Source: Streptomyces virginiae (lineage in GTDB: Bacteria; Actinomycetota; Actinomycetes; Streptomycetales; Streptomycetaceae). Taken from it: 64,000 nt of DNA. The notes beneath the pieces were generated by a model that was given only the letters and a program-made list of their open reading frames with translations, was not told the DNA's origin and did not search any database. Both the position numbers and the translations under genes were made by a program. The stretch lies in assembly GCF_000720455.1 (NCBI RefSeq), contig NZ_JOAK01000024.1:22121-86120 (forward strand). Reading direction: 5' to 3'. This document shows, piece after piece, positions 1 through 64,000 of the stretch (position 1 is its first letter; each line of letters starts with the position of its first letter).

Positions 1-162
1 CCGCTGCAGGCCGCGGATCTGGCCCTCGATCCGGCGCAGCCGCTTGAGGTGCTCGTCCTTCTGGTGGTGGTAGCCGTGGACGGCCCCGCCGTCGTGGGAG
101 GTGCCGGGGGTGGCCGCCGTGCCGGTTCCGGCTCCGGTGCCCTCCGCCTCGATGGTCGTCAT
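1..162 (-). CDS. csoR: CsoR/DUF156-family metal-sensing repressor, N-terminal fragment
   Basis: This is the first 54 codons of a gene that runs off the left edge. The start is the ATG at 162, preceded by a GGGAGG ribosome site. After a Gly/Thr/Ala-rich, disordered N-terminus of about 30 residues, the sequence HLKRLRRIEGQIRGLQR (near residues 38-54) matches the opening helix of CsoR/RcnR-type repressors. In that family the protein binds Cu(I) or related metals and leaves DNA when loaded. The Cys-His-Cys ligands would lie beyond the edge, so the metal cannot be named. An inverted repeat typical of CsoR operators sits 36 bp upstream, which suggests autoregulation. Family assignment is strong; the copper call is inference. 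Confidence 0.82.
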   Translation of the reverse strand, partial: MTTIEAEGTGAGTGTAATPGTSHDGGAVHGYHHQKDEHLKRLRRIEGQIRGLQR

Positions 163-197
163 ACGTCCTCCCGTGGTCGAACGAGCGAGGGGGATGG

Positions 198-222
198 ATA
201 CCCCTCATGGGTATAGGATACC
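198..222 (-). promoter_or_regulatory. CsoR-type operator upstream of csoR
   Basis: A perfect 6-bp inverted repeat ATACCC-N5-GGGTAT lies at 198-214. A second, overlapping repeat GGTAT-N3-ATACC lies at 210-222. CsoR operators characteristically have GTA/TAC-flanked G/C tracts of this kind. The site lies between csoR and the DUF47-pit operon, 36 bp from the csoR start and about 140 bp from the DUF47 start, so it most likely autoregulates csoR. Confidence 0.65.
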
Positions 223-293
223 GGGCTCGCGCCCGAGGAGCAGGGGCCCGTGTTCCTCACTCTGCCTGATGGAGGACACTGGGGAACCGTCGG

Positions 294-323
294 TTAGCCG
301 TGGCCGGGGGATGCGCCTAGCAT
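294..323 (+). promoter_or_regulatory. Candidate promoter for the DUF47-pit operon
   Basis: TTAGCC (294-299) and TAGCAT (318-323) are separated by 18 bp and lie about 37 bp upstream of the GTG start at 361. The spacing fits a housekeeping sigma promoter; the -35 match is only fair. Confidence 0.3.
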
Positions 324-360
324 CAGCCTGACCGAATCCAATGCACCCCGAGGACCTCAC

Positions 361-981
361 GTGCGATTTCGTCTGACCCCCAGGGAGACGAGCTTCTACG
401 ACATGTTCGCCGCATCCGCGGACAACATCGTCACGGGCTCCAAGCTCCTGATGGAACTGCTCGGAGCGGACTCGTCCGCCCGGGCCGAGATCGCGGAACG
501 GATGCGGGCGGCGGAGCACGCGGGGGACGACGCGACACACGCGATCTTCCACCAGCTGAACTCCTCCTTCATCACGCCGTTCGACCGCGAGGACATCTAC
601 TCCCTGGCGTCGTCGCTCGACGACATCATGGACTTCATGGAGGAGGCCGTCGACCTCGTCGTCCTCTACAACGTCGAGGAGCTCCCCAAGGGCGTCGAGC
701 AGCAGATCGAGGTGCTGGCGCGGGCGGCGGAGCTGACCGCCGAGGCGATGCCGCACCTGCGGACGATGGACAACCTCACCGAGTACTGGATCGAGGTCAA
801 CCGCCTTGAGAACCAGGCCGACCAGATCCACCGCAAGCTGCTCGCGCACCTGTTCAACGGCAAGTACGACGCCATCGAGGTGCTGAAGCTCAAGCAGATC
901 GTCGACGTGCTCGAAGAGGCGGCCGACGCGTTCGAGCACGTCGCGAACACGGTGGAGACCATCGCGGTCAAGGAGTCCTGA
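361..981 (+). CDS. DUF47 (PhoU-like) accessory protein of a Pit phosphate transporter
   Basis: A 206-residue, entirely alpha-helical, acidic protein of the DUF47/YkaA family, distantly related to PhoU. It starts with GTG at 361 after a GAGG ribosome site. It has no signal peptide and no membrane segment, so it should be cytoplasmic. Its coding sequence ends 5 bp before the Pit permease gene. In many bacteria DUF47 genes are coupled to pit genes and are thought to modulate the low-affinity transporter. The conserved helical segments around DREDIYSLASSLDDIMDF and the C-terminal LKQIVDVLEEAADAFEHVAN stretch resemble the repeated PhoU three-helix signature. Full length for the family. Its regulatory role here is inferred from the pairing. 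Confidence 0.88.
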   Translation: MRFRLTPRETSFYDMFAASADNIVTGSKLLMELLGADSSARAEIAERMRAAEHAGDDATHAIFHQLNSSFITPFDREDIYSLASSLDDIMDFMEEAVDLVVLYNVEELPKGVEQQIEVLARAAELTAEAMPHLRTMDNLTEYWIEVNRLENQADQIHRKLLAHLFNGKYDAIEVLKLKQIVDVLEEAADAFEHVANTVETIAVKES

Positions 982-986
982 ACCTC

Positions 987-1985
987 GTGGACACCTTCGC
1001 ACTGGTCGTGACCATCGGCGTCGCGCTCGGTTTCACGTATACGAACGGTTTTCACGACTCCGCGAACGCGATCGCGACGTCCGTCTCCACGCGGGCCCTG
1101 ACCCCGCGTGCGGCGCTCGCGATGGCGGCCGTGATGAACCTCGCAGGCGCGTTCCTGGGCAGCGGGGTGGCCAAGACGGTCAGCAGCGGCCTGATCGAGA
1201 CGCCCACGGGGTCCACGGGCATGTGGATCCTCTTCGCGGCGCTGGTCGGCGCGATCGTCTGGAACCTGATCACCTGGTACTTCGGTCTGCCCTCGTCCTC
1301 CTCGCACGCCCTCTTCGGCGGCATGGTGGGTGCGGCGCTGGCCGGCGGCACGGAGGTCATCTGGTCGGGCGTGGTCGACAAGGTCGTCATCCCGATGTTC
1401 GCCTCGCCGGTCGTCGGCCTGATCGCCGGGTTCCTGGTGATGGTGGTCATCCTGTGGATGTTCCGCCGCGCCAACCCGCACAAGGCCAAGCACGGCTTCC
1501 GTATCGCGCAGACCGTCTCGGCCGCGGCCATGGCGCTCGGCCACGGCCTCCAGGACGCGCAGAAGACGATGGGCATCGTCGTGATGGCGCTGGTCATCGC
1601 GGACGTCCAGACCGCCGACGACCCGATCCCGGTCTGGGTCAAGATCGTGTGTGCCGTGATGCTGTCGCTGGGTACGTACGCGGGCGGCTGGCGCATCATG
1701 CGTACGCTCGGCCGCAAGATCATCGAGCTGGACCCGCCGCAGGGCTTCGCGGCGGAGACCACCGGCGCCTCGATCATGTTCGGCTCCGCCTACCTCTTCC
1801 ACGCGCCGATCTCCACCACCCACGTGATCACCTCGGCGATCATGGGCGTGGGTGCGACGAAGCGCGTGAACGCGGTGCGCTGGGGCGTCGCCAAGAACAT
1901 CATCCTGGGCTGGTTCATCACCATGCCGGCCGCGGCGCTGGTCGCGGCGGTCAGCTTCTGGATCGTGAACCTGGCCTTCGGCTAG
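987..1985 (+). CDS. pitH: Pit-family low-affinity inorganic phosphate permease
   Basis: A 332-residue integral membrane protein with about nine or ten hydrophobic segments. The family signature appears near residues 20-30 as GFHDSANAIAT, and a second inverted-repeat signature appears near the C-terminus as APISTTHVITSAIMG. Pit carriers move metal-phosphate complexes with protons. The GTG start at 987 lies 5 bp after the DUF47 stop, so the two genes form one transcription unit. It converges on the high-affinity pstSCAB operon, with a strong shared terminator between them. The layout suggests low- and high-affinity uptake side by side. The symbol follows the S. coelicolor homologue and is by analogy. 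Confidence 0.92.
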   Translation: MDTFALVVTIGVALGFTYTNGFHDSANAIATSVSTRALTPRAALAMAAVMNLAGAFLGSGVAKTVSSGLIETPTGSTGMWILFAALVGAIVWNLITWYFGLPSSSSHALFGGMVGAALAGGTEVIWSGVVDKVVIPMFASPVVGLIAGFLVMVVILWMFRRANPHKAKHGFRIAQTVSAAAMALGHGLQDAQKTMGIVVMALVIADVQTADDPIPVWVKIVCAVMLSLGTYAGGWRIMRTLGRKIIELDPPQGFAAETTGASIMFGSAYLFHAPISTTHVITSAIMGVGATKRVNAVRWGVAKNIILGWFITMPAAALVAAVSFWIVNLAFG

Positions 1986-2045
1986 GGGGTGTCCGGCCCT
2001 GATCCGCCGGGCACCCCTAAGTCCGGTCGTACGGACACGAAAGCG

Positions 2046-2079
2046 GGCCGGCTCCCCCCACCCAGGGGGAGCCGGCCCT
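2046..2079. terminator. Bidirectional terminator between pitH and pstB
   Basis: A perfect 14-bp stem (2046-2059 with 2066-2079) has a 6-base loop and is followed on the plus side by a run of T and C (TCTTTCTTTCTT). It lies between two convergent operons and can end both transcripts. Confidence 0.85.
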
Positions 2080-2145
2080 CTTTCTTTCTTCCGTCCCGCG
2101 GTGGCACCGCCATGCAGCACCGCGGGACGTCTCGCACATCTCGCT

Positions 2146-2922
2146 CTAGCCGAAGCGGCCCGAGATGTAGTCCTCGGTCGCCTGCACGGACGGGTTGGAG
2201 AAGATCCGGTCCGTGTCGTCGATCTCGATGAGCTTGCCGGGCTGGCCGACCGCCGAGAGGTTGAAGAAGGCGGTCCGGTCGGAGACGCGGGCGGCCTGCT
2301 GCATGTTGTGCGTCACGATGACGATCGTGAAGCGCTCCTTCAGCTCGCCGATCAGGTCCTCGATCGCCAGGGTGGAGATCGGGTCCAGGGCCGAGCAGGG
2401 CTCGTCCATCAGCAGGACCTGGGGCTCGACCGCGATGGCGCGGGCGATGCACAGACGCTGCTGCTGGCCGCCGGAGAGGCCCGAGCCGGGCTTGTTCAGG
2501 CGGTCCTTGACCTCGTTCCAGAGGTTGGCGCCCTGCAGGGACCTCTCGACGATGTCGCCGAGCTCGGACTTCTTGAAGTTGCCGTTCAGCCGCAGGCCCG
2601 CCGCCACGTTGTCGAAGATCGACATGGTGGGGAAGGGGTTCGGGCGCTGGAAGACCATGCCGACCGTGCGGCGTACCGCGACGGGGTCCACGCCGGCGCC
2701 GTAGAGGTTCTCGTCGTCCAGCATGACCTTGCCCTCGACGCGGCCGCCGGGGGTGACCTCGTGCATGCGGTTGAGGGTGCGCAGGAAGGTGGACTTGCCG
2801 CAGCCGGAGGGACCGATGAAGGCGGTCACCGAGCGGGGTTCAACGGTCATCGAGATGTCGTCGATGGCCTTGTGGCTGCCGTAGAAGGCGGACAGTCCGC
2901 TGACGTCGATTCGCTTCGCCAT
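2146..2922 (-). CDS. pstB: Phosphate ABC importer ATP-binding protein PstB
   Basis: A 258-residue ABC ATPase that powers high-affinity phosphate uptake. The Walker A motif GPSGCGKST is at residues 37-45, the Q-loop VFQRPNPFP near 90-98 is characteristic of PstB, the signature LSGGQQQR starts near 149, and Walker B LLMDEP is near 170-175. The length is normal for PstB. It is the last gene of pstS-pstC-pstA-pstB and starts with ATG at 2922, 30 bp after pstA. The dimer should dock on PstC/PstA at the inner face of the membrane. Expression should follow the upstream PHO box. Confidence 0.97.
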
Positions 2923-2952
2923 GAGGGGTCACTTCGCTTTCATACAGTCGCG

Positions 2953-4035
2953 TCAGCGACCGGTCTTCGGGGCCTTCCAGCGGGCGATGCCGCGGGCCAC
3001 CAGATTGAGGATCATGACGAAGGCGATCAGGACGAGCGCTGCGGCCCATGCCCGGTCGTAGGAGGCGTCACTGCCGACCTTGTACTGCTCCCAAATGTAG
3101 AGCGGGAGCGAGGACTGGGCGCCTTCGAAGGGGTTGCCGTTGATCAGCTGGGTGCCGAAGACCAGCAGCATGATCGGGGCGGTCTCACCGGCGATGCGGG
3201 CGACGGCCAGCATCAGACCGGTGGCGATGCCGCCGATGGCGGTGGGGAGGACGACCTTGAGGATCACGCGCCACTTCGGCACACCGAGGGCCAGGGCGGC
3301 CTCGCGCAGCTCGTTCGGGACGAGCTTGAGCATCTCCTCGGTGGAGCGGACCACGACGGGCATCATCAGGATCGACAGGGCCATCGCGCCGGCGAAGCCG
3401 GAGGGTCCGAAGCCGAGCGCCAGGTTCCAGGTCGTCAGGATGAACAGGCCCGCGACGATGGAGGGGATGCCGGTCATGACGTCGACGAAGAAGGTCACGG
3501 CCTTGGCGAGCGTGCCCTTGCCGTACTCGACCAGGTAGACGGCGGTCAACAGGCCGATCGGGGCCGCGATCAGGGTGGCCAGGGCGATCTGCTCGATGGT
3601 GCCGAGCAGCGCGTGGTAGACGCCGCCGCCCTCCTCGAAGCTGGTCACGCCGTTCATCGAGTGGCTGAGGAAGTCGGCGCTGAAGACCTCGATGCCGCGG
3701 CTGATCGTGGTCCAGATCAGCGAGAGCAGCGGGATGACCGCGAGGACGAAGGAGACCCACACGACGGAGGTCGCGATGCGGTCCTTGGCCTGGCGGCGGT
3801 TCTCGACCACCGCGCTGGCGGTGTACGTGATCACGACGAACAGGATGGCCGCGATCAGACCCCACTGGATCTTGCTGTGGAGGTCGAAGACGACGCCGAT
3901 GCCGCTGCCGAGGGCGATCGAGAGGACCGCGATGCCGGCCGGGGCCCAGCGGGGCAGGCCGCCTCGGGTGAGGCTGGTGGGAGCGGCGGACCGGGGGGCC
4001 CGGGAGGGCCGCTGGTCCTGGAGTGCGTGGCTCAT
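2953..4035 (-). CDS. pstA: Phosphate ABC importer permease PstA
   Basis: A 360-residue membrane permease with a charged N-terminus of about 35 residues, two hydrophobic segments, then the binding-protein-dependent transport core. The coupling-loop motif EAALALGVPKWRVILKVVLP lies in the second half. The start ATG at 4035 overlaps the pstC stop by one base (ATGA), which implies translational coupling. It forms the translocation pore with PstC. The N-terminal hydrophobic pair before the core is somewhat longer than in E. coli PstA, as is usual for actinobacterial members. Confidence 0.95.
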   Translation of the reverse strand: MSHALQDQRPSRAPRSAAPTSLTRGGLPRWAPAGIAVLSIALGSGIGVVFDLHSKIQWGLIAAILFVVITYTASAVVENRRQAKDRIATSVVWVSFVLAVIPLLSLIWTTISRGIEVFSADFLSHSMNGVTSFEEGGGVYHALLGTIEQIALATLIAAPIGLLTAVYLVEYGKGTLAKAVTFFVDVMTGIPSIVAGLFILTTWNLALGFGPSGFAGAMALSILMMPVVVRSTEEMLKLVPNELREAALALGVPKWRVILKVVLPTAIGGIATGLMLAVARIAGETAPIMLLVFGTQLINGNPFEGAQSSLPLYIWEQYKVGSDASYDRAWAAALVLIAFVMILNLVARGIARWKAPKTGR

Positions 4036-5024
4036 CAGGCGTTCGCCCCCGAGAAGTCCTTGCGGCGAGCGATGATCAGGCGAGCTGCACCGTTGACCAG
4101 CAGGGTGAGCAGGAAGAGGACCAGACCGGAGGCGATCAGCGCGTCCCGGCCGAACTCGTTGGCCTCGTCGAACTTCGCGGCGATGTTCTGCGCGAACGTG
4201 CCGCCGCCGGGGTCGAGGATGTGGCCGGAGATCAGGAAGCTCGGCGAGAGGACGGTGGCGACGGCCATGGTCTCGCCGAGCGCGCGGCCGAGGCCGAGCA
4301 TCGAGGCGGAGATGACGCCGGAGCGGCCGAAGGGCAGCACGGACATCCGGATGACCTCCCAGCGGGTCGCGCCGAGGGCCAGGGCGGCCTCCTCGTTCAT
4401 GCGCGGGACCTGGAGGAAGACCTCGCGGCTGACGCTGGTCACGATCGGCAGGATCATGATCGCGAGCAGGATGCCGACGGTGAAGAGCGAACGCGCCACG
4501 CCGACCTGGGTCTTGTCGAAGACGTAGGTCCAGCCCAGGTACTCGTCGAGCCAGAGGTTCAGGCCCGCCAGCTGCGGGACGAGGAAGAGGGCGCCCCAGA
4601 TGCCGTAGATGATCGACGGCACGGCGGCCAGCAGGTCGACCACGTACGCGATGGGGGCGGCGAGCCTGCGCGGCGCGTAGTGCGAGATGAAGAGGGCGAT
4701 GCCGACGGCGATCGGAACCGCGATGACCATCGCGATGATCGAGCTGACGACGGTGCCGAAGAGCAGGACGGCGATGCCGAAGACGGGCGGGTTGGCCGAC
4801 GCGTTCCAGTCGAAGGTGGTGAGGAAGTTCCCCTCGTTCTTCGACAGTGCGATCGAGGCGCGGTAGGTGAGGAAGACGGCGATCGACGCCATGATCACCA
4901 GGAGCAGGATGCCGGAGCCCTTGGAGAGCCCCGCGAAGATCTTGTCACCGGCGCGGCCGGTGGACCTCTTGCTCGTGGAGACAGGCGGAGCCGTGTCTAT
5001 CTGGGTGGGTGTGGTGGAAGCCAT
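4035..5024 (-). CDS. pstC: Phosphate ABC importer permease PstC
   Basis: A 329-residue permease with about six transmembrane segments. The coupling-loop motif EEAALALGATRWEVIRMSVLP is typical of PstC. It begins with ATG at 5024 and ends inside the pstA start codon. It follows pstS after a 141-bp spacer that can form a large hairpin, which would let the binding protein be made in excess over the membrane parts. It is the partner of PstA in the phosphate pore. Confidence 0.95.
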   Translation of the reverse strand: MASTTPTQIDTAPPVSTSKRSTGRAGDKIFAGLSKGSGILLLVIMASIAVFLTYRASIALSKNEGNFLTTFDWNASANPPVFGIAVLLFGTVVSSIIAMVIAVPIAVGIALFISHYAPRRLAAPIAYVVDLLAAVPSIIYGIWGALFLVPQLAGLNLWLDEYLGWTYVFDKTQVGVARSLFTVGILLAIMILPIVTSVSREVFLQVPRMNEEAALALGATRWEVIRMSVLPFGRSGVISASMLGLGRALGETMAVATVLSPSFLISGHILDPGGGTFAQNIAAKFDEANEFGRDALIASGLVLFLLTLLVNGAARLIIARRKDFSGANA

Positions 5025-5101
5025 GGTCTTTCCGGTCTGTGTGGGGGGCAGGCCCCCTGGCGGCGGTGCACCGGATTCCCCCGGGTGGAGGGGAAGGGTC
5101 C

Positions 5102-5157
5102 CCGGGGCCGGCCCGCCCCGTCCCCGGACGGGGGGAGGAGGCGGACCGGGCCCCGGA
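5102..5157 (-). terminator. Hairpin between pstS and pstC, probable partial terminator
   Basis: GC-rich complementary arms (about 5102-5117 with 5141-5157, one bulge and one mismatch) enclose a second perfect 8-bp stem at 5116-5133. No T tract follows, so it may attenuate transcription or stabilise the pstS 3' end rather than stop transcription completely. Confidence 0.6.
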
Positions 5158-5165
5158 GCTCAGGA

Positions 5166-6302
5166 CTAGCTCAGCGAGTTGACGACCTCGCGGACCTTGG
5201 CGTTGATCTCGGCCGGGATCGGCGCGTAGCCGTTCTCCAGGAGGACCTTCTGGCCCGCGTCGGACGCGGTGTAGTTCAGGAAGGACTTGACGGTGGGCAG
5301 GGTCTCCGCCTTGTTGCCCTTGTCGCAGACGACCTCGTAGGTGACCAGGACGATCGGGTAGGCGCCCTCGGCCTTGGTGGTGTAGTCGAGCTTGAGGGCC
5401 AGGTCCGAGCCGGTGCCGGCGATCTTGGCGGCGGCGATGGCCTTGGAGGCGTTCTCGCCGGTGGCCTTGACCGGGGCGGCGGCACCCGTGTTCAGGTCGA
5501 CCGTCTTGATGCCCTGGGCGCTGGCGTAGGAGAGCTCGAAGTAGCCGATGGCGCCGTCGACCTGCTTGACCTGGGTCGCGACACCGGAGGAGCCGGAGGC
5601 GCCGAGGCCGCCCGGGGCCGGCCACTTCTTCGCGGCCTCGTACGGCCACGCGTCACCGGCGGTGGCCTTGAGGTACTTGCCGAGGTTCTCGGTGGTGCCC
5701 GAGTCCTCGGAGCGGTGGAAGTGCTGGATCGCGGTGGAGGGGAGCGTGACGCCGGGGTTCAGCTTCTTGATCGCCTCGTCGTCCCACTTCTTGATCTTGT
5801 CGTTGAAGATGTTGGCGATCGTGGCGGCGTCAAGGTTCAGCTTGTCCACGCCCGCGACGTTGAAACCGAGGGCGATCGGGCCGCCGACCATGGGCAGGTC
5901 GATGCCCTGGCCGCCGGTGCAGATCTTCTTCGACTCCTCGACCTGCTCCGGCTTCAGCGCCGAGTCGGAGCCGGCGAAGCCGACGGTGCCCTGGTTGAAC
6001 GCGACGATGCCCTCACCGGAGGAGGAGGACTTGTAGTTGACCTCGACGCCGGAGCAGGCGGCCATGTAGTTCTTCACCCACAGGTCGACCGCGTTCTTCT
6101 GCGCGGAGGAGCCGGAGGCGAGCAGCTTGCCCTTGGCGCCCTCGCACTTGATGTCGCCGGCGGCCGGAGCGGCGGCCTTGGTGGCGCCGTCGCCGGTCTT
6201 GGTGTTGTCGTCCGAGCCGCACGCCGTGAGGACCAGGGCGCCGGACACGACAAGCGCACCGAGGGCGGAGGCACGAAGCATGTTCTTGCGCTGAAGCTTC
6301 AC
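5166..6302 (-). CDS. pstS: Phosphate-binding lipoprotein PstS
   Basis: A 378-residue substrate-binding protein. A lipoprotein signal peptide ends in LTAC, with the modified cysteine at residue 28, so the mature protein is tethered outside the membrane. The phosphate-cleft motif ASGSSAQ lies near residues 62-68, and further cleft elements SSSGEG and FAGSDSALK follow, all usual in PstS. The length is normal. The gene heads the pst operon and has a PHO box about 165 bp upstream. It is likely the most highly expressed gene of the operon under phosphate limitation, helped by the hairpin after it. Confidence 0.97.
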   Translation of the reverse strand: MKLQRKNMLRASALGALVVSGALVLTACGSDDNTKTGDGATKAAAPAAGDIKCEGAKGKLLASGSSAQKNAVDLWVKNYMAACSGVEVNYKSSSSGEGIVAFNQGTVGFAGSDSALKPEQVEESKKICTGGQGIDLPMVGGPIALGFNVAGVDKLNLDAATIANIFNDKIKKWDDEAIKKLNPGVTLPSTAIQHFHRSEDSGTTENLGKYLKATAGDAWPYEAAKKWPAPGGLGASGSSGVATQVKQVDGAIGYFELSYASAQGIKTVDLNTGAAAPVKATGENASKAIAAAKIAGTGSDLALKLDYTTKAEGAYPIVLVTYEVVCDKGNKAETLPTVKSFLNYTASDAGQKVLLENGYAPIPAEINAKVREVVNSLS

Positions 6303-6442
6303 TTTCGGGTGTTCCTTCCAGAAGCCGCCGGCCGCTTTCCGTTCGTACCGGGCGGCGTGCGAAGAGGACTACTACGTCGGGTCGCGCGGTCCGGCCGCCC
6401 CTCTGCGAGCAGCCGTCTCCGTGCACGACCGAAATTAGGCAG

Positions 6443-6486
6443 AACAGGTGAAGCAGCCGACCGGCCCGAGTGAACGGACGGTGAAC
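6443..6486 (-). promoter_or_regulatory. PHO box (PhoP-binding direct repeats) of pstS
   Basis: Read on the minus strand, two abutting 11-nt units, GTTCACCGTCC (6476-6486) and GTTCACTCGGG (6465-6475), match the Streptomyces PhoP direct-repeat consensus GTTCACC. A weaker third unit, CTTCACCTGTT (6443-6453), sits exactly one skipped unit further on. The site lies 163 bp upstream of the pstS start. Confidence 0.85.
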
Positions 6487-6552
6487 CGTGGCGGACGACC
6501 CGGTGCGTTCCGGAGTGTCCGCACACGGTCGCCATCATCCGTTATCCCGCCG

Positions 6553-7521
6553 TTACCGTGGTGTGACCGCGGGCTCCCGCAGCCACAGGTGCTGGAATTC
6601 GGCCCGCGCCGCCTCGACCTCGTGGCGCTGGTCGGCGTGCAGGACGCCCAGGGCGTAGGCCGTCGCCGGGGCGATGCGGGGGGTGCGGGCGGCCGTGGCG
6701 GAGGCGGCGGCGGCCTCGGCGGCGTCCCGGTGGCGGTCCAGGGCCTCGCCCGCGGCCGCCGGGCGGGTCACGTCCTCACCGAGGACCTCCCGCGCGTAGC
6801 GGTGGACCCGCAGGAGGCGGCGTACCTCGTGCCAGAGGCCGTCGTGGTCCGCGTCGTACGGGCTCGGCGCCGCCTCGCAGCCGCCGACCGGCGGCAGCGC
6901 CGAGACCGCGGCCGACAGTCGGGTTTCGGCCACGGCCGCGAGGGGCACGAGGACCTCCCCCACCCGTCCGCGGGCCGCGACGGCGTCGAGCGGGACCTCG
7001 GAGGCGAGCACCGCCACCGCGTCCGCCACCGCGTGGAAGCGGGACGAGCCGAGCGCCTGGAGGGTTGCCGAGTGGGCGCGCGTACGGGCCAGGGTCAGCT
7101 GGCGGTCCAGCAGTGCGCCCGCGCGCGCCGAGCCCACCGTCAGCGCACCGGCCGAGCCGCGCGGCGCCGGAAGCTCCGGGGACCCCGACAGCCGGTGCAG
7201 CGCGTCCATGAGCCGGGCCAGCCGGGCGGCGTAGGCGTGCTCGTCGGCCAGGGTCGAGGACAGCCAGACCAGCTCGGTGCGCAGCCCGTCGGCCCAGGAG
7301 GACTCGGTCACCACCCGGAAGGTGGCCAGTGATCCGCTGATGCGGCGCGCGGCCCCCCGCAGGCTGCGCGCCGCGACGCCGCTCTCCGCGGCGTCGGCCC
7401 CGCTCTCCTCGTGCAGGCGCAGGCCCCGCAGGAAGGCCGTGGCCTGGGAGCGCAGGTACGCGCCGAGCACGTCACCTGCGTCCGCCGTCGCCGTGATCGG
7501 GTCATGGTTTGGCTGAGCCAC
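6553..7521 (-). CDS. CHAD-domain protein (polyphosphate-associated)
   Basis: A 322-residue, alpha-helical protein rich in Arg and His. CHAD domains are helical bundles with conserved basic residues, and family members have been shown to bind inorganic polyphosphate. The sequence pattern ([16 protein letters not shown] and similar helices) fits. The ATG at 7521 lies upstream of the ppk stop, so the genes overlap by 20 bp and are translationally coupled. The downstream neighbour is pstS. No membrane segment is seen. The position suggests it targets polyphosphate made by Ppk, but no catalytic activity can be assigned. Domain call good; function inferred. Confidence 0.78.
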
Positions 7522-9826
7522 GCCGGCGCCTCCGGGCGTCTATGAGCGTCTCCTGTACGTGCCGCAGCGGCTGGCCGTCCGCGTCGGTGCTGTGCCGGGT
7601 CCATTCGCCGTCCGGGCCCAGGTGCCAGGAGGAGGTGGCGTCGGACATCCCGGTTTCCAGCATCCGGTCCAGTGCCGCGCGGTGGGCCGGGTCGGCGACC
7701 CTGACCAGTGCCTCGATACGGCGGTCGAGGTTGCGGTGCATCATGTCGGCGCTGCCGATCCACACCTCGGGCTCGCCGCCGTTGCCGAAGGCGAAGACCC
7801 GGGAGTGTTCGAGGAAGCGGCCGAGGATCGAGCGGACCCGGATGTTGTCCGAGAGTCCGGGGACCCCTGGGCGGACGGCGCAGATGCCGCGCACCCAGAT
7901 GTCGACGGGCACTCCCGCCTGGGAGGCCCGGTAGAGCGAGTCGATGAGGGCCTCGTCGACGATCGAGTTCATCTTGAGGCGCACGTACGCGGGGCGGCCG
8001 GCCCTGTGGTGGGCGGCCTCCTTGTCGATCCGCGCGATCAGGCCGTCCCGCAGCGAGCGGGGAGCGACCATCAGCCGGCGGTAGGTCTCGCGTCGCGAGT
8101 AGCCGGACAGCCGGTTGAACAGGTCGGAGAGATCCGCGCCGACCTGCGGGTCGGCCGTGAGCAGGCCGAGGTCCTCGTACAGGCGGGCGGTCTTGGGGTG
8201 GTAGTTGCCGGTGCCGACGTGGGCGTAGCGGCGCAGCTGGTCGCCCTCCTGGCGGACGACGAGCGACAGCTTGCAGTGCGTCTTGAGGCCGACGAGCCCG
8301 TAGACGACGTGGCAGCCGGCCTCTTCCAGCTTGCGCGCCCACTTGATGTTGGCCTGCTCGTCGAAGCGGGCCTTGATCTCGACGAGGACGAGGACCTGCT
8401 TGCCGGATTCGGCGGCGTCGATCAGGGCGTCCACGATCGGGGAGTCGCCGGAGGTGCGGTAGAGCGTCTGCTTGATGGCGAGGACGTCCGGGTCGGCGGC
8501 GGCCTGCTCCAGGAACCTCTGCACCGAGGTGGAGAAGGAGTCGTACGGGTGGTGCAGCAGGACGTCGCGCTCGCGCAGGGCGGCGAAGATGTCGGGCGCG
8601 TGCGCGGACTCGACCTCGGCCAGGTCGCGGTGGGTGCCGGCGACGAACTTCGGGTACTTCAGCTCGGGCCGGTCCAGGGAGGCGATCCCGAAGAGGGCGG
8701 TCAGGTCCAGCGGCCCGGGCAGCGGGTACACCTCGGAGGCGTTGACGTTCAGCTCCTGCACGAGGAGGTCCAGGACGCCCGGGTCGATGGACTCCTCGAC
8801 CTCCAGGCGCACGGGCGGGCCGAAACGGCGCCGCATGAGCTCCTTCTCCAGGGCCTGGAGGAGGTTCTCGGCGTCGTCCTCCTCCACCTCCAGGTCCTCG
8901 TTGCGGGTCACGCGGAACATGTGGTGCGCGAGCACCTCCATGCCCGGGAACAGCTCCTCCAGGTGGGCGGCGATGACGTCCTCCAGCGGGACGTAGCGCT
9001 GCGGGGAGGCCTCCAGGAAGCGGGAGAGGATCGGCGGCACCTTGACGCGGGCGAAGTGGCGGTGGCCGCTGACGGGGTTGCGCACGACCACGGCCAGGTT
9101 GAGGGAGAGGCCGGAGATGTACGGGAAGGGGTGCGCGGGGTCCACGGCCAGCGGGGTCAGCACCGGGAAGATCTGGTTCCGGAACAGCGTGAAGAGGCGG
9201 GCCTGCTCCTTCTCCGTGAGATCGGGCCAGCGGATCAGGTGGACGCCCTCCTCGGCGAGTGCCGGGGAGATGTCCTGCTGGAAGCAGGCGGCGTGGCGGG
9301 CCATGAGCTCGCGCGAGCGCGTCCAGATGAGGTCCAGCACCTCGCGGGGCTGCAGGCCGGAGGCCGATCGGGTGGCGACGCCCGTCGCGATGCGCCGTTT
9401 GAGGCCGGCCACGCGGACCATGAAGAACTCGTCGAGGTTGCTCGCGAAGATCGCCAGGAAGTTGGCGCGCTCCAGGAGCGGGGTCGTCGGGTCCTCGGCG
9501 AGCTCCAGCACCCGCTCGTTGAAGGCGAGCCAGCTGCGCTCACGGTCGAGGAAGCGGTTCGGGGGGAGCTCCCCGCCGTCCTTGTCGTCGTAGGCGTCCA
9601 GGTCGGCGTCGAGATCGGGGTCGAAATCGACGTGCGGGCGGTGCGCGGCGATGGAGCCTATGCGTGCGTGGGCCGCGGCGCCGGGTGCCTGGTCGGCGGC
9701 TTTGCCGGTGTCCTTGCCGGTGTCCTTGCCAGTGGCTTTTCCGGCCTTGTCGGCGGCGGACGCGGACGTGTGGGACGGGTGCTGGGCGGGGACCTCGGTG
9801 GGACCGGCGCTGGGCTTGTGGCTCAT
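7502..9826 (-). CDS. ppk: Polyphosphate kinase PPK1
   Basis: A 774-residue enzyme that reversibly transfers the terminal phosphate of ATP to polyphosphate. A disordered Lys/Gly/Asp repeat segment fills roughly the first 75 residues. The PPK1 N-domain begins at [17 protein letters not shown], and the catalytic core carries [12 protein letters not shown], which includes the autophosphorylated histidine. The open frame extends 72 codons further, but the ATG at 9826 gives the length I recall for the S. coelicolor enzyme and has a GGAG site just upstream. Ppk is known to be under PhoP control in Streptomyces lividans. I did not find a clear PHO box directly upstream here. Confidence 0.95.
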
Positions 9827-10066
9827 GACTCCATTCTTCCGCGCAAGCGGCAGGACAGGCGCGTCGGACGTGTCGGCCGTCAGTCGGAGTCGGGGCTGCA
9901 TTGGGGGAGAGTCGCAAGCGCTTCTGAATGCCCGGTTAATGGCGCATGGCTTCCCGGCTCCGGCTGGCGCACGAGTCCCTCCCGGGGGGCGCGGGTGCGG
10001 CGCGGTTGCCGGGGGCGCCGCCCCCGGGCCCCCGCGCCTCAAGTGCCGGCGGGGCCGAAGGCGGGG

Positions 10067-10993
10067 TCAGCTTTCCGTGCGGTACATCAGGTCGACCTCG
10101 TGGGTGGTGAAGCCGAGGCCCTCGTAGACGTTGAGGGCCGCCGGGTTGTCGGCGTCGACGTAGAGCATGGCCGTCGGCAGGCCCTGGGCCGCCAGGTGCT
10201 GGAGGCCGATCGCGGTGAGGGCCTTGCCGAGGCCGCCGCCCTGGGCTCCGGGGAGTACGCCGACCACGTAGACCTCGCCCAGCTGGTCCGCCGCGTGGAC
10301 CTTCGTCCAGTGGAAGCCGACGAGCTCGCCGTCGCGCTCGGCGAGGAAGAAGCCTTTGGCGTCGAACCACGGCTGCGCGATCCGGTCGTCGAGGTCGCGC
10401 TGGGTGAGCGAGCCCTGCTCGGGGTGGTGGGCGAAGGCGGCGGCGTTCGCCGCGAGCCAGGCCGCGTCGTCGGTGCCGGGCTGGAAGGTCCGTACGGTCA
10501 CGCCCGGCGGGAGCGCCGGGTCCGGCAGCGGGGCCCCCTCGGCGAGGGGCCGGCGCAGCTGGCGCAGCTCGCGGAAGAGGGTCAGGCCGAGCACCTGGGC
10601 GAGGTGCCGGGCGGCGGACTTGCCGCCGTGGGCCCATACCCGAAGCCGCTTGCCGGAGGCGGCCAGCAGGGCCATCCCCATGGCGCGACCGTGGCCGCGG
10701 CCGCGCAGGGCGGGGTGCACGACGAGTTCGGCGGCCGGCGCCTCCACCGGGTCGGTGTCCTCCAGTTGCCCGTACGCGGCGAGCCGGCCGCCGTCGGTGA
10801 GCAGGAAGTGCCGGATCCCCGGGCGCGGTCCTCCGCGCAGCTGGAGCCTTCCCTGTTCGGACACGGCGGTGGTGCCGTCCGTGCGCGCCGCGTCCTCGAT
10901 CAGGTCGAGGACGGCGTCGGCCTGTTTCCCCGTCAGCTCGTCGAGGGTCTGAATCTGCCGTCCCGGCTCCAGGGCCGCGCTTGCGTCAGTCAT
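10067..10993 (-). CDS. mshD: Mycothiol synthase (acetyl-CoA:Cys-GlcN-Ins acetyltransferase)
   Basis: A 308-residue protein with two GNAT domains. The acetyl-CoA loop of the first is VHPALRGRGHGRAM, and that of the second is GVLPGAQGGGLGKAL. This tandem arrangement, with the C-terminal NVYEGLGFTTHEVDLMY, is typical of MshD, which acetylates the cysteine amine in the last step of mycothiol synthesis. A -10-like TAGGCT lies 6 bp upstream of the ATG at 10993 with no ribosome site, so the mRNA may be leaderless. The first-step gene mshA is in the same window at 41,806. Confidence 0.93.
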   Translation of the reverse strand: MTDASAALEPGRQIQTLDELTGKQADAVLDLIEDAARTDGTTAVSEQGRLQLRGGPRPGIRHFLLTDGGRLAAYGQLEDTDPVEAPAAELVVHPALRGRGHGRAMGMALLAASGKRLRVWAHGGKSAARHLAQVLGLTLFRELRQLRRPLAEGAPLPDPALPPGVTVRTFQPGTDDAAWLAANAAAFAHHPEQGSLTQRDLDDRIAQPWFDAKGFFLAERDGELVGFHWTKVHAADQLGEVYVVGVLPGAQGGGLGKALTAIGLQHLAAQGLPTAMLYVDADNPAALNVYEGLGFTTHEVDLMYRTES

Positions 10994-11163
10994 GGAACGA
11001 GCCTACGACCGTCCCGGCCGCCGGGTGGAGTGCGGGCGCGGGGTCGGTCCTTCTTCTGCGCGTAACCAACGCGATACCCGTTACCCCCTGGTAGAGCTAC
11101 GCGCGTTGACCATAGGCTTCGGCGGACCTCCCAAGCAGTATCGCTGTCCACAAAGGGGACTAA

Positions 11164-12981
11164 ATGTCAGCGACGCCACAACGGCACCGCCGAAACCGCC
11201 GGTTGACCTTCGCCGCCCTCGCCGTCACGGCCGGGGCCGGAGCGATGGTCGCGGCCGCACTGCCGGCCGGTGCCGCGAGTGGTGGCGGTGCGGCCAAGAG
11301 CCGGACCGTCGATGTGCAAATGCTGTCGTTCAACGACTTCCACGGCACCCTGGAGCCCCCGCAGGGCTCCTCCGGCACCGTGACCGAACGTCAGGCCGAC
11401 GGCACCACCAAGGCCATACCCGCGGGCGGGGTCGAGTACCTCGCGACCAGCCTGCGCGAGGCCCGCAAGGGCCACGAGTACTCCGTCACCGCGGCTGCCG
11501 GCGACATGATCGGCGGCAGCCCGATGCTGTCCGGGCTCTTCCACGACGAGCCGAGCATCGAGGCGCTGAACAAGCTGGGCCTGAACGTCTCCAGCGTCGG
11601 CAACCACGAGTTCGACGAGGGCAAGACCGAGCTGCGCCGCATGGCGTACGGCGGCTGCCACCCGGTCGAGGGCTGCTACGAGTTCGGCAAGGAGTTCACG
11701 GGCTCCACCTTCCAGTACCTCGCCGCGAACGTCACGGACGAGAAGACCAAGCGCCCCCTGATGTCGCCCACCTACGTGTGGAAGAAGGGCGACGTGAAGA
11801 TCGGCTTCATCGGCGTCACCCTGGAGGGCACTCCGGACGTCGTGACCGCCGAGGGTGTCAAGGGCCTCAAGTTCGGCGACGAGATCGAGACGATCAACAA
11901 GTACGCCGCCGAGCTGAACAAGCAGGGCGTGAAGTCGATCGTCGCGCTGATCCACGAGGGCGGTCTGCCCGCGAACGGCGCGTACAACTACGACTGTGAC
12001 GTCCCGGGTGCCGGCGCCGGCATCTCGGGCGCGATCGTGGACATCGCCAAGAACGTCGACGCCAAGGTCGACGCGCTGGTCACGGGCCACACCCACCAGG
12101 CCTACGCCTGCAACATCCCCGACCCGGCGGGCAACCCGCGCGCGGTGACCTCGGCGGCCTCGATCGGCCGGCTGTTCACGGACACCACGCTGACCTACGA
12201 CCGGCAGACCAAGGACATCGTCCGTACGCCGGTCACCTCGCCCAAGCCGGTCAACAAGGTCGTCACCCGGGACCAGCCCAAGGCCCCGGACATGACCGAG
12301 CTGATCGGTCGCTGGAACGCCCTGGCGGCCCCGATCGCCAACCGCCCGCAGGGCTTCATCTCGGCGGACATCCCGGGCCGCGGCTCGGCGGAGCACGAGA
12401 AGCCGCTCGGCGACCTGATCGCCGACGCCCAGCTGGAGGCGCTCGCCCCGGCGGACAAGGGCGGCGCGCAGCTGGCCGTCATGAACCCGGGCGGCATCCG
12501 CTCGGACCTCGCCTACAAGGCCTCGGGCGCCGAGGGCGACGGCGTGGTGACCTACGGCGAGTCCTTCACGGTCCAGCCGTTCACCAACATGATGAACGTC
12601 GTGGACCTGACCGGCGCGCAGCTGATCACCGCGCTCCAGCAGCAGGTCAGCGGGCCGGTCAACGGGCCGAGCCCGAAGATCCTGCAGGTGTCGAAGGGCT
12701 TCACCTACACCCTCGACATGACGAAGGCGGGCGCCGACCGCATCGTCGTGGACTCGGTCAAGCTGAACGGTGTCGCGATCGACCCCGCCAAGACCTACCG
12801 GGTCGCGATGAACGAGTTCCTCGCGGGCGGCGGTGACGGCTTCACCGTCCTGAAGGAGCACAAGAACAAGCTGGTCGGCGCGTCCGACCTGGACTGCTTC
12901 AACGCCTACCTGACGAAGAACTCCTCGGCGTCCGCGCCGATCGCCCCGCCGGCGGCGAACCGGATCACCGTCATCAAGTAA
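11164..12981 (+). CDS. Secreted 5'-nucleotidase / UDP-sugar hydrolase family phosphoesterase
   Basis: A 605-residue exported enzyme. Residues 1-40 form a signal peptide with RRNRRLTF before the hydrophobic stretch, so Tat export is possible. The calcineurin-like metallophosphatase domain shows FNDFHG, GDMIGGSP, GNHEFDEG, LIHEGG and TGHTHQ metal-ligand blocks. The C-terminal nucleotidase domain shows MNPGGIRSDL and a GGGDGFTVL substrate-binding segment. It should release phosphate and nucleosides from extracellular nucleotides, which fits the nearby phosphate genes. Start ATG at 11164 follows AAAGGGGAC. A strong terminator follows. I could not find a convincing PHO box in front of it. Confidence 0.92.
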   Translation: MSATPQRHRRNRRLTFAALAVTAGAGAMVAAALPAGAASGGGAAKSRTVDVQMLSFNDFHGTLEPPQGSSGTVTERQADGTTKAIPAGGVEYLATSLREARKGHEYSVTAAAGDMIGGSPMLSGLFHDEPSIEALNKLGLNVSSVGNHEFDEGKTELRRMAYGGCHPVEGCYEFGKEFTGSTFQYLAANVTDEKTKRPLMSPTYVWKKGDVKIGFIGVTLEGTPDVVTAEGVKGLKFGDEIETINKYAAELNKQGVKSIVALIHEGGLPANGAYNYDCDVPGAGAGISGAIVDIAKNVDAKVDALVTGHTHQAYACNIPDPAGNPRAVTSAASIGRLFTDTTLTYDRQTKDIVRTPVTSPKPVNKVVTRDQPKAPDMTELIGRWNALAAPIANRPQGFISADIPGRGSAEHEKPLGDLIADAQLEALAPADKGGAQLAVMNPGGIRSDLAYKASGAEGDGVVTYGESFTVQPFTNMMNVVDLTGAQLITALQQQVSGPVNGPSPKILQVSKGFTYTLDMTKAGADRIVVDSVKLNGVAIDPAKTYRVAMNEFLAGGGDGFTVLKEHKNKLVGASDLDCFNAYLTKNSSASAPIAPPAANRITVIK

Positions 12982-12999
12982 CACCCGCGCACAGCGTGC

Positions 13000-13039
13000 C
13001 CGGAGGGGCGGTGGGCCTGTCGGCCCGCCGCCCCTCCGG
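13000..13039 (+). terminator. Terminator after the 5'-nucleotidase gene
   Basis: An 18-bp stem (13000-13017 with 13022-13039, one G-U pair) with a TGTC loop is followed by CGTTTTCC. It also faces the end of the convergent hydrolase gene. Confidence 0.8.
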
Positions 13040-13080
13040 CGTTTTCCCGCGCACCCCCGTGGCGCGGGGACCCCGTGGGG

Positions 13081-13866
13081 TCAGAGCGCCGCCAGGAAGG
13101 TCCCGACGGCCCGGTGGAAGCCGTCCGGGTCGGTGAACGGTACGAAGTGGTCGCCGTCGAGGGGCGCGTACGAGGTCTTCGGGCGGCGGGCGGCCATCGC
13201 GTCGGCGACGGGCTGCGTGAGCGCCTGGCTCCGGGTGCCGTGGACCAGCAGGGCCGGGCAGGTGCTCGCGAGCCAGACGTCCCAGTGGTCGCCGGCGCAG
13301 GCGTGGATGGAGTCGAGCATGTCCTGCGGGTGGTAGGCCAGGCGCCAGCCGCTGCCGTCGGGGAGGGGGCGCAGTCCGTCGGCGACGAAGGGCGCGGCGG
13401 CCGGTCCGGCGGCGGCGAGGAGTTCCTCGCGGGTGGGGGCGGTGTAGGGCAGGCCGCCCAGGAAGTCGAACCAGTTCGGTCCGTCGGGGATGCGGATGTC
13501 GACGGTGGCGTCGACGCCGACGAGCGCGCTGATCCGGTCGGGGTGGGCGGCGGCCAGGTGGTAGGCGTTGAGTCCGCCGAGGGAGTAGCCGAGGAGCGGC
13601 ACGGGGGTGTCCAGGCCCAGGTGGTCCAGGAGGGCGACGGCGTCGGCGACGTAGCCCTCGCGGCGGTAGTCGGGCGCCCGGTCCGACGCGCCGTGACCGC
13701 GCTGGTCGGGGGCGATGACCCGCCAGCCGTCGCCGAGGGAGGCGGCGAGGCCGGTGAAGGCGAGGGCCTCGGACATGCCGCCGTGCAGGGCGAGGAGCGG
13801 TCGGCCGGTGCCGCCGAAGTCCAGGTAGGAGAGGGTCCGGTTCTCGATCTTCAGCTCGTGGCGCAT
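13081..13866 (-). CDS. Alpha/beta-hydrolase
   Basis: A 261-residue single-domain alpha/beta hydrolase. The oxyanion HGG motif is near residue 30, the nucleophile elbow GYSLGG follows near residue 95, and a late DGDHFVPF supplies the catalytic histidine. ATG at 13866 is preceded by GGCAGGAAC; the longer frame would start inside the operator palindrome and is rejected. The substrate is unknown; lipolactonase, esterase and haloperoxidase-like members all look alike at this level. It is divergent from a TetR gene with one shared operator, so that regulator probably controls it. Confidence 0.85.
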   Translation of the reverse strand: MRHELKIENRTLSYLDFGGTGRPLLALHGGMSEALAFTGLAASLGDGWRVIAPDQRGHGASDRAPDYRREGYVADAVALLDHLGLDTPVPLLGYSLGGLNAYHLAAAHPDRISALVGVDATVDIRIPDGPNWFDFLGGLPYTAPTREELLAAAGPAAAPFVADGLRPLPDGSGWRLAYHPQDMLDSIHACAGDHWDVWLASTCPALLVHGTRSQALTQPVADAMAARRPKTSYAPLDGDHFVPFTDPDGFHRAVGTFLAAL

Positions 13867-13920
13867 GTTCCTGCCTTCCGTGGGCCCGTGGATCTCTTGC
13901 GTCGGCTCCACCCTGCCAGC

Positions 13921-13966
13921 GTTTGGGCAAGCGCGCAATACGTTTGTATTGCGCGCTTGCCCAAAC
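13921..13966. promoter_or_regulatory. 46-nt near-perfect palindrome between hydrolase and TetR genes
   Basis: Two perfectly complementary 21-nt arms (13921-13941 and 13946-13966) flank the 4-base centre GTTT. Each arm begins or ends with GTTTGGGCAAGCGCGC or its complement. It sits 54 bp from the hydrolase start and 22 bp from the TetR start. The length is about twice a normal TetR operator, which suggests two cooperative dimers. It could also extrude as a cruciform. Confidence 0.75.
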
Positions 13967-13988
13967 GGCTGGTGGATACGATCCCGGC

Positions 13989-14558
13989 ATGGGAAATCGC
14001 GAGGACCTGCTGGCCGGAGCCCGGCGCTGCCTGGAGGAGAAGGGCTACCTGCGCACGACCGTGCGCGACATCGCCACGGCCGCGGAGGTGAGCATGGCCG
14101 CGATCGGCTACCACTTCGGGTCGCGCGAGGCGCTGCTCAACCAGGCGCTGTTCGCGGCGATGGAGGAGTGGGCCGCGGGCTCCGGCCGGCTCGCCGGAGA
14201 GGGTGAGACCGCGGGGGAGCGCTACGCCGACACCTGGGACCGCAAGATCCGGGACTTCGGCGAGATGCGCTGGCTGTGGCTCGCCTCCGTCGAGGCATTC
14301 GTGCACGCGCAGTCCTCGCCCGAGCTGCTCGCCATCCTGGCCGAGGGGCAGCGCCGGAACCGCCGGATGGTGGCCGCGGCCCTGCGCGGGGTGCCGGAGT
14401 CAGAGGTGTCGGAGGCCGACGTACGCGCCCTCGGCTCGATGCACATCGCGCTGCTGAGCGGGGTGATGGTGCAGACGCTGACCGATCCGGAGCAGGCTCC
14501 GGACGGTCGGGAGCTGCTCCGGGGGCTGCGCGAGATGGTCGGGCTGCTCGAAGACTGA
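13989..14558 (+). CDS. TetR/AcrR-family transcriptional regulator
   Basis: A 189-residue regulator. The DNA-binding domain is at the N-terminus: NREDLLAGARRCLEEKGYLRTTVRDIATAAEVSMAAIGYHFGSREALL has the standard TetR helix-turn-helix ending in YHFGSRE. The C-terminal helical domain would bind an unknown ligand. The ATG at 13989 is chosen because the longer frame would translate the operator palindrome. It is divergent from the alpha/beta hydrolase and probably represses both itself and that gene. Confidence 0.88.
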   Translation: MGNREDLLAGARRCLEEKGYLRTTVRDIATAAEVSMAAIGYHFGSREALLNQALFAAMEEWAAGSGRLAGEGETAGERYADTWDRKIRDFGEMRWLWLASVEAFVHAQSSPELLAILAEGQRRNRRMVAAALRGVPESEVSEADVRALGSMHIALLSGVMVQTLTDPEQAPDGRELLRGLREMVGLLED

Positions 14559-14633
14559 CCATTGCCGACGGGTGGTCAGTGTGACGTGTCCACGCCATAA
14601 TCCGCCCATCACCGGGTCGGCGAAGGGGCGGGC

Positions 14634-15536
14634 ATGGGCACGGTCGCGAGCACGGGCATGGGTACGGGCATGGGCCGGCGGGCGTTTCTGGCCGGAGCGC
14701 TGGCCGCCGGAGCGGCCGTCGGACTGGGAGCCGCGTCCGCCCCGGCCGCCGCGGCGGCCCTCGGCACCCAGGACTGGATGGCCGGCCTCGGCGACTCCAC
14801 CGCCCTCCAGCGGATGACCGTCCCCGGCACGCACGACTCCGGCGCGACCAAGGGCGGGCTCTACGTCGCCTGCCAGAACACCTCGATCGCCCAGCAGCTC
14901 GACTCCGGCATCCGCTTCCTGGACGTGCGCTGCCGGGTCACCGGCGGCTCCTTCGCCATCCACCACGGGTCCTTCTTCCAGGACCTGATGTTCGGGGACG
15001 TCCTCGTCGCCTGCTGGAACTTCCTCGCCGCCCATCCTGGCGAGACCGTCCTGATGCGCGTCAAGCAGGAGTATTCCGGGGAGAGCGACGCCACCTTCCG
15101 TGCCGTCTTCGACGACTACCTCGACAACCGCGGCTGGCGCCCGCTGTTCCGGATCGCCGACACCCTGCCCACGCTCGGCCAGGCCCGCGGCAAGGTGGTC
15201 CTGCTCGCGGACAACGGCGGCCTGCCGGGGCTGCGCTACGGCGACGGCAACGTCTTCGACGTCCAGGACGACTGGAACGCCGAGCCCTTCGCCAAGCGCG
15301 GGAAGATCGAGAACCACTTCCGCAAGGCCGTCCAGCAGCCCGGCAAGCTCTTCGTCAACTACGTCAGCACCTCGGCCTACATGCCGCCGCGCTGGAACTC
15401 CGACCGCCTCAACCCGCAGGTGCACTCGTTCGTCGACGGCGGCGAGCTGGCCGGCCGGACCGGGCTGGGCATCGTCCCCATGGACTTCCCCAACACCCGC
15501 TCCGGCCTGGTCCCCTCACTGATCCGGCACAACTGA
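14634..15536 (+). CDS. Secreted phosphatidylinositol-specific phospholipase C
   Basis: A 300-residue exported enzyme. A twin-arginine signal (GRRAFLAGALAAGAA) is followed by an AAAA-rich cleavage region near residue 40. The X-box of bacterial PI-PLC follows: VPGTHDSG carries the first catalytic histidine and neighbouring aspartate, FLDVRCR supplies the Asp/Arg pair, and FAIHHGSFF the second histidine. It should cleave the phosphodiester of phosphatidylinositol by acid-base catalysis. Several in-frame ATGs (14634, 14658, 14670) precede the signal; the first is used. The end overlaps the convergent kinase gene by 21 bp. Confidence 0.88.
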   Translation: MGTVASTGMGTGMGRRAFLAGALAAGAAVGLGAASAPAAAAALGTQDWMAGLGDSTALQRMTVPGTHDSGATKGGLYVACQNTSIAQQLDSGIRFLDVRCRVTGGSFAIHHGSFFQDLMFGDVLVACWNFLAAHPGETVLMRVKQEYSGESDATFRAVFDDYLDNRGWRPLFRIADTLPTLGQARGKVVLLADNGGLPGLRYGDGNVFDVQDDWNAEPFAKRGKIENHFRKAVQQPGKLFVNYVSTSAYMPPRWNSDRLNPQVHSFVDGGELAGRTGLGIVPMDFPNTRSGLVPSLIRHN

Positions 15537-16961
15537 CGGCTCGGAGGGCGGCGGCGTGGGCGCCCCCGGGATGCGGAGCACCGCCTCGGTGCCCGGACCG
15601 CCGTCCGCCGCCGCCCGCAGCTCGGCGCTGCCGCCCGCGCGGGCCGCCGTGCGGGCCACGATCGACAGGCCCAGTCCGCTGCCGGGCAGGGCGCGGGCCG
15701 AGGGGGAGCGCCAGAACCGCTCGAAGACGTGCGGCAGGTCCTCCGCCGGGATGCCCGGCCCGTGGTCCCGTACGGTCAGCTCGCCCGCCCGCAGCGTCAC
15801 CTCGACCGAGCCGCCCGGCGGGCTGAACTTCACCGCGTTGTCCAGGACGTTGACCACCGCCCGCTCCAGCGCCGCCGCCTCGCCCCGTACGTACCAGGGC
15901 TCCAGGTCCGAGGCGAAGGCCAGCTCCGGACCGCGCAGCCGGGCCCGCGACAGCGCGGCCGCGGCGATCTCGTGCAGGGCGACCACTGCGAGCCGGCCCG
16001 GGGCGGCCGCGTCCGGCCGGGACAGCTCCTGCAGGTCGCCGATCAGCGAGGCCAGTTCCGTCATCTGCGCCTTGACCGAGGCCAGCAGCTCGCGCCGGTC
16101 GTCGGGCGGGATGGCCCGGCCGGTCTCCTCGCTGCGCGCGAGCAGCTCGATGTTGGTGCGCAGCGAGGTCAGCGGGGTGCGCAGCTCGTGACCGGCGTCC
16201 GCGATCAGCTGCGCCTGCCGCTCCTGGGAGGAGGACAGGGCCGCCGTCATCGCGTTGAAGGACCGCGACAGGCGGGCGATCTCGTCGTCGCCCTCGTCGG
16301 GGATCCGTACGGTCAGGTCCTCGGTACGGGCGATGTGCTCGACGGCGTCGGTCAGCTCGTCGACGGGCTGCAGCCCGGTACGGGCCACCCACAGGCCGGC
16401 GACGCCGGCGCCGACGACCCCGATCCCGGAGACGAGGAGCAGCACCCAGGCCAGGGTGGACAGCGGCTTGTCGATGTCGGCGAGCGGTTTGGCGATGGAG
16501 ACGCCGCCGAAGACCTGGCCGGTGTCCGGGGCCACCACCGGGATCGTGAAGACCCGCATCTGGGTGCCTGCGGAGGTCGTCACGGTCTGCAGGGTCTTGC
16601 CCCGCCGGCCCGCCGCGATCTCCTTGTCGGCCTCGGTCACCGGCAGCGCGGTCGGCCCGGCGACCCAGCAGTGCCGGCCGTCGGGCAGGACGATCTGGAC
16701 GGTCGCGCCCAGGTTCCCGGCGGTCTGCTGCCGGGGCTGCTGCGGTGGCGGGAGACAGTCGTTCTGGATCACGATCCGGTTCACCTCGGCGCCGACGTTC
16801 GTCGCCATCAGGGAGCGGTCGAGCTGATCGCGCAGCTGGGTGCGCACCATCACCCAGGACACCGCGGACACCGTGGCCACGGCGAGGGCCACCGCCACCG
16901 TGACCAGCAGGGCCAGCCGCGAGCGCAGGGGCAGCGCGCGGAAGCGGGCGACCGGGCTCAC
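15516..16961 (-). CDS. Two-component sensor histidine kinase (MprB-like)
   Basis: A 481-residue membrane kinase. A first transmembrane helix lies near residues 12-32, an extracytoplasmic sensor domain of about 130 residues follows, then a second membrane helix, a HAMP linker ([21 protein letters not shown]), the phosphoacceptor helix [15 protein letters not shown], and the ATPase domain with [18 protein letters not shown] and GSGLGLSIV. The GTG start at 16961 overlaps the stop of the response-regulator gene (GTGA), so the pair is coupled. With the upstream trypsin-like protease, the order resembles mycobacterial mprA-mprB-pepD rearranged, pointing to envelope stress. That role is inferred. 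Confidence 0.9.
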
Positions 16962-17689
16962 TCGGGCCCGCCCTCGCCGGCGCGCAGTACGTAGCCCACG
17001 CCGCGCACGGTGTGGACCAGGCGCGGCTCGCCGCCCGCCTCGGTCTTGCGGCGCAGGTACATCACGTACACGTCCAGGGAGTTGGAACTGGGCTCGAAGT
17101 CGAAGCCCCACACGGTCTTGAGGATCTGTTCGCGGGTCAGGACCTGGCGCGGGTGCGCGAGGAACATCTCCAGCAGCGTGAACTCGGTCCGGGTCAGCTC
17201 CACCGGCCGCCCGGCCCGGGTGACCTCGCGGGTCGCGAGGTCCATGCGCAGGTCGCCGAAGGCCAGGGCGTCCTCGTGCGCGTCGGCGCCGGCCTGCGGG
17301 GCGGCGTAGGAGCTGCGGCGCAGCAGGGCGCGGACGCGGGCGAAGAGCTCGTCGAGCTCGAAGGGCTTGACGAGGTAGTCGTCGGCGCCCGCGTCGAGGC
17401 CGGTGACGCGGTCGCCGACGGTGTCGCGGGCGGTGAGCATCAGGATCGGGGTGACGCTGCCGGAGGCGCGCAGCCGCCGGGCCGCAGTGAGCCCGTCCAT
17501 CCGCGGCATCTGGATGTCCAGCACGATCAGGCCGGGGGCGTACGAGGCCGCCTTGTCGAGGGCGTCGAGGCCGTCGACGGCGGTCTGCACGGCGTACCCC
17601 TCGAAGGCGAGGCTGCGGCGCAGGGCCTCGCGTACGGCCGGTTCGTCGTCGACGACGAGGATCCGCGCTTCGCCTTCGGCGGGATTCAT
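16958..17689 (-). CDS. OmpR-family response regulator (MprA-like)
   Basis: A 243-residue regulator. The receiver domain carries VDDE near residues 13-16, phosphoacceptor Asp58 in [11 protein letters not shown], and the switch lysine in YLVKPFE. The winged-helix domain has [20 protein letters not shown] and ends in VRGVGYVLR. The ATG start is at 17689. It is coupled to the downstream kinase, and a trypsin-like protease gene lies 71 bp upstream on the same strand. Confidence 0.93.
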
Positions 17690-17760
17690 GGATGGGTCTC
17701 CCAGGTGTGGTGGTCGGCCGGTGGCTCCGACGGGTGACGGCGCCTCCAGCCTCGCACGGG

Positions 17761-18981
17761 CTAGAAGGAGGTGCCGAAGCCGTTGGCGAAGGAGTCGCCG
17801 CCGGGGTTCTGGGAGTTGCCGGAGGAACCCTTGCCACCGGGGCCGCCCTTGCGCAGGGAGTCCAGGTCGGCCTTGATCGTGTCGACCGGGATGGCGAATC
17901 CGAGGCCGACGCTGCCGGCGGCGGAGCCGCCCGAGGAGGGGGAGTAGATCGCGGAGGGCATGCCCACGATCTCGCCGTTCATGTTGACCAGGGCGCCGCC
18001 GGAGTTGCCGGGGTTGAGGGAGGCGTCCGTCTGGAGGGCCTTGTACGAGGTGGTGTCCGAGCCGGTGTTCCCGTTGAACTGGCGGCCGCCGAAGGAGAAG
18101 GGCCAGCCGCCCTCGCCCTGCTGGCGGCCCTGCGGGGAGCTCTGCTCCGACTTGGGCACCTTCACCTCGCGGTTCAGCGCCGAGACGATGCCGCTGGTCA
18201 CGGTGCCGGTGAGGCCGTCGGGGGAGCCGATGGCGACGACCTGGTCGCCGACCTTGACGCTGCCGGAGTCACCGAGCCTCGCGGGCTTCAGGCCGGACGC
18301 GCCCTGGAGCTTGATCAGGGCCAGGTCCTTGTCGGGATCGGTGCCGACGATCTTGGCGGAGTACTTCTTGCCGTCGCTCATCGTCACCTGGATCTCGGTG
18401 GCGCCGTCCACGACGTGGTTGTTGGTGGCGATCTCGCCGTCGGCGGTGAGCACGATGCCGGAACCGGTGCCCTGGCCGGAGCCGGTGCGGGTGTCGATGC
18501 GGACGACCGAGGGGCTGACCTGGTCGGCGATGCCGGAGACGGTGCCGGTGCTGGACTGCGAGACGTTCGTGCCGTTGACCCCGCCGGCCGTACCGGCCTG
18601 CCGGTCCATCAGCTGCTGCACGGCGGCCGCGGTGCCGCCGCCGACCAGGGCCGCGGCGAGCGCGACGGCGGCCAGCAGGGCGAGCGGCTTCTTGGCGCGC
18701 CGGTCGGGTGCGGCGTGGGCCGGCCCCTGCGGGGTGCCCGTGCCGTCGCCGCCGCCGGCCGCCGCCGGGACGGTCTCGCCCACGATGACCGGCGGCTGGT
18801 GCGCCTCGTGCCAGCCGGGCGCGGCCGGCGGGTAGGCGGGCGGCGGTGGATACGCCCCGGTCCCGGCTCCGGCCTCGTGCGCCAGCCGGTCGCGTCCGCG
18901 CTGCCAGTCCTCGCCGAACGGCGCGTGCTGGGGGCGGTGTTCCTGCGGGTACTCGCCTTCGCGGCGGAAGCTCTCGGTCAT
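17761..18981 (-). CDS. Membrane-anchored trypsin-like (HtrA-family) serine protease lacking a PDZ domain
   Basis: A 406-residue protease. A Pro/Gly-rich cytoplasmic part of about 97 residues precedes one membrane helix (98-121), after which the S1C protease domain is outside. The catalytic triad is visible as His189 (NNHVV), Asp219 (DKDLALIK) and Ser327 (NPGNSGGAL). HtrA proteins usually have one or two PDZ domains after the protease; here only about 40 Gly/Ser/Asn-rich residues follow the last strand, so PDZ is missing. The ATG at 18981 is chosen over the longer frame. It lies just upstream of the response regulator and kinase, suggesting a shared envelope-stress circuit. Confidence 0.88.
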
Positions 18982-19094
18982 GGGACGACTCTCCCCGCCG
19001 TTGATGAGAGCTTCCTGAGTCCGGCCTGAGAAGCCCGACAGAACCGCGTATGCCCGATGTAAAGGCACTTCCCGCCTCCTTCTCTCTCCGCTAC

Positions 19095-19122
19095 CTTGAA
19101 CATGTTCAAGTGAACGTGTTCA
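19095..19122. promoter_or_regulatory. Tandem TGAAC-N2-GTTCA operator
   Basis: A perfect 16-bp palindrome CTTGAACATGTTCAAG (19095-19110) is directly followed by a second inverted repeat, TGAACGTGTTCA (19111-19122). Both share the half-site TGAAC. The pair sits 20-47 bp upstream of the small membrane-protein gene and 114 bp from the divergent protease gene. No regulator gene is adjacent. The half-site spacing of 2 does not fit LexA (spacing 4). Confidence 0.65.
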
Positions 19123-19141
19123 AATACGGATCGGGGGGATC

Positions 19142-19543
19142 ATGGACGGGGTCGTGCCGCGGAGGGTGAAGCGCGTGCCGTGGAGGCTGGCCGTGACGGC
19201 GGCGGCGGTGACGGCCGGTGCGGTGGTGTACGCGGCAGCCGTGGGGAAGGAGGGCGTGCCGGGCGCGGTGTACGTGGTGGTCCCGGCCGTCGTCGTGCTG
19301 CCGCTCCTCATGCGCCAGGCGCCGGCATCCTTCGGCCGCGCATGCCTGATCGTGGGGGTGATGCTGCTGTGGGGGTCACCGGTCGGGGCCGAGTTCGGTC
19401 TCGGACCTGTCGTCGCGGCGGCGCTCCTGCTGTTGGCCGCCTCCGTCGCCGACCCCGCCAACTCACCTGACTGTGCGTCGGTCACGGTGGGCCTGGTACT
19501 GCCGCCGCTGTTCTACCTGCTGCTTCTCTTCGCCGCCTGGTAG
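19142..19543 (+). CDS. Small hydrophobic membrane protein of unknown function
   Basis: A 133-residue protein with about four predicted membrane helices (roughly residues 14-34, 42-58, 66-100 and 115-132) separated by short loops, and a basic N-terminus that should remain inside. I recognise no family. The ATG at 19142 has a GGGGGG ribosome site. A tandem palindromic operator lies immediately upstream, so it is probably controlled by a repressor encoded elsewhere. The stop lies 5 bp from the stop of the convergent LacI-family gene. Confidence 0.65.
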   Translation: MDGVVPRRVKRVPWRLAVTAAAVTAGAVVYAAAVGKEGVPGAVYVVVPAVVVLPLLMRQAPASFGRACLIVGVMLLWGSPVGAEFGLGPVVAAALLLLAASVADPANSPDCASVTVGLVLPPLFYLLLLFAAW

Positions 19544-19548
19544 GCCCC

Positions 19549-20571
19549 CTAGCGGCAGCCGCAGGAGCGGCGGATCACCAGGGCCGACGGGAACTGCTTG
19601 AGGCGCTCGCGGCGCGAGCCGGCCACGCGCAGCCCGTCGTCCAGGACCAGGTCCACCGCCGCGCGGGCCATCGCCGGGCGGTCCGAGGCGATCGTGGTCA
19701 GGGGCGGGTCCGTGAGGGCCGCCTCCTTCACGTCGTCGAAGCCCGCCACGGCCAGTTCCCCGGGCACGTCGATGCGCAGCTCGCGCGCGGCGCGCAGCAC
19801 ACCGATCGCCTGGTCGTCCGTGGCGCAGAAGATGGCCGTCGGCCGGTCCGGCCGCGCCAGGACCTCCAAGGCGACCGTGTACGCGTCGTAGCGGTTGTAC
19901 GGGGCCTCGATCAGCCGGCCCTCGATCGAGCGGCCCGCCTCCAGCATGGCCCGGCGCCAGCCCTCGACGTGGTCGGCGACCGGGTCGCCGACCGACGGGG
20001 TGTTCTCGATGCCGCCGATACAGGCGACGTACTCGTGACCGTGCTCCAGCAGGTGCCGGGTGGCGAGCTGGGCGCCGCCGATGTCGTCCGTGACGACCGC
20101 GACGTCGTCGATCGCCTCCGGGCGCTCGTGCAGGAGCACCACACGGGCGTCCCAGGCCTCGATCTCGCTGGCGGCCTGCTCGCTCATGCCCTGGCTGACC
20201 AGGATCAGGCCCGAGACCCGCATCCCGAGGAAGGCCCGCAGGTAGTGGACCTCCCGCTCGGTGCGGTAGTCGGAGTTGCCGACCAGGACCATCTTTCCGC
20301 GCTCGGCGGCGGCCTGCTCGACCGCGTGCGCCATCTCCGCGAAGAACGGCTGGCGGGCATCGGGGACGATCATGCCTATGAGGTCGGTGCGCCGCGACGC
20401 CATCGCCTGGGCGACCCGGTCCGGGCGGTAGCCCAGGTCCTTGATCGCGGCGAGGACACGCTCGCGCGTGGCCGGGGCGACCGGCCTGGGTCCGTTGTTG
20501 ATGACGTAGCTCACGACGGCGGTAGAAGTACCCGCAAGTCGCGCTACGTCATCCCGCGTCACCTTGGCCAC
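19549..20571 (-). CDS. LacI-family transcriptional regulator
   Basis: A 340-residue repressor. The N-terminal helix-turn-helix reads [20 protein letters not shown] with the hinge helix [20 protein letters not shown], then a periplasmic-binding-protein-like sugar-sensing domain of about 270 residues ending in [14 protein letters not shown]. Start ATG at 20571. No sugar operon is adjacent, so target and effector are unknown. It is convergent with the small membrane protein, and no terminator is visible in the 5-bp gap. Confidence 0.92.
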
Positions 20572-20641
20572 GCGCGGCAGTCTACGCGGGGTGACCTACC
20601 TCTGGGCAGGGCGTCCTGAAGACCGGACGATCATCGGCTCC

Positions 20642-21424
20642 TTAGGCCGACCGGGTGGTGGCCCCCGACGCCCCGACGGAACCCTCCGCGGCCGCCTCCG
20701 CGGCGACCTTGGCCGCCGCCTGGGCCGCGGCCTCCGCCGCCGCCCGCTCGACCTTCTCCGGCGTGACGAAACGGTAGCCGACGTTGCGGACCGTACCGAT
20801 CAGCGACTCGTGCTCGGGGCCGAGTTTCGCCCGCAGCCGCCGTACGTGCACGTCGACCGTCCGGGTGCCGCCGAAGTAGTCGTAGCCCCAGACCTCCTGG
20901 AGCAGCTGGGCGCGGGTGAAGACCCGGCCCGGATGCTGCGCGAGGTACTTGAGCAGCTCGAACTCCTTGAAGGTGAGGTCCAGCACCCGCCCCTTGAGCT
21001 TGGCGGAGTACGTGGCCTCGTCCACCGACAGGTCGCCGTTGCGGATCTCCATGGGGGAGTCGTCCGAGCCGAGCTGCTGGCGGCCGGTGGCCAGCCGCAG
21101 GCGCGCCTCGACCTCGGCGGGACCGGCGGTGTCCAGGAGTACGTCGTCGATGCCCCAGTCGGCGGTGACGGCCGCCAGGCCGCCCTCGGTGACGACGAGG
21201 ATCAGCGGGCAGCCGGGGCCGGTGGAGCGCAGCAGCTGGCACAGCGAGCGGACCTGTGGCAGATCGCGGCGGCCGTCGACGAGGATGACGTCGGCGCCGG
21301 GGGTGTCCACGAGGGCGGGGCCCTCGGCCGGCGCCACCCGGACGTTGTGCAGCAGCAGGCCGAGTGCGGGCAGCACTTCGGTGGACGGCTGCAATGCGTT
21401 GGTGAGCAGCAGGAGCGAGCTCAT
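20642..21424 (-). CDS. glnR: Nitrogen-metabolism response regulator GlnR (atypical)
   Basis: A 260-residue OmpR-type regulator. The start [20 protein letters not shown] and the full receiver domain match actinobacterial GlnR as I know it. Only Asp50 of the usual phosphorylation pocket remains, in ILVDGRRDL; the acidic pair and lysine are absent, in line with GlnR working as a phosphorylation-independent dimer. The winged helix has [22 protein letters not shown]. The C-terminus (about residue 215 on) is an Ala/Glu-rich tail. GlnR activates or represses glnA, amtB, nirB and other nitrogen genes. Start ATG at 21424; the longer frame is not real. Confidence 0.94.
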
Positions 21425-21895
21425 GACCGACCACCTGCCCGGGTCGGACGGTGGTGCACGGATCGCTGGTCCATCACGTCGGTTCCTCCTCGGTCCCGTC
21501 GAGGACGTGCGCGGTACTGCTTCGTACGTGTCGCCTGGTGCCCTCGCGGTCCCGCGCCCCGGGAGTCCGCTTCGGATACCACTGTTCTCGGTTCGTTCAA
21601 CGTGCTGAAAGCACAAAAGGACCCGGGGGCCACATTGCCCGGATCCTCTCGCCAGCAGAATAGCCCACCCGCCGTTTCGGGGCCGAGGCTCTCCTGCTTC
21701 GTCTTCTGTGGTTCCTGCCACCCTCCTGCCACGTTTCCGCCCTGCGTATGCACCGGTTTCACCGGATCGGGGGCATGCGCGACGGCGCCGGTCGCCCGCC
21801 CGGGCGCACGGACGGCGCGTCGGGGCACGCCGGGGGCGGCGGCGCGAGGGGCCATCATGGAGGCCGACGGTAGAGAGCCGACGATAGGAGCTGCA
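21425..21895. other. Intergenic region between glnR and the MoaD-like gene
   Basis: About 470 bp containing the glnR promoter region. A short hairpin GTGCT-GAA-AGCAC lies at 21602-21614, followed on the plus strand by complementary GGACCCGGGG and CCGGATCC segments. I see no further gene. An in-frame ATG at 21857 could extend the MoaD-like protein by 13 residues but lacks a ribosome site. Confidence 0.4.
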
Positions 21896-22150
21896 GTGGC
21901 AACCGGAACCATCCGCTACTGGGCGGCGGCCAAGGCCGCGGCCGGGACTGCGGAGGAGCCGTACTCGGCGCTGACACTGGCCGAGGCGCTCGAGGGCGTG
22001 CGGGAACGCCACCCCGGGGAGCTGACCCGGGTCCTGCTGCGCTGCTCCTTCCTCGTGAACGAAGAACCTGTGGGCAAGCGCCCGCACGATTCCGTGCCGC
22101 TGACCGAGGGGGGCACCGTCGAGGTGCTCCCGCCGTTCGCGGGCGGGTGA
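21896..22150 (+). CDS. MoaD/ThiS-family sulfur-carrier protein
   Basis: An 84-residue beta-grasp protein ending in FAGG. The C-terminal Gly-Gly is the thiocarboxylated end used in MoaD and ThiS sulfur transfer, and [10 protein letters not shown] is the MoaD-type terminus. The GTG at 21896 is preceded by ATAGGAG at the right distance. The true partner is unclear: molybdopterin synthase is one possibility, and a dedicated cysteine or thiosulfate pathway is another, given the sulfurtransferase 3 kb downstream. Only 10 bp separate it from the next gene, so it may be co-transcribed. Confidence 0.82.
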
Positions 22151-22160
22151 GCGGGAGCCG

Positions 22161-23996
22161 ATGAGCACGCCAGAGGAACAGCAGCGCCGGCAGTACGCGC
22201 AGCAGCAGTCACAGCAGCATCAGGCGCAGCAGCAGCAGTCGCCGCCGCAGCAGCAGTCGCAGTCGCCGCAGCCGCAGGATCCGTACGGGACCCAGACCTG
22301 GCAGGCCGACACCTGGGACACCGGTTACCAGCCGGTGCACCCGCCGCTGGGCGCGGTGCCGGGGCAGCCCGTCGCGCCCGAGGGCTGGTTCCGGGAGGAG
22401 GACGCCGCCCAGGCCCCGGCCGCCGGTACGGGAGTGCCGTGGCCGGACGGCTCCGCCGCCGGGGCGGGTGCGGGAGCCGCGCCCGGACACGCCGGGGCCC
22501 ACCCGTCGTACGAGCCCCATTCCCAGCCCCAGCCCCAGTCCCAGTCCCAGTCCCAGTCCCAGTCCCAGTCCCACTCCCAGGTTCCGGCCGAGGGTGCCTC
22601 CTGGGGGGCGGCCGCCCCCCAGGAGCCGCAGGGGCTGGCTCCGGAGGGCTGGTTCCGGGACGAGGCTCCGGCTCCGGCAGAGCCCGCTCCGGCGGCGCAG
22701 GACTGGTCGCAGGGCGGTCCGGGTACGGGCGTGCCCGCGCCCGCGTCCGCCGCCGAGACGGCGTACCTGCCGCCGTACCCCGGTCCCGGGCCGGAGCAGG
22801 GCGCCGCCGCCGAGCAGACCGCGTACCTGCCGCCCTACCCCGGGCCGGCGCAGCAGCAGGCCGTGGCTCCGGAGGGCTGGTTCCGGGACGAGGCTCCGGC
22901 TCCGGCCGCGCCCGCACCCGGGCCGGACTGGTCGCAGGGTGCCGGGACGGCCGTCTCGGCGGCCGAGACGGCATATCTGCCGCCGTACCCGGGTCCCGGG
23001 CCGGAGCAGGGCGCCGCCGCCGAGCAGACCGCGTACCTGCCGCCCTTCCCCGGCCCCGAGCCGCAGGCCCAGGAGCCCGCGGTCGCCGCCGCCGAGCAGA
23101 CGGCCTACCTCCCGCCCCAGGCCGCCGCCGACCCGGCTCCGGCCCGGGCCCAGGCCCAGGCTCCGGCCGGGAGCGCCGCCGGGGCGCCGGAGGCCCCCGC
23201 CGACTGGTCCCCGCCCACCCTCGGCGGGAACACCCTGCGGGCCGTGGACCCGGCCCAGGCCCGGGCCGAAGGCCGGTCGCCGATCATCGACCCGGGGCCG
23301 CAGTCGGCCATACTGACCGCCGCCCTCGGGCTGCTGCTCGCCGCGGCCGCCGCCCTCGGGCAGTTCGCCCTGCTCGTGCCGCTGATCGCCCTCCAGGGGC
23401 TCACCGCGGCCGGCTGGTTCCGCCTCAACGGCATGTGGCCCGCCCGGCAGGGCATCGCCCTCGCCTTCGCGGGAGCCCTGGTCGCCGACGCGGCGGTGCT
23501 CGCGGTGGAGGACGCGTACGGGGCCGGCGCGATCGTCGGCACCCTCGGCGCCTGGGTGCTGCTCACCCTCGTCCTGCAGCTGCGCAGCCACGCGGACCCC
23601 GACGAGCGGATGTACGGGCTGATGGCCTCGGTGGCCTCGGCCGCCCTCGCCATCATCTGCGCCGGCTACCTGGCCGCCGACACCGCCGCCGTCACGGTCG
23701 GCGCCGCCGCGGTGGCGGTCGCCGTCTTCGTCCGCGCGCTGCCGCTGCCCACCGCCACCTCGGTCGGCGTCTCGCTGGCCTCGGCCGCCGGAGCGGGCGT
23801 CGCGGTCGGCGGGCTCACCTCCGTCGGGGTCGGCGGGGCGCTGCTCGGCCTGGCCGCCGGGGTGTGCGCGCTGGTCGGGCTGCGCGTGGCGGCGTACGAC
23901 TACCCGTCGAAGTTCGTGCACATGACGGCCGGTGTCGCGCTGCCGCTCGCGGCCGCCGCTCCCGCCGTGTACCTGATCGGGCGGGTGGTGGGCTGA
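22161..23996 (+). CDS. Membrane protein with long Gln/Pro repeat-rich cytoplasmic region
   Basis: A 611-residue protein in two parts. Residues 1 to about 370 are low-complexity and probably disordered: a Gln/Ser tract, a run of SQ dipeptides near residue 125, three copies of an APEGWFR(D/E)E block, and five copies of TAYLPP within longer near-identical modules. Residues about 380-611 hold around eight hydrophobic segments. I do not recognise the membrane domain. The start ATG at 22161 has a weak GAGCGGGAG ribosome site and follows the MoaD-like stop by 10 bp. The repeats look recently duplicated at the DNA level. The role is unknown; the disordered arm may bind cytoplasmic partners. Confidence 0.75.
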
Positions 23997-24059
23997 TACC
24001 CGTCCGACGCGGAGCATGGTCAACTAGAACGCACGTACCGATTAGTAGGGGGTGGGCGC

Positions 24060-24776
24060 GTGCGGGTTCTGCGTGTCGTCGTGATCGTCGGAGTGGTGCT
24101 GGCGGCCCTGTTCGCCGGGGTGGACCGGTGGGCGGTCGGCTACGCCGAGAACCGGCTGGCCGAGCGGATACAGGCCCGCCAGGGGCTGGCCGGCACCGCC
24201 GAGGTGGAGATCCACGGGTTCCCCTTCCTCACCCAGGCGCTCAGTCACGACCTGGACCGGGTCGACCTCGGCCTGCGGGGCGTCGAGGTCACGGCGGACG
24301 GCCGCAAGACGCGGCTCGCGGAGCTCGACGCGAGCTTCCACGGCGTGAAGCTGAACGGTGACTACAGCGGCGGCACGGCCGAGCGGGCCACCGGCAGCGC
24401 GCTCATCACCTACGCCGACCTGACCGCCGCCTCGCAGACCGGCGCGACCCTCTCCTACGGCGGCGCGCCCGGCAAGGTGAAGGTCACCGCGTCGGTGGAC
24501 ATCGTCGGCCGGACGCTGTCGCGCAGCGTGATCTCGACGATCACGCTCGTGGACGCGCCGGACTCCAAGGGCGGCAAGATCGTCCGGGTGCACGCCGAGG
24601 AGGTCCCGGGCGAGGGCATCCCCGGCCTGGAGCGCCAGGTGCGCAAGCGGACCGACTTCGACCGCGACCTCGGCACCGGCCTCCCGGCCGGGCTCCAGCT
24701 CTCGGCGCTGACCTCGGACGAGGCCGGTGTGCACCTCACCCTCGGCGGCTCGAACGTGGTGATGGCCGGATCGTGA
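24060..24776 (+). CDS. DUF2993 (LmeA-like) exported lipid-binding protein
   Basis: A 238-residue protein with an N-terminal signal or anchor helix (residues 3-21) and a long beta-rich domain. The sequence FAGVDRWAVGYAENRLAERIQ, then EVEIHGFPFLTQALSHDLDRVDL, is the family hallmark of DUF2993. The mycobacterial member LmeA acts in the periplasm and binds phospholipids. Start GTG at 24060 follows a GGGGGTGG tract. It stands alone between the repeat-rich membrane protein and the sulfur operon. Function inferred from family only. Confidence 0.85.
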   Translation: MRVLRVVVIVGVVLAALFAGVDRWAVGYAENRLAERIQARQGLAGTAEVEIHGFPFLTQALSHDLDRVDLGLRGVEVTADGRKTRLAELDASFHGVKLNGDYSGGTAERATGSALITYADLTAASQTGATLSYGGAPGKVKVTASVDIVGRTLSRSVISTITLVDAPDSKGGKIVRVHAEEVPGEGIPGLERQVRKRTDFDRDLGTGLPAGLQLSALTSDEAGVHLTLGGSNVVMAGS

Positions 24777-24937
24777 GACGGAGCGGTCCGATCCGCAGAA
24801 GGACGGGCCGCTCGACGGGCCGCAGGGGTGCCGGGGCGCCCGGAACGGGTCTTCTCATCCCACTATACGGACGATCCTGTCTCGGAATATGACACACCGG
24901 TGACAGGGCGGCTGATTCGTCCCTACGATCCATGGCT

Positions 24938-25021
24938 ATGAAGCATCAGCAGGCGGACCTCACGAAGCGACGGGCAGTAGACCTGTGTCGCGTCGCCGCC
25001 ATGCTCTGTCGATCCATGTGA
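24938..25021 (+). CDS. Cysteine-containing leader peptide of the sulfur operon
   Basis: A 27-codon ORF (M-K-H-Q-Q...C-R-S-M) whose core LTKRRAVDLCRVAAMLCR matches a pattern of short peptides seen upstream of sulfur genes in actinobacteria. Cysteine codons (TGT) are at positions 17 and 24. A promoter-like GTGACA-18 bp-TACGAT lies at 24900-24929, which would place the transcript start almost on the ATG, so translation is probably leaderless. An in-frame ATG at 24932 is an alternative. The stop lies 178 bp before the sulfurtransferase gene. Translation speed through the cysteine codons probably controls the genes that follow. Confidence 0.78.
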   Translation: MKHQQADLTKRRAVDLCRVAAMLCRSM

Positions 25022-25199
25022 CGTGTGAGCGCATCCGCTCCATCAGCCGGACGACGGCCCCACCGGCCCTTTCCCGCGTGACCGCACCTGCCTCCTGACC
25101 CCTGACGCCTCCCCGCGCAGGAGACCGAGCGCACCCGCAGGCACGCAGCACAGCGCAACCCGCACCGCCCCGCCGCACACTGCCCCGGAGGAGAACACC
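25022..25199 (+). promoter_or_regulatory. Leader region between leader peptide and sulfurtransferase
   Basis: 178 bp, C-rich, with several short complementary GC segments, but no single hairpin I can name as the terminator or antiterminator. A ribosome site GGAGGAG precedes the ATG at 25200. It is the expected location of the attenuation switch. Confidence 0.4.
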
Positions 25200-26045
25200 A
25201 TGAGCCGCAGCGACGTCCTCGTAGACGCCGACTGGGTCGAGGCCCACCTGAACGACGCCAATGTCGTCATCGTCGAGGTGGACGAGGACACGTCCGCGTA
25301 CGACAAGAACCACATCACCAACGCCGTCCGGATCGACTGGAAGAGCGACCTCCAGGACCCGGTCCGCCGCGACTTCGTGGACCAGGAGGGCTTCGAGAAG
25401 CTCCTCTCCGCCAAGGGCATCTCCAACGACGACACCGTCGTCCTCTACGGCGGCAACAACAACTGGTTCGCCTCCTACGCCTACTGGTACTTCAAGCTCT
25501 ACGGCCACCAGGACGTCAAGCTCCTCGACGGCGGCCGCAAGAAGTGGGAGCTCGACTCCCGCGACCTGGTCGACGGCAAGGACGTCCCGAACCGCCCGGC
25601 CACCGAGTACAAGGCCAAGGCCCAGGACAGCTCGATCCGCGCCTTCCGCGACGACGTCGTGGCCGCGATCGGCTCCCTGAACCTGGTCGACGTCCGCTCC
25701 CCCGACGAGTTCTCGGGCAAGCTGCTCGCCCCGGCGCACCTCCCGCAGGAGCAGTCGCAGCGCCCCGGCCACGTGCCCAGCGCCCGCAACATCCCGTGGT
25801 CGAAGAACGCCAACGACGACGGCACCTTCAAGTCGGACGACGAGCTCAAGGCCCTCTACGAGGCCGAGCAGGTCGACCTGGCGAAGGACACCATCGCCTA
25901 CTGCCGCATCGGTGAGCGCTCCGCGCTCACGTGGTTCGTGCTGCACGAGCTCCTGGGTCAGGAGAACGTCAAGAACTACGACGGCTCGTGGACCGAGTAC
26001 GGCTCGCTGGTCGGCGTGCCGATCGAGCTCGGCCCCAACAAGTAA
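25200..26045 (+). CDS. Thiosulfate sulfurtransferase (rhodanese), CysA/SseA type
   Basis: A 281-residue tandem-rhodanese enzyme. The inactive N-terminal rhodanese domain covers residues 1 to about 125. The C-terminal domain carries the active-site loop CRIGERS with catalytic Cys235. It should transfer sulfane sulfur from thiosulfate to an acceptor. Start ATG at 25200 after GGAGGAG. A DUF1416 gene follows 57 bp later, matching the cysA-sseC pairs of mycobacteria. An upstream cysteine-containing leader peptide points to regulation by cysteine supply. Confidence 0.92.
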   Translation: MSRSDVLVDADWVEAHLNDANVVIVEVDEDTSAYDKNHITNAVRIDWKSDLQDPVRRDFVDQEGFEKLLSAKGISNDDTVVLYGGNNNWFASYAYWYFKLYGHQDVKLLDGGRKKWELDSRDLVDGKDVPNRPATEYKAKAQDSSIRAFRDDVVAAIGSLNLVDVRSPDEFSGKLLAPAHLPQEQSQRPGHVPSARNIPWSKNANDDGTFKSDDELKALYEAEQVDLAKDTIAYCRIGERSALTWFVLHELLGQENVKNYDGSWTEYGSLVGVPIELGPNK

Positions 26046-26102
26046 TTCCCGGGCACGCGACGCCCTCGTAGGTACGACTTCTCTCAGGACAGGACAGAGA
26101 AC

Positions 26103-26393
26103 ATGTGTGGAGCACAGATCGGCGGGCCCGACCTCGCGACCCTCAAGCCCGGTGAGACCGCGATCCAGGGCCAGGTGACCAAGGACGGCGAGCCCGTCAG
26201 CGGTTACGTGCGGCTGCTGGACTCGACCGGTGAGTTCACCGCCGAGGTCCCGACCTCGGCCACCGGCCAGTTCCGCTTCTACGCCGCCACCGGCTCCTGG
26301 ACGCTGCGGGCGCTCGTCCCGGGTGCCCAGGCGGACCGTGCCGTCGTGGTCGCCGAGGCCGGCGGCGTGACGGACGTGGCGATCGCGGTCTGA
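26103..26393 (+). CDS. DUF1416 (SseC-like) protein
   Basis: A 96-residue, beta-sandwich-like protein of the DUF1416 family. It begins MCGAQIGGPDLATLKPGETAIQGQV, with a single cysteine at residue 2. In mycobacteria the homologue SseC lies next to the CysA sulfurtransferase, as here. A function in sulfur metabolism is inferred from the pairing; no active-site residue is known to me. A long hairpin follows and probably ends the operon. Confidence 0.88.
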   Translation: MCGAQIGGPDLATLKPGETAIQGQVTKDGEPVSGYVRLLDSTGEFTAEVPTSATGQFRFYAATGSWTLRALVPGAQADRAVVVAEAGGVTDVAIAV

Positions 26394-26418
26394 GCGCCGC
26401 ACATGTGATCGCCTGATC

Positions 26419-26488
26419 GAACGGCCGAAGGGCCGCACCCCCGGGGGTTGGACGCCACTGGAACGGGGTGCGGCCCTTCGTGCCGTTC
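26419..26488 (+). terminator. Terminator of the sulfurtransferase-DUF1416 operon
   Basis: A 16-bp perfect stem (26426-26441 with 26465-26480) extended by a further 7 bp across a single bulge (26419-26425 with 26482-26488). The loop is 23 nt. No T tract, as is common in Streptomyces. Confidence 0.75.
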
Positions 26489-26520
26489 CGGGCCCGGGCC
26501 TGCCGACCTACCCTGGAAGC

Positions 26521-26784
26521 ATGTACGCCCGGCGCCGGCGCGCCTACTTCCTGCTGATGGGCGGATGCCTGGTCCTCTTCGTCTCCGCCTGGTCCTTCGT
26601 GCGCCTGTGGTCGGTCGAGGCCGCAGTGGCCATGTGCGTGGTCGCCATGGTCATCCCGCCCGTCGCCGCGATGGTCGCGAACCGGCGCGGCCCGGACGAC
26701 CGCTGGTGGGACGACCCCTCGGGCGATCCGAAGTCCGACGAATGGTGGGACGAACTGGACGGAAAACGGCGCCGCGAGGACTGA
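26521..26784 (+). CDS. DUF3099-type small membrane protein
   Basis: An 87-residue protein with two transmembrane helices (about residues 9-28 and 33-54) and a Trp/Asp-rich acidic cytoplasmic tail (DDRWWDDP, DEWWDEL). The hydrophobic pair and YARRRRAYF opening match DUF3099 as I remember it. A -10-like TACCCT ends 6 bp before the ATG with no ribosome site, so the transcript is probably leaderless. Function unknown. Confidence 0.7.
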   Translation: MYARRRRAYFLLMGGCLVLFVSAWSFVRLWSVEAAVAMCVVAMVIPPVAAMVANRRGPDDRWWDDPSGDPKSDEWWDELDGKRRRED

Positions 26785-26898
26785 ATCCCCCACGAGACAA
26801 GAACGTGATCAGGCTGCGTACAACTGCTCCGACGCGCTGTGGGTCATGGGGTACGCGCGGGTAACGAACCCGCGCTTCCGGTTTTGTGGGGGACCCCG

Positions 26899-27699
26899 TT
26901 GGAACACGAACAGACCATCCCTGAGCAGCGGAAAGAGGGGGAGAGCGCACCGGAGTCGGAAACTTCGGCCACTCCGGTCCCGCGCCGGCGCCGCGCGGGG
27001 CGCACCACGCTCCTGATCGCGGGCGCCGCCGTGCTCGGCGTCCTCGCGGGCACCGTCACCGGCTACGCGGTCCAGTACCACCGCGAGCCCACCCCGCTGC
27101 CGCCGCTGGCCCAGCAGAAGATGGACGGGCCGAAGCCGGCCGCCATGAACGACGCGACGAGCCGCCGCTCGATCAACGCCACCCGCTGGCACAAGGCGGA
27201 CGAGGACCTGGCCAAGAAGCTGCTGGACCTCCCCGGCGGTGCGCAGGACAGCTTCTCGGGTCCCGTCTCCACGGACGCGTTCTCGGCGGACTACTTCCTC
27301 GAGCCGTCCCAGGCGGTCGGCTCGCTCATCAGGGATGCCAAGCGGCTCGCCACCGCCCGGTGGTCCGAGAACGACCGGAACTTCATCGAGGTCAACCTGC
27401 TCCAGTTCCGCGACCGCGCGGGCGCCGACGACTTCTACACGGAGATCGTCCAGTACATGCCCGGCAAGGACCACGCGGGCAACACGGGCAAGGGCCTCCC
27501 GGGCGCTCCGGCGGACTTCGGGCACATATGGATCGACTCCAAGGCGCACGAGGAGCCCGGCTACCACCCGCTGCGGCAGGGCCGGGCCGTGGTCCGGCGC
27601 GGCGACATCGTGATGAGCATCGAGTACACGAACAACCGCGGCGAAGTCGACGAGAAGGCCCTGGTCGAGTTGGCCCAGCGACAGATGGAGCGGCTGTGA
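26899..27699 (+). CDS. Single-pass membrane protein, first of a coupled trio
   Basis: A 266-residue protein if it starts at the TTG at 26899, which is preceded by GGGGGA; an ATG at 26839 in the same frame lacks a ribosome site and is less likely. A charged cytoplasmic segment of about 35 residues precedes one membrane helix (TTLLIAGAAVLGVLAGTVTG), and the remainder is outside. The external domain is not one I recognise. Its stop overlaps the GTG of the next gene (GTGA), so the three genes 26,899-29,560 form a translationally coupled operon. Confidence 0.7.
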   Translation: MEHEQTIPEQRKEGESAPESETSATPVPRRRRAGRTTLLIAGAAVLGVLAGTVTGYAVQYHREPTPLPPLAQQKMDGPKPAAMNDATSRRSINATRWHKADEDLAKKLLDLPGGAQDSFSGPVSTDAFSADYFLEPSQAVGSLIRDAKRLATARWSENDRNFIEVNLLQFRDRAGADDFYTEIVQYMPGKDHAGNTGKGLPGAPADFGHIWIDSKAHEEPGYHPLRQGRAVVRRGDIVMSIEYTNNRGEVDEKALVELAQRQMERL

Positions 27700-28613
27700 G
27701 CGAGCAGCAGAACACGACCGGGCCCGAGTCGGCGCCCGCACCCGCGGCCGAGCCCGTAGCGGCGCCCGCACCCGCGGCCGAGCCCGTAGCGGCGCCCGCA
27801 CCCGAGCCGGCACCCGAGCCGGCGCCCGCACCCGAGCCGGCGGCGGCGCCCGATCCCGCACCCGCGCGCAAGAAGAACCGCAGGACGCTCGCGCTGGTCT
27901 CGGCGGCCGTGGGCGTCGTCGTCCTCGCGGGCGGCGGTGTCGCCGCCGCTGCCGCGCTCGCGGACGCCGACCGGACCGCGCCGACGCGGTACTGGATGGC
28001 CGAGGACCACACGACCGGCGGCACGCCGGCCCCGGTCCCGTCCGTGCCGCCCAACGAGCTGACGGGCAAGCTGATGCCGCTGCCCGCCAACTACTGGCCC
28101 GGTCCCGACCTCGACCCCGAGGGCAACTTCTACTACCTCCCGAGCGACAAGGCGCTGCAGAGCTTCAAGGACGCCCGTACGGGCCTCTCCAGCAGCGAGC
28201 GGGCCGAACGGGACAAGTCGCTGGCGGACCTGAAGCTCAAGGGCATGGCAGGGCGCAGCTACGGCCGGGGCGAAGGCTACGGCGGCGCGGTCGCCGAGAT
28301 CCGGCTCATCCAGGCCGATCCTCAGCAGCTCGCCAAGTTCGGCGAGTTCACCAAGAAGCTGATCGAGCTCACCGCCGGCGGCGAGGCGCCCCAGGTGGAG
28401 GGCTACCCGCAGGCCAAGTGCGGGCTGGACGACTCGCTCAAGGGCGGGAAGGACGGCAAGGAGAAGATCGACGCCCTCGACTGCGTGGCCGTCGAAGGGG
28501 ACGTCCTCGTGACCTTCCGCATGTACGGGAGCAAGGGATTCGCGGTGAAGGACGCCGCGAGCCTCTTCAAGCAGCAACTCGACCACCTCAAGTCCCCCGG
28601 AGAGTCCGCGTGA
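27696..28613 (+). CDS. Single-pass membrane protein with PAP-repeat cytoplasmic tail
   Basis: A 305-residue protein with the same plan as its neighbours. The first 60 residues are Pro/Ala/Glu repeats (including a perfect duplication of APAAEPVA), followed by KKNRR and one membrane helix, then about 200 residues outside the membrane. The external domain has two cysteines (KCGLDD and LDCVAV) that could form a disulfide. The GTG at 27696 overlaps the previous stop and the stop at 28613 overlaps the next start. Function unknown. Confidence 0.7.
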   Translation: MSEQQNTTGPESAPAPAAEPVAAPAPAAEPVAAPAPEPAPEPAPAPEPAAAPDPAPARKKNRRTLALVSAAVGVVVLAGGGVAAAAALADADRTAPTRYWMAEDHTTGGTPAPVPSVPPNELTGKLMPLPANYWPGPDLDPEGNFYYLPSDKALQSFKDARTGLSSSERAERDKSLADLKLKGMAGRSYGRGEGYGGAVAEIRLIQADPQQLAKFGEFTKKLIELTAGGEAPQVEGYPQAKCGLDDSLKGGKDGKEKIDALDCVAVEGDVLVTFRMYGSKGFAVKDAASLFKQQLDHLKSPGESA

Positions 28614-29560
28614 GCAGCGAGCAGACCACCACCGGCCCCGAGGCGGAGCCCATGCCCGCGTCCGAGCCCGTGCCGGCCGCCGAGCCCGTGCCGGCCGCCG
28701 AGCCCGTGCCCGCCGCCGCGCCCTCGTCCGAGGCCTCCCCCTGGGCGGCCCCGCCCGCCCCGCCGAAGGACCGGCGGGCGCTGCGCGCCGCCCTGCGCTG
28801 GACCGCCGCCGTCGCCGTTTTCGCCGTGGTCGGCGCCGGGGTCGCGTACGGGATCACCGTGCCGGAGCGCACCGACGTACCCGGCCTGTCCACCGAGGGC
28901 GACGGCCGCTGGACGTTCCCGAAGCTCTCCCCGCCCGCGCTGCCCGCCGGCGCCCCCCTGCCCCAGGGCCCGGACAACAAGGACGGGACGCACTACGCGC
29001 AGCTCTCCGGCCTGCTCCTGCCCGCTCCGCAGGGCGCCAAGACCGACGAAGCGGTCAAGGCGGACAAGGACGGTGCTGTGCCGGTCGACTCCTTCCTGGA
29101 GGAGTACGCGCCCGAAGCCCGCGAGAAGCTCAAGACGTCCCTCGAATGGGACGGGCTGCGGCAGATCGTCGGCCGGGGCTGGACGACGGCGGACGGCACG
29201 CGCACGCACGTCTACCTGCTGCGCTTCCACTCGTCCGGCTTCGTGGACGCCTTCAAGGGCTGCGACACCAACGCCCAGCTGAGCGGCGTCTCGGCCCTGG
29301 ACCTGGACGACGTCTGGAGCAAGGCCAAGAACACGCAGATGAACAGCACCGCGCTGGACTTCCCCGGCGCCGCCAACTTCGACGGCACCGACCTCAGCGT
29401 GTACCAGGAGATGAAGCCCGTCACCGGCGAGGAGCAGACCAAGGTCGGCTGCCTCCGGACGGGTGACGTCCTGGGCATGGTCGTCCAGACCCGCAAGGGC
29501 GAGGTGGCACCCGTCCCCTTCCACCAGACGGTGATCCTGCAGAGCCAGCTGCTGAGCTGA
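28610..29560 (+). CDS. Single-pass membrane protein, last of the coupled trio
   Basis: A 316-residue protein. A cytoplasmic Pro/Ala/Glu tract with a triplicated PVPAAE unit precedes RRALRAALR, a membrane helix near residues 65-85, and a 230-residue external domain with two cysteines (KGCDTN and VGCLRT). The GTG at 28610 overlaps the previous stop. The external parts of the three proteins have comparable lengths and broadly similar layout, which suggests divergent paralogues, though I could not align them reliably. A terminator hairpin follows. Confidence 0.7.
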   Translation: MSSEQTTTGPEAEPMPASEPVPAAEPVPAAEPVPAAAPSSEASPWAAPPAPPKDRRALRAALRWTAAVAVFAVVGAGVAYGITVPERTDVPGLSTEGDGRWTFPKLSPPALPAGAPLPQGPDNKDGTHYAQLSGLLLPAPQGAKTDEAVKADKDGAVPVDSFLEEYAPEAREKLKTSLEWDGLRQIVGRGWTTADGTRTHVYLLRFHSSGFVDAFKGCDTNAQLSGVSALDLDDVWSKAKNTQMNSTALDFPGAANFDGTDLSVYQEMKPVTGEEQTKVGCLRTGDVLGMVVQTRKGEVAPVPFHQTVILQSQLLS

Positions 29561-29600
29561 CCACCGGGCGGGCGCCGTACGGCCCACCTCACACCGTGCG

Positions 29601-29632
29601 CCGGTCCCCGGGCCAGTAGGCTTGGGGACCGG
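29601..29632 (+). terminator. Hairpin after the membrane-protein trio
   Basis: A perfect 9-bp stem CCGGTCCCC/GGGGACCGG (29601-29609 with 29624-29632). Its loop contains TAGGCT, a possible -10 for the micropeptide gene downstream. Confidence 0.55.
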
Positions 29633-29669
29633 CCCCGTACAGCCCCGAAACGATTCCGAGGAGCACCCC

Positions 29670-29771
29670 GTGCTTGAGGCAGTCTTCACCTCCCTGCTGG
29701 TCCTGGTCTGCGTCGGCGTCATGGCCTTCACCGGCCTGGCCGTCAAGAAGCTGTACCAGGGTCAGCGCTGA
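29670..29771 (+). CDS. 33-residue membrane micropeptide
   Basis: A GTG-initiated ORF of 33 codons reading V-L-E-A-V-F-T-S-L-L-V-L..., with one hydrophobic helix of about 20 residues followed by VKKLYQGQR, a basic cytoplasmic end. A CGAGGAG ribosome site lies 6 bp before the start. It is too short for most gene callers. I recall similar peptides at this place in other Streptomyces, which supports it. It could be a subunit of a larger membrane complex. Function unknown. Confidence 0.62.
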   Translation: MLEAVFTSLLVLVCVGVMAFTGLAVKKLYQGQR

Positions 29772-29829
29772 GCACCGGCTCAGCTGACCGCCCCGGAACC
29801 CCTCCCACAGATCGCCTGAGCAGCCATTC

Positions 29830-30402
29830 ATGATCCAGATCCCGTCCGACCTGAACCCGGGCCTCGTCCCCCTCGCCTTCCTCCTCGGCAACTGGGAGGG
29901 TGCGGGAGTCTTCGACTTCCCCGGTGAGGAGAAGTGCAACTTCGGCCAGGAGGTCGTCTTCAGCCACGACGGCCGGGACTTCCTGGAGTACACCTCCCAC
30001 ACCTGGGTCCTCGACGCCGAGGGCAACAAGGTGCGGCCGCTGGAGTCCGAGTCGGGTTACTGGCGCATCGACAAGGACCGCAAGGTCGAGATCGTCATGG
30101 TCCGCGACCAGGGCGTCGTCGAGGTCTGGTACGGCGAGCTGGCCGACCAGAAGCCCCAGATCGACCTGGTCACCGACGCGGTCGCCCGTACCGCGGCCTC
30201 CGGCCCGTACAGCGGGGGCAAGCGGCTCTACGGCTACGTCAAGAGCGACCTCATGTGGGTCGGCGAGAAGGCCACCCCGGACGTCGAGCTGCGCCCGTAC
30301 ATGTCGGCCCAGCTCAAGAAGGTCGTCACGCCCGAGGAGGTCGCCGAGATGGCGCGCAACCTCCCGGACATGCCGGACGACGGCATCGCCTTCTTCCGCT
30401 GA
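29830..30402 (+). CDS. Nitrobindin-like (DUF1794/FABP-type) protein with the heme histidine replaced
   Basis: A 190-residue beta-barrel protein. The family motif appears as LLGNWEGAG near residues 18-26. The C-terminal segment where nitrobindins have PHL, with the histidine ligating ferric heme, reads RPYMSAQL here, with Tyr157 in the histidine position. The fold is that of nitrobindin, but heme binding in the usual way is doubtful. Start ATG at 29830; no clear ribosome site. A terminator and then nur follow. Homologues sit near cysA-sseC in mycobacteria too. Confidence 0.85.
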   Translation: MIQIPSDLNPGLVPLAFLLGNWEGAGVFDFPGEEKCNFGQEVVFSHDGRDFLEYTSHTWVLDAEGNKVRPLESESGYWRIDKDRKVEIVMVRDQGVVEVWYGELADQKPQIDLVTDAVARTAASGPYSGGKRLYGYVKSDLMWVGEKATPDVELRPYMSAQLKKVVTPEEVAEMARNLPDMPDDGIAFFR

Positions 30403-30431
30403 GCGGAAACCTCCACAGGCTGTGTACGAAA

Positions 30432-30459
30432 GGGGACCGCGGGCTCGACCGTGGTCCCC
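30432..30459 (+). terminator. Hairpin after the nitrobindin-like gene
   Basis: A 7-bp stem GGGGACC/GGTCCCC (30432-30438 with 30453-30459) is followed by TTCG. It sits just before the nur promoter. Confidence 0.55.
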
Positions 30460-30481
30460 TTCGCACACATACACTGGCGGG

Positions 30482-30946
30482 GTGGTGAGCACCGAGAGCA
30501 CCGAAGGAACCCCGGGCACCGACTGGAAGGCCGACCTGCGCCAGCGCGGTTACCGGCTGACCCCGCAGCGCCAGCTCGTGCTGGAAGCCGTCGACGCGCT
30601 GGAGCACGCCTCGCCGGACGAGATCCTCGCGGAAGTCCGCAGGACGGCCTCCGGTGTCAACATCTCCACCGTCTACCGGACGCTGGAGCTCCTGGAGGAG
30701 CTTGGCCTGGTCTCGCACGCCCACCTCGGGCACGGGGCCCCCACCTACCACCTGGCCGACCGGCACCACCACATCCACCTGGTCTGCCGCGACTGCGCCG
30801 ACGTCATCGAGGCGGACCTCGACATCGCCGCCGAGTTCACCGCGAAGCTGCGCACGACCTTCGGTTTCGAGACCGACATGAAGCACTTCGCGATCTTCGG
30901 CCTGTGCAAGAAGTGCGCCGCCAAGCAGCGTGCCGCGTCCGCGTAG
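30482..30946 (+). CDS. nur: Fur-family nickel-responsive regulator Nur
   Basis: A 154-residue Fur-type repressor. The winged helix reads YRLTPQRQLVLEAVDALEHASPDEILAEVR, then NISTVYRTLELLEELGLV. Metal-ligand histidines appear in HAHLGHG and RHHHIHLVC, and two CxxC pairs (CRDC and CKKC) form the structural zinc site. The sequence matches the S. coelicolor nickel regulator Nur, which controls nickel uptake and superoxide dismutases. The GTG at 30482 has a -10-like TACACT ending 6 bp before it and no ribosome site, suggesting a leaderless mRNA. A second GTG follows directly. Confidence 0.9.
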   Translation: MVSTESTEGTPGTDWKADLRQRGYRLTPQRQLVLEAVDALEHASPDEILAEVRRTASGVNISTVYRTLELLEELGLVSHAHLGHGAPTYHLADRHHHIHLVCRDCADVIEADLDIAAEFTAKLRTTFGFETDMKHFAIFGLCKKCAAKQRAASA

Positions 30947-30967
30947 CAGGGTCGTAGGCTTGGTCGC

Positions 30968-31936
30968 ATGACCAGCAGCCCCTTGCTCCATCTTCCCGGC
31001 GCCGTCCCGGCCGAAGGCCGCGACGAGGGCGTCGCCGCCCACTACGGCCAGCTGTACGGCGAACAGCGCTCCCTCGCGGACGGCCGCGGCTTCGTCGACC
31101 TCTCGCACCGCGGGGTCGTCTGCGTCACCGGACCGGAACGGCTGAGCTGGCTGCACCTGCTGATCACCCAGCACGTCACCGAGCTCCCGGCCGGGCAGGC
31201 CACCGAGGCGCTGATCCTCTCCGCCAACGGCCACATCGAGCACGCGCTCTACCTCGTCGACGACGGCGACACCACCTGGGTGCACGTGGAGCCCGGCACC
31301 CAGGGCGAGCTGATCGCCTACCTGGAGTCGATGAAGTTCTTCTACCGCGTCGAAGTCGCCGACCGCACCGAGGAGTTCGCGGTCGTGCACCTGCCGGCCG
31401 GCTCCATCGCCGAGATCGCCAAGGAACTCGTCGTACGCGAGACCGCGTACGGCCGTGACGTCTTCCTGCCCCGCGCCGAGCTGGAGTCCTTCGCCGCCGC
31501 GCACGGCCCGGCCGCCGGCCTCCTGGCCTACGAGGCCCTGCGCGTCGAGGGGCACCGGCCGCGGGTCGGCCTGGAGACCGACCACCGCACCATCCCGCAC
31601 GAACTGGGCTGGATCGGCACCGCCGTGCACCTGCAGAAGGGCTGCTACCGCGGTCAGGAGACCGTCGCCCGCGTCCACAACCTCGGCAAGCCCCCGCGCC
31701 GCCTGGTCTTCCTGCACCTGGACGGCTCCGAGGTGGTCCTCCCGGCCCACGGCGCCCCCGTACGGCTCGCCGCGGACGGCGAGGAGGGCCGCCAGCTGGG
31801 CTTCGTGACCACCGCCGTCCGCCACCACGAACTGGGCCCGATCGCCCTCGCCCTGGTCAAGCGGAACGTCCCGGTCGACGCGCCGCTGCTGGTGGGCGGC
31901 ACGGCCGCCGCGCAGGAGGTCGTCGTGGCGCCCTGA
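30968..31936 (+). CDS. YgfZ/GcvT-type folate-binding protein
   Basis: A 322-residue protein of the YgfZ family, related to the glycine-cleavage T-protein. The hallmark KGCYRGQE lies in the C-terminal half. Members take part in assembling or repairing iron-sulfur clusters in a folate-dependent way. Start ATG at 30968, 7 bp after a -10-like TAGGCT and with no ribosome site, again pointing to a leaderless transcript. It lies 21 bp after nur, but with its own probable promoter. Confidence 0.88.
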   Translation: MTSSPLLHLPGAVPAEGRDEGVAAHYGQLYGEQRSLADGRGFVDLSHRGVVCVTGPERLSWLHLLITQHVTELPAGQATEALILSANGHIEHALYLVDDGDTTWVHVEPGTQGELIAYLESMKFFYRVEVADRTEEFAVVHLPAGSIAEIAKELVVRETAYGRDVFLPRAELESFAAAHGPAAGLLAYEALRVEGHRPRVGLETDHRTIPHELGWIGTAVHLQKGCYRGQETVARVHNLGKPPRRLVFLHLDGSEVVLPAHGAPVRLAADGEEGRQLGFVTTAVRHHELGPIALALVKRNVPVDAPLLVGGTAAAQEVVVAP

Positions 31937-31946
31937 CGCGCCGCGC

Positions 31947-32372
31947 CTACACGTCGACGACGATGGTGAACGGGCCGTGGTTGGTCAGCGACACCCGCAT
32001 GTCCGCCCCGAAGCGGCCCGTCGCCACCGTCGCGCCCAGCGCCCGCAGCTGCGCGACGACCTCGTCGACCAGCGGCTCGGCGACCGGACCGGGCGCCGCC
32101 GCGTTCCACGTGGGGCGCCGCCCCTTGCGGGCGTCGCCGTACAGCGTGAACTGGGAGATCACCAGCAGCGGTGCGCCGTTGTCGCTGCAGGACTTCTCGC
32201 CCTCCAGGATCCGCACGGACCACAGCTTGCGCGCCAGCACCGCCGCCTTCTCCGGCGTGTCGTCGTGGGTGACCCCCACCAGCACGCACAGCCCCTCGCC
32301 GACGATCTCGCCCACGGTCTCGCCGCCGACGACGACACTCGCGCCGTCCACCCTCTGCACCACAGCTCGCAT
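31947..32372 (-). CDS. dtd: D-aminoacyl-tRNA deacylase
   Basis: A 141-residue enzyme that removes D-amino acids and glycine from mischarged tRNA. The motifs SQFTLYGD and NHGPFT (the Gly-Pro motif of DTD) are both present, along with the opening MRAVVQRV. The longer frame adds 37 residues of non-family sequence, so the ATG at 32372 is used. A -10-like TACACA lies 6 bp upstream. Convergent with the YgfZ-type gene, with only 10 bp between stops. Confidence 0.93.
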
Positions 32373-32509
32373 ACCACCTGTGTACCAGCCTTGCACCCGT
32401 CCGGGGCCGATCGGGTGGAGTGGGACTGCACCGGGGCCACGGAGAGTGGCACGATGCACGCAGGCGGTGCGGGTGCGCCGCACCGGTCGAGGGGACGGAC
32501 CCGAACGTC

Positions 32510-33091
32510 ATGAATACCTCTGGTACCTCCGTACCTGCATCACCCGCTTCCGTCGCAGCTGCCGCGGTACGACCGCCCGCGCAGCGCACGGCCGAGACAC
32601 AGGAGCCGGGGCCGGCGGCCCCGGCCACCGCGCTCGGGCTGCCCGAACTGCGCGCGCTGCGCCGCGACGCGCAGCGCGACGAGGCCGACCTGAGCTATGT
32701 GCGCAGACTGCTCCAGGGCCGTATCGACATCCTGCGTGCCGAACTCGCCCGGCGGACCGACCCCGAGGCGCCGGTGGTGGACCGGCTCTCGGTGATCCTC
32801 GCCGACGCCCCCTCCAGCCGCAGCGCCTCCGCCCGCCACGTCACGCTCGGCACCCCGCACAGCGAGGAGTACCGGGTGCTGGCGGCGGAGATGCTCGCCG
32901 ACGTCGAGCTGTCGGACCTGGAGGCCCGCACGGACGGTGAACTGCACGACGGGCTGGGCCGGCTGGTGCGCTACGAGCAGCAGGTCTCGCGGCGCCGGCA
33001 GCAGCTCCAGCGCACGGCCGACGAGTGCAGTGCGGAGATCACCCGGCGGTACCGGGAGGGGGAGGCGCAGGTGGACGACCTGCTGGCGTAA
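32510..33091 (+). CDS. rsiG: RsiG, c-di-GMP-dependent anti-sigma factor of WhiG
   Basis: A 193-residue protein made of two long helices after a disordered N-terminus of about 40 residues. Each helix carries the RsiG cyclic di-GMP signature E-x3-S-x2-R-x3-Q-x3-D: E58, S62, R65, Q69, D73 and E156, S160, R163, Q167, D171. In S. venezuelae RsiG with c-di-GMP sequesters the sporulation sigma factor WhiG, linking the second messenger to spore formation. The ATG at 32510 is used; the upstream frame lacks any family sequence. The two perfect motifs make this a confident call. Confidence 0.93.
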
Positions 33092-33138
33092 GGAAATTCG
33101 GGCGACCCGCGCCGGTCGGGCGATTAGCGTGGGCCGCT

Positions 33139-34383
33139 ATGAGTGCTGACGTCCGGCCGATCGCCGAATCCGAACTCCACGACTGGCTGCGTGCCGTCAA
33201 CACCGGTTTCCTGACCGCGACCCGGGTGACGGACGCCGATGTGGCCCAGCGCGCCAAGTACAACGACCTCGCCCGGATGCAGGGCGCGTTCGACACCGAC
33301 ACCGGCCGTTGCGTGGCGGCCTTCCGTTCCTTCGCGCAGGAGGTGACGGTGCCCGGCGGCGCGGCCGTCCCTTCCAGCGCGATCTCCAACGTGGGCGTGC
33401 TGCCCACCCACCGCCGGCAGGGTCTGCTGACCCGCATGATGCGGGCCGAGTTCGCCGCGGCCGCGGCGCGCGGCGAGGCGCTGGCGACGCTGATCGCCGC
33501 CGAGTACCCGATCTACGGGCGGTACGGTTTCGGGCCCGCCACCTCCCTCGTGGAGTGGGAGATCGACGTACCGCGCACCGGGCTGGACCGGCGGCTGGCG
33601 GCGCCCGTGGACGGCGGGCGGATCGACCTGGTGGACGCGGCCGACTACCGGCGGTTCGGCCCCGGGCTGCACGACGGGCTGCGGGCGGCCACGCCGGGCG
33701 CCGTGGGCCGCAACGAGCGCTGGTGGGACCTGGCGACCGGGGTGGAGGAGATCTCGCACCGGCCCTACAAGGAGAAGTTCCACGCCGTGTACCGGACGGC
33801 GGAGGGCGAGGTGGCCGGCGTGGCCGTCTACACCGCCGACGACCACTGGACGGACGCGAAGGTCCCGCAGAACACCGTGCAGGTGCGGGACCTGCTGGCG
33901 CTCACCCCGCAGGCGGAGCGGGCGCTGTGGCAGTTCCTGTGCTCGATCGACTGGGTGCAGAAGGTCCGCACCGGCTACCGGGCGCCCGACGACCTGCTCC
34001 CGGAGCTGCTGCCCGACCCGCGGTCGGCGCGGGTCGTGACGTCCGCCGACTTCCTGTGGGTGCGGGTCCTCGACGTCGTACGGGCCCTGGGCGCGCGGAC
34101 GTACGAGGTGCCGGGGGTGCTCGTGCTGGAGGTCACGGACGAGGCGGGCCCGGCGGCCGGCCGTTACCGGCTGGACGCGGCGGCGGGCGTGTGCGAGCGC
34201 ACGCGGGAGGCGGCTGACCTGCGGCTGGACGTGTCCGCGCTGGGATCCGTGTACCTCGGTGACGCGTCCGCGGTACGGCTGGCCGCACTCGGGCGGGTGG
34301 CCGAGGAGCGGCCGGGCGCGGCCGCGCTGGCGGACGCGGTGTTCCGCACCGCGCGCCGTCCGTGGTGCCCGGACATCTTCTGA
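33139..34383 (+). CDS. Eis-family GNAT N-acetyltransferase
   Basis: A 414-residue protein with the three-part Eis layout: an N-terminal GNAT domain with the acetyl-CoA loop [17 protein letters not shown], a second degenerate GNAT domain, and a sterol-carrier-like C-terminal domain ending in a terminal phenylalanine whose carboxylate is used for catalysis in Eis. Eis acetylates amines, including aminoglycosides in mycobacteria; the natural substrate here is unknown. The ATG at 33139 is preceded by TAGCGT at -10 spacing and no ribosome site. Located right after rsiG. Confidence 0.88.
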
Positions 34384-34394
34384 GACCGCCCACC

Positions 34395-34458
34395 GCACCG
34401 GGCACCGGGCACCGGGTAGTGAGAACTGAGCACTGAGCACTGAGCACTGAGGACTGAG
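34395..34458 (+). repeat. Two adjacent arrays of 7-bp tandem repeats
   Basis: A run of GGCACCG-type units (about three, 34395-34416) is followed by five direct 7-bp units of NACTGAG at 34424-34458. The last unit abuts the TTG start of the methyltransferase gene and provides its GAGG ribosome site. The arrays fill the whole intergenic space. Confidence 0.8.
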
Positions 34459-34461
34459 GTT

Positions 34462-35223
34462 TTGACGTCACTTGTGGAATCCCTGCGCGCGGCCGGCTGT
34501 GTCTTCGCGGAGGAGGAGGCGGAGCTGCTGAGCGGCGCCGCCCGGGACGACGCGCACCTGGCGGAGCTGCTGGCCCGCCGGGTGGGCGGCGAACCGCTCG
34601 AACACGTCGTGGGCTGGGCGGAGTTCTGCGGACTGCGCGTCCAGGTGGGCGCGGGGGCCTTCGTGCCGCGCAGGCGCACCGAGTTCCTGGTGCAGGAGGC
34701 GCTGGCGCTGACCCGGCCGGGCGCGGTGGTGCTGGACCTGTGCTGCGGGGTCGGCGCGCTGGGCGCGGCGGTGGCGGCGCAGTCCCCGGGCGGGGTGGAG
34801 CTGCACGTCGCCGACATCGACCCGGCGGCGCTGGCGTACGCGCGGCGCAACGTGGCCCCGTACGGCGGCCGGGTGTGGGAGGGCGATCTGTACGCGGCGC
34901 TCCCGGCCGAGCTGCGCGGGCGGGTGGAGGTGCTGGTGGTCAACGCCCCGTACGTGCCCACGGAGGAGATCGGCCTGATGCCGTCGGAGGCGCGCGACCA
35001 CGAGCCGCTGGTCTCGCTGGACGGCGGGGCCGACGGGCTGGACGTGCACCGCCGGGTCGCGGCGGGCGCCATGGCCTGGCTGGCCCCGGGGGGTCACCTG
35101 CTGATCGAGACGAGCGCCCGCCAGGCCCCGTCGACGGCCTCGGCGCTGACCTCCGCGGGCCTCTCGGTCCGCGCGGTCACCTCTGAGGAGCTGTACGCGA
35201 CGGTGGTGATCGGCACGTCCTGA
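34462..35223 (+). CDS. PrmC-like protein N5-glutamine methyltransferase
   Basis: A 253-residue SAM-dependent methyltransferase. The SAM motif LDLCCGVGALG lies near residues 93-103, and the PrmC/HemK signature normally NPPY appears as NAPYVP near 167-172. The helical N-terminal domain is short. It resembles the second, divergent PrmC-like protein that actinobacteria carry beside true prmC. The N-to-A-P-Y change is conserved in that subgroup as far as I recall, so it may act on a substrate other than release factors. The start is TTG at 34462, with a ribosome site formed by the last heptamer repeat. Confidence 0.83.
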   Translation: MTSLVESLRAAGCVFAEEEAELLSGAARDDAHLAELLARRVGGEPLEHVVGWAEFCGLRVQVGAGAFVPRRRTEFLVQEALALTRPGAVVLDLCCGVGALGAAVAAQSPGGVELHVADIDPAALAYARRNVAPYGGRVWEGDLYAALPAELRGRVEVLVVNAPYVPTEEIGLMPSEARDHEPLVSLDGGADGLDVHRRVAAGAMAWLAPGGHLLIETSARQAPSTASALTSAGLSVRAVTSEELYATVVIGTS

Positions 35224-35254
35224 GCCGGGGCCGGCCGCGCCCGCCCGCCCGTGG

Positions 35255-35593
35255 TCACCGGGTGGCGAGCGCGCGGGCGACCGGGACCCCGGTGCGCCGG
35301 GCGTACTCGAGCCGTTCGCGCACCTCGCGCAGGCTCCGCGGCCGGTAGCCGGGTCCGCATCCGCAGCAGGCCTGGCGGAAGTCGAGCCCGGCGTGCAGGA
35401 GCACGGACAGGACCCGCCAGGCGTCCCGGTCCCGCCGTGGCGGCGCCTCGAAGGCGTCCCCGGCCAGGACGAGGGCCCGGCGGCAGCGGGGGCAGCGGTA
35501 TGCGCGGGACGCGCAGTCCTCGGCGGAGTGGTTGGCGGCGCGCTTGACCGACACCCGGCAGTCGAGGCACACGTAGGCGGAGCGATGCGGCAT
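35255..35593 (-). CDS. Small protein with zinc-ribbon-like cysteine pairs
   Basis: A 112-residue protein. A CLDC pair at residues 9-12 and a CPRC pair at 34-37 make a likely zinc ribbon, and a CCGC motif lies near 76-79. A basic C-terminus (RPRSLREVRERLEYARR) follows. I recognise no named family. The ATG at 35593 is used because the upstream frame shows no support. It is convergent with the PrmC-like gene. Confidence 0.62.
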   Translation of the reverse strand: MPHRSAYVCLDCRVSVKRAANHSAEDCASRAYRCPRCRRALVLAGDAFEAPPRRDRDAWRVLSVLLHAGLDFRQACCGCGPGYRPRSLREVRERLEYARRTGVPVARALATR

Positions 35594-35765
35594 GCGGCCA
35601 GTCTGCTTCGGCGGACGGCCGCCCCGCCAAGGGATTTCGGACGGGCCGGGAAACGGGTCGGCTCGGTCTGTCACACGTGGGCGTCGGGGCGGGTCAGTGG
35701 AGTGAGGCAGGCGGGAGACCTGACCGGCGCGGTCCGCGCCGGCGTCCGTCTGAGGGGAGTGCCGG

Positions 35766-36113
35766 ATGTCCACGACGGCTGTTGTTTTCGCTCTGGTCGG
35801 TGCGTTCATGGTCGGGTTCTCGGCGGCTTCGATGTTCCTGGGGGCGAAGTGGGTGGTCGAGCCGCTGGCGGAGTACGGGGTCCCGCGTACGTGGTGGGTG
35901 TGGCTGGGAGCCGCGAAGGCGGCGGGCGCGGTGGGCCTGGCGGTCGGCGTGTTCGTACCGGCCGTCGGTGTCGCCGCGGCGATCGGGATCGCGGCGTACT
36001 TCGCGGGGGCGGTGTTCACGGTGGTCCGTGCCGGGGCATACGCGCACGTGCCCTTCCCGGTGATCTACGCGGCCCCGGCGGTGGTCGCCCTGGCCCTCGG
36101 CTTCGGCGGGTGA
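35766..36113 (+). CDS. DoxX-like small membrane protein
   Basis: A 115-residue protein with four hydrophobic helices and motifs of the DoxX-like family (KWVVEPLAEYGVPRTWW, GAAKAAGAVGLAVGV). Members are poorly characterised, possibly quinone- or redox-related. Start ATG at 35766 follows a GAGGGGAG site. It stands alone upstream of the XRE gene. Confidence 0.78.
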   Translation: MSTTAVVFALVGAFMVGFSAASMFLGAKWVVEPLAEYGVPRTWWVWLGAAKAAGAVGLAVGVFVPAVGVAAAIGIAAYFAGAVFTVVRAGAYAHVPFPVIYAAPAVVALALGFGG

Positions 36114-36151
36114 CCACCGGTGGTGCGGCCCGGCGGCGCGGGCGGGAGATG

Positions 36152-36171
36152 TTGCAAGCATCTGCTTGCAA
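36152..36171. promoter_or_regulatory. Operator upstream of the XRE-HbhA-like operon
   Basis: A perfect inverted repeat TTGCAAGCA-TC-TGCTTGCAA lies 31 bp upstream of the XRE start. A likely autoregulatory site for the XRE regulator. Confidence 0.7.
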
Positions 36172-36201
36172 AAGTTAGCGGCGTCGGGCAGGATCGGCAG
36201 C

Positions 36202-36612
36202 ATGGCATCGCTCAACGTCGGAAACCTCGGCGAATACCTCCGTGAGCAACGGCGGCAGGCGCAGCTCTCGCTGCGGCAGCTGGCCGACGCCGCGGGGGTG
36301 TCGAATCCGTACCTGAGCCAGATCGAGCGCGGGCTGCGCAAGCCGAGCGCGGACATCCTCCAGCAGCTGGCCAAGGCGCTGCGGATCTCCGCGGAGACGC
36401 TGTACGTGCAGGCCGGGATCCTTGACGAGCGGGACCGCGACGAGGTGGAGACGCGAGCCGTCATACTCGCCGACCCGTCCATCAACGAGCGGCAGAAGCA
36501 GGTGCTGCTCCAGGTCTACGAGTCGTTCCGCAAGGAGAACGCACTCGACGAACCCGCCGTTCCCGATGTTCCCGCCGTTCCCGCCGACGAGATGCCGTCG
36601 AAGACCGACTGA
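36202..36612 (+). CDS. XRE-family helix-turn-helix regulator
   Basis: A 136-residue regulator. The helix-turn-helix covers roughly residues 7-65 (GEYLREQRRQAQLSLRQLADAAGVSNPYLSQIERGLRKPS), followed by a helical part and a Pro/Val-rich tail containing repeated PAVP and PDVP units. The order XRE, then an HbhA-like gene, then DUF2516 matches Rv0474-Rv0475-Rv0476 in M. tuberculosis. Start ATG at 36202 is used; the longer frame would begin close to the operator. Confidence 0.88.
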   Translation: MASLNVGNLGEYLREQRRQAQLSLRQLADAAGVSNPYLSQIERGLRKPSADILQQLAKALRISAETLYVQAGILDERDRDEVETRAVILADPSINERQKQVLLQVYESFRKENALDEPAVPDVPAVPADEMPSKTD

Positions 36613-36635
36613 AGTTGATCCGGGAGGACCAGCAC

Positions 36636-37190
36636 ATGGCCATCGCCGATGACCTGAAGAAGACCCTCACCGACCCCACTCCCCTCTACTTCGCCGCCGG
36701 CACCGCCGATCTCGCCGTGCAGCAGGCGAAGAAGGTTCCGGAGCTCATCGAGCAGCTGCGCGCCGAGGCCCCCGCGCGCATCGAGGCCGTGAAGAACACG
36801 GACCCGAAGGCCGTGCAGGACGCGGTCACCGCCAAGGTCGCCGAGGTGCTCGGCGCGATCGACCCGAAGAAGATCGGGGAGACCGCCCAGGACCTGGCGC
36901 TGCGCGGTGTCGGCGTGGCAGCCGAGTACGCGGTGCGCGCCAAGGAGACCTACGACAAGGTCGCCGAGCACGGTGAGCAGGCCGTACGGGCCTGGCGCGG
37001 CGAGGTCTCCGAGGAGATCGTCGACATCGCCGTCGTCGTCGAGCCGCGGCCCGAGCCGAAGGCGGAGGCCGAGCCGACCGCGGAGCCGGCGGCCGGGGCG
37101 GCCGCCGACGAGCAGCCCGCCGCCAAGAAGCCCGCCACGCGCAGGAGCACGGCCAAGAAGGCCGTCGTCACGGCGGACGACGCGAGCTGA
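36636..37190 (+). CDS. HbhA-like protein with Lys/Ala-rich C-terminus
   Basis: A 184-residue helical protein. The N-terminal region ADDLKKTLTDPTPLYFAAGTADLAV resembles mycobacterial heparin-binding hemagglutinin, and a long amphipathic coiled coil follows. The tail PAAKKPATRRSTAKKA is Ala/Lys-rich as in HbhA, but shorter. In mycobacteria the protein is linked to adhesion and lipid-inclusion binding; in Streptomyces the role is unknown. Start ATG at 36636 with GGGAGGA; 23 bp after the XRE gene, so probably co-transcribed. A terminator follows. Confidence 0.8.
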   Translation: MAIADDLKKTLTDPTPLYFAAGTADLAVQQAKKVPELIEQLRAEAPARIEAVKNTDPKAVQDAVTAKVAEVLGAIDPKKIGETAQDLALRGVGVAAEYAVRAKETYDKVAEHGEQAVRAWRGEVSEEIVDIAVVVEPRPEPKAEAEPTAEPAAGAAADEQPAAKKPATRRSTAKKAVVTADDAS

Positions 37191-37209
37191 GCCGCACGCC
37201 CGCATGGGC

Positions 37210-37253
37210 GACCACGGGCCGGGCACCCTTCAAGGGCCCGGCCCGTTGTGGTC
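37210..37253 (+). terminator. Terminator after the HbhA-like gene
   Basis: An 11-bp core stem (37214-37224 with 37236-37246) extended by an outer 6-bp pair GACCAC/GTGGTC. No long T tract. Confidence 0.65.
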
Positions 37254-37334
37254 GATGGAGGGGCGTGTGCCGGTAGCGTGGAGTGAGGCGGCACCGGAAG
37301 TGCGAAGCGCGAGCAGGAAAAGGCGGTCGAAGCG

Positions 37335-37673
37335 ATGTTGATGGACGGGTTCGATCGAGGGGTGATCCCGCTTCTCGGGCTCGCCATGCTGGTGCTCGCC
37401 GTCGTGGCCTTCGGGTTCGCGCTGGTGGCGCGGGACGACGCCTACCGGGCGGCCGACAAGCAGAGCAAGACCTTCTGGCTGGTCATCCTCGGCATCACCG
37501 TGCTCGTCGACGCCTTCCTGGGGATGCTCTTCCTGGAGATCGCGGGCCTGGTGGCGACCATCGTGTTCTTCGTGGACGTACGGCCGGCCCTCAAGCAGGT
37601 CTCGGGCGGCGGCCGCCGCAGTGGTGGCAGCAGCAGCGACGGCCCGTACGGCCCGTACAACGGCGGACGGTAG
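37335..37673 (+). CDS. DUF2516 small membrane protein
   Basis: A 112-residue protein with two or three transmembrane helices (near residues 10-30, 48-66 and 66-84) and a Gly/Ser-rich tail (GGGRRSGGSSSDGPYGPYNGG). It matches DUF2516, the family of Rv0476. Start ATG at 37335. A terminator separates it from the HbhA-like gene, so it probably has its own promoter. Function unknown. Confidence 0.83.
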   Translation: MLMDGFDRGVIPLLGLAMLVLAVVAFGFALVARDDAYRAADKQSKTFWLVILGITVLVDAFLGMLFLEIAGLVATIVFFVDVRPALKQVSGGGRRSGGSSSDGPYGPYNGGR

Positions 37674-37709
37674 CCGGGTTCGGCGGGGATCGCCGAGGGA
37701 CGGCGGAGG

Positions 37710-39077
37710 TCAGCCCTCGGAGCGGGAGAGCAGGACCACGGCCACGTCGTCGGTGAGCTCGCCGCCGTTGAGGCGGCGCGCTTCGGTGACGGAGGCCTCC
37801 AGCAGTGACTCGCCGCTCAGACCGCGGTCCAGATGGCGGTTGATCATCTCGACCATGCCGTCCTGGCCCAGGCGTTCCTTGCCCTCGCCGATCCGCCCCT
37901 CGATGAGGCCGTCGGTGTAGAGCATCAGGCTCCATGTGCCGCCGAGCTCGACCTGCCGGCGCGGCCAGCGGGCCCGGGGCAGCAGTCCGAGGGCCGGACC
38001 GCTGTTCTCGTACGGCAGGAGCCGTGCGCGGCGGCCCGGCCGGGAGATCAGCGGTGCCGGATGGCCGGCCAGGCACAGGCCCGCACGGCGGCCGTCCGGC
38101 GCGATGTCGACGGTGCACAGCGTCGCGAAGATCTCCTCGCACGGCCGCTCCACCTCCAGCACCTCCTGGAGGGTGGCCAGCAGGTCGTCGCCGCACAGGC
38201 CCGCCAGGGTCAGGGCGCGCCAGGCGATGCGGAGCTCGACGCCGAGGGCGGCTTCGTCGGGGCCGTGGCCGCAGACGTCGCCGATCATGGCGTGGACGGT
38301 GCCGTCGGGGGTGCGGACGGTGTCGTAGAAGTCGCCACCGAGGAGGGCCCGGCTGCGGCCGGGGCGGTAGCGGGCGGCGAAGCGCAGATCGGAGCCCTCA
38401 AGGAGGGGGGTGGGGAGCAGGCCGCGCTCCAGGCGGGCGTTCTCCTGGGCGCGCAGTTTCGATTCTGCAAGCTTGTACTGGGCGATGTCGGCCCGTTTTC
38501 TCTCCACGGCGTACCGGATTGCGCGGCTCAGCAGCCGGCCGTCCAGCTCGTCCCGGAAGAGGAAGTCCTGGGCGCCGACGCGGACGGCCTCGGCGGCGCG
38601 CTCGGCGTCGTCCTCGTCGGTGAGGACGAGGACGGCGTGGCGCGGGGCGAGGCGCAGCACCTGGTGCAGGACGGCGAGCTGCGGGTCGGCGGTGGCGGTG
38701 GTCGTCGCGGTGACCGCGCCGGACCCGCCGGCCCCGCCGGACGCCCCGGCTGCCGCGACCGGGATGCGGGCGCCGGTGCCGGGCAGCGAGAGGTCGAGCA
38801 GGATGCAGTGCACGTCGGGGGTGAGCAGCCGCTCGGCCTCGGTGAGGTTGCGGGCGGTGCGGAGCCGGATGCGGTGGCCGTCGGCGTCGAGGATCTCGGG
38901 GACGGTGAGCCCGCCGGCGGGGTCGTCCTCGATGACCAGGAGGGTCAGGGCGGTGGTCTGAGGGGTCGCCTGCGCGACGCCGGCACCTGTGGAGGCAGGC
39001 GGTGCGGCGGTGTGCAGAACGGCCTGACCGCTCTCCGTGGCGGGGGTCTCCCTCTGCCGCGGTACGGGTACGGGCAT
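37710..39077 (-). CDS. Response regulator fused to a PP2C/SpoIIE-type phosphatase
   Basis: A 455-residue protein. A disordered N-terminus of about 45 residues precedes a receiver domain (LLVIEDDPAG, phosphoacceptor in CILLDLSLPGTG) that is interrupted by a Gly/Ala/Thr-rich insertion of about 25 residues. A coiled-coil linker leads to the PPM phosphatase domain with GGDFYD, MIGDVCGHGPDEA and a TDDVAVV terminus carrying metal ligands. Such proteins dephosphorylate anti-anti-sigma factors in partner-switch pathways. The ATG at 39077 is preferred over the longer frame. No partner genes are adjacent. Confidence 0.87.
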   Translation of the reverse strand: MPVPVPRQRETPATESGQAVLHTAAPPASTGAGVAQATPQTTALTLLVIEDDPAGGLTVPEILDADGHRIRLRTARNLTEAERLLTPDVHCILLDLSLPGTGARIPVAAAGASGGAGGSGAVTATTTATADPQLAVLHQVLRLAPRHAVLVLTDEDDAERAAEAVRVGAQDFLFRDELDGRLLSRAIRYAVERKRADIAQYKLAESKLRAQENARLERGLLPTPLLEGSDLRFAARYRPGRSRALLGGDFYDTVRTPDGTVHAMIGDVCGHGPDEAALGVELRIAWRALTLAGLCGDDLLATLQEVLEVERPCEEIFATLCTVDIAPDGRRAGLCLAGHPAPLISRPGRRARLLPYENSGPALGLLPRARWPRRQVELGGTWSLMLYTDGLIEGRIGEGKERLGQDGMVEMINRHLDRGLSGESLLEASVTEARRLNGGELTDDVAVVLLSRSEG

Positions 39078-39432
39078 CGTTTCCGGTTCCTTCCCTCCCC
39101 CCGAGGGTGCGCTCGTCCGGCAGACCCTAGCGGTCCCTGCCCCGCGAACGGAATGCCGTTCTTGGCGCGGGCCTCCGTCATATGCCGTCATCACGGGGGA
39201 AAATCGGCCTCACTGGATGACAAAGGTCACGGCGGGGCCGCGTTCCGTCCCGCCTAACGAGACGTCCCCCACACCCCCGGGGTTGCCTCCGCACCCTCGC
39301 CTCCTCGGCCCTCCCGGCGCCCGCGGCCCCGGCCGGTCGCCCGCCGTCCGTACCGAGGCCGTGCGCGGCCCACGCCCGCCGCGGCCCGGCAGTGCCACGG
39401 GCCGCGGGAGCGGCTGCCCCGCCCGGGAGGGA
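39078..39432. other. Intergenic region between the phosphatase and NlpC/P60 genes
   Basis: About 355 bp. A 6-bp inverted repeat GAACGG-N4-CCGTTC lies at 39146-39161, close to the phosphatase promoter area. A perfect 10-bp stem at 39379-39388/39398-39407 is the likely terminator of the NlpC/P60 gene on the minus strand. I see no gene. Confidence 0.5.
39379..39407 (-). terminator. Terminator after the NlpC/P60 gene
   Basis: CCGCGGCCCG pairs perfectly with CGGGCCGCGG across a 9-base loop, 26 bp beyond the stop of the NlpC/P60 gene. Confidence 0.55.
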
Positions 39433-40536
39433 TCAGGCGTCCGGGCGGACCACTGCCTTGATCGGCATGGAGCCCGCGCCCGCCAGCGTGACGTTGCGGC
39501 CGGGGCGCGGGGCGTGGACCATCGCGCCGTCGCCGACGTACATGCCGACGTGGCTCGCGTCGTCGAAGTAGATGATCAGGTCGCCGGGACGCATGTCCTT
39601 GAGCGCGACCTTCGGCAGCAGCCGCAGCTGCTCCTGCGAGGTGCGCGGGATGCCGCGCCCCGCCGCGCGCCAGGCCTGCGACGTCAGCCCGGAGCAGTCG
39701 AAGGAGTCCGGGCCCACCGCGCCCCACTTGTACGGCTTCCCCATCTGGGCGGTGGCGAACTGCACGGCGTGCTTGCCGGCGTCCGTCGCCTTGCCGTTGA
39801 CGTCCTTCATCGCGCCCGTGGACAGCCACGCCGTCTGCGCCCGGTACTGGGCTTCCTGCTCCAGCTGGATCAGCCGGGCCTTCTCCTCGGCCTCCAGCTT
39901 GCTCTCCAGCTCCTCCGCCGCCTTGATCTTCTCCTCGATCTGCTTCTTGGAGTCCTCCTGCTTGACCCGGTTCGTCTCCAGCTTCTGCCAGCGCTCGCTC
40001 GCCTCCTCCGCGTAGCGCTGCAAGTCCGTCTGGGTGCGGTCCAGTTCGGACAGGAGGTCCGAGGCGGCCTTCTCTCCCTGCCGCAACCGGTCCGCGCCGT
40101 CGAGGAACTGGTTCGGGTCCTCGCTCAACGCCAGCCGTGCGCCCGGCGGCAGGCCGCCCGAGCGGTACTGAGCGCGGGCCGCGGCGCCCGCGCGGCTCTT
40201 GAGCGTGGCGATCCGCTCCTTGCCCGCGACGATCAGATTGGCGATCTCGACGATCTTGTCCGACTGGGCCTTGGTCTCGGCCTCGGCGAGGTTGTAGGCG
40301 TCCGTCGAGGCGCCCGCCTGCCGGTAGAGCTCCTCGATGTCCTTGCGGACCTGCTCCAGGGACTTGCCGCCCGGGCCCGGCAGGGGAGCCCCCGGTGCGG
40401 CCGGCGTGGCCGGAGCCCCCGGCACGGCCGGCGCCGCATACGCCGTGCCCGTCGCGAGGCCCGGCGCCGTCAGCACCGCCATCGCGCACAGCAGCACGAG
40501 AGAGCTTGCGCCTCGTCGTCGCCTTACCGACCCCAT
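39433..40536 (-). CDS. Secreted NlpC/P60 peptidoglycan endopeptidase with coiled coil
   Basis: A 367-residue exported enzyme. A signal peptide ends near AYAAPA (about residue 35). A Pro/Ala/Gly-rich linker and a long coiled coil of about 170 residues follow, then the NlpC/P60 domain with catalytic Cys in FDCSGLTSQAW, catalytic His in SHVGMYVG, and a third residue in MVHAPRPG. It should cut the D-Glu-mDAP bond of peptidoglycan. The ATG at 40536 is used with GGGGGGACC upstream; a GTG five codons earlier is a possible alternative. RipA-like enzymes of this design act in septum or spore-wall hydrolysis. Confidence 0.9.
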   Translation of the reverse strand: MGSVRRRRGASSLVLLCAMAVLTAPGLATGTAYAAPAVPGAPATPAAPGAPLPGPGGKSLEQVRKDIEELYRQAGASTDAYNLAEAETKAQSDKIVEIANLIVAGKERIATLKSRAGAAARAQYRSGGLPPGARLALSEDPNQFLDGADRLRQGEKAASDLLSELDRTQTDLQRYAEEASERWQKLETNRVKQEDSKKQIEEKIKAAEELESKLEAEEKARLIQLEQEAQYRAQTAWLSTGAMKDVNGKATDAGKHAVQFATAQMGKPYKWGAVGPDSFDCSGLTSQAWRAAGRGIPRTSQEQLRLLPKVALKDMRPGDLIIYFDDASHVGMYVGDGAMVHAPRPGRNVTLAGAGSMPIKAVVRPDA

Positions 40537-40744
40537 GGTCCCCCCAGGCACCCGAGCCAGACCTGGTATCAGATCTGACTATTCATCAGTAACTTCGCAC
40601 TGCCATCGGGATGGTGCCACGAGTCGATGAATTCCGACACCCTTGTGGATGCCATTTCGATCTTGTCTGCCCCAACGGACCCCGAGCCCTGCCCCTCACG
40701 GATCAACGGGGCACCCCCGCCCCCGGTTCCCCGCCGCACCGCAT

Positions 40745-41566
40745 TCACCCCACCGGGCGCAACGCCTCCCAGCGCAGCGTCAGTTCCCCCTGCCGCCACC
40801 GCCCGGGCCCGTCCGCCAGCGGCCAGTCCGCGGACAGCGCCCGCGCCGTGCGGATCCAGCGCTGCCGCGCCCCGTACGAGGCGTACGGAGCCGCCGCCGC
40901 CCAGGCCCGGTCGAAGTCGCGCAGGAAGGCGTACACCGGCTCACCCGGCACGTTCCGGTGGATCAGCGCCTTCGGCAGCCGCTCCGCCAGGTCCGAGGGA
41001 CGCTCCAGCGAGCCCAGCCGGGTCGCGAACGTCACCGTGCGCGGCCCCTCCGGCCCCAGCGCCACCCACACGTGCCGCCGCCCGATCTCGTCGCAGGTCC
41101 CCTCCACCAGCAGCCCGCCCGGCGCCAGCCGCGCGCACAGCCGTGCCCACACCTCGGCGACCTGCTCCTCGTCGTACTGGCGCAGTACGTTCGCCGCGCG
41201 GATCAGCATCGCGCGCTCCCCGCCCTCCAGCGGGACCTCGAAGCCGCCGTGCCGGAAGCTCAGCCCCTCCCGCTCGTACGGCTTCGCCCCGGCCACCCGC
41301 GCCGGCTCGATCTCGATGCCGACCACCCGCACCCGCGGCGCCGCGTCCCGCAGCCGCGCCAGCAGCTCGACCGCCGTCCAGGGCGCGGCCCCGTACCCGA
41401 GGTCCACCGCCACCGGATCACCCGCACGCCGCAGCGCCGCCCCGTGGGCGGCCGCGATCCAGCGGTCCATCCGGCGCAACCGGTTCGGATTCGTCGTCCC
41501 GCGCGTCACCGAACCCACAGGACGGCCGGGGGCGCGGCTGGGGGACGGGGTACTGCGGGAGGCCAT
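40745..41566 (-). CDS. Class I SAM-dependent methyltransferase
   Basis: A 273-residue putative methyltransferase. The SAM-binding GYGAAPWTAVEL near residue 55 is a modified glycine-rich loop, and the acidic residue in VVGIEIEP ends strand 2. The remainder is not diagnostic for a substrate. The ATG at 41566 has a GGGAGG site; the longer frame is not supported. It is divergent from mshA. Function otherwise unknown. Confidence 0.72.
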   Translation of the reverse strand: MASRSTPSPSRAPGRPVGSVTRGTTNPNRLRRMDRWIAAAHGAALRRAGDPVAVDLGYGAAPWTAVELLARLRDAAPRVRVVGIEIEPARVAGAKPYEREGLSFRHGGFEVPLEGGERAMLIRAANVLRQYDEEQVAEVWARLCARLAPGGLLVEGTCDEIGRRHVWVALGPEGPRTVTFATRLGSLERPSDLAERLPKALIHRNVPGEPVYAFLRDFDRAWAAAAPYASYGARQRWIRTARALSADWPLADGPGRWRQGELTLRWEALRPVG

Positions 41567-41792
41567 GAGCCGAGGGTAAGCGGAGCGCCCCCACACGGTG
41601 AAAACCGCCCGCATCACCCCGAAAATCGCGCGGCGCACCAAGAAAGCACCAAGAAACGGGGGGAACGCGCAGGAAAACCGGGCACCCCGGAATGCGGGGG
41701 ACGGCCATCCGGGTTGCACTCCTTGCAGGGCGCCCTACGCGCCCCCGCAGTCATGCCGTCCGAGCGTCCGAGCGCGCACCGTCCGAGCCGAG

Positions 41793-41806
41793 AGGAAGCG
41801 CTTCCT
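41793..41806 (+). promoter_or_regulatory. Palindrome overlapping the mshA ribosome site and start
   Basis: A perfect 14-bp palindrome AGGAAGCGCTTCCT covers the ribosome site AGGAA and the first base of the TTG start of mshA. In RNA it could fold and hide the ribosome site, or it could be a protein-binding site. Confidence 0.45.
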
Positions 41807-43191
41807 TGAGCCAGTACGTGTCCCGCCTCGGCGGCAGCCTCAGCGGGCGCCTCGCCGCCGCCCGTGCCGCCACCCGCCACGAACCGCCCCGGCTGCGCCT
41901 GCCCGCCGTCGGCCACCACCGCAAACCGCGCCGCGTGGCCATGCTCAGCGTGCACACCTCACCGCTGCACCAGCCCGGCACCGGCGACGCCGGCGGGATG
42001 AACGTCTACATCGTGGAGCTGGCCCGCCGCCTCGCCGCGATCAACATCGACGTCGAGATCTTCACCCGCGCCACCACCGGCGGGCTCCCGCCCGTGGTCG
42101 AGCTGGCCCCCGGCGTCCTCGTACGGCACGTGGACGCGGGCCCCTACGAGGGCCTCGCCAAGGAGGAGCTCCCGGCCCAGCTGTGCGCCTTCACCCACGG
42201 CGTGATGCAGGCCTGGGCCGGCCACCGCCCCGGCTACTACGACCTCGTCCACTCCCACTACTGGCTCTCCGGGCACGTGGGCTGGCTCGCCGCGGAACGC
42301 TGGGGCGTGCCCCTCGTCCACGCCATGCACACCATGGCCAAGGTCAAGAACGCGGCGCTGGCCGAGGGCGACACCCCCGAGCCCGCCGCCCGCGTCATAG
42401 GCGAGACCCAGATCGTCTCCGCCGCCGACCGCCTCATCGCCAACACCGCCGAAGAGGCCGACGAGCTCGTCCGCCACTACGAGGCCGACCCCGCCAAGGT
42501 GGCCGTCGTCCACCCCGGCGTGAACCTCGACCGCTTCACCGTCGGCGACGGCCGGGCCGCCGCCCGCGCCCGCCTCGGCCTCCCGCAGGACGCCGTCATC
42601 CCGCTGTTCGCCGGGCGCATCCAGCCGCTGAAGGCCCCCGACATCCTGCTGCGCGCCGTCGCCGTCCTCGTCGACCGCGACCCCTCGCTGCGCCGCCGCC
42701 TCTTCGTCCCCGTCGTCGGCGGCCCCAGCGGCAGCGGCCTCGCCAAGCCCGAGGGCCTGCAGAAGCTCGCCGCCAAGCTCGGCATCGCAGACCTCGTGCA
42801 CTTCCACCCGCCGGTCGCCCAGGACGGCCTCGCCGACTGGTTCCGGGCGGCGTCCGTGCTGGTCATGCCGTCCTACAGCGAGTCGTTCGGGCTCGTCGCG
42901 ATAGAGGCCCAGGCCGCCGGCACCCCGGTGCTGGCCGCCGAGGTCGGCGGGCTGCCCGTCGCCGTCAACGACGGCGTCACGGGGATCCTCGTACCCGGAC
43001 ACGACCCGGCGGACTACGCGCGCAAGCTGCGCCGCTTCGTCGACGAGCCCGGGCTGGCGGACCGGATGGGGGCCGAGGCGGCGCGGCACGCGCAGTTCTT
43101 CGGCTGGGACACGGCGGCGGCCGGCACGGCCGACGTCTACACGGCGGCGATGCACGATCATCGCCGTCGCGTACGCTCCCACCATGGCTGA
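41806..43191 (+). CDS. mshA: Mycothiol glycosyltransferase MshA
   Basis: A 461-residue GT4-family enzyme that joins UDP-GlcNAc to inositol-1-phosphate, the first step of mycothiol synthesis. [21 protein letters not shown] near residues 48-68 and the C-terminal [18 protein letters not shown] (EX7E motif) are diagnostic. The TTG at 41806 is used: SQYVSRLGG follows as in the S. coelicolor protein, and GAGAGGAA lies upstream. An alternative is the GTG at 41818. The stop overlaps ybjN by 8 bp. Confidence 0.93.
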
Positions 43192-43705
43192 CACCGCCGA
43201 GATCATCGAGAGCGCGCTCACCGGCGCGGAGCTGAGCTGGGAGAGCCCCCAGCCGGGCACCTACGTCGTCCAGCTCCCCGGCACGCGCAAGCTCAGCACC
43301 ACCTGCTCGATCCGGGTCGGCCGGCACTCGCTGTCGGTCAACGCCTTCGTGATCCGCCACCCCGACGAGAACGAGTCGGGCGTCCACCGCTGGCTGCTGG
43401 AGCGCAACCTCAAGCTGTACGGGATGGCGTACGCGGTGGACCGCCTCGGCGACATCTACCTGACGGCCCGCCTGCCGCTGTCGGTGGTCACCCCGGAGGA
43501 GCTGGACCGGCTGCTCGGCACGGTGCTGGAGGCCGCGGACGGCTCCTTCAACACGCTGCTGGAGCTGGGCTTCGCGAGCGCGATCCGGCGCGAGTACGAG
43601 TGGCGGGGCTCGCGCGGCGAGCCGACCTTCAACCTCGACGCCTTCAAGCACCTGACGCGCCCGCAGGACGAGCCGGCGGCGACGCCGGGCGGCCCGGCCG
43701 ACTGA
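43184..43705 (+). CDS. YbjN-domain protein
   Basis: A 173-residue protein of the YbjN (type III secretion chaperone-like) fold. The family core with [40 protein letters not shown] is intact. The ATG at 43184 lies inside the last codons of mshA, so it is translationally coupled. The same pairing occurs in mycobacteria (mshA-Rv0487). Function unknown; cell-envelope or stress roles have been proposed for YbjN proteins. Confidence 0.85.
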
Positions 43706-43775
43706 CACCGGCGCGGCGCCGCCCGCCGGGTCCGGCCTCCCGGCCGGCTCCCGCCCGGGTGCCGGCCGGCTCCGG

Positions 43776-45146
43776 TCAGCCCGCCCGCACCGGGTCCGGG
43801 GTGGGCGCGGTAGCGGGGAGCGGCTCGGCGGGAGCCGGTCCGGCGGGCAGCGGCTGCGCCGCCTTCGGGCCGGCGGCGTCACCGGCCGCCACCGGGTCCG
43901 TACCCCTGTCCCCCGCGGGCAGGTTCCGCATCAGCAGCCAGTAGCCGGCCGCCACCACCGTGCCCAGTACGCCCGTGGCCGCCCACAGCCGGCCCGCGCC
44001 CCACCGGTCGATCATGAAGCCCGCCATCAGCGGCGCCACCAGCGCGGCCACCGCCCAGGACATCGTGTAGACGCCCTGGTAGCGCCCGCGCCCGTGCACC
44101 GGCGAGAGCCGTACGACCAGGCTCATCTGGGTCGGCGAGTTGACGATCTCGGCGAGCGTCCACACGCACACCGTCAGCCCGTACGCCCACACCGGTCCGG
44201 CGAAGGCCGTCAGCGCGAAGCCGTAGCCGGCCAGCAGCGCCGACAGCACCAGCAGCTTCTGCGGGTCGCGGTGCTCGATGAAGCGGGTGACGGGGATCTG
44301 CAGCACCACGATCAGCAGGCCGTTCACGGCGATGACCAGCCCGTAGTCCCCGGGCGAGAACCCGGCGGACCCCATCGCGACCGGCAGGCCGACCGAGCCC
44401 TGCGTGAAGATCAGCGAGATCAGGAACGACAGGCCGACCACACCCATGAACCGGCCGTCCCGCAGCACGGTCCCGAGCCCGATCTCCGTCCCGTCGCCGG
44501 TCTTCCCCGAGGTGGCGCCGGACGCTCCGGACGCCCCGGCTCCGCCGCCCTCCGGGCGGGACTCGGGCAGCTTGACGTACACCAGCACCGCGCAGGCCAG
44601 CGTGAGGGCCGCCTCGCCGAGGAAGCCGGCCAGGTAGCTGTACTCGGCGATCAGGCCCGCCGCGGTCGCGCTGACGGCGAAGCCGAGGTTGATGGCCCAG
44701 TAGTTGAGCGCGAAGGCCCGTACGCGGTCCTCGGGGCGGACGATGTCCGCCATCATCGCCGCGACCGCCGGGCGCGAGGCGTTCGAGGTCATACCGACCA
44801 GCAGGGCCACCGCCGCGATCGCCGCCGGGTGTTCCATGAAGCCCAGCAGCGCCACCGAGAAGGCGGTCGAGGCCTGGGCCGCCAGCAGCGTGGGGCGCCG
44901 CCCCAGCCGGTCGGTCATCACGCCCGCGACGAGCGAGGACACCACACCGCCCAGCCCGTGGAGGGCGACGACGAGTCCCGCGAAGGAGGCCGAGTAGCCC
45001 CGGTCCAGCGTCAGGTACAAGGTCATGAAGGTGGCGACGAAGGCCCCGAGCCGGTTGACGAGCGTGCTCGTCCAGAGCCACCAGAACGCCCGGGGCAGAC
45101 CCGAGACGCTCTCCCGGACGGCCCGTCTCAGACTGGCAGCGGACAT
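43776..45146 (-). CDS. Major facilitator superfamily transporter
   Basis: A 456-residue membrane protein with about 11-12 transmembrane helices. The family A-motif [14 protein letters not shown] lies between helices 2 and 3. A Gly/Ala/Ser-rich loop separates the two halves, and a Pro/Ala-rich tail of about 50 residues ends the protein. Probably a drug or metabolite exporter; substrate unknown. ATG at 45146 with GGGGGGATT site; the longer frame into the gpm region is rejected. Divergent from gpm. Confidence 0.87.
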
Positions 45147-45275
45147 ACGGAATCCCCCCGAGGGTGTAAGCGTCGCTCTGGCGATGGGCACATTACGAGG
45201 GGACGGGCTCGGGGCGCCACCCAATTGACCCGAGCCGTCAATCGACACCCTCGTGCGTCCATTAGGCTCGTACGC

Positions 45276-46037
45276 ATGGCCGACGCACCGTACAAGCTGA
45301 TCCTCCTCCGCCACGGCGAGAGCGAATGGAACGCGAAGAACCTGTTCACCGGCTGGGTGGACGTCAACCTCACCGAGAAGGGCGAGAAGGAGGCGGTCCG
45401 TGGCGGTGAGCTGCTGAAGGACGCCGGCCTGCTGCCCGACGTTCTGCACACCTCCCTCCAGAAGCGCGCCATCCGCACCGCTCAGCTCGCGCTCGAGTCC
45501 GCGGACCGCCACTGGATCCCGGTGCACCGCTCCTGGCGTCTGAACGAGCGCCACTACGGCGCGCTGCAGGGCAAGGACAAGGCGCAGACCCTCGCGGAGT
45601 TCGGCGAGGAGCAGTTCATGCTGTGGCGCCGCTCCTACGACACCCCGCCGCCGGTGCTCGAGGACGGTACGGAGTTCTCCCAGTCCGAGGACCCGCGCTA
45701 CGCGTCGATCCCGAACGAGCTGCGTCCGCGCACCGAGTGCCTCAAGGACGTCGTCGAGCGCATGCTGCCGTACTGGTACGACGGCATCGTCCCGGACCTG
45801 CTGGCGGGCCGCACGGTCCTGGTGGCCGCGCACGGCAACTCCCTGCGCGGTCTGGTCAAGCACCTCGACAGCATCTCGGACGAGGACATCACGGGCCTGA
45901 ACATCCCGACCGGCATCCCGCTCGTCTACGAGCTCGACGCCGACTTCAAGCCCCTCAACCCGGGCGGCACCTACCTCGACCCGGCCGCGGCCGCGGCCGC
46001 CATCGAGGCCGTCAAGAACCAGGGCAAGAAGAAGTAA
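45276..46037 (+). CDS. gpm: 2,3-bisphosphoglycerate-dependent phosphoglycerate mutase
   Basis: A 253-residue glycolytic enzyme that interconverts 3- and 2-phosphoglycerate. The phosphohistidine motif LRHGESEWN lies at residues 11-19, and the second catalytic His is in [19 protein letters not shown] at 45276 is 7 bp after a -10-like TAGGCT with no ribosome site, so it may be leaderless. A terminator follows. In mycobacteria gpm1 sits directly before senX3-regX3; here about 3 kb of accessory genes plus phoU intervene before phoR-phoP. Confidence 0.96.
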
Positions 46038-46048
46038 CTGCCGCGATC

Positions 46049-46087
46049 ATGCCCCTGACCTGCGCACACGGCGCGGGTCGGGGGCAT
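46049..46087 (+). terminator. Terminator of gpm
   Basis: ATGCCCC(T)GACC pairs with GGTC(G)GGGGCAT across a CG-rich loop (46049-46060 with about 46076-46087, one G-U or mismatch). Confidence 0.65.
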
Positions 46088-46145
46088 TCGTCTACCCCCC
46101 ATGCCCACTGTGCGCGGGGGACCGTCCGGCCGTGGAGCCCTGGCC

Positions 46146-46418
46146 TCAGTCGATGTTGAAGCCCCTGGCCGCGTCGTAGATGTCCGCTTCCACGACGTAG
46201 ATGACGTTCCATGCCGGGACCACGATGTACTTCACCGTGGCGGAATCGGACCAACTCGACCGTGTGAGGTCGTCGTTCGTGTAGGCGAGGTGGGTGTCGG
46301 GACCGTAGGGATCCGTGGCGATCTTGTTGACGAGGCTCAGCAGTGACCGGCGGTCGTCGGGCGGGAGGTAGTCGCGGAGCCTTCCCGCCTGCTCGGTGAA
46401 CTCGATGCGGAACTTCAT
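46146..46418 (-). CDS. Orphan small protein, possibly RelE/ParE-like
   Basis: A 90-residue protein beginning MKFRIEFTEQAGRLRDYLPPDDRR and containing KYIVVPAWNVIYVVEADIYDAARG near its end. The strand-helix-strand pattern and the conserved position of aromatic residues are reminiscent of RelE/ParE toxins, but there is no neighbouring antitoxin and catalytic residues cannot be verified. Codon third positions are visibly less GC-rich than in adjacent genes, a sign of recent acquisition. Start ATG at 46418. Confidence 0.5.
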   Translation of the reverse strand: MKFRIEFTEQAGRLRDYLPPDDRRSLLSLVNKIATDPYGPDTHLAYTNDDLTRSSWSDSATVKYIVVPAWNVIYVVEADIYDAARGFNID

Positions 46419-46546
46419 GATGGTCGGAGCGTAGGTGCGGCGCGGACGGTCCAGCCATCGGATTTCCGGCCGCCGGCCGGACGGGGGCTCACGCGGGGCT
46501 CCCGTCCGCTGTTCCGCGGCGGGCGGGGGCTTCGCCGTCCTCCGGG

Positions 46547-47140
46547 TCAGTCCGTGGCGGCCGGGGTGGTGGTCCGCCACTCGTTGCCTATCGAGCGGAT
46601 CAGGGCCGGGTAGACGCCGAGGTACCGGAAGGGCTTGATGGCCAGCATGTAGGCGGCGCCCAGCAGGCCGTTGGGTTTCACCAGGACGGCCATCTGGCCG
46701 TGGTGGCCGCCGTCGCCGTCCGGGACCCAGCCGATGTGCAGCACGCCGTGCATGGTCTTGTTGGCCGTCTCCGCCGCCCACTCGTCGTGCGTCTGGTAGA
46801 CGGAGGTGAACGGCACGGAGGTGAGGTCCGGCCCGCGATCGCCCTCGCGGAGGTCCGCCGGCAGCCGGTCCCGGAGCGTCGGCACCCGCGAGCGCAGTCC
46901 GCCGGACGGTTCGTCCCAGCCGAGCAGCGCCCCGAGCTTCCAGCGGATCGCGAACAGCGCCCGTCCCGCGCGGGAGGGGACGGGGTCCCCCGTGCCCCCC
47001 GCGAACTGGCGTACCAGTCGCGCGAGGTCGTCGGGACCGCCGGGGGTCGGCAGGGCCCACACGTCTTCGAGCCGGAAGTCGCCGGCGATCTCGTGGATGC
47101 GCCAGGGGCGCGAGGTGTGGGCGGTGCTGGGGAGTCTCAT
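46547..47140 (-). CDS. DUF2867-family protein
   Basis: A 197-residue protein of the DUF2867 family. The domain spans the full length with conserved features such as LGWDEPSGGLRSRVPTLRDRLP and VFTSVYQ-like DLTSVPFTSVYQT. The ATG at 47140 is preferred to a TTG two codons upstream. It is divergent from a TetR-family gene and shares a promoter region with two identical-type operators, so that regulator probably represses it. The biochemical role is unknown. Confidence 0.78.
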   Translation of the reverse strand: MRLPSTAHTSRPWRIHEIAGDFRLEDVWALPTPGGPDDLARLVRQFAGGTGDPVPSRAGRALFAIRWKLGALLGWDEPSGGLRSRVPTLRDRLPADLREGDRGPDLTSVPFTSVYQTHDEWAAETANKTMHGVLHIGWVPDGDGGHHGQMAVLVKPNGLLGAAYMLAIKPFRYLGVYPALIRSIGNEWRTTTPAATD

Positions 47141-47154
47141 GCGCAAGCCCCTGT

Positions 47155-47208
47155 CTATACGATGCCGTATAGATCGAGGCTAGCACTCTTCTATACGGCA
47201 CCGTATAG
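47155..47208. promoter_or_regulatory. Two TetR-type operators between DUF2867 and TetR genes
   Basis: Two 18-bp inverted repeats of the form CTATACG-N4-CGTATAG: 47155-47172 and 47191-47208, their starts 36 bp apart. The first lies 15 bp from the DUF2867 start and the second 27 bp from the TetR start. Each contains TATA-rich -10-like sequence, so repressor binding would block both promoters. Confidence 0.8.
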
Positions 47209-47235
47209 AAGGGGTCCGTGTGAGGAGGAGACACC

Positions 47236-47796
47236 ATGGGCGCGACCCGCACGCCGCGCGGCAAGTGGATCGAGGAGGGGCTGCGGGCCCTGGCCGCCGG
47301 CGGCCCGGAGGCCGTCCGCGTCGAGTCGCTGGCGCAGGCGCTCGGCGTCAGCAAGGGCGGCTTCTACGGCTACTTCGGCAGCCGGGGCGCGCTGCTCGCC
47401 GAGATGCTCGACACCTGGGAGCGGGAGGTCACCGAGGCGGTGATCGAGCTGGTCGAGAGCGGCGGGGGAGACGCCCGGGCCAGGCTGGAACGGCTGTTCA
47501 CGATCGTCGCCTCCTACGAGGAGGGGCCGGTGGTCGGCGTCGACGCCGACCTGGCGATCCGCGACTGGGCGCGCCGCGACGAGGCCGTCGCCGAGCGGCT
47601 GCGCCGCGCGGACAGCAGGCGCATGGAGTACCTGCGCTCGCTGTTCCGCGCCTTCTGCACCGACGAGGACGACGTCGAGGTCCGTTCCCTGATCACCTTC
47701 TCCCTGCGGATCGGCTCCCACTTCATCGCGGCCGACCACGGTGGCCGCAGCCGCGCGGAGGTGATGGCGCTGACCCGGACGTGGCTCCTGCGTTAG
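47236..47796 (+). CDS. TetR-family regulator of the divergent DUF2867 gene
   Basis: A 186-residue TetR-type repressor. The helix-turn-helix reads GGPEAVRVESLAQALGVSKGGFYGYFGSRGALLAEML at residues 23-59, the C-terminal helical domain follows. ATG at 47236 with GAGGAGACACC upstream. Two matching operators in the shared intergenic space support repression of both genes. Confidence 0.9.
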   Translation: MGATRTPRGKWIEEGLRALAAGGPEAVRVESLAQALGVSKGGFYGYFGSRGALLAEMLDTWEREVTEAVIELVESGGGDARARLERLFTIVASYEEGPVVGVDADLAIRDWARRDEAVAERLRRADSRRMEYLRSLFRAFCTDEDDVEVRSLITFSLRIGSHFIAADHGGRSRAEVMALTRTWLLR

Positions 47797-47797
47797 G

Positions 47798-47824
47798 GGT
47801 GCCCCCGGTGCCCCCGGTGCCCCC
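47798..47824 (+). repeat. Three tandem copies of a 9-bp unit
   Basis: GGTGCCCCC is repeated three times exactly just after the TetR stop codon, before the terminator. Probably a replication-slippage tract. Confidence 0.75.
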
Positions 47825-47837
47825 GGCGTACCGAGAA

Positions 47838-47876
47838 AGGCCCCCCGCCTGCGGGACGTCCGCGGGCAGGGGGCCT
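47838..47876. terminator. Hairpin between TetR and the Cys-rich peptide gene
   Basis: Arms 47838-47854 and 47860-47876 pair over 17 positions with one mismatch and one G-U, with a loop GACGT. It lies between convergent genes. Confidence 0.65.
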
Positions 47877-47916
47877 CTCGGGGTACGGGGTGCGGTGCCG
47901 GGCCGGGTGGGCCCGG

Positions 47917-48066
47917 TCAGCCGCCGCACTGGCAGGGGGCACCGGACTGGCAGCCGCAGCCGCAGCCGGAACCGCAGCCGCATGCCGCGAGCAGCGGGAG
48001 CCGCAGCGGCTCGGGCTTCGGAGGCTGCTCCTGCTCCGGGGTGATGGGGACGGGGGAATCGGGCAT
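47917..48066 (-). CDS. Cysteine-rich 49-residue peptide
   Basis: A 49-residue ORF missed by longer-ORF searches. It starts with ATG at 48066 immediately after an excellent ribosome site (GAGGAGGAACC) and ends with TGA at 47917-47919. The first 20 residues are acidic and proline-rich (MPDSPVPITPEQEQPPKPEP), then RLPLLAAC, then a Cys/Gly cluster with cysteines at positions 29, 31, 35, 37, 39, 45 and 47 and the C-terminus QCGG. Seven cysteines in 19 residues could bind metal in a metallothionein-like way, or be a modified-peptide precursor core, although no modification enzyme is nearby. The gene may be followed by the terminator at 47838-47876. Confidence 0.72.
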   Translation of the reverse strand: MPDSPVPITPEQEQPPKPEPLRLPLLAACGCGSGCGCGCQSGAPCQCGG

Positions 48067-48268
48067 GGTTCCTCCTCGAAAGAGGCGGTGCCCCGCGGCA
48101 TACGGGACTTCGTGCGACTGACCGCCTCGCCCTCATTCATGCCCAGCTCCACCGGCGCGTCAACGGCGCACGGAAGCTCGGTGCGGGCCGCCGCCCCCGG
48201 GACGCCCGCCGCCCGCCCGGCGCCGGCCCGACCGCCGCCCGCCTGCCGCCGCCGTCAGGCGCCCGCGA

Positions 48269-48946
48269 TCAGGCGCCCTCGATCTGGGTCGGCTGCTGGA
48301 GGTCGTCCGCGTGCTCTCCCGTCACCAGGTAGACCACGCGCTTGGCCACCGACACCGCGTGGTCCGCGAAGCGCTCGTAGTAGCGGCCGAGCAGCGTCAC
48401 GTCCACCGCCGTCTCGATGCCGTGCTTCCAGCGGTCGTCCATCAGGTGCTGGAACAGCGTCCGGTGCAGCTGGTCCATCTCGTCGTCGTCCTGCTCCAGC
48501 TGGAGCGCCAGGTCGACGTCCTTCGTGATGATGACCTCGGCCGCCTTCGCCATCAGGCGCTGCGCCAGCTGCCCCATCTCCAGGATCGTCGCGTGCAGGT
48601 CACGCGGGACGGCGCGGTCCGGGAAGCGCAGCCGGGCGAGCTTCGCCACGTGCTGGGCCAGGTCGCCGCTGCGCTCCAGGTCGGCGCTCATGCGCAGCGA
48701 GGTCACCACGATCCGCAGGTCGGTGGCGACCGGCTGCTGGCGGGCCAGCAGTGCGATGGCGCGGGCCTCCAGGTCGTGCTGGAGGTCGTCGACCTTCTGG
48801 TCGGCGGCGATGACGCTCTCGGCCAGCTTGAGGTCGGCATCGAGCATGGACGTCGTGGCCCGCCCGATCGCGGAACCGACGAGCCGGGCCATCTCGACCA
48901 GGCCTTCTCCGATCGAGTCCAGTTCCTCGTGGTACGCGTCGCGCAT
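48269..48946 (-). CDS. phoU: Phosphate-signalling regulator PhoU
   Basis: A 225-residue protein made of two PhoU three-helix repeats. EELDSIGEGLVEMARLVGSAI begins the first and CLLGRYYERFADHAVSVAKRVVYL-type sequence (DVTLLGRYYERFADHAV) ends the second. In other bacteria PhoU restrains the PhoR kinase and Pst transport when phosphate is plentiful. It is divergent from phoR-phoP across a region with PHO-box units. Start ATG at 48946. Confidence 0.95.
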   Translation of the reverse strand: MRDAYHEELDSIGEGLVEMARLVGSAIGRATTSMLDADLKLAESVIAADQKVDDLQHDLEARAIALLARQQPVATDLRIVVTSLRMSADLERSGDLAQHVAKLARLRFPDRAVPRDLHATILEMGQLAQRLMAKAAEVIITKDVDLALQLEQDDDEMDQLHRTLFQHLMDDRWKHGIETAVDVTLLGRYYERFADHAVSVAKRVVYLVTGEHADDLQQPTQIEGA

Positions 48947-49056
48947 GTCTCGTGTCCCTCTCTCGACCTACTACTGCGGTGATGCCCGGGGCGGGCCGGG
49001 GCGGCCTTCTGCCCCACGTTGACACGGTGAGCCGCAAACGCGTCCGACTCCGGCAC

Positions 49057-49089
49057 CACAAGTGAATCAACCCCGTCGCCAGGGTGAAC
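49057..49089 (-). promoter_or_regulatory. Candidate PHO box between phoU and phoR
   Basis: On the minus strand, GTTCACCCTGG (49079-49089) is an excellent match to the PhoP repeat unit. A weaker ATTCACTTGTG (49057-49067) lies exactly one skipped unit further, the same spacing seen in front of pstS. It is placed 74 bp upstream of the phoR start. Confidence 0.7.
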
Positions 49090-49162
49090 TCTGGGCGACG
49101 ACTGTTCGAGGTGCCACCCGAACGGCTGTGGAAGTGTCGTCGCGCCTGCTTAACCTGGATCC

Positions 49163-50362
49163 ATGGACGTGAACGCGGCGGTCGCCGCAGCTGCAGCGAT
49201 CGCCGGTCTGTGCACCGGCGTCATCGCGATGCTGGCGTTCCGCTGGAGCGAGCGCGACCAGGCCCGCCCCACCCGGAGCTCCATGCGCCCCGACATCAAC
49301 GCGGTGCTCCCGCCCGGCGTGGACACCGTGCTGTCCGTGCTCCGCTCCTCCGCCGTGGTCCTCGACGAGGGCGACGCCGTCGTGAAGGCCTCGTCCGCCG
49401 CCTACGCCCTCGGGCTCGTACGCGGCGGCAAGCTGGCCGTCGAGCCCATGCTCCACATGGCCCGCGACACCCGCCGCGACGGGGAGATACGGCAGGTCGA
49501 GCTGGACCTGCCCCGCCGCGGTACCGGCCGGGGAGAGGCCCTCGCCGTCTCGGCACGCGTCGCCCCGCTCGGCTCCCGCCTGGTGCTCCTCCTGGTCGAG
49601 GACCTCACCGAGGCCCGCCGCATCGAAGCCGTACGCCGCGACTTCGTCGCCAACGTCTCCCACGAGCTGAAGACCCCGGTCGGGGCGATCTCCCTGCTGT
49701 CCGAGGCCGTCATGGACGCGGCCGACGACCCCGAGGCGGTCACCCGCTTCGCGGGCCGCATGCAGATCGAGTCCACGCGGCTGATCAACCTCGTGCAGGA
49801 ACTCATCGACCTCTCCCGGGTACAGAACGACGAGGCCCTGGAGGACGCCGAGCCCGTACGCGTGGACACGCTGGTGGCGGAGGCCATCGACCGCTGCCGC
49901 CACACGGCCACCGCCAAACAGATCACCATGGCCGCCGGCGGCACCGCCGACCTGCGGGTGTGGGGACACCGGGGGCAGCTGGCGGCCGCCCTCGGAAACC
50001 TCGTCGAGAACGCCGTCAACTACAGTCCCGCCCGCACCCGTGTCGGCATCGCCGCGCGCCGGGTGACGGCTCCCGGGGGAGACTTGATCGAGATCGCCGT
50101 GACCGACCAGGGCATCGGCATCCCGGAGAAGGACCGCGAGCGCATCTTCGAGCGCTTCTACCGCGTGGACCCGGCCCGCTCCCGCGCCACGGGAGGAACC
50201 GGCCTCGGCCTTGCGATCGTGAAGCACGTGGCCGCCTCCCACGGCGGGGAGGTGTCGGTGTGGAGCTCGGAGGGCCAGGGCTCCACCTTCACCCTGCGAC
50301 TCCCCGAAGCGGCCGCCGCCGCCCCCGCGGCGGCCCCCCGCACCCACCCGACCCCAGCCTGA
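49163..50362 (+). CDS. phoR: Phosphate sensor histidine kinase PhoR
   Basis: A 399-residue kinase related to SenX3. One N-terminal membrane helix (about residues 5-26) and a PAS-like domain (residues about 52-145) precede the phosphoacceptor helix FVANVSHELKTPVGAISLL, then the ATPase with NLVENAVNYSP, DQGIGIP and GTGLGLAIVKH. It lacks the extracytoplasmic sensor of the kinase at 15,516. The ATG at 49163 is preceded by TAACCT at -10 spacing with no ribosome site, so transcription is probably leaderless. Pairs with phoP 41 bp downstream. Confidence 0.95.
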   Translation: MDVNAAVAAAAAIAGLCTGVIAMLAFRWSERDQARPTRSSMRPDINAVLPPGVDTVLSVLRSSAVVLDEGDAVVKASSAAYALGLVRGGKLAVEPMLHMARDTRRDGEIRQVELDLPRRGTGRGEALAVSARVAPLGSRLVLLLVEDLTEARRIEAVRRDFVANVSHELKTPVGAISLLSEAVMDAADDPEAVTRFAGRMQIESTRLINLVQELIDLSRVQNDEALEDAEPVRVDTLVAEAIDRCRHTATAKQITMAAGGTADLRVWGHRGQLAAALGNLVENAVNYSPARTRVGIAARRVTAPGGDLIEIAVTDQGIGIPEKDRERIFERFYRVDPARSRATGGTGLGLAIVKHVAASHGGEVSVWSSEGQGSTFTLRLPEAAAAAPAAAPRTHPTPA

Positions 50363-50403
50363 ACCAGAACCGCTCCAGCCATCCCTGCCCCGGAGGTCCT
50401 TCC

Positions 50404-51084
50404 GTGACCCGAGTGCTCGTCGTCGAGGATGAGGAATCCTTCAGCGACGCCCTGTCCTACATGCTCCGCAAGGAGGGCTTCGAGGTCGCCATCGCGGCGA
50501 CCGGCCCCGACGGGCTCGACGAGTTCGAGCGCAACGGCGCCGACCTCGTCCTCCTCGACCTGATGCTGCCGGGCCTGCCCGGCACCGAGGTCTGCCGGCA
50601 GCTGCGCGGCCGCTCCAACGTTCCCGTGATCATGGTGACCGCCAAGGACAGCGAGATCGACAAGGTCGTCGGGCTGGAGATAGGAGCAGACGACTACGTC
50701 ACCAAGCCCTTCTCCTCGCGGGAGCTGGTCGCCCGCATCCGCGCGGTCCTGCGCCGCCGCGGAGAGCCGGAGGAGGTCACCCCGGCGGCCCTGGAGGCCG
50801 GCCCCGTACGGATGGACGTCGACCGTCACGTGGTCACCGTCGCCGGCGGCAAGGTGGACCTCCCGCTGAAGGAGTTCGACCTGCTGGAGATGCTGCTGCG
50901 CAACGCGGGCCGCGTGCTGACCCGCATGCAGCTGATCGATCGGGTCTGGGGCGCCGACTACGTCGGCGACACCAAGACCCTGGACGTCCACGTCAAGCGC
51001 CTGCGGGCCAAGATCGAGCCCGATCCGGGCGCGCCGCGCTACCTGGTCACGGTCCGCGGCCTCGGCTACAAGTTCGAGCCGTAA
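50404..51084 (+). CDS. phoP: Phosphate response regulator PhoP
   Basis: A 226-residue OmpR-type regulator. The receiver domain has VEDEESF at residues 7-13, phosphoacceptor Asp52 in LLDLMLPG, and the lysine in YVTKPFS. The winged-helix region (LPLKEFDLLEMLLRNAGRVLTR) ends in VRGLGYKFEP. It binds PHO boxes such as the one upstream of pstS and represses or activates phosphate, nitrogen (including glnR) and antibiotic genes in other Streptomyces. GTG at 50404 after GGAGGTCCTTCC. A strong terminator follows. Confidence 0.96.
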   Translation: MTRVLVVEDEESFSDALSYMLRKEGFEVAIAATGPDGLDEFERNGADLVLLDLMLPGLPGTEVCRQLRGRSNVPVIMVTAKDSEIDKVVGLEIGADDYVTKPFSSRELVARIRAVLRRRGEPEEVTPAALEAGPVRMDVDRHVVTVAGGKVDLPLKEFDLLEMLLRNAGRVLTRMQLIDRVWGADYVGDTKTLDVHVKRLRAKIEPDPGAPRYLVTVRGLGYKFEP

Positions 51085-51123
51085 GCCGGACCGGACCGCT
51101 GCGGGACCGCAGCGCAGGGCCAC

Positions 51124-51167
51124 GGAGAAGGGCCCCCGTCCGCTGGTGCGGACGGGGGCCCTTTCCG
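51124..51167. terminator. Terminator of phoR-phoP, probably bidirectional
   Basis: A perfect 15-bp stem (51129-51143 with 51148-51162), loop TGGT, flanked by GGAGA and TTTCC that add pairs. It lies between phoP and the convergent lipoprotein gene. Confidence 0.85.
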
Positions 51168-51197
51168 TATGCGTACGGAGCTACGCCGTGACCGGGG

Positions 51198-51884
51198 TCA
51201 GTGGCCCGCGGCGTGCGAGGCGGAGCCCGACGGCGAAGCGGCCGCGCCCGAGGCGCTGCCGGACGGGGTGGCGCCGGCGGCCGGGGTCGCGGCCGGGGTA
51301 CCGCCCGGGGTGGCGGCCGGGGTGCCGGACGGGGTGCCCGCCGGGGTGGCGGACGGGGCGGCGGACGGGGCCGCCGACGGACCGAAGCCCGCGTACATGC
51401 CGGTGGCCGGGACCACGAAGGCCTGGAGCTCGACGCCACCGGTGCTGCTCAGCTGGAAGACGACCTTCTGCACGTCGCCGTTCTTCGCGGCCTCGGAGCC
51501 GTTCTCGATCACGGCGGAGGCGTTGCCCTTGCCGCCGAGCACCACGGAGCCGCCGGCCGGCACGGTGATCTTGCCGCCGCCCTCGGCCGGCTTCAGCGCG
51601 ACCTTGCCCTTGCCATCCGCAAGGGTGATGCCGTCAAGCGTCTGCGCCTTGGTGCCGTTGTTGAAGACGGTCGCCGAGACGACGGCCGGGCCCTTCTTGT
51701 CCTTCTCGCCCTGGGTGATCACCAGAGCGTTCTGGATCTCGATGTCGCCCTTGGTCACGGCGGCGTTGTCCGGCTTGATCTGGAGAGTCTGCGCGTCTTT
51801 GCCCGCACCGCATGCGGCCAGCGAGGCGATCGAGAACACGACGGCGGTGGCGGCGAGGGCGCCGCGTCGAAGGCTGCGGCTCAC
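51198..51884 (-). CDS. Lipoprotein with immunoglobulin-like core and Ala/Pro/Thr tail
   Basis: A 228-residue exported lipoprotein. The signal peptide ends in SLAAC with the lipidated cysteine at residue 25. The central beta-rich region (NALVITQGEKDKKGPAVVSATVFNNGTKAQTLDGIT) resembles DUF461/copper-chaperone-like lipoproteins, but the PCu(A)C metal-binding motif is not seen. From about residue 168, repeats of PSAAPSA, GTPSGTPAATPGG and similar units form a flexible tail. Start ATG at 51884. Function unknown. Confidence 0.8.
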   Translation of the reverse strand: MSRSLRRGALAATAVVFSIASLAACGAGKDAQTLQIKPDNAAVTKGDIEIQNALVITQGEKDKKGPAVVSATVFNNGTKAQTLDGITLADGKGKVALKPAEGGGKITVPAGGSVVLGGKGNASAVIENGSEAAKNGDVQKVVFQLSSTGGVELQAFVVPATGMYAGFGPSAAPSAAPSATPAGTPSGTPAATPGGTPAATPAAGATPSGSASGAAASPSGSASHAAGH

Positions 51885-52511
51885 GGCGGCGGCAACTCCT
51901 AGGACGAACGGAAACGGAGGGTGGGCTCTCCCGGCAACCGCTGGGAGGTACCCCCGGAGCGGCCGAGGTGAAGCCGCTCTAAGGGTGTGTCAGCGCGCTT
52001 AGGTTACCGAGCCGCCGCCCCGCCCCCGCACCCGACCCTCCGCAGGGCGGCCGCCGCCCTGGGGGTGGTCCACGATCTTGCATTCCGGGCGGGGTCCGCC
52101 TTGTCGTTCACCTCGCCGATCATGTGGCGCTCGCATATCGTGCGTCCGCCGCGCGTTGATCAATTCCCGGATTCCCCCGAACGCCACTCGGTGATCAATT
52201 CCGGATTGGGCCGGAACCCGCTCCCGCACGCGTGCTCGCCAGCCGAACGGAGCAGTTCGGTTTCGCGACTCTCAACCCGGCAAAACGGGACGTACGTCAC
52301 ACTGGTGGGGGTGTGCGGCGGGTGTAGCGTGGCCCTTTCGCCTGGTCCGCGCAGCGCCCCCGACCTGCGAATACCCCCTTCCGGAACCCTTCCGCAGCAC
52401 GTTCCTGTCGCTGTTGTCAAGCCCCGAGATGTGCCCTGACCTGCGAAAACGCCATTCATAACAGTCAGTTCTCGTGTTACCCTGGATAGCCACGGAAGGG
52501 GTACCTGTCAC
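51885..52511. other. Large intergenic region between the lipoprotein and carD
   Basis: 627 bp without a credible gene. It holds the lipoprotein promoter (a minus-strand TAACCT near 51993-51999) and the carD promoter area. Two direct copies of TGATCAATTCC(C)GGATT lie at 52156-52174 and 52191-52208. A lone PHO-like GTTCACCTCGC is at 52106-52116. The region could hold a small RNA; I cannot show one. Confidence 0.4.
52156..52208 (+). repeat. Direct repeat of a TGATCAATTCCGG element
   Basis: The copies TTGATCAATTCCCGGATTC (52156-52174) and GTGATCAATTCCGGATTG (52191-52208) are 35 bp apart. Each contains the palindrome TGATCA. They could be binding sites for a regulator of carD. Confidence 0.55.
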
Positions 52512-52994
52512 ATGACGTTCAAGGTTGGCGACACCGTGGTCTATCCCCATCACGGGGCCGCGCTGATCGAGGCCATTGAGACTCGCCAGATCAAAGGCGT
52601 GGACAAGACCTACTTGGTGCTCAAGGTCGCCCAGGGCGACCTGACGGTTCGTGTGCCTGCGGACAATGCGGAGTTCGTCGGCGTTCGCGACGTAGTCGGC
52701 CAGGACGGGCTGGACCGGGTCTTCGAGGTGCTTCGTGCACCGTATGCAGAAGAGCCGACGAACTGGTCCCGGCGCTACAAGGCAAATCTGGAGAAGCTCG
52801 CTTCTGGCGATGTCATCAAGGTCGCCGAAGTGGTGCGTGACCTGTGGCGTCGTGAGCGCGAGCGCGGGCTCTCCGCGGGCGAGAAGCGCATGCTCGCGAA
52901 GGCGCGCCAGATCCTGGTCAGCGAGCTCGCGCTCGCTGAGAACACGAACGAGGACAAGGCCGAGGCCCTCCTCGACGAGGTGCTCGCGTCCTGA
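52512..52994 (+). CDS. carD: CarD/CdnL-family RNA polymerase-binding protein
   Basis: A 160-residue transcription factor. The N-terminal Tudor-like domain ([23 protein letters not shown]) binds the RNA polymerase beta subunit, and the helical C-terminal domain ([28 protein letters not shown]) contacts promoter DNA near -10. In actinobacteria CarD stabilises open complexes and supports rRNA transcription. The ATG at 52512 follows GGAAGGGG at a slightly long distance. ispD follows after a 307-bp gap. Confidence 0.95.
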
Positions 52995-53301
52995 CGCGAG
53001 GCCCCGTGCACGGTGTGCACAGCTTGCCGCGGTGCCCGATGACAAGGCTTCTCCCCCGGGAGAGACCTGTTGCCGGGCGCTGCGGCATGTCTGTATCCGT
53101 ACCTCTTGCCGTACTCGTACTTCTGCTTCCCTAGTCAGTCGTACTCGTACGCGTACTTCTCACTGGCGTGCCGGGTCCGGGCAGCCTGCTCGACCGGTCG
53201 TCACGGAAGGGGCGAGGGGCGTCGCACCCGGCACCCTTCAGGCCATACCCATGTCGGCCGAAGTCACAAACCTGGCTCGGAAACCTGGCTCGGAGCTACT
53301 G
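52995..53301. other. Intergenic region between carD and ispD
   Basis: 307 bp. A weak hairpin TCTCCC-CC-GGGAGA at 53050-53063 may end carD. A tract with repeated GTAC-type words (53096-53160) and a perfect 13-bp tandem repeat AAACCTGGCTCGG (53268-53280, 53281-53293) lie before the ispD ribosome site. The Tyr-rich frame over the GTAC tract is not a credible gene. Confidence 0.45.
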
Positions 53302-54048
53302 ATGTCTGACGTAACGCGCCCCCGCCGCACGGCCGCGGTGATCCCGGCCGCCGGCCGCGGCGTACGCCTCGGCCCCGGCGCCCCCAAGGCCCTGCGGGCC
53401 CTCGGCGGCACCCCGATGCTCGTCCACGCCGTCCGCGCGATGGCCCGCTCCCGCGCGGTGTCCGTCGTGGTGGTCGTCGCCCCCGCCGCCGAAGCGGCCG
53501 AGGTGCGCCTCCTGCTGGGCGAGCACGCGCTGCCCGAGCGGACCGAGGTCCTGGTCGTCCCCGGCGGCGAGACCCGCCAGGAGTCCGTACGGGCCGGCCT
53601 GGACGCGCTGCCGCAGGACGTCACCTCCGTACTGATCCACGACGCGGCCCGCCCGCTCGTCCCGGTGGACACCGTGGACGCCGTCGTCGAGGCCGTGCGC
53701 GACGGCGCCCGCGCCGTGGTCCCCGCGCTCCCGCTGGCGGACACCGTCAAGGAGGTCGAGCCCGGCAGGCCGGGCGAGCCCGAGCCGGTCGTCGCCACGC
53801 CCGAGCGGGCCCGGCTGCGCGCCGTGCAGACCCCGCAGGGCTTCGACCTCGCCACGCTCCTGGAGGCGCACGCCGCGATCGCGGTGGACGGCGAGGGCGC
53901 CACCGACGACGCCGGCATGGTGGAACGCCTCGGCGTCCCCGTCGTGGTGATCCCGGGACACGAAGAGGCCTTCAAGGTCACCCGACCGCTCGACCTGGTC
54001 CTCGCAGAGGCCGTACTCGCCCGCAGGAGGGCCACCGATGGGTTCTAG
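53302..54048 (+). CDS. ispD: 2-C-methyl-D-erythritol 4-phosphate cytidylyltransferase
   Basis: A 248-residue enzyme of the MEP isoprenoid pathway. The CTP-binding segment [21 protein letters not shown] is near residues 10-30, HDAARPLV is the family hallmark near 110-117, and VQTPQGF follows. The ATG at 53302 has GGAG at a suitable distance; an in-frame ATG at 53251 would translate the tandem repeat and has no ribosome site. It overlaps ispF by 11 bp, so the two successive pathway enzymes are coupled. Confidence 0.94.
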
Positions 54049-54541
54049 CTCCGACGCACCGCTGATCCCGCTCGTCGGGATCGGCACCGACGTGCACGCC
54101 TTCGAGACCGGCCGCGAGCTGTGGTGCGCCGGCCTGCTGTGGGAGGGGGAGGACGGCCTCGCCGGGCACTCCGACGGCGACGTCGCCGCCCACGCCGCCT
54201 GCGACGCCCTCTTCTCGGCCGCCGGAGTCGGCGACCTCGGCGCGCACTTCGGCACCTCCCGCCCCGAGTGGTCCGGCGCCGCCGGGGTCACCCTGCTGGC
54301 AGAGGCCGCCCGGATCGTGCGCGCGGAGGGCTTCGAGATCGGCAACATCGCCATCCAGGTGATCGGTGTCCGTCCGAAGATCGGCAAGCGGCGCGAAGAG
54401 GCGCAGAAGGCGCTCGCGGCCGCCGCGGGCGCCCCCGTCTCCGTATCGGGCACCACCACCGACGGACTGGGCCTGACCGGCCGGGCCGAAGGGCTCGCCG
54501 CCATCGCCACCGCCCTCGTGTACCGGACGAACCGGGCCTGA
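54038..54541 (+). CDS. ispF: 2-C-methyl-D-erythritol 2,4-cyclodiphosphate synthase
   Basis: A 167-residue MEP-pathway enzyme. GIGTDVHAF supplies the Asp and His metal ligands, [16 protein letters not shown] is the second metal-binding signature, and the C-terminal [17 protein letters not shown] is characteristic. Coupled to ispD by an 11-bp overlap, with GGAGGG upstream. A terminator follows. Confidence 0.96.
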
Positions 54542-54578
54542 ACGCCCGCCGTGACGGCACATCTTCGGCAACAAAGCG

Positions 54579-54605
54579 GCCCCGCGACCCCAAAGGTCGC
54601 GGGGC
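54579..54605 (+). terminator. Terminator of ispD-ispF
   Basis: A perfect 11-bp stem GCCCCGCGACC/GGTCGCGGGGC (54579-54589 with 54595-54605) with a 5-base loop. Confidence 0.75.
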
Positions 54606-54634
54606 ACTGCTACAGGCGCACTACCCTGGATGCC

Positions 54635-56035
54635 GTGACTATTCGCCTGTACGACACCAACGCCCGGCAGATCCGCGACTTCACCCCGCTCGTTCCGGGC
54701 TGCGTCTCGATCTACCTCTGTGGTGCCACCGTGCAGGCGGCCCCGCACATCGGGCACATCCGGTCGGGCCTCAACTTCGACATGATGCGCCGCTGGTTCG
54801 AGTACCGCGGCTACGACGTCACCTTCATCCGCAACGTCACCGACATCGACGACAAGATCATCGCGAAGTCGGCCGAGCAGGGCCGCCCCTGGTGGTCCAT
54901 CGGCTACGACAACGAGCAGGCCTTCAACAACGGGTACGACGCCCTCGGCTGCCTGCGGCCCACCTACGAGCCGCGCGCCACGGGCCACGTCCCCGAGATG
55001 ATCGAGATGATGCGCGGCCTGATCGAGCGCGGCCACGCCTACGAGTCCGACGGCAACGTCTACTTCGACGTGCGCTCCTTCCCCGGCTACCTGAGCCTGT
55101 CCAACCAGGAGCTCGACAACCTGCTCCAGCCCTCCGGCGAGGGCGAGACGGGCAAGCGCGACCCCCGCGACTTCGCCATGTGGAAGTCCGTCAAGCCGGG
55201 CGAGCCCTCCTGGGAGACCCCGTGGGGCCGCGGCCGTCCGGGCTGGCACCTCGAATGCTCCGCCATGGCGCACAAGTACCTCGGCGAGGCCTTCGACGTC
55301 CACGGCGGCGGCCTCGACCTGATCTTCCCGCACCACGAGAACGAGATCGCCCAGGCCAAGGCCTTCGGCGACGAGTTCGCGAACTACTGGGTCCACAACG
55401 CCTGGGTCACCATGTCCGGCGAGAAGATGTCCAAGTCCCTCGGGAACTCGGTCCTCGTCTCCGAGATGGTCAAGCAGTGGCGCCCGATCGTCCTGCGCTA
55501 CTACCTCGGCACCCCGCACTACCGGTCGATGATCGAGTACAGCGAGGAGGCGCTGCGGGAGGCCGAGTCGGCCTTCGCCCGCATCGAGGGCTTCGTCCAG
55601 CGCGTCGTGGAGAAGGCCGGAGGCCCCGTCGAGGCCGCGAAGGAGGTCCCGCCCGCCTTCGCCGAGGCCATGGACGACGACCTCGGCGTCCCGCAGGCGC
55701 TCGCCATCGTCCACACCACCGTCCGCCAGGGCAACAGCGCGCTCGCCGCCGACGACAAGGACGCGGCCATCGCCCGCCTGTCCGAGGTACGGGCCATGCT
55801 GGGCGTCCTCGGCCTGGACCCGCTCGACCCGCACTGGGCCGGCGAGACCGACCGCGGCGAGGACCTCCACGGAGCCGTGGACACCCTCGTCCGCCTGGTC
55901 CTGGACCAGCGCGAGTCCGCCCGGGCCCGCAAGGACTGGGCGACCGCCGACGCCATCCGCGACCAGCTCCAGCAGTCCGGTCTGGTCATCGAGGACAGCC
56001 CGACGGGGCCGCGCTGGACGCTCGGCCCCCGCTGA
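54635..56035 (+). CDS. cysS: Cysteinyl-tRNA synthetase
   Basis: A 466-residue class I synthetase. The zinc-binding and HIGH region appears as [17 protein letters not shown], the second zinc ligand area as [16 protein letters not shown] follows, and KMSKS as [10 protein letters not shown]. The GTG at 54635 is used: VTIRLYDT is the expected N-terminus, and a -10-like TACCCT ends 7 bp upstream with no ribosome site, suggesting a leaderless mRNA. A mshC-type sequence would also match, but the full C-terminal anticodon-binding region points to cysS. Confidence 0.93.
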
Positions 56036-56136
56036 GCCCCCGGCACCCGGAGCAGTCCGACTGTGCCGCCCGGCCTTCCGGGCGGCACACTCTTCATACG
56101 TACATATCGCAGCATCAACGAAAACAGGTAGAGGTC

Positions 56137-57108
56137 ATGGCCGGGAACAGCCAGCGCAGGAACCGCCGCACGTCCAACAAGAAGGGCGCGACGGTCGGCA
56201 GCGGTGGCCAGCGGCGCAAGGGCCTGGAGGGCAAGGGCCCCACGCCCAAGGCCGAGGACCGCAAGAAGCACAAGGCGAACCGCATCGCCAACGCCATGGC
56301 CCGCCAGGCGGCCAAGCGCCGTCCGGCACCGCGCCGCGGCGGCCCCAAGGGCACCAGCGAGATGGTCGTAGGCCGCAACCCGGTCTTCGAGGCGCTGCGT
56401 GACGGCGTCCCCGCCACCACCCTCTACGTCCAGCAGTTCATCGACAACGACGAGCGCGTCCGCGAGGCGCTCCAGCTCGCCGGCGAGCGCGGCAACATCA
56501 ACCTGATGGAAGCCCCGCGCCCCGAGCTCGACCGCATGACCAACGGGCTCAACCACCAGGGCCTGGTCCTGCAGGTGCCGCCGTACGAGTACGCGCACCC
56601 CGAGGACCTCACCGACGCCGCCTACGACAACGGCGAGGACCCCCTCATCGTCGCCCTCGACGGCGTCACCGACCCGCGCAACCTCGGCGCGATCGTTCGC
56701 TCCGTCTCCGCCTTCGGCGGTCACGGCGTGGTCATCCCCGAGCGCCGCGCCGCCGGCATGACCGCCGGTGCCTGGAAGACCTCGGCCGGCACCGCCGCCC
56801 GCACCCCGGTCTCCCGCGTCACCAACCTCACCCGCGCCCTGCAGGAGTACAAGAAGGCCGGCATCGCCATCGTCGGCCTCGCGGCCGAGGGCACGCACGA
56901 GGTGCAGGACCTGGAGGCGCTCGGCGGCCCGGTCGTCATCGTCGTCGGCTCCGAGGGCAAGGGCCTGGGCCGTCTCGTCGGCGAGAACTGCGACTACCTC
57001 GTGCGCATCCCGATGCCGGGCGGCGCCGAGTCCCTCAACGCCGGTGTCGCCGCGGGCGTCGTGCTCTACGAGGCGGCCCGCCGCCGCGCCACGCAGCCCC
57101 GCACCTGA
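56137..57108 (+). CDS. rlmB: 23S rRNA 2'-O-methyltransferase, TrmH/SpoU type
   Basis: A 323-residue enzyme. An extremely basic N-terminus of about 75 residues ([12 protein letters not shown] and further Lys/Arg) precedes a substrate-binding domain ([19 protein letters not shown]) and the knotted SPOUT domain with [25 protein letters not shown] and a C-terminal [14 protein letters not shown]. It probably methylates G2251 of 23S rRNA, by analogy to RlmB; TrmH-type tRNA activity is an alternative. ATG at 56137 with GTAGAGG. Confidence 0.9.
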
Positions 57109-57125
57109 CCGCTTTGATCCACTTG

Positions 57126-57178
57126 GCTCACGGACAGTGACCCGTGAGCGTGTCACCCCGCCCGTTTCGGGCGGGGTG
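57126..57178 (+). terminator. Double hairpin terminator after rlmB
   Basis: Two successive stems: an 8-bp GCTCACGG/CCGTGAGC (57126-57133 with 57142-57149), then a perfect 11-bp CACCCCGCCCG/CGGGCGGGGTG (57154-57164 with 57168-57178) with loop TTT. Confidence 0.8.
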
Positions 57179-57220
57179 GCTTGATCTTGACGGGTCTCGG
57201 ACAGATCCCTGATGTCAAGG

Positions 57221-57237
57221 CAGTGTCCTAAACACTG
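57221..57237 (+). promoter_or_regulatory. Inverted repeat in the promoter of the DoxX-type gene
   Basis: CAGTGT-CCTAA-ACACTG is perfectly complementary over 6 bp and lies 13 bp upstream of the ATG at 57251. A second, looser pair CTTGAC/GTCAAG spans 57186-57219. Candidate operator. Confidence 0.45.
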
Positions 57238-57250
57238 ATCACTCGGTTAG

Positions 57251-58777
57251 ATGAGTGTGGACACCAGAACGTCAGGGTTCGACGACCAGCCCGCGCTGAG
57301 CATGGTCAAGGTGCCGTGCGACCCCGCACAGGTCATCGTCAACCACGCCAGCTTCCGCGTGCGGCTCGCACCGAGCCCGAGCGCGCGTTCCAAGCCCGCG
57401 AAGGCCCCCGGCCGCGCGCCCGTCCTGGGCGGCGCCGTGGTGGCGGCCGCCGGGGCCACCCGCCGCCGGGCCCCCGTGGTCTGGAGCGGCAAGTCCGACA
57501 CCGGAGACGCCGCCGCGGCCATGGGCGGACTGCTCCAGGCAGTTCGCGAGGCCGGGCGCGGCCACGACGGGTACGACGGCGTCGCCACCCAGGTCATCCC
57601 GCGCATCGACATGGCCCACGACCTCGCCGAGGACACCCTCGCCACGCCGACCGTCATCGGCCAGCGCAGCTACGGGGACCCCGCCGAGACGCGCCCCCTG
57701 GCCCCCGTACGGGACCTCCCGTACGAGCAGCCGCCCGGCTCCGGGGCCGGTACCGGACCGGAATCCCGGCGCCCCGCGGCCGACAACCGCGGGCAGGCCT
57801 CCTACTACCCCGGCCGCCGGATGAACCTCGGCGTCGTGCTGCTCCCGCTGCGCGTCTTCCTCGGCTTCATCTCCATCTACGCCGGCATGGGCAAGCTGTG
57901 CGACCCCGTCTACTTCGACGGCGGCGAGCGCGGCTCCATGGTCACCTGGCTGCACACCCTGACCCCGTGGGCGCTGGCCGAGCCGCTGCGCGACTTCGCG
58001 CTCGCGCACCCGGTGGGCGCGGGCCTCAGCGTGGCCTTCCTCCAGGTCATCGTCGGCGTGCTGACGGTCTTCGGCCTGTGGCAGCGGTTCGCCGCCTGCT
58101 TCGGGGCGCTGCTGTCCGCCGCGCTGCTGATGACGGTCAGCTGGAAGACCGTCCCGGCCTACGACGCGCCCGACATCATCTACCTCGCCGCCTGGAGCCC
58201 GCTGATCATCGCGGGCGCCCCGGTCTACTCCCTCGACGGGCGCCTCGCCGGCGAGGCCTGGCGCACCCTCGGGCCCCGCTCCGAGATCTGGCGGCTGCGC
58301 CGCCGCGTGCTGCGGCGCGGGGCCGTCATGGCGACCGTCGTCTGCGGCCTCACCCTGCTCGTCGGCTCGCTCCTCGGCGGTGCCGTCCGCTCCACCACCG
58401 TGGTCACCGTCCCCGGGCCCGGCCAGGCCCCCAGCAACTACCTGCCGGGCCGCCCGCTGCCGCAGGCGCCGGCCAAGCAGCAGCCCGCGCAGCAGCAGCC
58501 GAGCCGGCAGTCGTCCTCGCCGACGCCCTCCCCGTCCGAGCCGTCCGCCAAGGCCGGCAGGACCGCGTCGGGCGCACCGTCCCGGGAGACCGCTGGGACG
58601 GGCTCGGAGTCGCCGACCGCGACCCGGGGCACGACCGGCAAGCAGCAGACCCCGCGCAGCACGCCCCGGCAGTCCACGGCGCCGAAGTCGTCGTCGTCCT
58701 CGTCGGGGAGCAGCACGCGCGGAGGAGGCACCACACCGACCAAGCAGCCCGGCCTGATCGGCGGGCTCATCGGCTGA
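57251..58777 (+). CDS. DoxX-domain membrane protein with long disordered ends
   Basis: A 508-residue protein. Residues 1 to about 190 are cytoplasmic and Pro/Ala/Arg-rich. The central DoxX-type membrane domain (about 192-345) has four helices with LPLRVFLGFISIYAGMGKL and YLAAWSPLIIAGAP. One more helix (about 360-380) follows, and the last 120 residues are a Ser/Thr/Pro/Gln-rich tail ending in LIGGLIG. DoxX proteins act in membrane redox or sulfur reactions in some species; function unknown here. ATG at 57251. A strong terminator ends it. Confidence 0.82.
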   Translation: MSVDTRTSGFDDQPALSMVKVPCDPAQVIVNHASFRVRLAPSPSARSKPAKAPGRAPVLGGAVVAAAGATRRRAPVVWSGKSDTGDAAAAMGGLLQAVREAGRGHDGYDGVATQVIPRIDMAHDLAEDTLATPTVIGQRSYGDPAETRPLAPVRDLPYEQPPGSGAGTGPESRRPAADNRGQASYYPGRRMNLGVVLLPLRVFLGFISIYAGMGKLCDPVYFDGGERGSMVTWLHTLTPWALAEPLRDFALAHPVGAGLSVAFLQVIVGVLTVFGLWQRFAACFGALLSAALLMTVSWKTVPAYDAPDIIYLAAWSPLIIAGAPVYSLDGRLAGEAWRTLGPRSEIWRLRRRVLRRGAVMATVVCGLTLLVGSLLGGAVRSTTVVTVPGPGQAPSNYLPGRPLPQAPAKQQPAQQQPSRQSSSPTPSPSEPSAKAGRTASGAPSRETAGTGSESPTATRGTTGKQQTPRSTPRQSTAPKSSSSSSGSSTRGGGTTPTKQPGLIGGLIG

Positions 58778-58798
58778 GCCCTCCGCCAGGGGCCGGCA

Positions 58799-58838
58799 CA
58801 CAGGGGCCCGGCACGCGAGAGCGTGCCGGGCCCCTGTG
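58799..58838. terminator. Bidirectional terminator between DoxX-type and nucleotidyltransferase genes
   Basis: An 18-bp perfect stem (58799-58816 with 58821-58838) with loop GAGA lies between two convergent genes. Confidence 0.85.
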
Positions 58839-58892
58839 GTGTGTGCGGGGGGTGTGCCGGAGGCCCGGCCGCCGCCGGGACCGTGAGAGGCC

Positions 58893-59651
58893 TCAGGGGC
58901 CCGTCTGCGCCGCCAACTCCCGTGCGGCCTCGGTGAGGTCCTTGGCCGTGTCGATCGCCCGCCAGTAGGCGCCCTGGGGCAGCGGGAAGCCCGCCAGCCG
59001 CCGCTCCCGCGCCAGCCGCGGGAAGGTGGTGCGCTCGTGGTCCCCCAAGTCCGGGAGCAGCGCCGCGAATTCGGGCCCGAAGACGTACACCCCGGCGTTC
59101 ACCGGATAGGGCGACAGAGGGGCCTCGATGAAGTCCAGTACGTGCCCGAACTCATTCGTCTCCACCACCCCCCACGGGATCCGCGGCCGGGCCAGCGCGA
59201 GCGTCGCGACCGCCCCGCGCTCGGCGTGGAAGGCCGCCATCTCGCGCAGCGAGAACCGCGTCCAGACGTCGCCGTTCGTCGCGTACCAGGCCCCGTCGGG
59301 GTCCGGGAGGTGCCGCGCGGCGTACTTCAGGCCGCCGCCGCGCCCCAGCGGCTCCTCCTCGACCACCGTGGTCACGCGGAGCGGCAACGGCGCCTCGGCC
59401 AGCCACTCCTGGAGCACCCCGGCGAGGTGCCCGCACGAGACCACGGCGTCGGTGACCCCCTCGGCCGCCAGCCAGTTCAGCTGGTGCCCGATGATCGGCA
59501 GCCCGGTCCCCGGGATCTCGACCATCGGCTTGGGGCGGTCGTCGGTGTACGGACGCAGCCGCGAACCCTGGCCGCCCGCCAGGACGACTGCCTGGGTGGG
59601 GGCGGCGGGGAACGCGGCTGCGGAGGAGGCGGATCGGGGGTCGTCGGTCAT
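58893..59651 (-). CDS. Sugar-phosphate nucleotidyltransferase
   Basis: A 252-residue NTP transferase. The signature AVVLAGGQGSRLRPYTDDRPKPMVEI near residues 21-46 binds the nucleotide, and the later NGDVWTRF and YPVNAGVYVF motifs are typical of mannose- or glucose-1-phosphate nucleotidyltransferases. No sugar-modifying genes are adjacent to specify the sugar. ATG at 59651 has a -10-like TACGCT 7 bp upstream, with no ribosome site. The C-terminal left-handed helix domain is absent. Confidence 0.86.
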   Translation of the reverse strand: MTDDPRSASSAAAFPAAPTQAVVLAGGQGSRLRPYTDDRPKPMVEIPGTGLPIIGHQLNWLAAEGVTDAVVSCGHLAGVLQEWLAEAPLPLRVTTVVEEEPLGRGGGLKYAARHLPDPDGAWYATNGDVWTRFSLREMAAFHAERGAVATLALARPRIPWGVVETNEFGHVLDFIEAPLSPYPVNAGVYVFGPEFAALLPDLGDHERTTFPRLARERRLAGFPLPQGAYWRAIDTAKDLTEAARELAAQTGP

Positions 59652-59679
59652 GGCGGCCAGCGTAGGGACGGGTCGCGTG

Positions 59680-60093
59680 TCAGCCCATGGAGGCGACGCC
59701 GGTGGCGTACGAGGTGTCGCAGACGGGCCGGGCGAACGACTGGGCCTTCGTCGGGCCGTACGCCTCGACGGCGGCGCGTCCGAGCGCCCGGGCGATCCCC
59801 ACGCAGTGCTCGGCGAGCGACGGCCGGCGGTTCACCTCCTGCTGGAGGTGGGTCAGGACGTCGTCGGGCGCCTGGCCCTGCTGCAGTTCGCCGACGAGCT
59901 GCGTGCGCAGCACCTCGTGGGCGGCGCGCGGCTTCGCGGGCGTGGAGACGCCCTCGGCGGAGGCGGTGACGAGCTGGGAGGAGGAAGTGTCCGCCCAGGG
60001 GACCATGGTGACCGCGAGGGTCCCGGACAGGACCAGGACGACGGGCAGGACCAGGGCGAGGGAACGGCCGATACGGCGGGCAGTGTGGGTCAC
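59680..60093 (-). CDS. Small exported protein
   Basis: A 137-residue protein with an N-terminal hydrophobic helix (about residues 11-31) that acts as a signal or anchor, followed by a helical external domain with two cysteines (EHCVGIARAL and RPVCDTSY), possibly forming a disulfide. No family recognised. GTG start at 60093, 7 bp after a minus-strand TACTCT. Only 28 bp separate its stop from the start of the nucleotidyltransferase, so they may be one unit. Confidence 0.65.
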   Translation of the reverse strand: MTHTARRIGRSLALVLPVVLVLSGTLAVTMVPWADTSSSQLVTASAEGVSTPAKPRAAHEVLRTQLVGELQQGQAPDDVLTHLQQEVNRRPSLAEHCVGIARALGRAAVEAYGPTKAQSFARPVCDTSYATGVASMG

Positions 60094-60248
60094 GAGGGCG
60101 AGAGTAGCGCTCGGTGAAGATTTGGCGACATTTAGTCACCCTGTCGGGGGATGGTTCGACGTGGCTTTTCGAATTACGGGTTGACGGTCGCGCCCGAATG
60201 GCCCGGTCTGCCGGGGTTCCTGTGGAGTGTCCTGCGGCAACGGACGGC

Positions 60249-60279
60249 GGAGGGGCGCCCCTTGACGGGACGCCCCTCC
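60249..60279 (-). terminator. Terminator of msiK
   Basis: A 9-bp stem GGAGGGGCG/CGCCCCTCC (60249-60257 with 60271-60279) extended by nearby complementary bases, just beyond the msiK stop. Confidence 0.65.
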
Positions 60280-60299
60280 AACCTCCGTGTCCGGTGCGA

Positions 60300-61388
<1,089 letters not shown>

Positions 61389-61436
61389 GGTGAGGAATCC
61401 CTTCTACCGGCAGGAACGTGCCGGACGATCCGAGTG

Positions 61437-61452
61437 GAAGGTCTAGTCCAGA
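61437..61452. promoter_or_regulatory. dre-like (DasR-responsive) element upstream of msiK
   Basis: The sequence GAAGGTCTAGTCCAGA matches the DasR operator consensus ACTGGTCTAGACCAGT at its core GGTCTAG-CCAG. It lies about 49 bp upstream of msiK. DasR controls chitin and N-acetylglucosamine uptake in Streptomyces, which would fit MsiK. Mismatches at the left end weaken it. Confidence 0.55.
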
Positions 61453-61544
61453 AATCGGACTCCGCCCGACGCTACCTCCCACGACGGCGTCTGTCAGCAC
61501 CGCGGGCGTGTGGGATTGTCGGTGCGACCTGCTTCGATGCGCCC

Positions 61545-62222
61545 ATGAGCGTGTACGAGATCCTCCCGGTCCTCCCCGACGTCCCGGCCCTGCGGGACCG
61601 CTGCCGGGCCCTGGCCGTGCTGGAGACGGTGATGGACACCCGGGACCAGTTCTTCGCGTACGCCGCCGACTGGTCCGAGACGGAGGAGGCCGCCCTGATG
61701 GACAACGGCTCCGGCGACGACTACGCCATCGTCTTCTCGGCGGCGGGCGCCTACGCGCGCGGCTTCGCCCACGAATCCCGGATGAGCCCGTGGGGCGGCG
61801 CGGACGTCGAGGTCTGGCCGGGGCTGGTCGACGCCGTGCCCGAGGTGTTCCGCCCGTACGTGACGGAGCCGGCGTTCTGCGACGACGACGGCGACGGACC
61901 CGTCCCGCGCGTCACGGTGGTGTTCTGGCGGGAGGCGGCGGACGAGGCGTGGCGCACGGGACCGGTGGAGATCCCCGAGGACCCCGGCGGCTACGGCGAC
62001 GGCGCCCGGGACCTCTTCGAGGTGCTCGCGGCGGGCACCCCGGAGGCCTACCGCGACTTCGCCGAGGACTACCACGAGCGGTCCGTGGACCTGGACGCGA
62101 TCCGTCACGTGTTCGCCCTGCGCCCCCTCACGGGTGACGTGGTCAAAGCCCTGAACCCGGAGGCGGACCCGGCCGCCGTGGCGGCGGCGGTGGCGTCGAC
62201 GGGGTACCCCGCGGGGGGCTGA
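61545..62222 (+). CDS. Conserved hypothetical acidic protein
   Basis: A 225-residue soluble, strongly acidic protein (VYEILPVLPDVPALRDRCRALAVLETVMDTRDQFFAYAADWSETEEAALMDNG...). No membrane segment or motif recognised; a pattern of tryptophans and DDYAIVFSAAGAYARGF suggests an SMI1/KNR4-like or immunity-protein-like fold, but I am not confident. ATG at 61545; divergent from msiK. Confidence 0.6.
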   Translation: MSVYEILPVLPDVPALRDRCRALAVLETVMDTRDQFFAYAADWSETEEAALMDNGSGDDYAIVFSAAGAYARGFAHESRMSPWGGADVEVWPGLVDAVPEVFRPYVTEPAFCDDDGDGPVPRVTVVFWREAADEAWRTGPVEIPEDPGGYGDGARDLFEVLAAGTPEAYRDFAEDYHERSVDLDAIRHVFALRPLTGDVVKALNPEADPAAVAAAVASTGYPAGG

Positions 62223-62299
62223 CGAATGTGATGGCAGGGGGATTCGCGCGCTGTGTAGAGTGATGGCGGCTTCGCTCGCCGTGTGCGCGAGTGGGTCGT

Positions 62300-62377
62300 G
62301 CCTCCTTAGCTCAGTCCGGCCAGAGCAACGCACTTGTAATGCGTAGGTCGTCGGTTCGAATCCGACAGGGGGCTCCA
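62300..62377 (+). tRNA. tRNA-Thr (anticodon TGT)
   Basis: A complete cloverleaf. The acceptor GCCTCCT (62300-62306) pairs with AGGGGGC (62367-62373); the anticodon stem ACGCA/TGCGT encloses the loop CTTGTAA with anticodon TGT at 62335-62337; the T arm has GGTTCGAATCC. The discriminator T is followed by encoded CCA (62375-62377). Read as threonine, ACA codons. Confidence 0.95.
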
Positions 62378-62381
62378 GAAG

Positions 62382-62415
62382 CGGAAGGCCCCGGGCGATC
62401 GTCCGGGGCCTTCCG
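62382..62415. terminator. Terminator after tRNA-Thr
   Basis: A perfect 13-bp stem CGGAAGGCCCCGG/CCGGGGCCTTCCG (62382-62394 with 62403-62415) with an 8-base loop, followed by GCGTTCTTGTT. It also lies beyond the end of the convergent oxidoreductase gene. Confidence 0.85.
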
Positions 62416-62428
62416 GCGTTCTTGTTCG

Positions 62429-63814
62429 TCAGTGGCGGCCCGAGATGCGGTCGGCGAGGCGGGCCAGGGGGGCCGTCGTCGGGGTGTGGGTGGCGGCTTC
62501 CCGGCGGTCCGCCTCGCGGTAGGCGGCGTAGAGGGCCTGTACGCCCAGCCAGCGGAAGGGCTCCGGCTCCCAGCGCCGCACGCGGTGGTTCACCCACGGC
62601 AGGGCGGTCAGCTCGGTGGACTCGCCGAGGACCAGGTCGCGCAGGGTGCGGGCGGCGAGGTTGGACGTCGCGACGCCCGAGCCGACGTAGCCGCCCGCCC
62701 AGCCCACGCCCGTGGTGCGGTCCAGGGTGACGGTCGCGCACCAGTCGCGCGGGACGCCGAGGACCCCCGACCAGGCGTGGGTGATCTCCGTGCCGGTGAG
62801 CACCGGGAAGAAGGAGAAGAGGAGGTCGCGCAGGGAGTCGACGGTGGCCGGCTGGGTGCGGCCGTCGTTGTCGGTGCGCGAGCCGAAGCGGTACGGAACC
62901 CCGCGCCCGCCGATCGCGATCCGGTCGTCGGCGGTGCGCTGGGCGTACATGTACGCGTGGGCCATGTCGCCCAGGACCTCCCGGCCCGACCAGCCGAGCT
63001 GCGCCCAGGTCTCGGCCGGCAGCGGGGCGGTGGCGATCATCGAGGAGTTCATCGGGAGCCACGACCGCTTCTGGCCCTTGAGGGCAGCCGTGAAGCCTTC
63101 CGTGCAGCGCAGGACGTGGGGGGCGCGGACGGTGCCGTAGGGCGTGACGGCCTTGCCCGGGGAGATCTCCGTGACCGGGGTCGATTCGTGGATCACCACG
63201 CCGAGGCGTTCGCAGGCCGCGGCCAGGCCCCTGACCAGCTTGAGGGGGTGGATGCGGGCGCCGTGCGGGCTCCAGCCGGAGCCGACGGCGTCGGCGATGT
63301 CGATGCGGGCGCGGGTGGCGGCGGCGTCGTGCAGCTCGCGGTCGGTCTCCCCGAAGGCGAGCTCGGCGGCGTGGAAGGCCTTGAGGCGGCCCAGCTGGGC
63401 GGGGGTGCGGGCGACTTCGAGGACGCCGCCGCGGTGGATGTCGGCGTCGATGCCCTCCTTGGCGGCGACGTCGATGACCTCGGTGACGGTCTCGTTCATG
63501 GCCTGCTGGAGGCGCGCGGCGGCCTGCCGGCCGTGGAGGGCGGCGTAACGGTCGCGGCCGGCGACGCCGTTGTAGAGCCAGCCGCCGTTGCGGCCGGAGG
63601 CGCCGTAGCCGCAGAACTTCTGCTCCAGGACGGTGACGCGCAGGTCGGGGGCGGCCCGCTTGAGGTAGTAGGCGGTCCACAGGCCGGTGTAGCCGCCGCC
63701 GACGATGACGACGTCGGTGGTGGTGTGGGCGGTGAGGGGCGTGCGGGGTGGGGTGGGCGGGGTGGTGCCGTGGTCGGTCGCGTACCAGAAGGAAATGCCG
63801 CCGTTGATCGTCAT
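62429..63814 (-). CDS. FAD-dependent (DAO-type) oxidoreductase
   Basis: A 461-residue flavoprotein. The dinucleotide-binding motif VVIVGGGYTGLWTAYYL lies at residues 35-51, FCGYGASGRNGGW follows as the DAO flavin motif, and GGYVGSGVATSNLAARTL completes the FAD site near the C-terminus. It probably oxidises an amine or amino acid (gamma-glutamylputrescine oxidase-like), but the substrate is not certain. ATG at 63814 follows a GTAGCAACTCCCCC tract. No partner genes in view. Confidence 0.87.
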   Translation of the reverse strand: MTINGGISFWYATDHGTTPPTPPRTPLTAHTTTDVVIVGGGYTGLWTAYYLKRAAPDLRVTVLEQKFCGYGASGRNGGWLYNGVAGRDRYAALHGRQAAARLQQAMNETVTEVIDVAAKEGIDADIHRGGVLEVARTPAQLGRLKAFHAAELAFGETDRELHDAAATRARIDIADAVGSGWSPHGARIHPLKLVRGLAAACERLGVVIHESTPVTEISPGKAVTPYGTVRAPHVLRCTEGFTAALKGQKRSWLPMNSSMIATAPLPAETWAQLGWSGREVLGDMAHAYMYAQRTADDRIAIGGRGVPYRFGSRTDNDGRTQPATVDSLRDLLFSFFPVLTGTEITHAWSGVLGVPRDWCATVTLDRTTGVGWAGGYVGSGVATSNLAARTLRDLVLGESTELTALPWVNHRVRRWEPEPFRWLGVQALYAAYREADRREAATHTPTTAPLARLADRISGRH

Positions 63815-64000
63815 GGGGGAGTTGCTACACCGTTTCCCCCACGGGGTGCCAGGGACGCGATGTCGCGCCGCGGGGGCCGATGGAAGGCCGATTGCCGATT
63901 GCCCTGCGGGGTGCCCTGCGGGCTTGCTCGGCGGTGCACGGCTCGCTTCGGCGGGTCGGGGGTGGGTCTGGCCCTGCGGGCGGCTGCCGGGGCTCCGCCC

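Follow-up and report, generated by a model that had tools for sequence, protein, structure and literature searches.

The 49-residue open reading frame on the reverse strand of the window (the whole 64,000-nucleotide stretch of Streptomyces virginiae DNA analysed here) is a genuine gene, maintained by purifying selection, and corresponds to the streptomycete gene mtpA (SCO4227). Its product is probably a cytosolic metallothionein-like thiolate chelator, encoded as an autonomous unit and carrying a variable N-terminal extension, which as a whole is the best explanation of our observations. Metal binding was the best supported of the readings originally offered for this peptide and is also the published prediction in the accessible parts of the literature.

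Conservation and identity of mtpA

The gene and its translation signals were mapped as follows.

47917–48066, reverse strand: mtpA coding sequence, 49 aa, from translation and matches in genus genomes
48071–48077, reverse strand: ribosome-binding site GAGGAGG
47926–47982, reverse strand: cysteine core C-x-C-x3-C-x-C-x-C-x5-C-x-C, residues 29–47, with spacers near-invariant in relatives

Translation placed cysteines at residues 29, 31, 35, 37, 39, 45 and 47 and QCGG at the C-terminus, and in the sequence GAGGAGGAACC abuts the ATG at 48066 on its 5' side, all as the original prediction had described. The start was ATG in every one of 70 loci chosen by the seven-cysteine pattern (own copy included, representing 69 distinct genes), and GGAGG lay within 22 nt 5' of the ATG in 69 of them. 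A whole-genome search returned the mtpA peptide as the single strong match in its own genome. Matches at E ≤ 0.01 were obtained in 191 of 199 Streptomyces genomes, own genome counted, and the reading frame is therefore not a product of chance. A profile search of 16 of these genomes (the eight without a match and eight with weak ones) found the cysteine core adjoining phoU in 11; G176 possesses phoU and lacks the core in the 12–13 kb read, phoU of G151 was located at a contig end, and in G112, G129 and G134, assemblies of hundreds of contigs each, a PhoU match was likewise absent. At the family level, 144 of 150 Streptomycetaceae genomes matched at E ≤ 0.01, some of them weakly.

Substitutions in the 19-codon core of the 69 distinct genes were mainly synonymous, with pS of 0.344, pN of 0.0295 and a pN/pS ratio of 0.086, the cysteines in these rows being constant by the choice of loci and the other core positions being free to vary. 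The original prediction had named absence of this cysteine pattern from relatives as a refutation; the genome survey and the alignment showed the pattern to be conserved. The gene belongs to the core genome of Streptomyces, and the view that it sits in an accessory insert fails, as the peptide is kept beside phoU and the TetR neighbour of the window occurs at just one of 57 relatives' loci.

The identification as mtpA rests on position, content and names. SCO4227 is tabulated as 'Metallothionein protein (mtpA)' beside SCO4228 phoU (accessible text of PMC2267785), and mtpA is placed immediately 3' of phoU and divergent from phoRP (accessible text of PMC11019849). The window has the same gene order, phoP-phoR / phoU-peptide, with the peptide gene next after phoU and phoRP divergent. 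Among the homologues listed in UniRef, seven of 120 bear the name 'Metallothionein', and the NCBI name is hypothetical protein. The gene is thus not "undescribed"; the label "unannotated" holds for the window peptide, which is without a Pfam or NCBIfam family, and does not hold for the gene, which was already known. What is new here is the conserved upstream element, the core-only genes, the phoU-less loci and the cydB-linked relatives. Our search of the open literature, with most subscription journals outside it, found no paper dealing with relatives linked to cydAB, with loci that lack phoU or with the conserved element before the gene.

The cysteine core and its N-terminal extension

Alignment of 31 homologues, drawn from 121 protein records, showed an N-terminal half that varies in both length and sequence and a core that is near-fixed. 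Across 153 distinct streptomycete loci, which were selected by the seven-cysteine pattern and in which the cysteines are hence constant by construction, two core glycines (Gly 10 and Gly 14) were invariant, 150 loci kept Gln 12 and 140 kept Gln 18. Spacer residues in this set were limited to G, S, Q, T, N, A, P, D, K and R, and neither His nor an aromatic residue was found in the core spacers. Total cysteine content was 7, 8 or 9 in 43, 22 and 5, respectively, of 70 aligned proteins. Additionally, eight genes (L117, L122, L128, L207, L208, L209, L240 and L252) encode the core alone as a 27-residue peptide, with GGAGG immediately 5' of the ATG.

Searches of Pfam and NCBIfam, metallothionein models included, returned no family for the window peptide. 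Among relatives, Metallothio_5 was matched by 2 of 31 sequences in one set, with a best E of 0.009, and by 4 of 39 in another, with a best E of 0.0015, matches that are perhaps compositional; NCBIfam matched none of 39.

Transcription of mtpA

The following elements flank the coding sequence.

48154–48170, reverse strand: conserved upstream element TGCGCCGTTGACGCGCC, a GCGCC direct repeat around TTGAYG, possible -35; the sole exact copy in the genome
48130–48144, reverse strand: second conserved block GGGCATGAATGAGGG, possible -10, 26 bp downstream of the first, start to start
47821–47890, reverse strand: strong hairpin, probable terminator without a T-run, between the convergent mtpA and TetR genes

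The block TGCGCCGTTGAYGCGCC and, 26 bp onward, the block GGGCATGNAATG are conserved across Streptomycetaceae genera. With no more than two of its 17 letters altered, the first block was present in 116 of the 152 streptomycete copies compared, and both blocks (at least 14/17 and at least 11/15) occurred together at a spacing of 25–27 in 91 of 152; copies without the element include second copies, phoU-less loci and several phoU-adjacent ones. None of 33 copies from the Nocardiopsis group reached 13/17 for the first block. We read the element as a likely promoter from its conservation, its placement and the published finding that mtpA has its own promoter; a consensus sigma-70 scan under a strict TATAAT rule found no promoter before mtpA. 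The element was also considered as the operator of a wider regulon and rejected as such, the exact 17-mer occurring once in the genome and sites with up to two mismatches numbering 13, against 9 for the reversed control.

Downstream of the gene, the segment 47820–47920 folds at -73 kcal/mol (z -5.74), a stability equalled by none of 200 shuffles; a scan for T-run-based terminators after mtpA found nothing. The conserved promoter-like element together with this hairpin suggests that mtpA is an autonomous transcription unit. A search of the window for a two-unit GTTCACC PHO box, the consensus being taken from general knowledge, gave eight matches where 5.26 were expected, a total near chance. 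None of them lay before mtpA, and one PHO-box-like match was located at 49083–49100 between phoU and phoR. Elsewhere in the window, 6469–6486 on the reverse strand holds a PHO-box-like direct repeat of two GTTCACC units with one mismatch, within the same near-chance total.

Published transcript data, each taken from the accessible text of the report, single out neither a metal nor a phenotype. In an afsS study, the section on the phosphate starvation response tabulates SCO4227 with a value of 0.36 (PMC2267785). One report describes mtpA as up-regulated under phosphate limitation independently of PhoP (PMC3282765) and another states regulation of SCO4227 by PhoRP (PMC4991794); the accounts conflict over PhoP dependence. 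In wild-type cells under oxidative stress, SCO4227 fell to 0.14-fold (PMC4991794). In strain WAC07094 the mtpA promoter responded upward to magnesium and not to manganese or zinc, and the magnesium, spatial and tested antibiotic phenotypes were independent of MtpA (PMC11019849). No metal-binding measurement on MtpA was found in the accessible open literature.

Genomic context in Streptomycetaceae and beyond

The peptide gene neighbours the phosphate regulators in the window.

47236–47796, forward strand: TetR-family regulator (PF00440), convergent, variable, outside the unit
48269–48946, reverse strand: phoU (PF01895, 9.3e-37; TIGR02135, 3e-57)
49163–50362, forward strand: phoR sensor kinase (HisKA, HATPase_c; best NCBIfam matches PnpS and PhoR, below cut-off)
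50404–51084, forward strand: phoP response regulator (Response_reg, Trans_reg_C), its start placed provisionally from the domain position in ORF 49084–51084

Same-strand placement within 500 bp downstream of phoU was found for 131 of the 153 distinct streptomycete loci, a set biased towards best matches and with second copies among its members, whose counts are hence not population frequencies. Two further copies lay on the same strand at a greater distance, seven were tail-to-tail with phoU in the same place (L016, L029, L244, L245, L247, L251 and L259), and 13 had no PhoU in the stretch read. The tail-to-tail placement suggests that the peptide gene is transcribed independently. Three loci (L216, L217 and L218) lack phoU and have the peptide in its place beside phoR, whose product is 67–70% identical to the window PhoR; a genome-wide search for PhoU at E ≤ 1e-40 found none in G202 and G215, two of the three source genomes. 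The peptides of these three loci, from genera g2 and g5, carry Lys where Gln is usual. Conversely, phoU was present and the core absent in the 12–13 kb read from each of G176, G289, G313, G212 and G219.

Some further features of the neighbourhood are recorded here in their own right. The DNA from the phosphoglycerate-mutase-type gene to mtpA (46146–47796) is variable and holds a DUF2867 protein and the TetR regulator. After phoP, at 51198–51884 on the reverse strand, lies a lipoprotein-like ORF with a weak match to the PCu(A)C copper chaperone family (E 0.0089; 16.3 against 29.4 bits), and by eye similar ORFs occupy the same position in several relatives.

Two matches at E ≤ 1e-4 were found in four of 343 genus genomes, and eight second copies were followed, namely these four and four from other genera of the family. 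Two of the eight (L155 and L157) lie in zinc-uptake loci, a link that was found post hoc. The neighbours in L155 are CobW, Nramp, ABC-3 and ZnuA, and L157:3008–6530 encodes on one strand an MFS protein, the cysteine peptide, ZnuA and an ABC ATPase. Zur-like sites with two mismatches, scored against a consensus taken from general knowledge with single-base shuffles as the control, were a 15-mer before the upstream MFS gene of L157 and a site about 4.7 kb from the peptide in L155; none was found directly 5' of the peptide in the second copies. The L159 copy adjoins a ferritin-like gene and the L156 copy a DUF402 gene, L261 being a look-alike locus. No zinc or copper gene was recognised at the other six second copies, where neighbours were scanned with Pfam in L156 and L159 and glanced at in L158, L160 and L222.

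A survey of the class (296 genomes, E ≤ 1e-3) gave 48 matching genomes: the own genus contributed 28 and family f17 contributed 13, and the other seven were scattered weak matches in families f4, f8, f9, f19 and f26; the stretch read from one weak match (G393) lacked the core. Nocardiopsis belongs to family f17, since L145 carries behind the peptide a gene identical to one from Nocardiopsis sp. FIRDI 009; 37 of 200 f17 genomes matched at E ≤ 1e-3. We counted the 33 loci of this Nocardiopsis group with a full core, dropping four weak ones (G667, which has no core in the stretch read, G696, G627 and G771). None of the 33 stretches contained PhoU. A CydB match preceded the peptide by at most 1.5 kb on its own strand in 26 of the 33, among which L144 and L176 are short fragments and L184 is cut by the contig start, and Pfam recognised CydA and CydB in L145, CydB in L146 and CydA in L153. 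Three of the seven loci without CydB (L143/L172, L150/L178 and L152/L164) showed none in 10-kb stretches. A conserved ORF of about 117 residues follows the peptide on its 3' side in 26 of 33 loci, cydB-less ones included; this protein (L145:5354–5707, forward strand, and equivalents) bears the motif C-x2-C...WPCPT and matches nothing in Pfam. The phylum survey matched 10 of 346 genomes, all of the own genus, under a scoring of 20 candidates per genome by which distant members may be missed.

Proposed function and alternative explanations

Thiolate clusters with Zn(II), Cd(II) or Cu(I) are what one would expect of short His-free peptides with CxC repeats. MtpA shows the features of the metallothionein class in being small and cysteine-rich, with CxC motifs and a core free of aromatics. 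We propose that the seven-cysteine core, with Gly, Ser and Gln between its CxC pairs and often one or two extra cysteines at its C-terminus, would fold around a thiolate-bound cluster of soft metal, that the ions bound would be Zn(II) and/or Cu(I), and that the peptide may buffer the metal or pass it on. The acidic Pro-rich N-terminal half would be a variable, dispensable extension, and a unit of its own parked at phoU-phoRP could have its expression linked to nutrient stress with no requirement for phoU. Metal binding, the choice of metal, the buffering role and the cytosolic location are what we infer as most likely from these comparisons. Zinc is slightly favoured because two second copies are in zinc loci and disfavoured because the mtpA promoter is silent to zinc; copper is favoured because of the likeness to copper thioneins known from general background and the link with oxidase bd. 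Oxidase bd is itself copper-free. A simple role in protection from oxidants is disfavoured because SCO4227 falls to 0.14-fold under oxidative stress.

The alternatives differ in how much of this they can accommodate. A thiol/redox element, in which CxC disulfides or an oxidation-labile Zn-thiolate cluster would connect the redox state with both respiration and signalling through PhoU/PhoR, is unlikely: it would suit the phoU-phoRP context in Streptomycetaceae, the cytochrome bd gene cydB upstream in 26 of 33 Nocardiopsis-group loci and the suggestion of a review that sensing of, or resistance to, oxidative stress might involve PhoU and the mtpA metalloprotein (accessible text of PMC7866108), but the SCO4227 transcript drops under that stress (accessible text of PMC4991794) and the spread of cysteine totals over 7, 8 and 9 does not suggest fixed disulfide pairs. 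We think it very unlikely that MtpA is a partner of PhoU that gives it metal, strips metal from it or aids its action on PhoR. Placement close behind phoU in 131 of 153 streptomycete copies would fit such a partner, and some PhoU proteins bear metal clusters, according to a reference title in PMC10030506; the peptide is nevertheless kept by phoR without phoU in L216, L217 and L218, G202 and G215 are PhoU-less genome-wide, the Nocardiopsis group has no PhoU at any of its 33 loci, and five genomes have phoU without the core in the 12–13 kb read.

The original prediction had also considered a modified-peptide precursor, and the two-part appearance and the GG at the C-terminus are reminiscent of a RiPP leader and core. 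In its conservation the peptide inverts what leader-core precursors usually show, with a variable N-terminal half before a near-invariant core, and a leader-core precursor is disfavoured because the eight genes that lack the 'leader' altogether have their own ribosome site. Pfam analysis of the window genes between about 43.8 and 51.9 kb recovered MFS, phosphoglycerate-mutase-type His_Phos_1, DUF2867, TetR, PhoU, PhoR and PhoP proteins and the lipoprotein-like ORF and no modification enzyme, in line, over this range, with the original statement that none is visible within 5 kb. A RiPP precursor is on these grounds highly improbable. To the same degree we doubt a lipoprotein anchored by lipid outside the membrane through the lipobox-like L-A-A-C before the first core cysteine; although a triplet fitting [LVI][ASTVIG][GAS], a pattern taken from general knowledge, precedes that cysteine in 102 of 153 streptomycete loci, the hydrophobic stretch was read as only about five residues long after an acidic Pro-rich segment, and the eight core-only genes are entirely without it. 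Runs such as GGCTGCGGCTGC in GC-rich DNA can yield Cys-Gly repeats, and ORFs overlap here on both strands, so a spurious reading frame was considered; its probability is negligible given the conservation, the synonymous bias of change, the ribosome site and the conserved upstream element, and the substitution pattern of the core (pN/pS 0.086) refutes it.

Beyond the metallothionein-like chelator that we favour, we advance a broader view tentatively and with more doubt than confidence. The core may be a metal/redox module in its own right and represent an actinobacterial metallothionein family, so far uncatalogued, that recurs at loci of stress signalling and respiration, where Zn/Cu buffering would be coupled to phosphate limitation and to terminal oxidase choice. 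This view would embrace the placements at phoU-phoRP, at a two-component system and cydAB in the Nocardiopsis group, and at zinc-uptake loci for some second copies, along with a dedicated streptomycete promoter that works without phoU. The gene is almost universal in streptomycetes and adjoins the master regulator of phosphate, but it has no match among curated family models. The comparison provides a minimal 27-residue core, a promoter-like element and cases that keep the peptide without phoU or cydAB as handles, and it raises the question of why phosphate-starved streptomycetes would produce a metallothionein.

Comparison with known systems

The known systems that follow, apart from the SCO4226 and mtpA/SCO4227 loci, are described from general background. 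Bacterial metallothioneins of the SmtA/BmtA type are likewise small, cysteine-rich and probable soft-metal chelators, but the window peptide is without any Pfam match and core His is absent in the 153 loci. Mycobacterial MymT is also actinobacterial, about 50 residues long and cysteine-rich, a likeness of description. The copper thionein of the Neurospora type, with about 25 residues, seven cysteines in CxC pairs and Gly/Ser spacers, resembles the 27-residue core-only members; a search of the PDB found no relative, and the likeness, being compositional, may be convergent.

SCO4226, the nickel-binding protein of PF14026, is with its 82 residues a different protein (accessible text of PMC4186839), although it neighbours SCO4227 in S. 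coelicolor and both are down-regulated together (accessible text of PMC4991794). The window gives nothing better than E 0.012 for a SCO4226-like gene, and none of the 57 loci L009–L065 had one in the stretches read, such genes occurring in other lineages; a homologue search of the own genome gave no match, as did its positive controls. The mtpA/SCO4227 locus of S. lividans and S. coelicolor likewise encodes a small predicted metallothionein directly 3' of phoU with phoRP divergent, and differs from the window in the neighbour on the other side, which is TetR/DUF2867 in S. virginiae.
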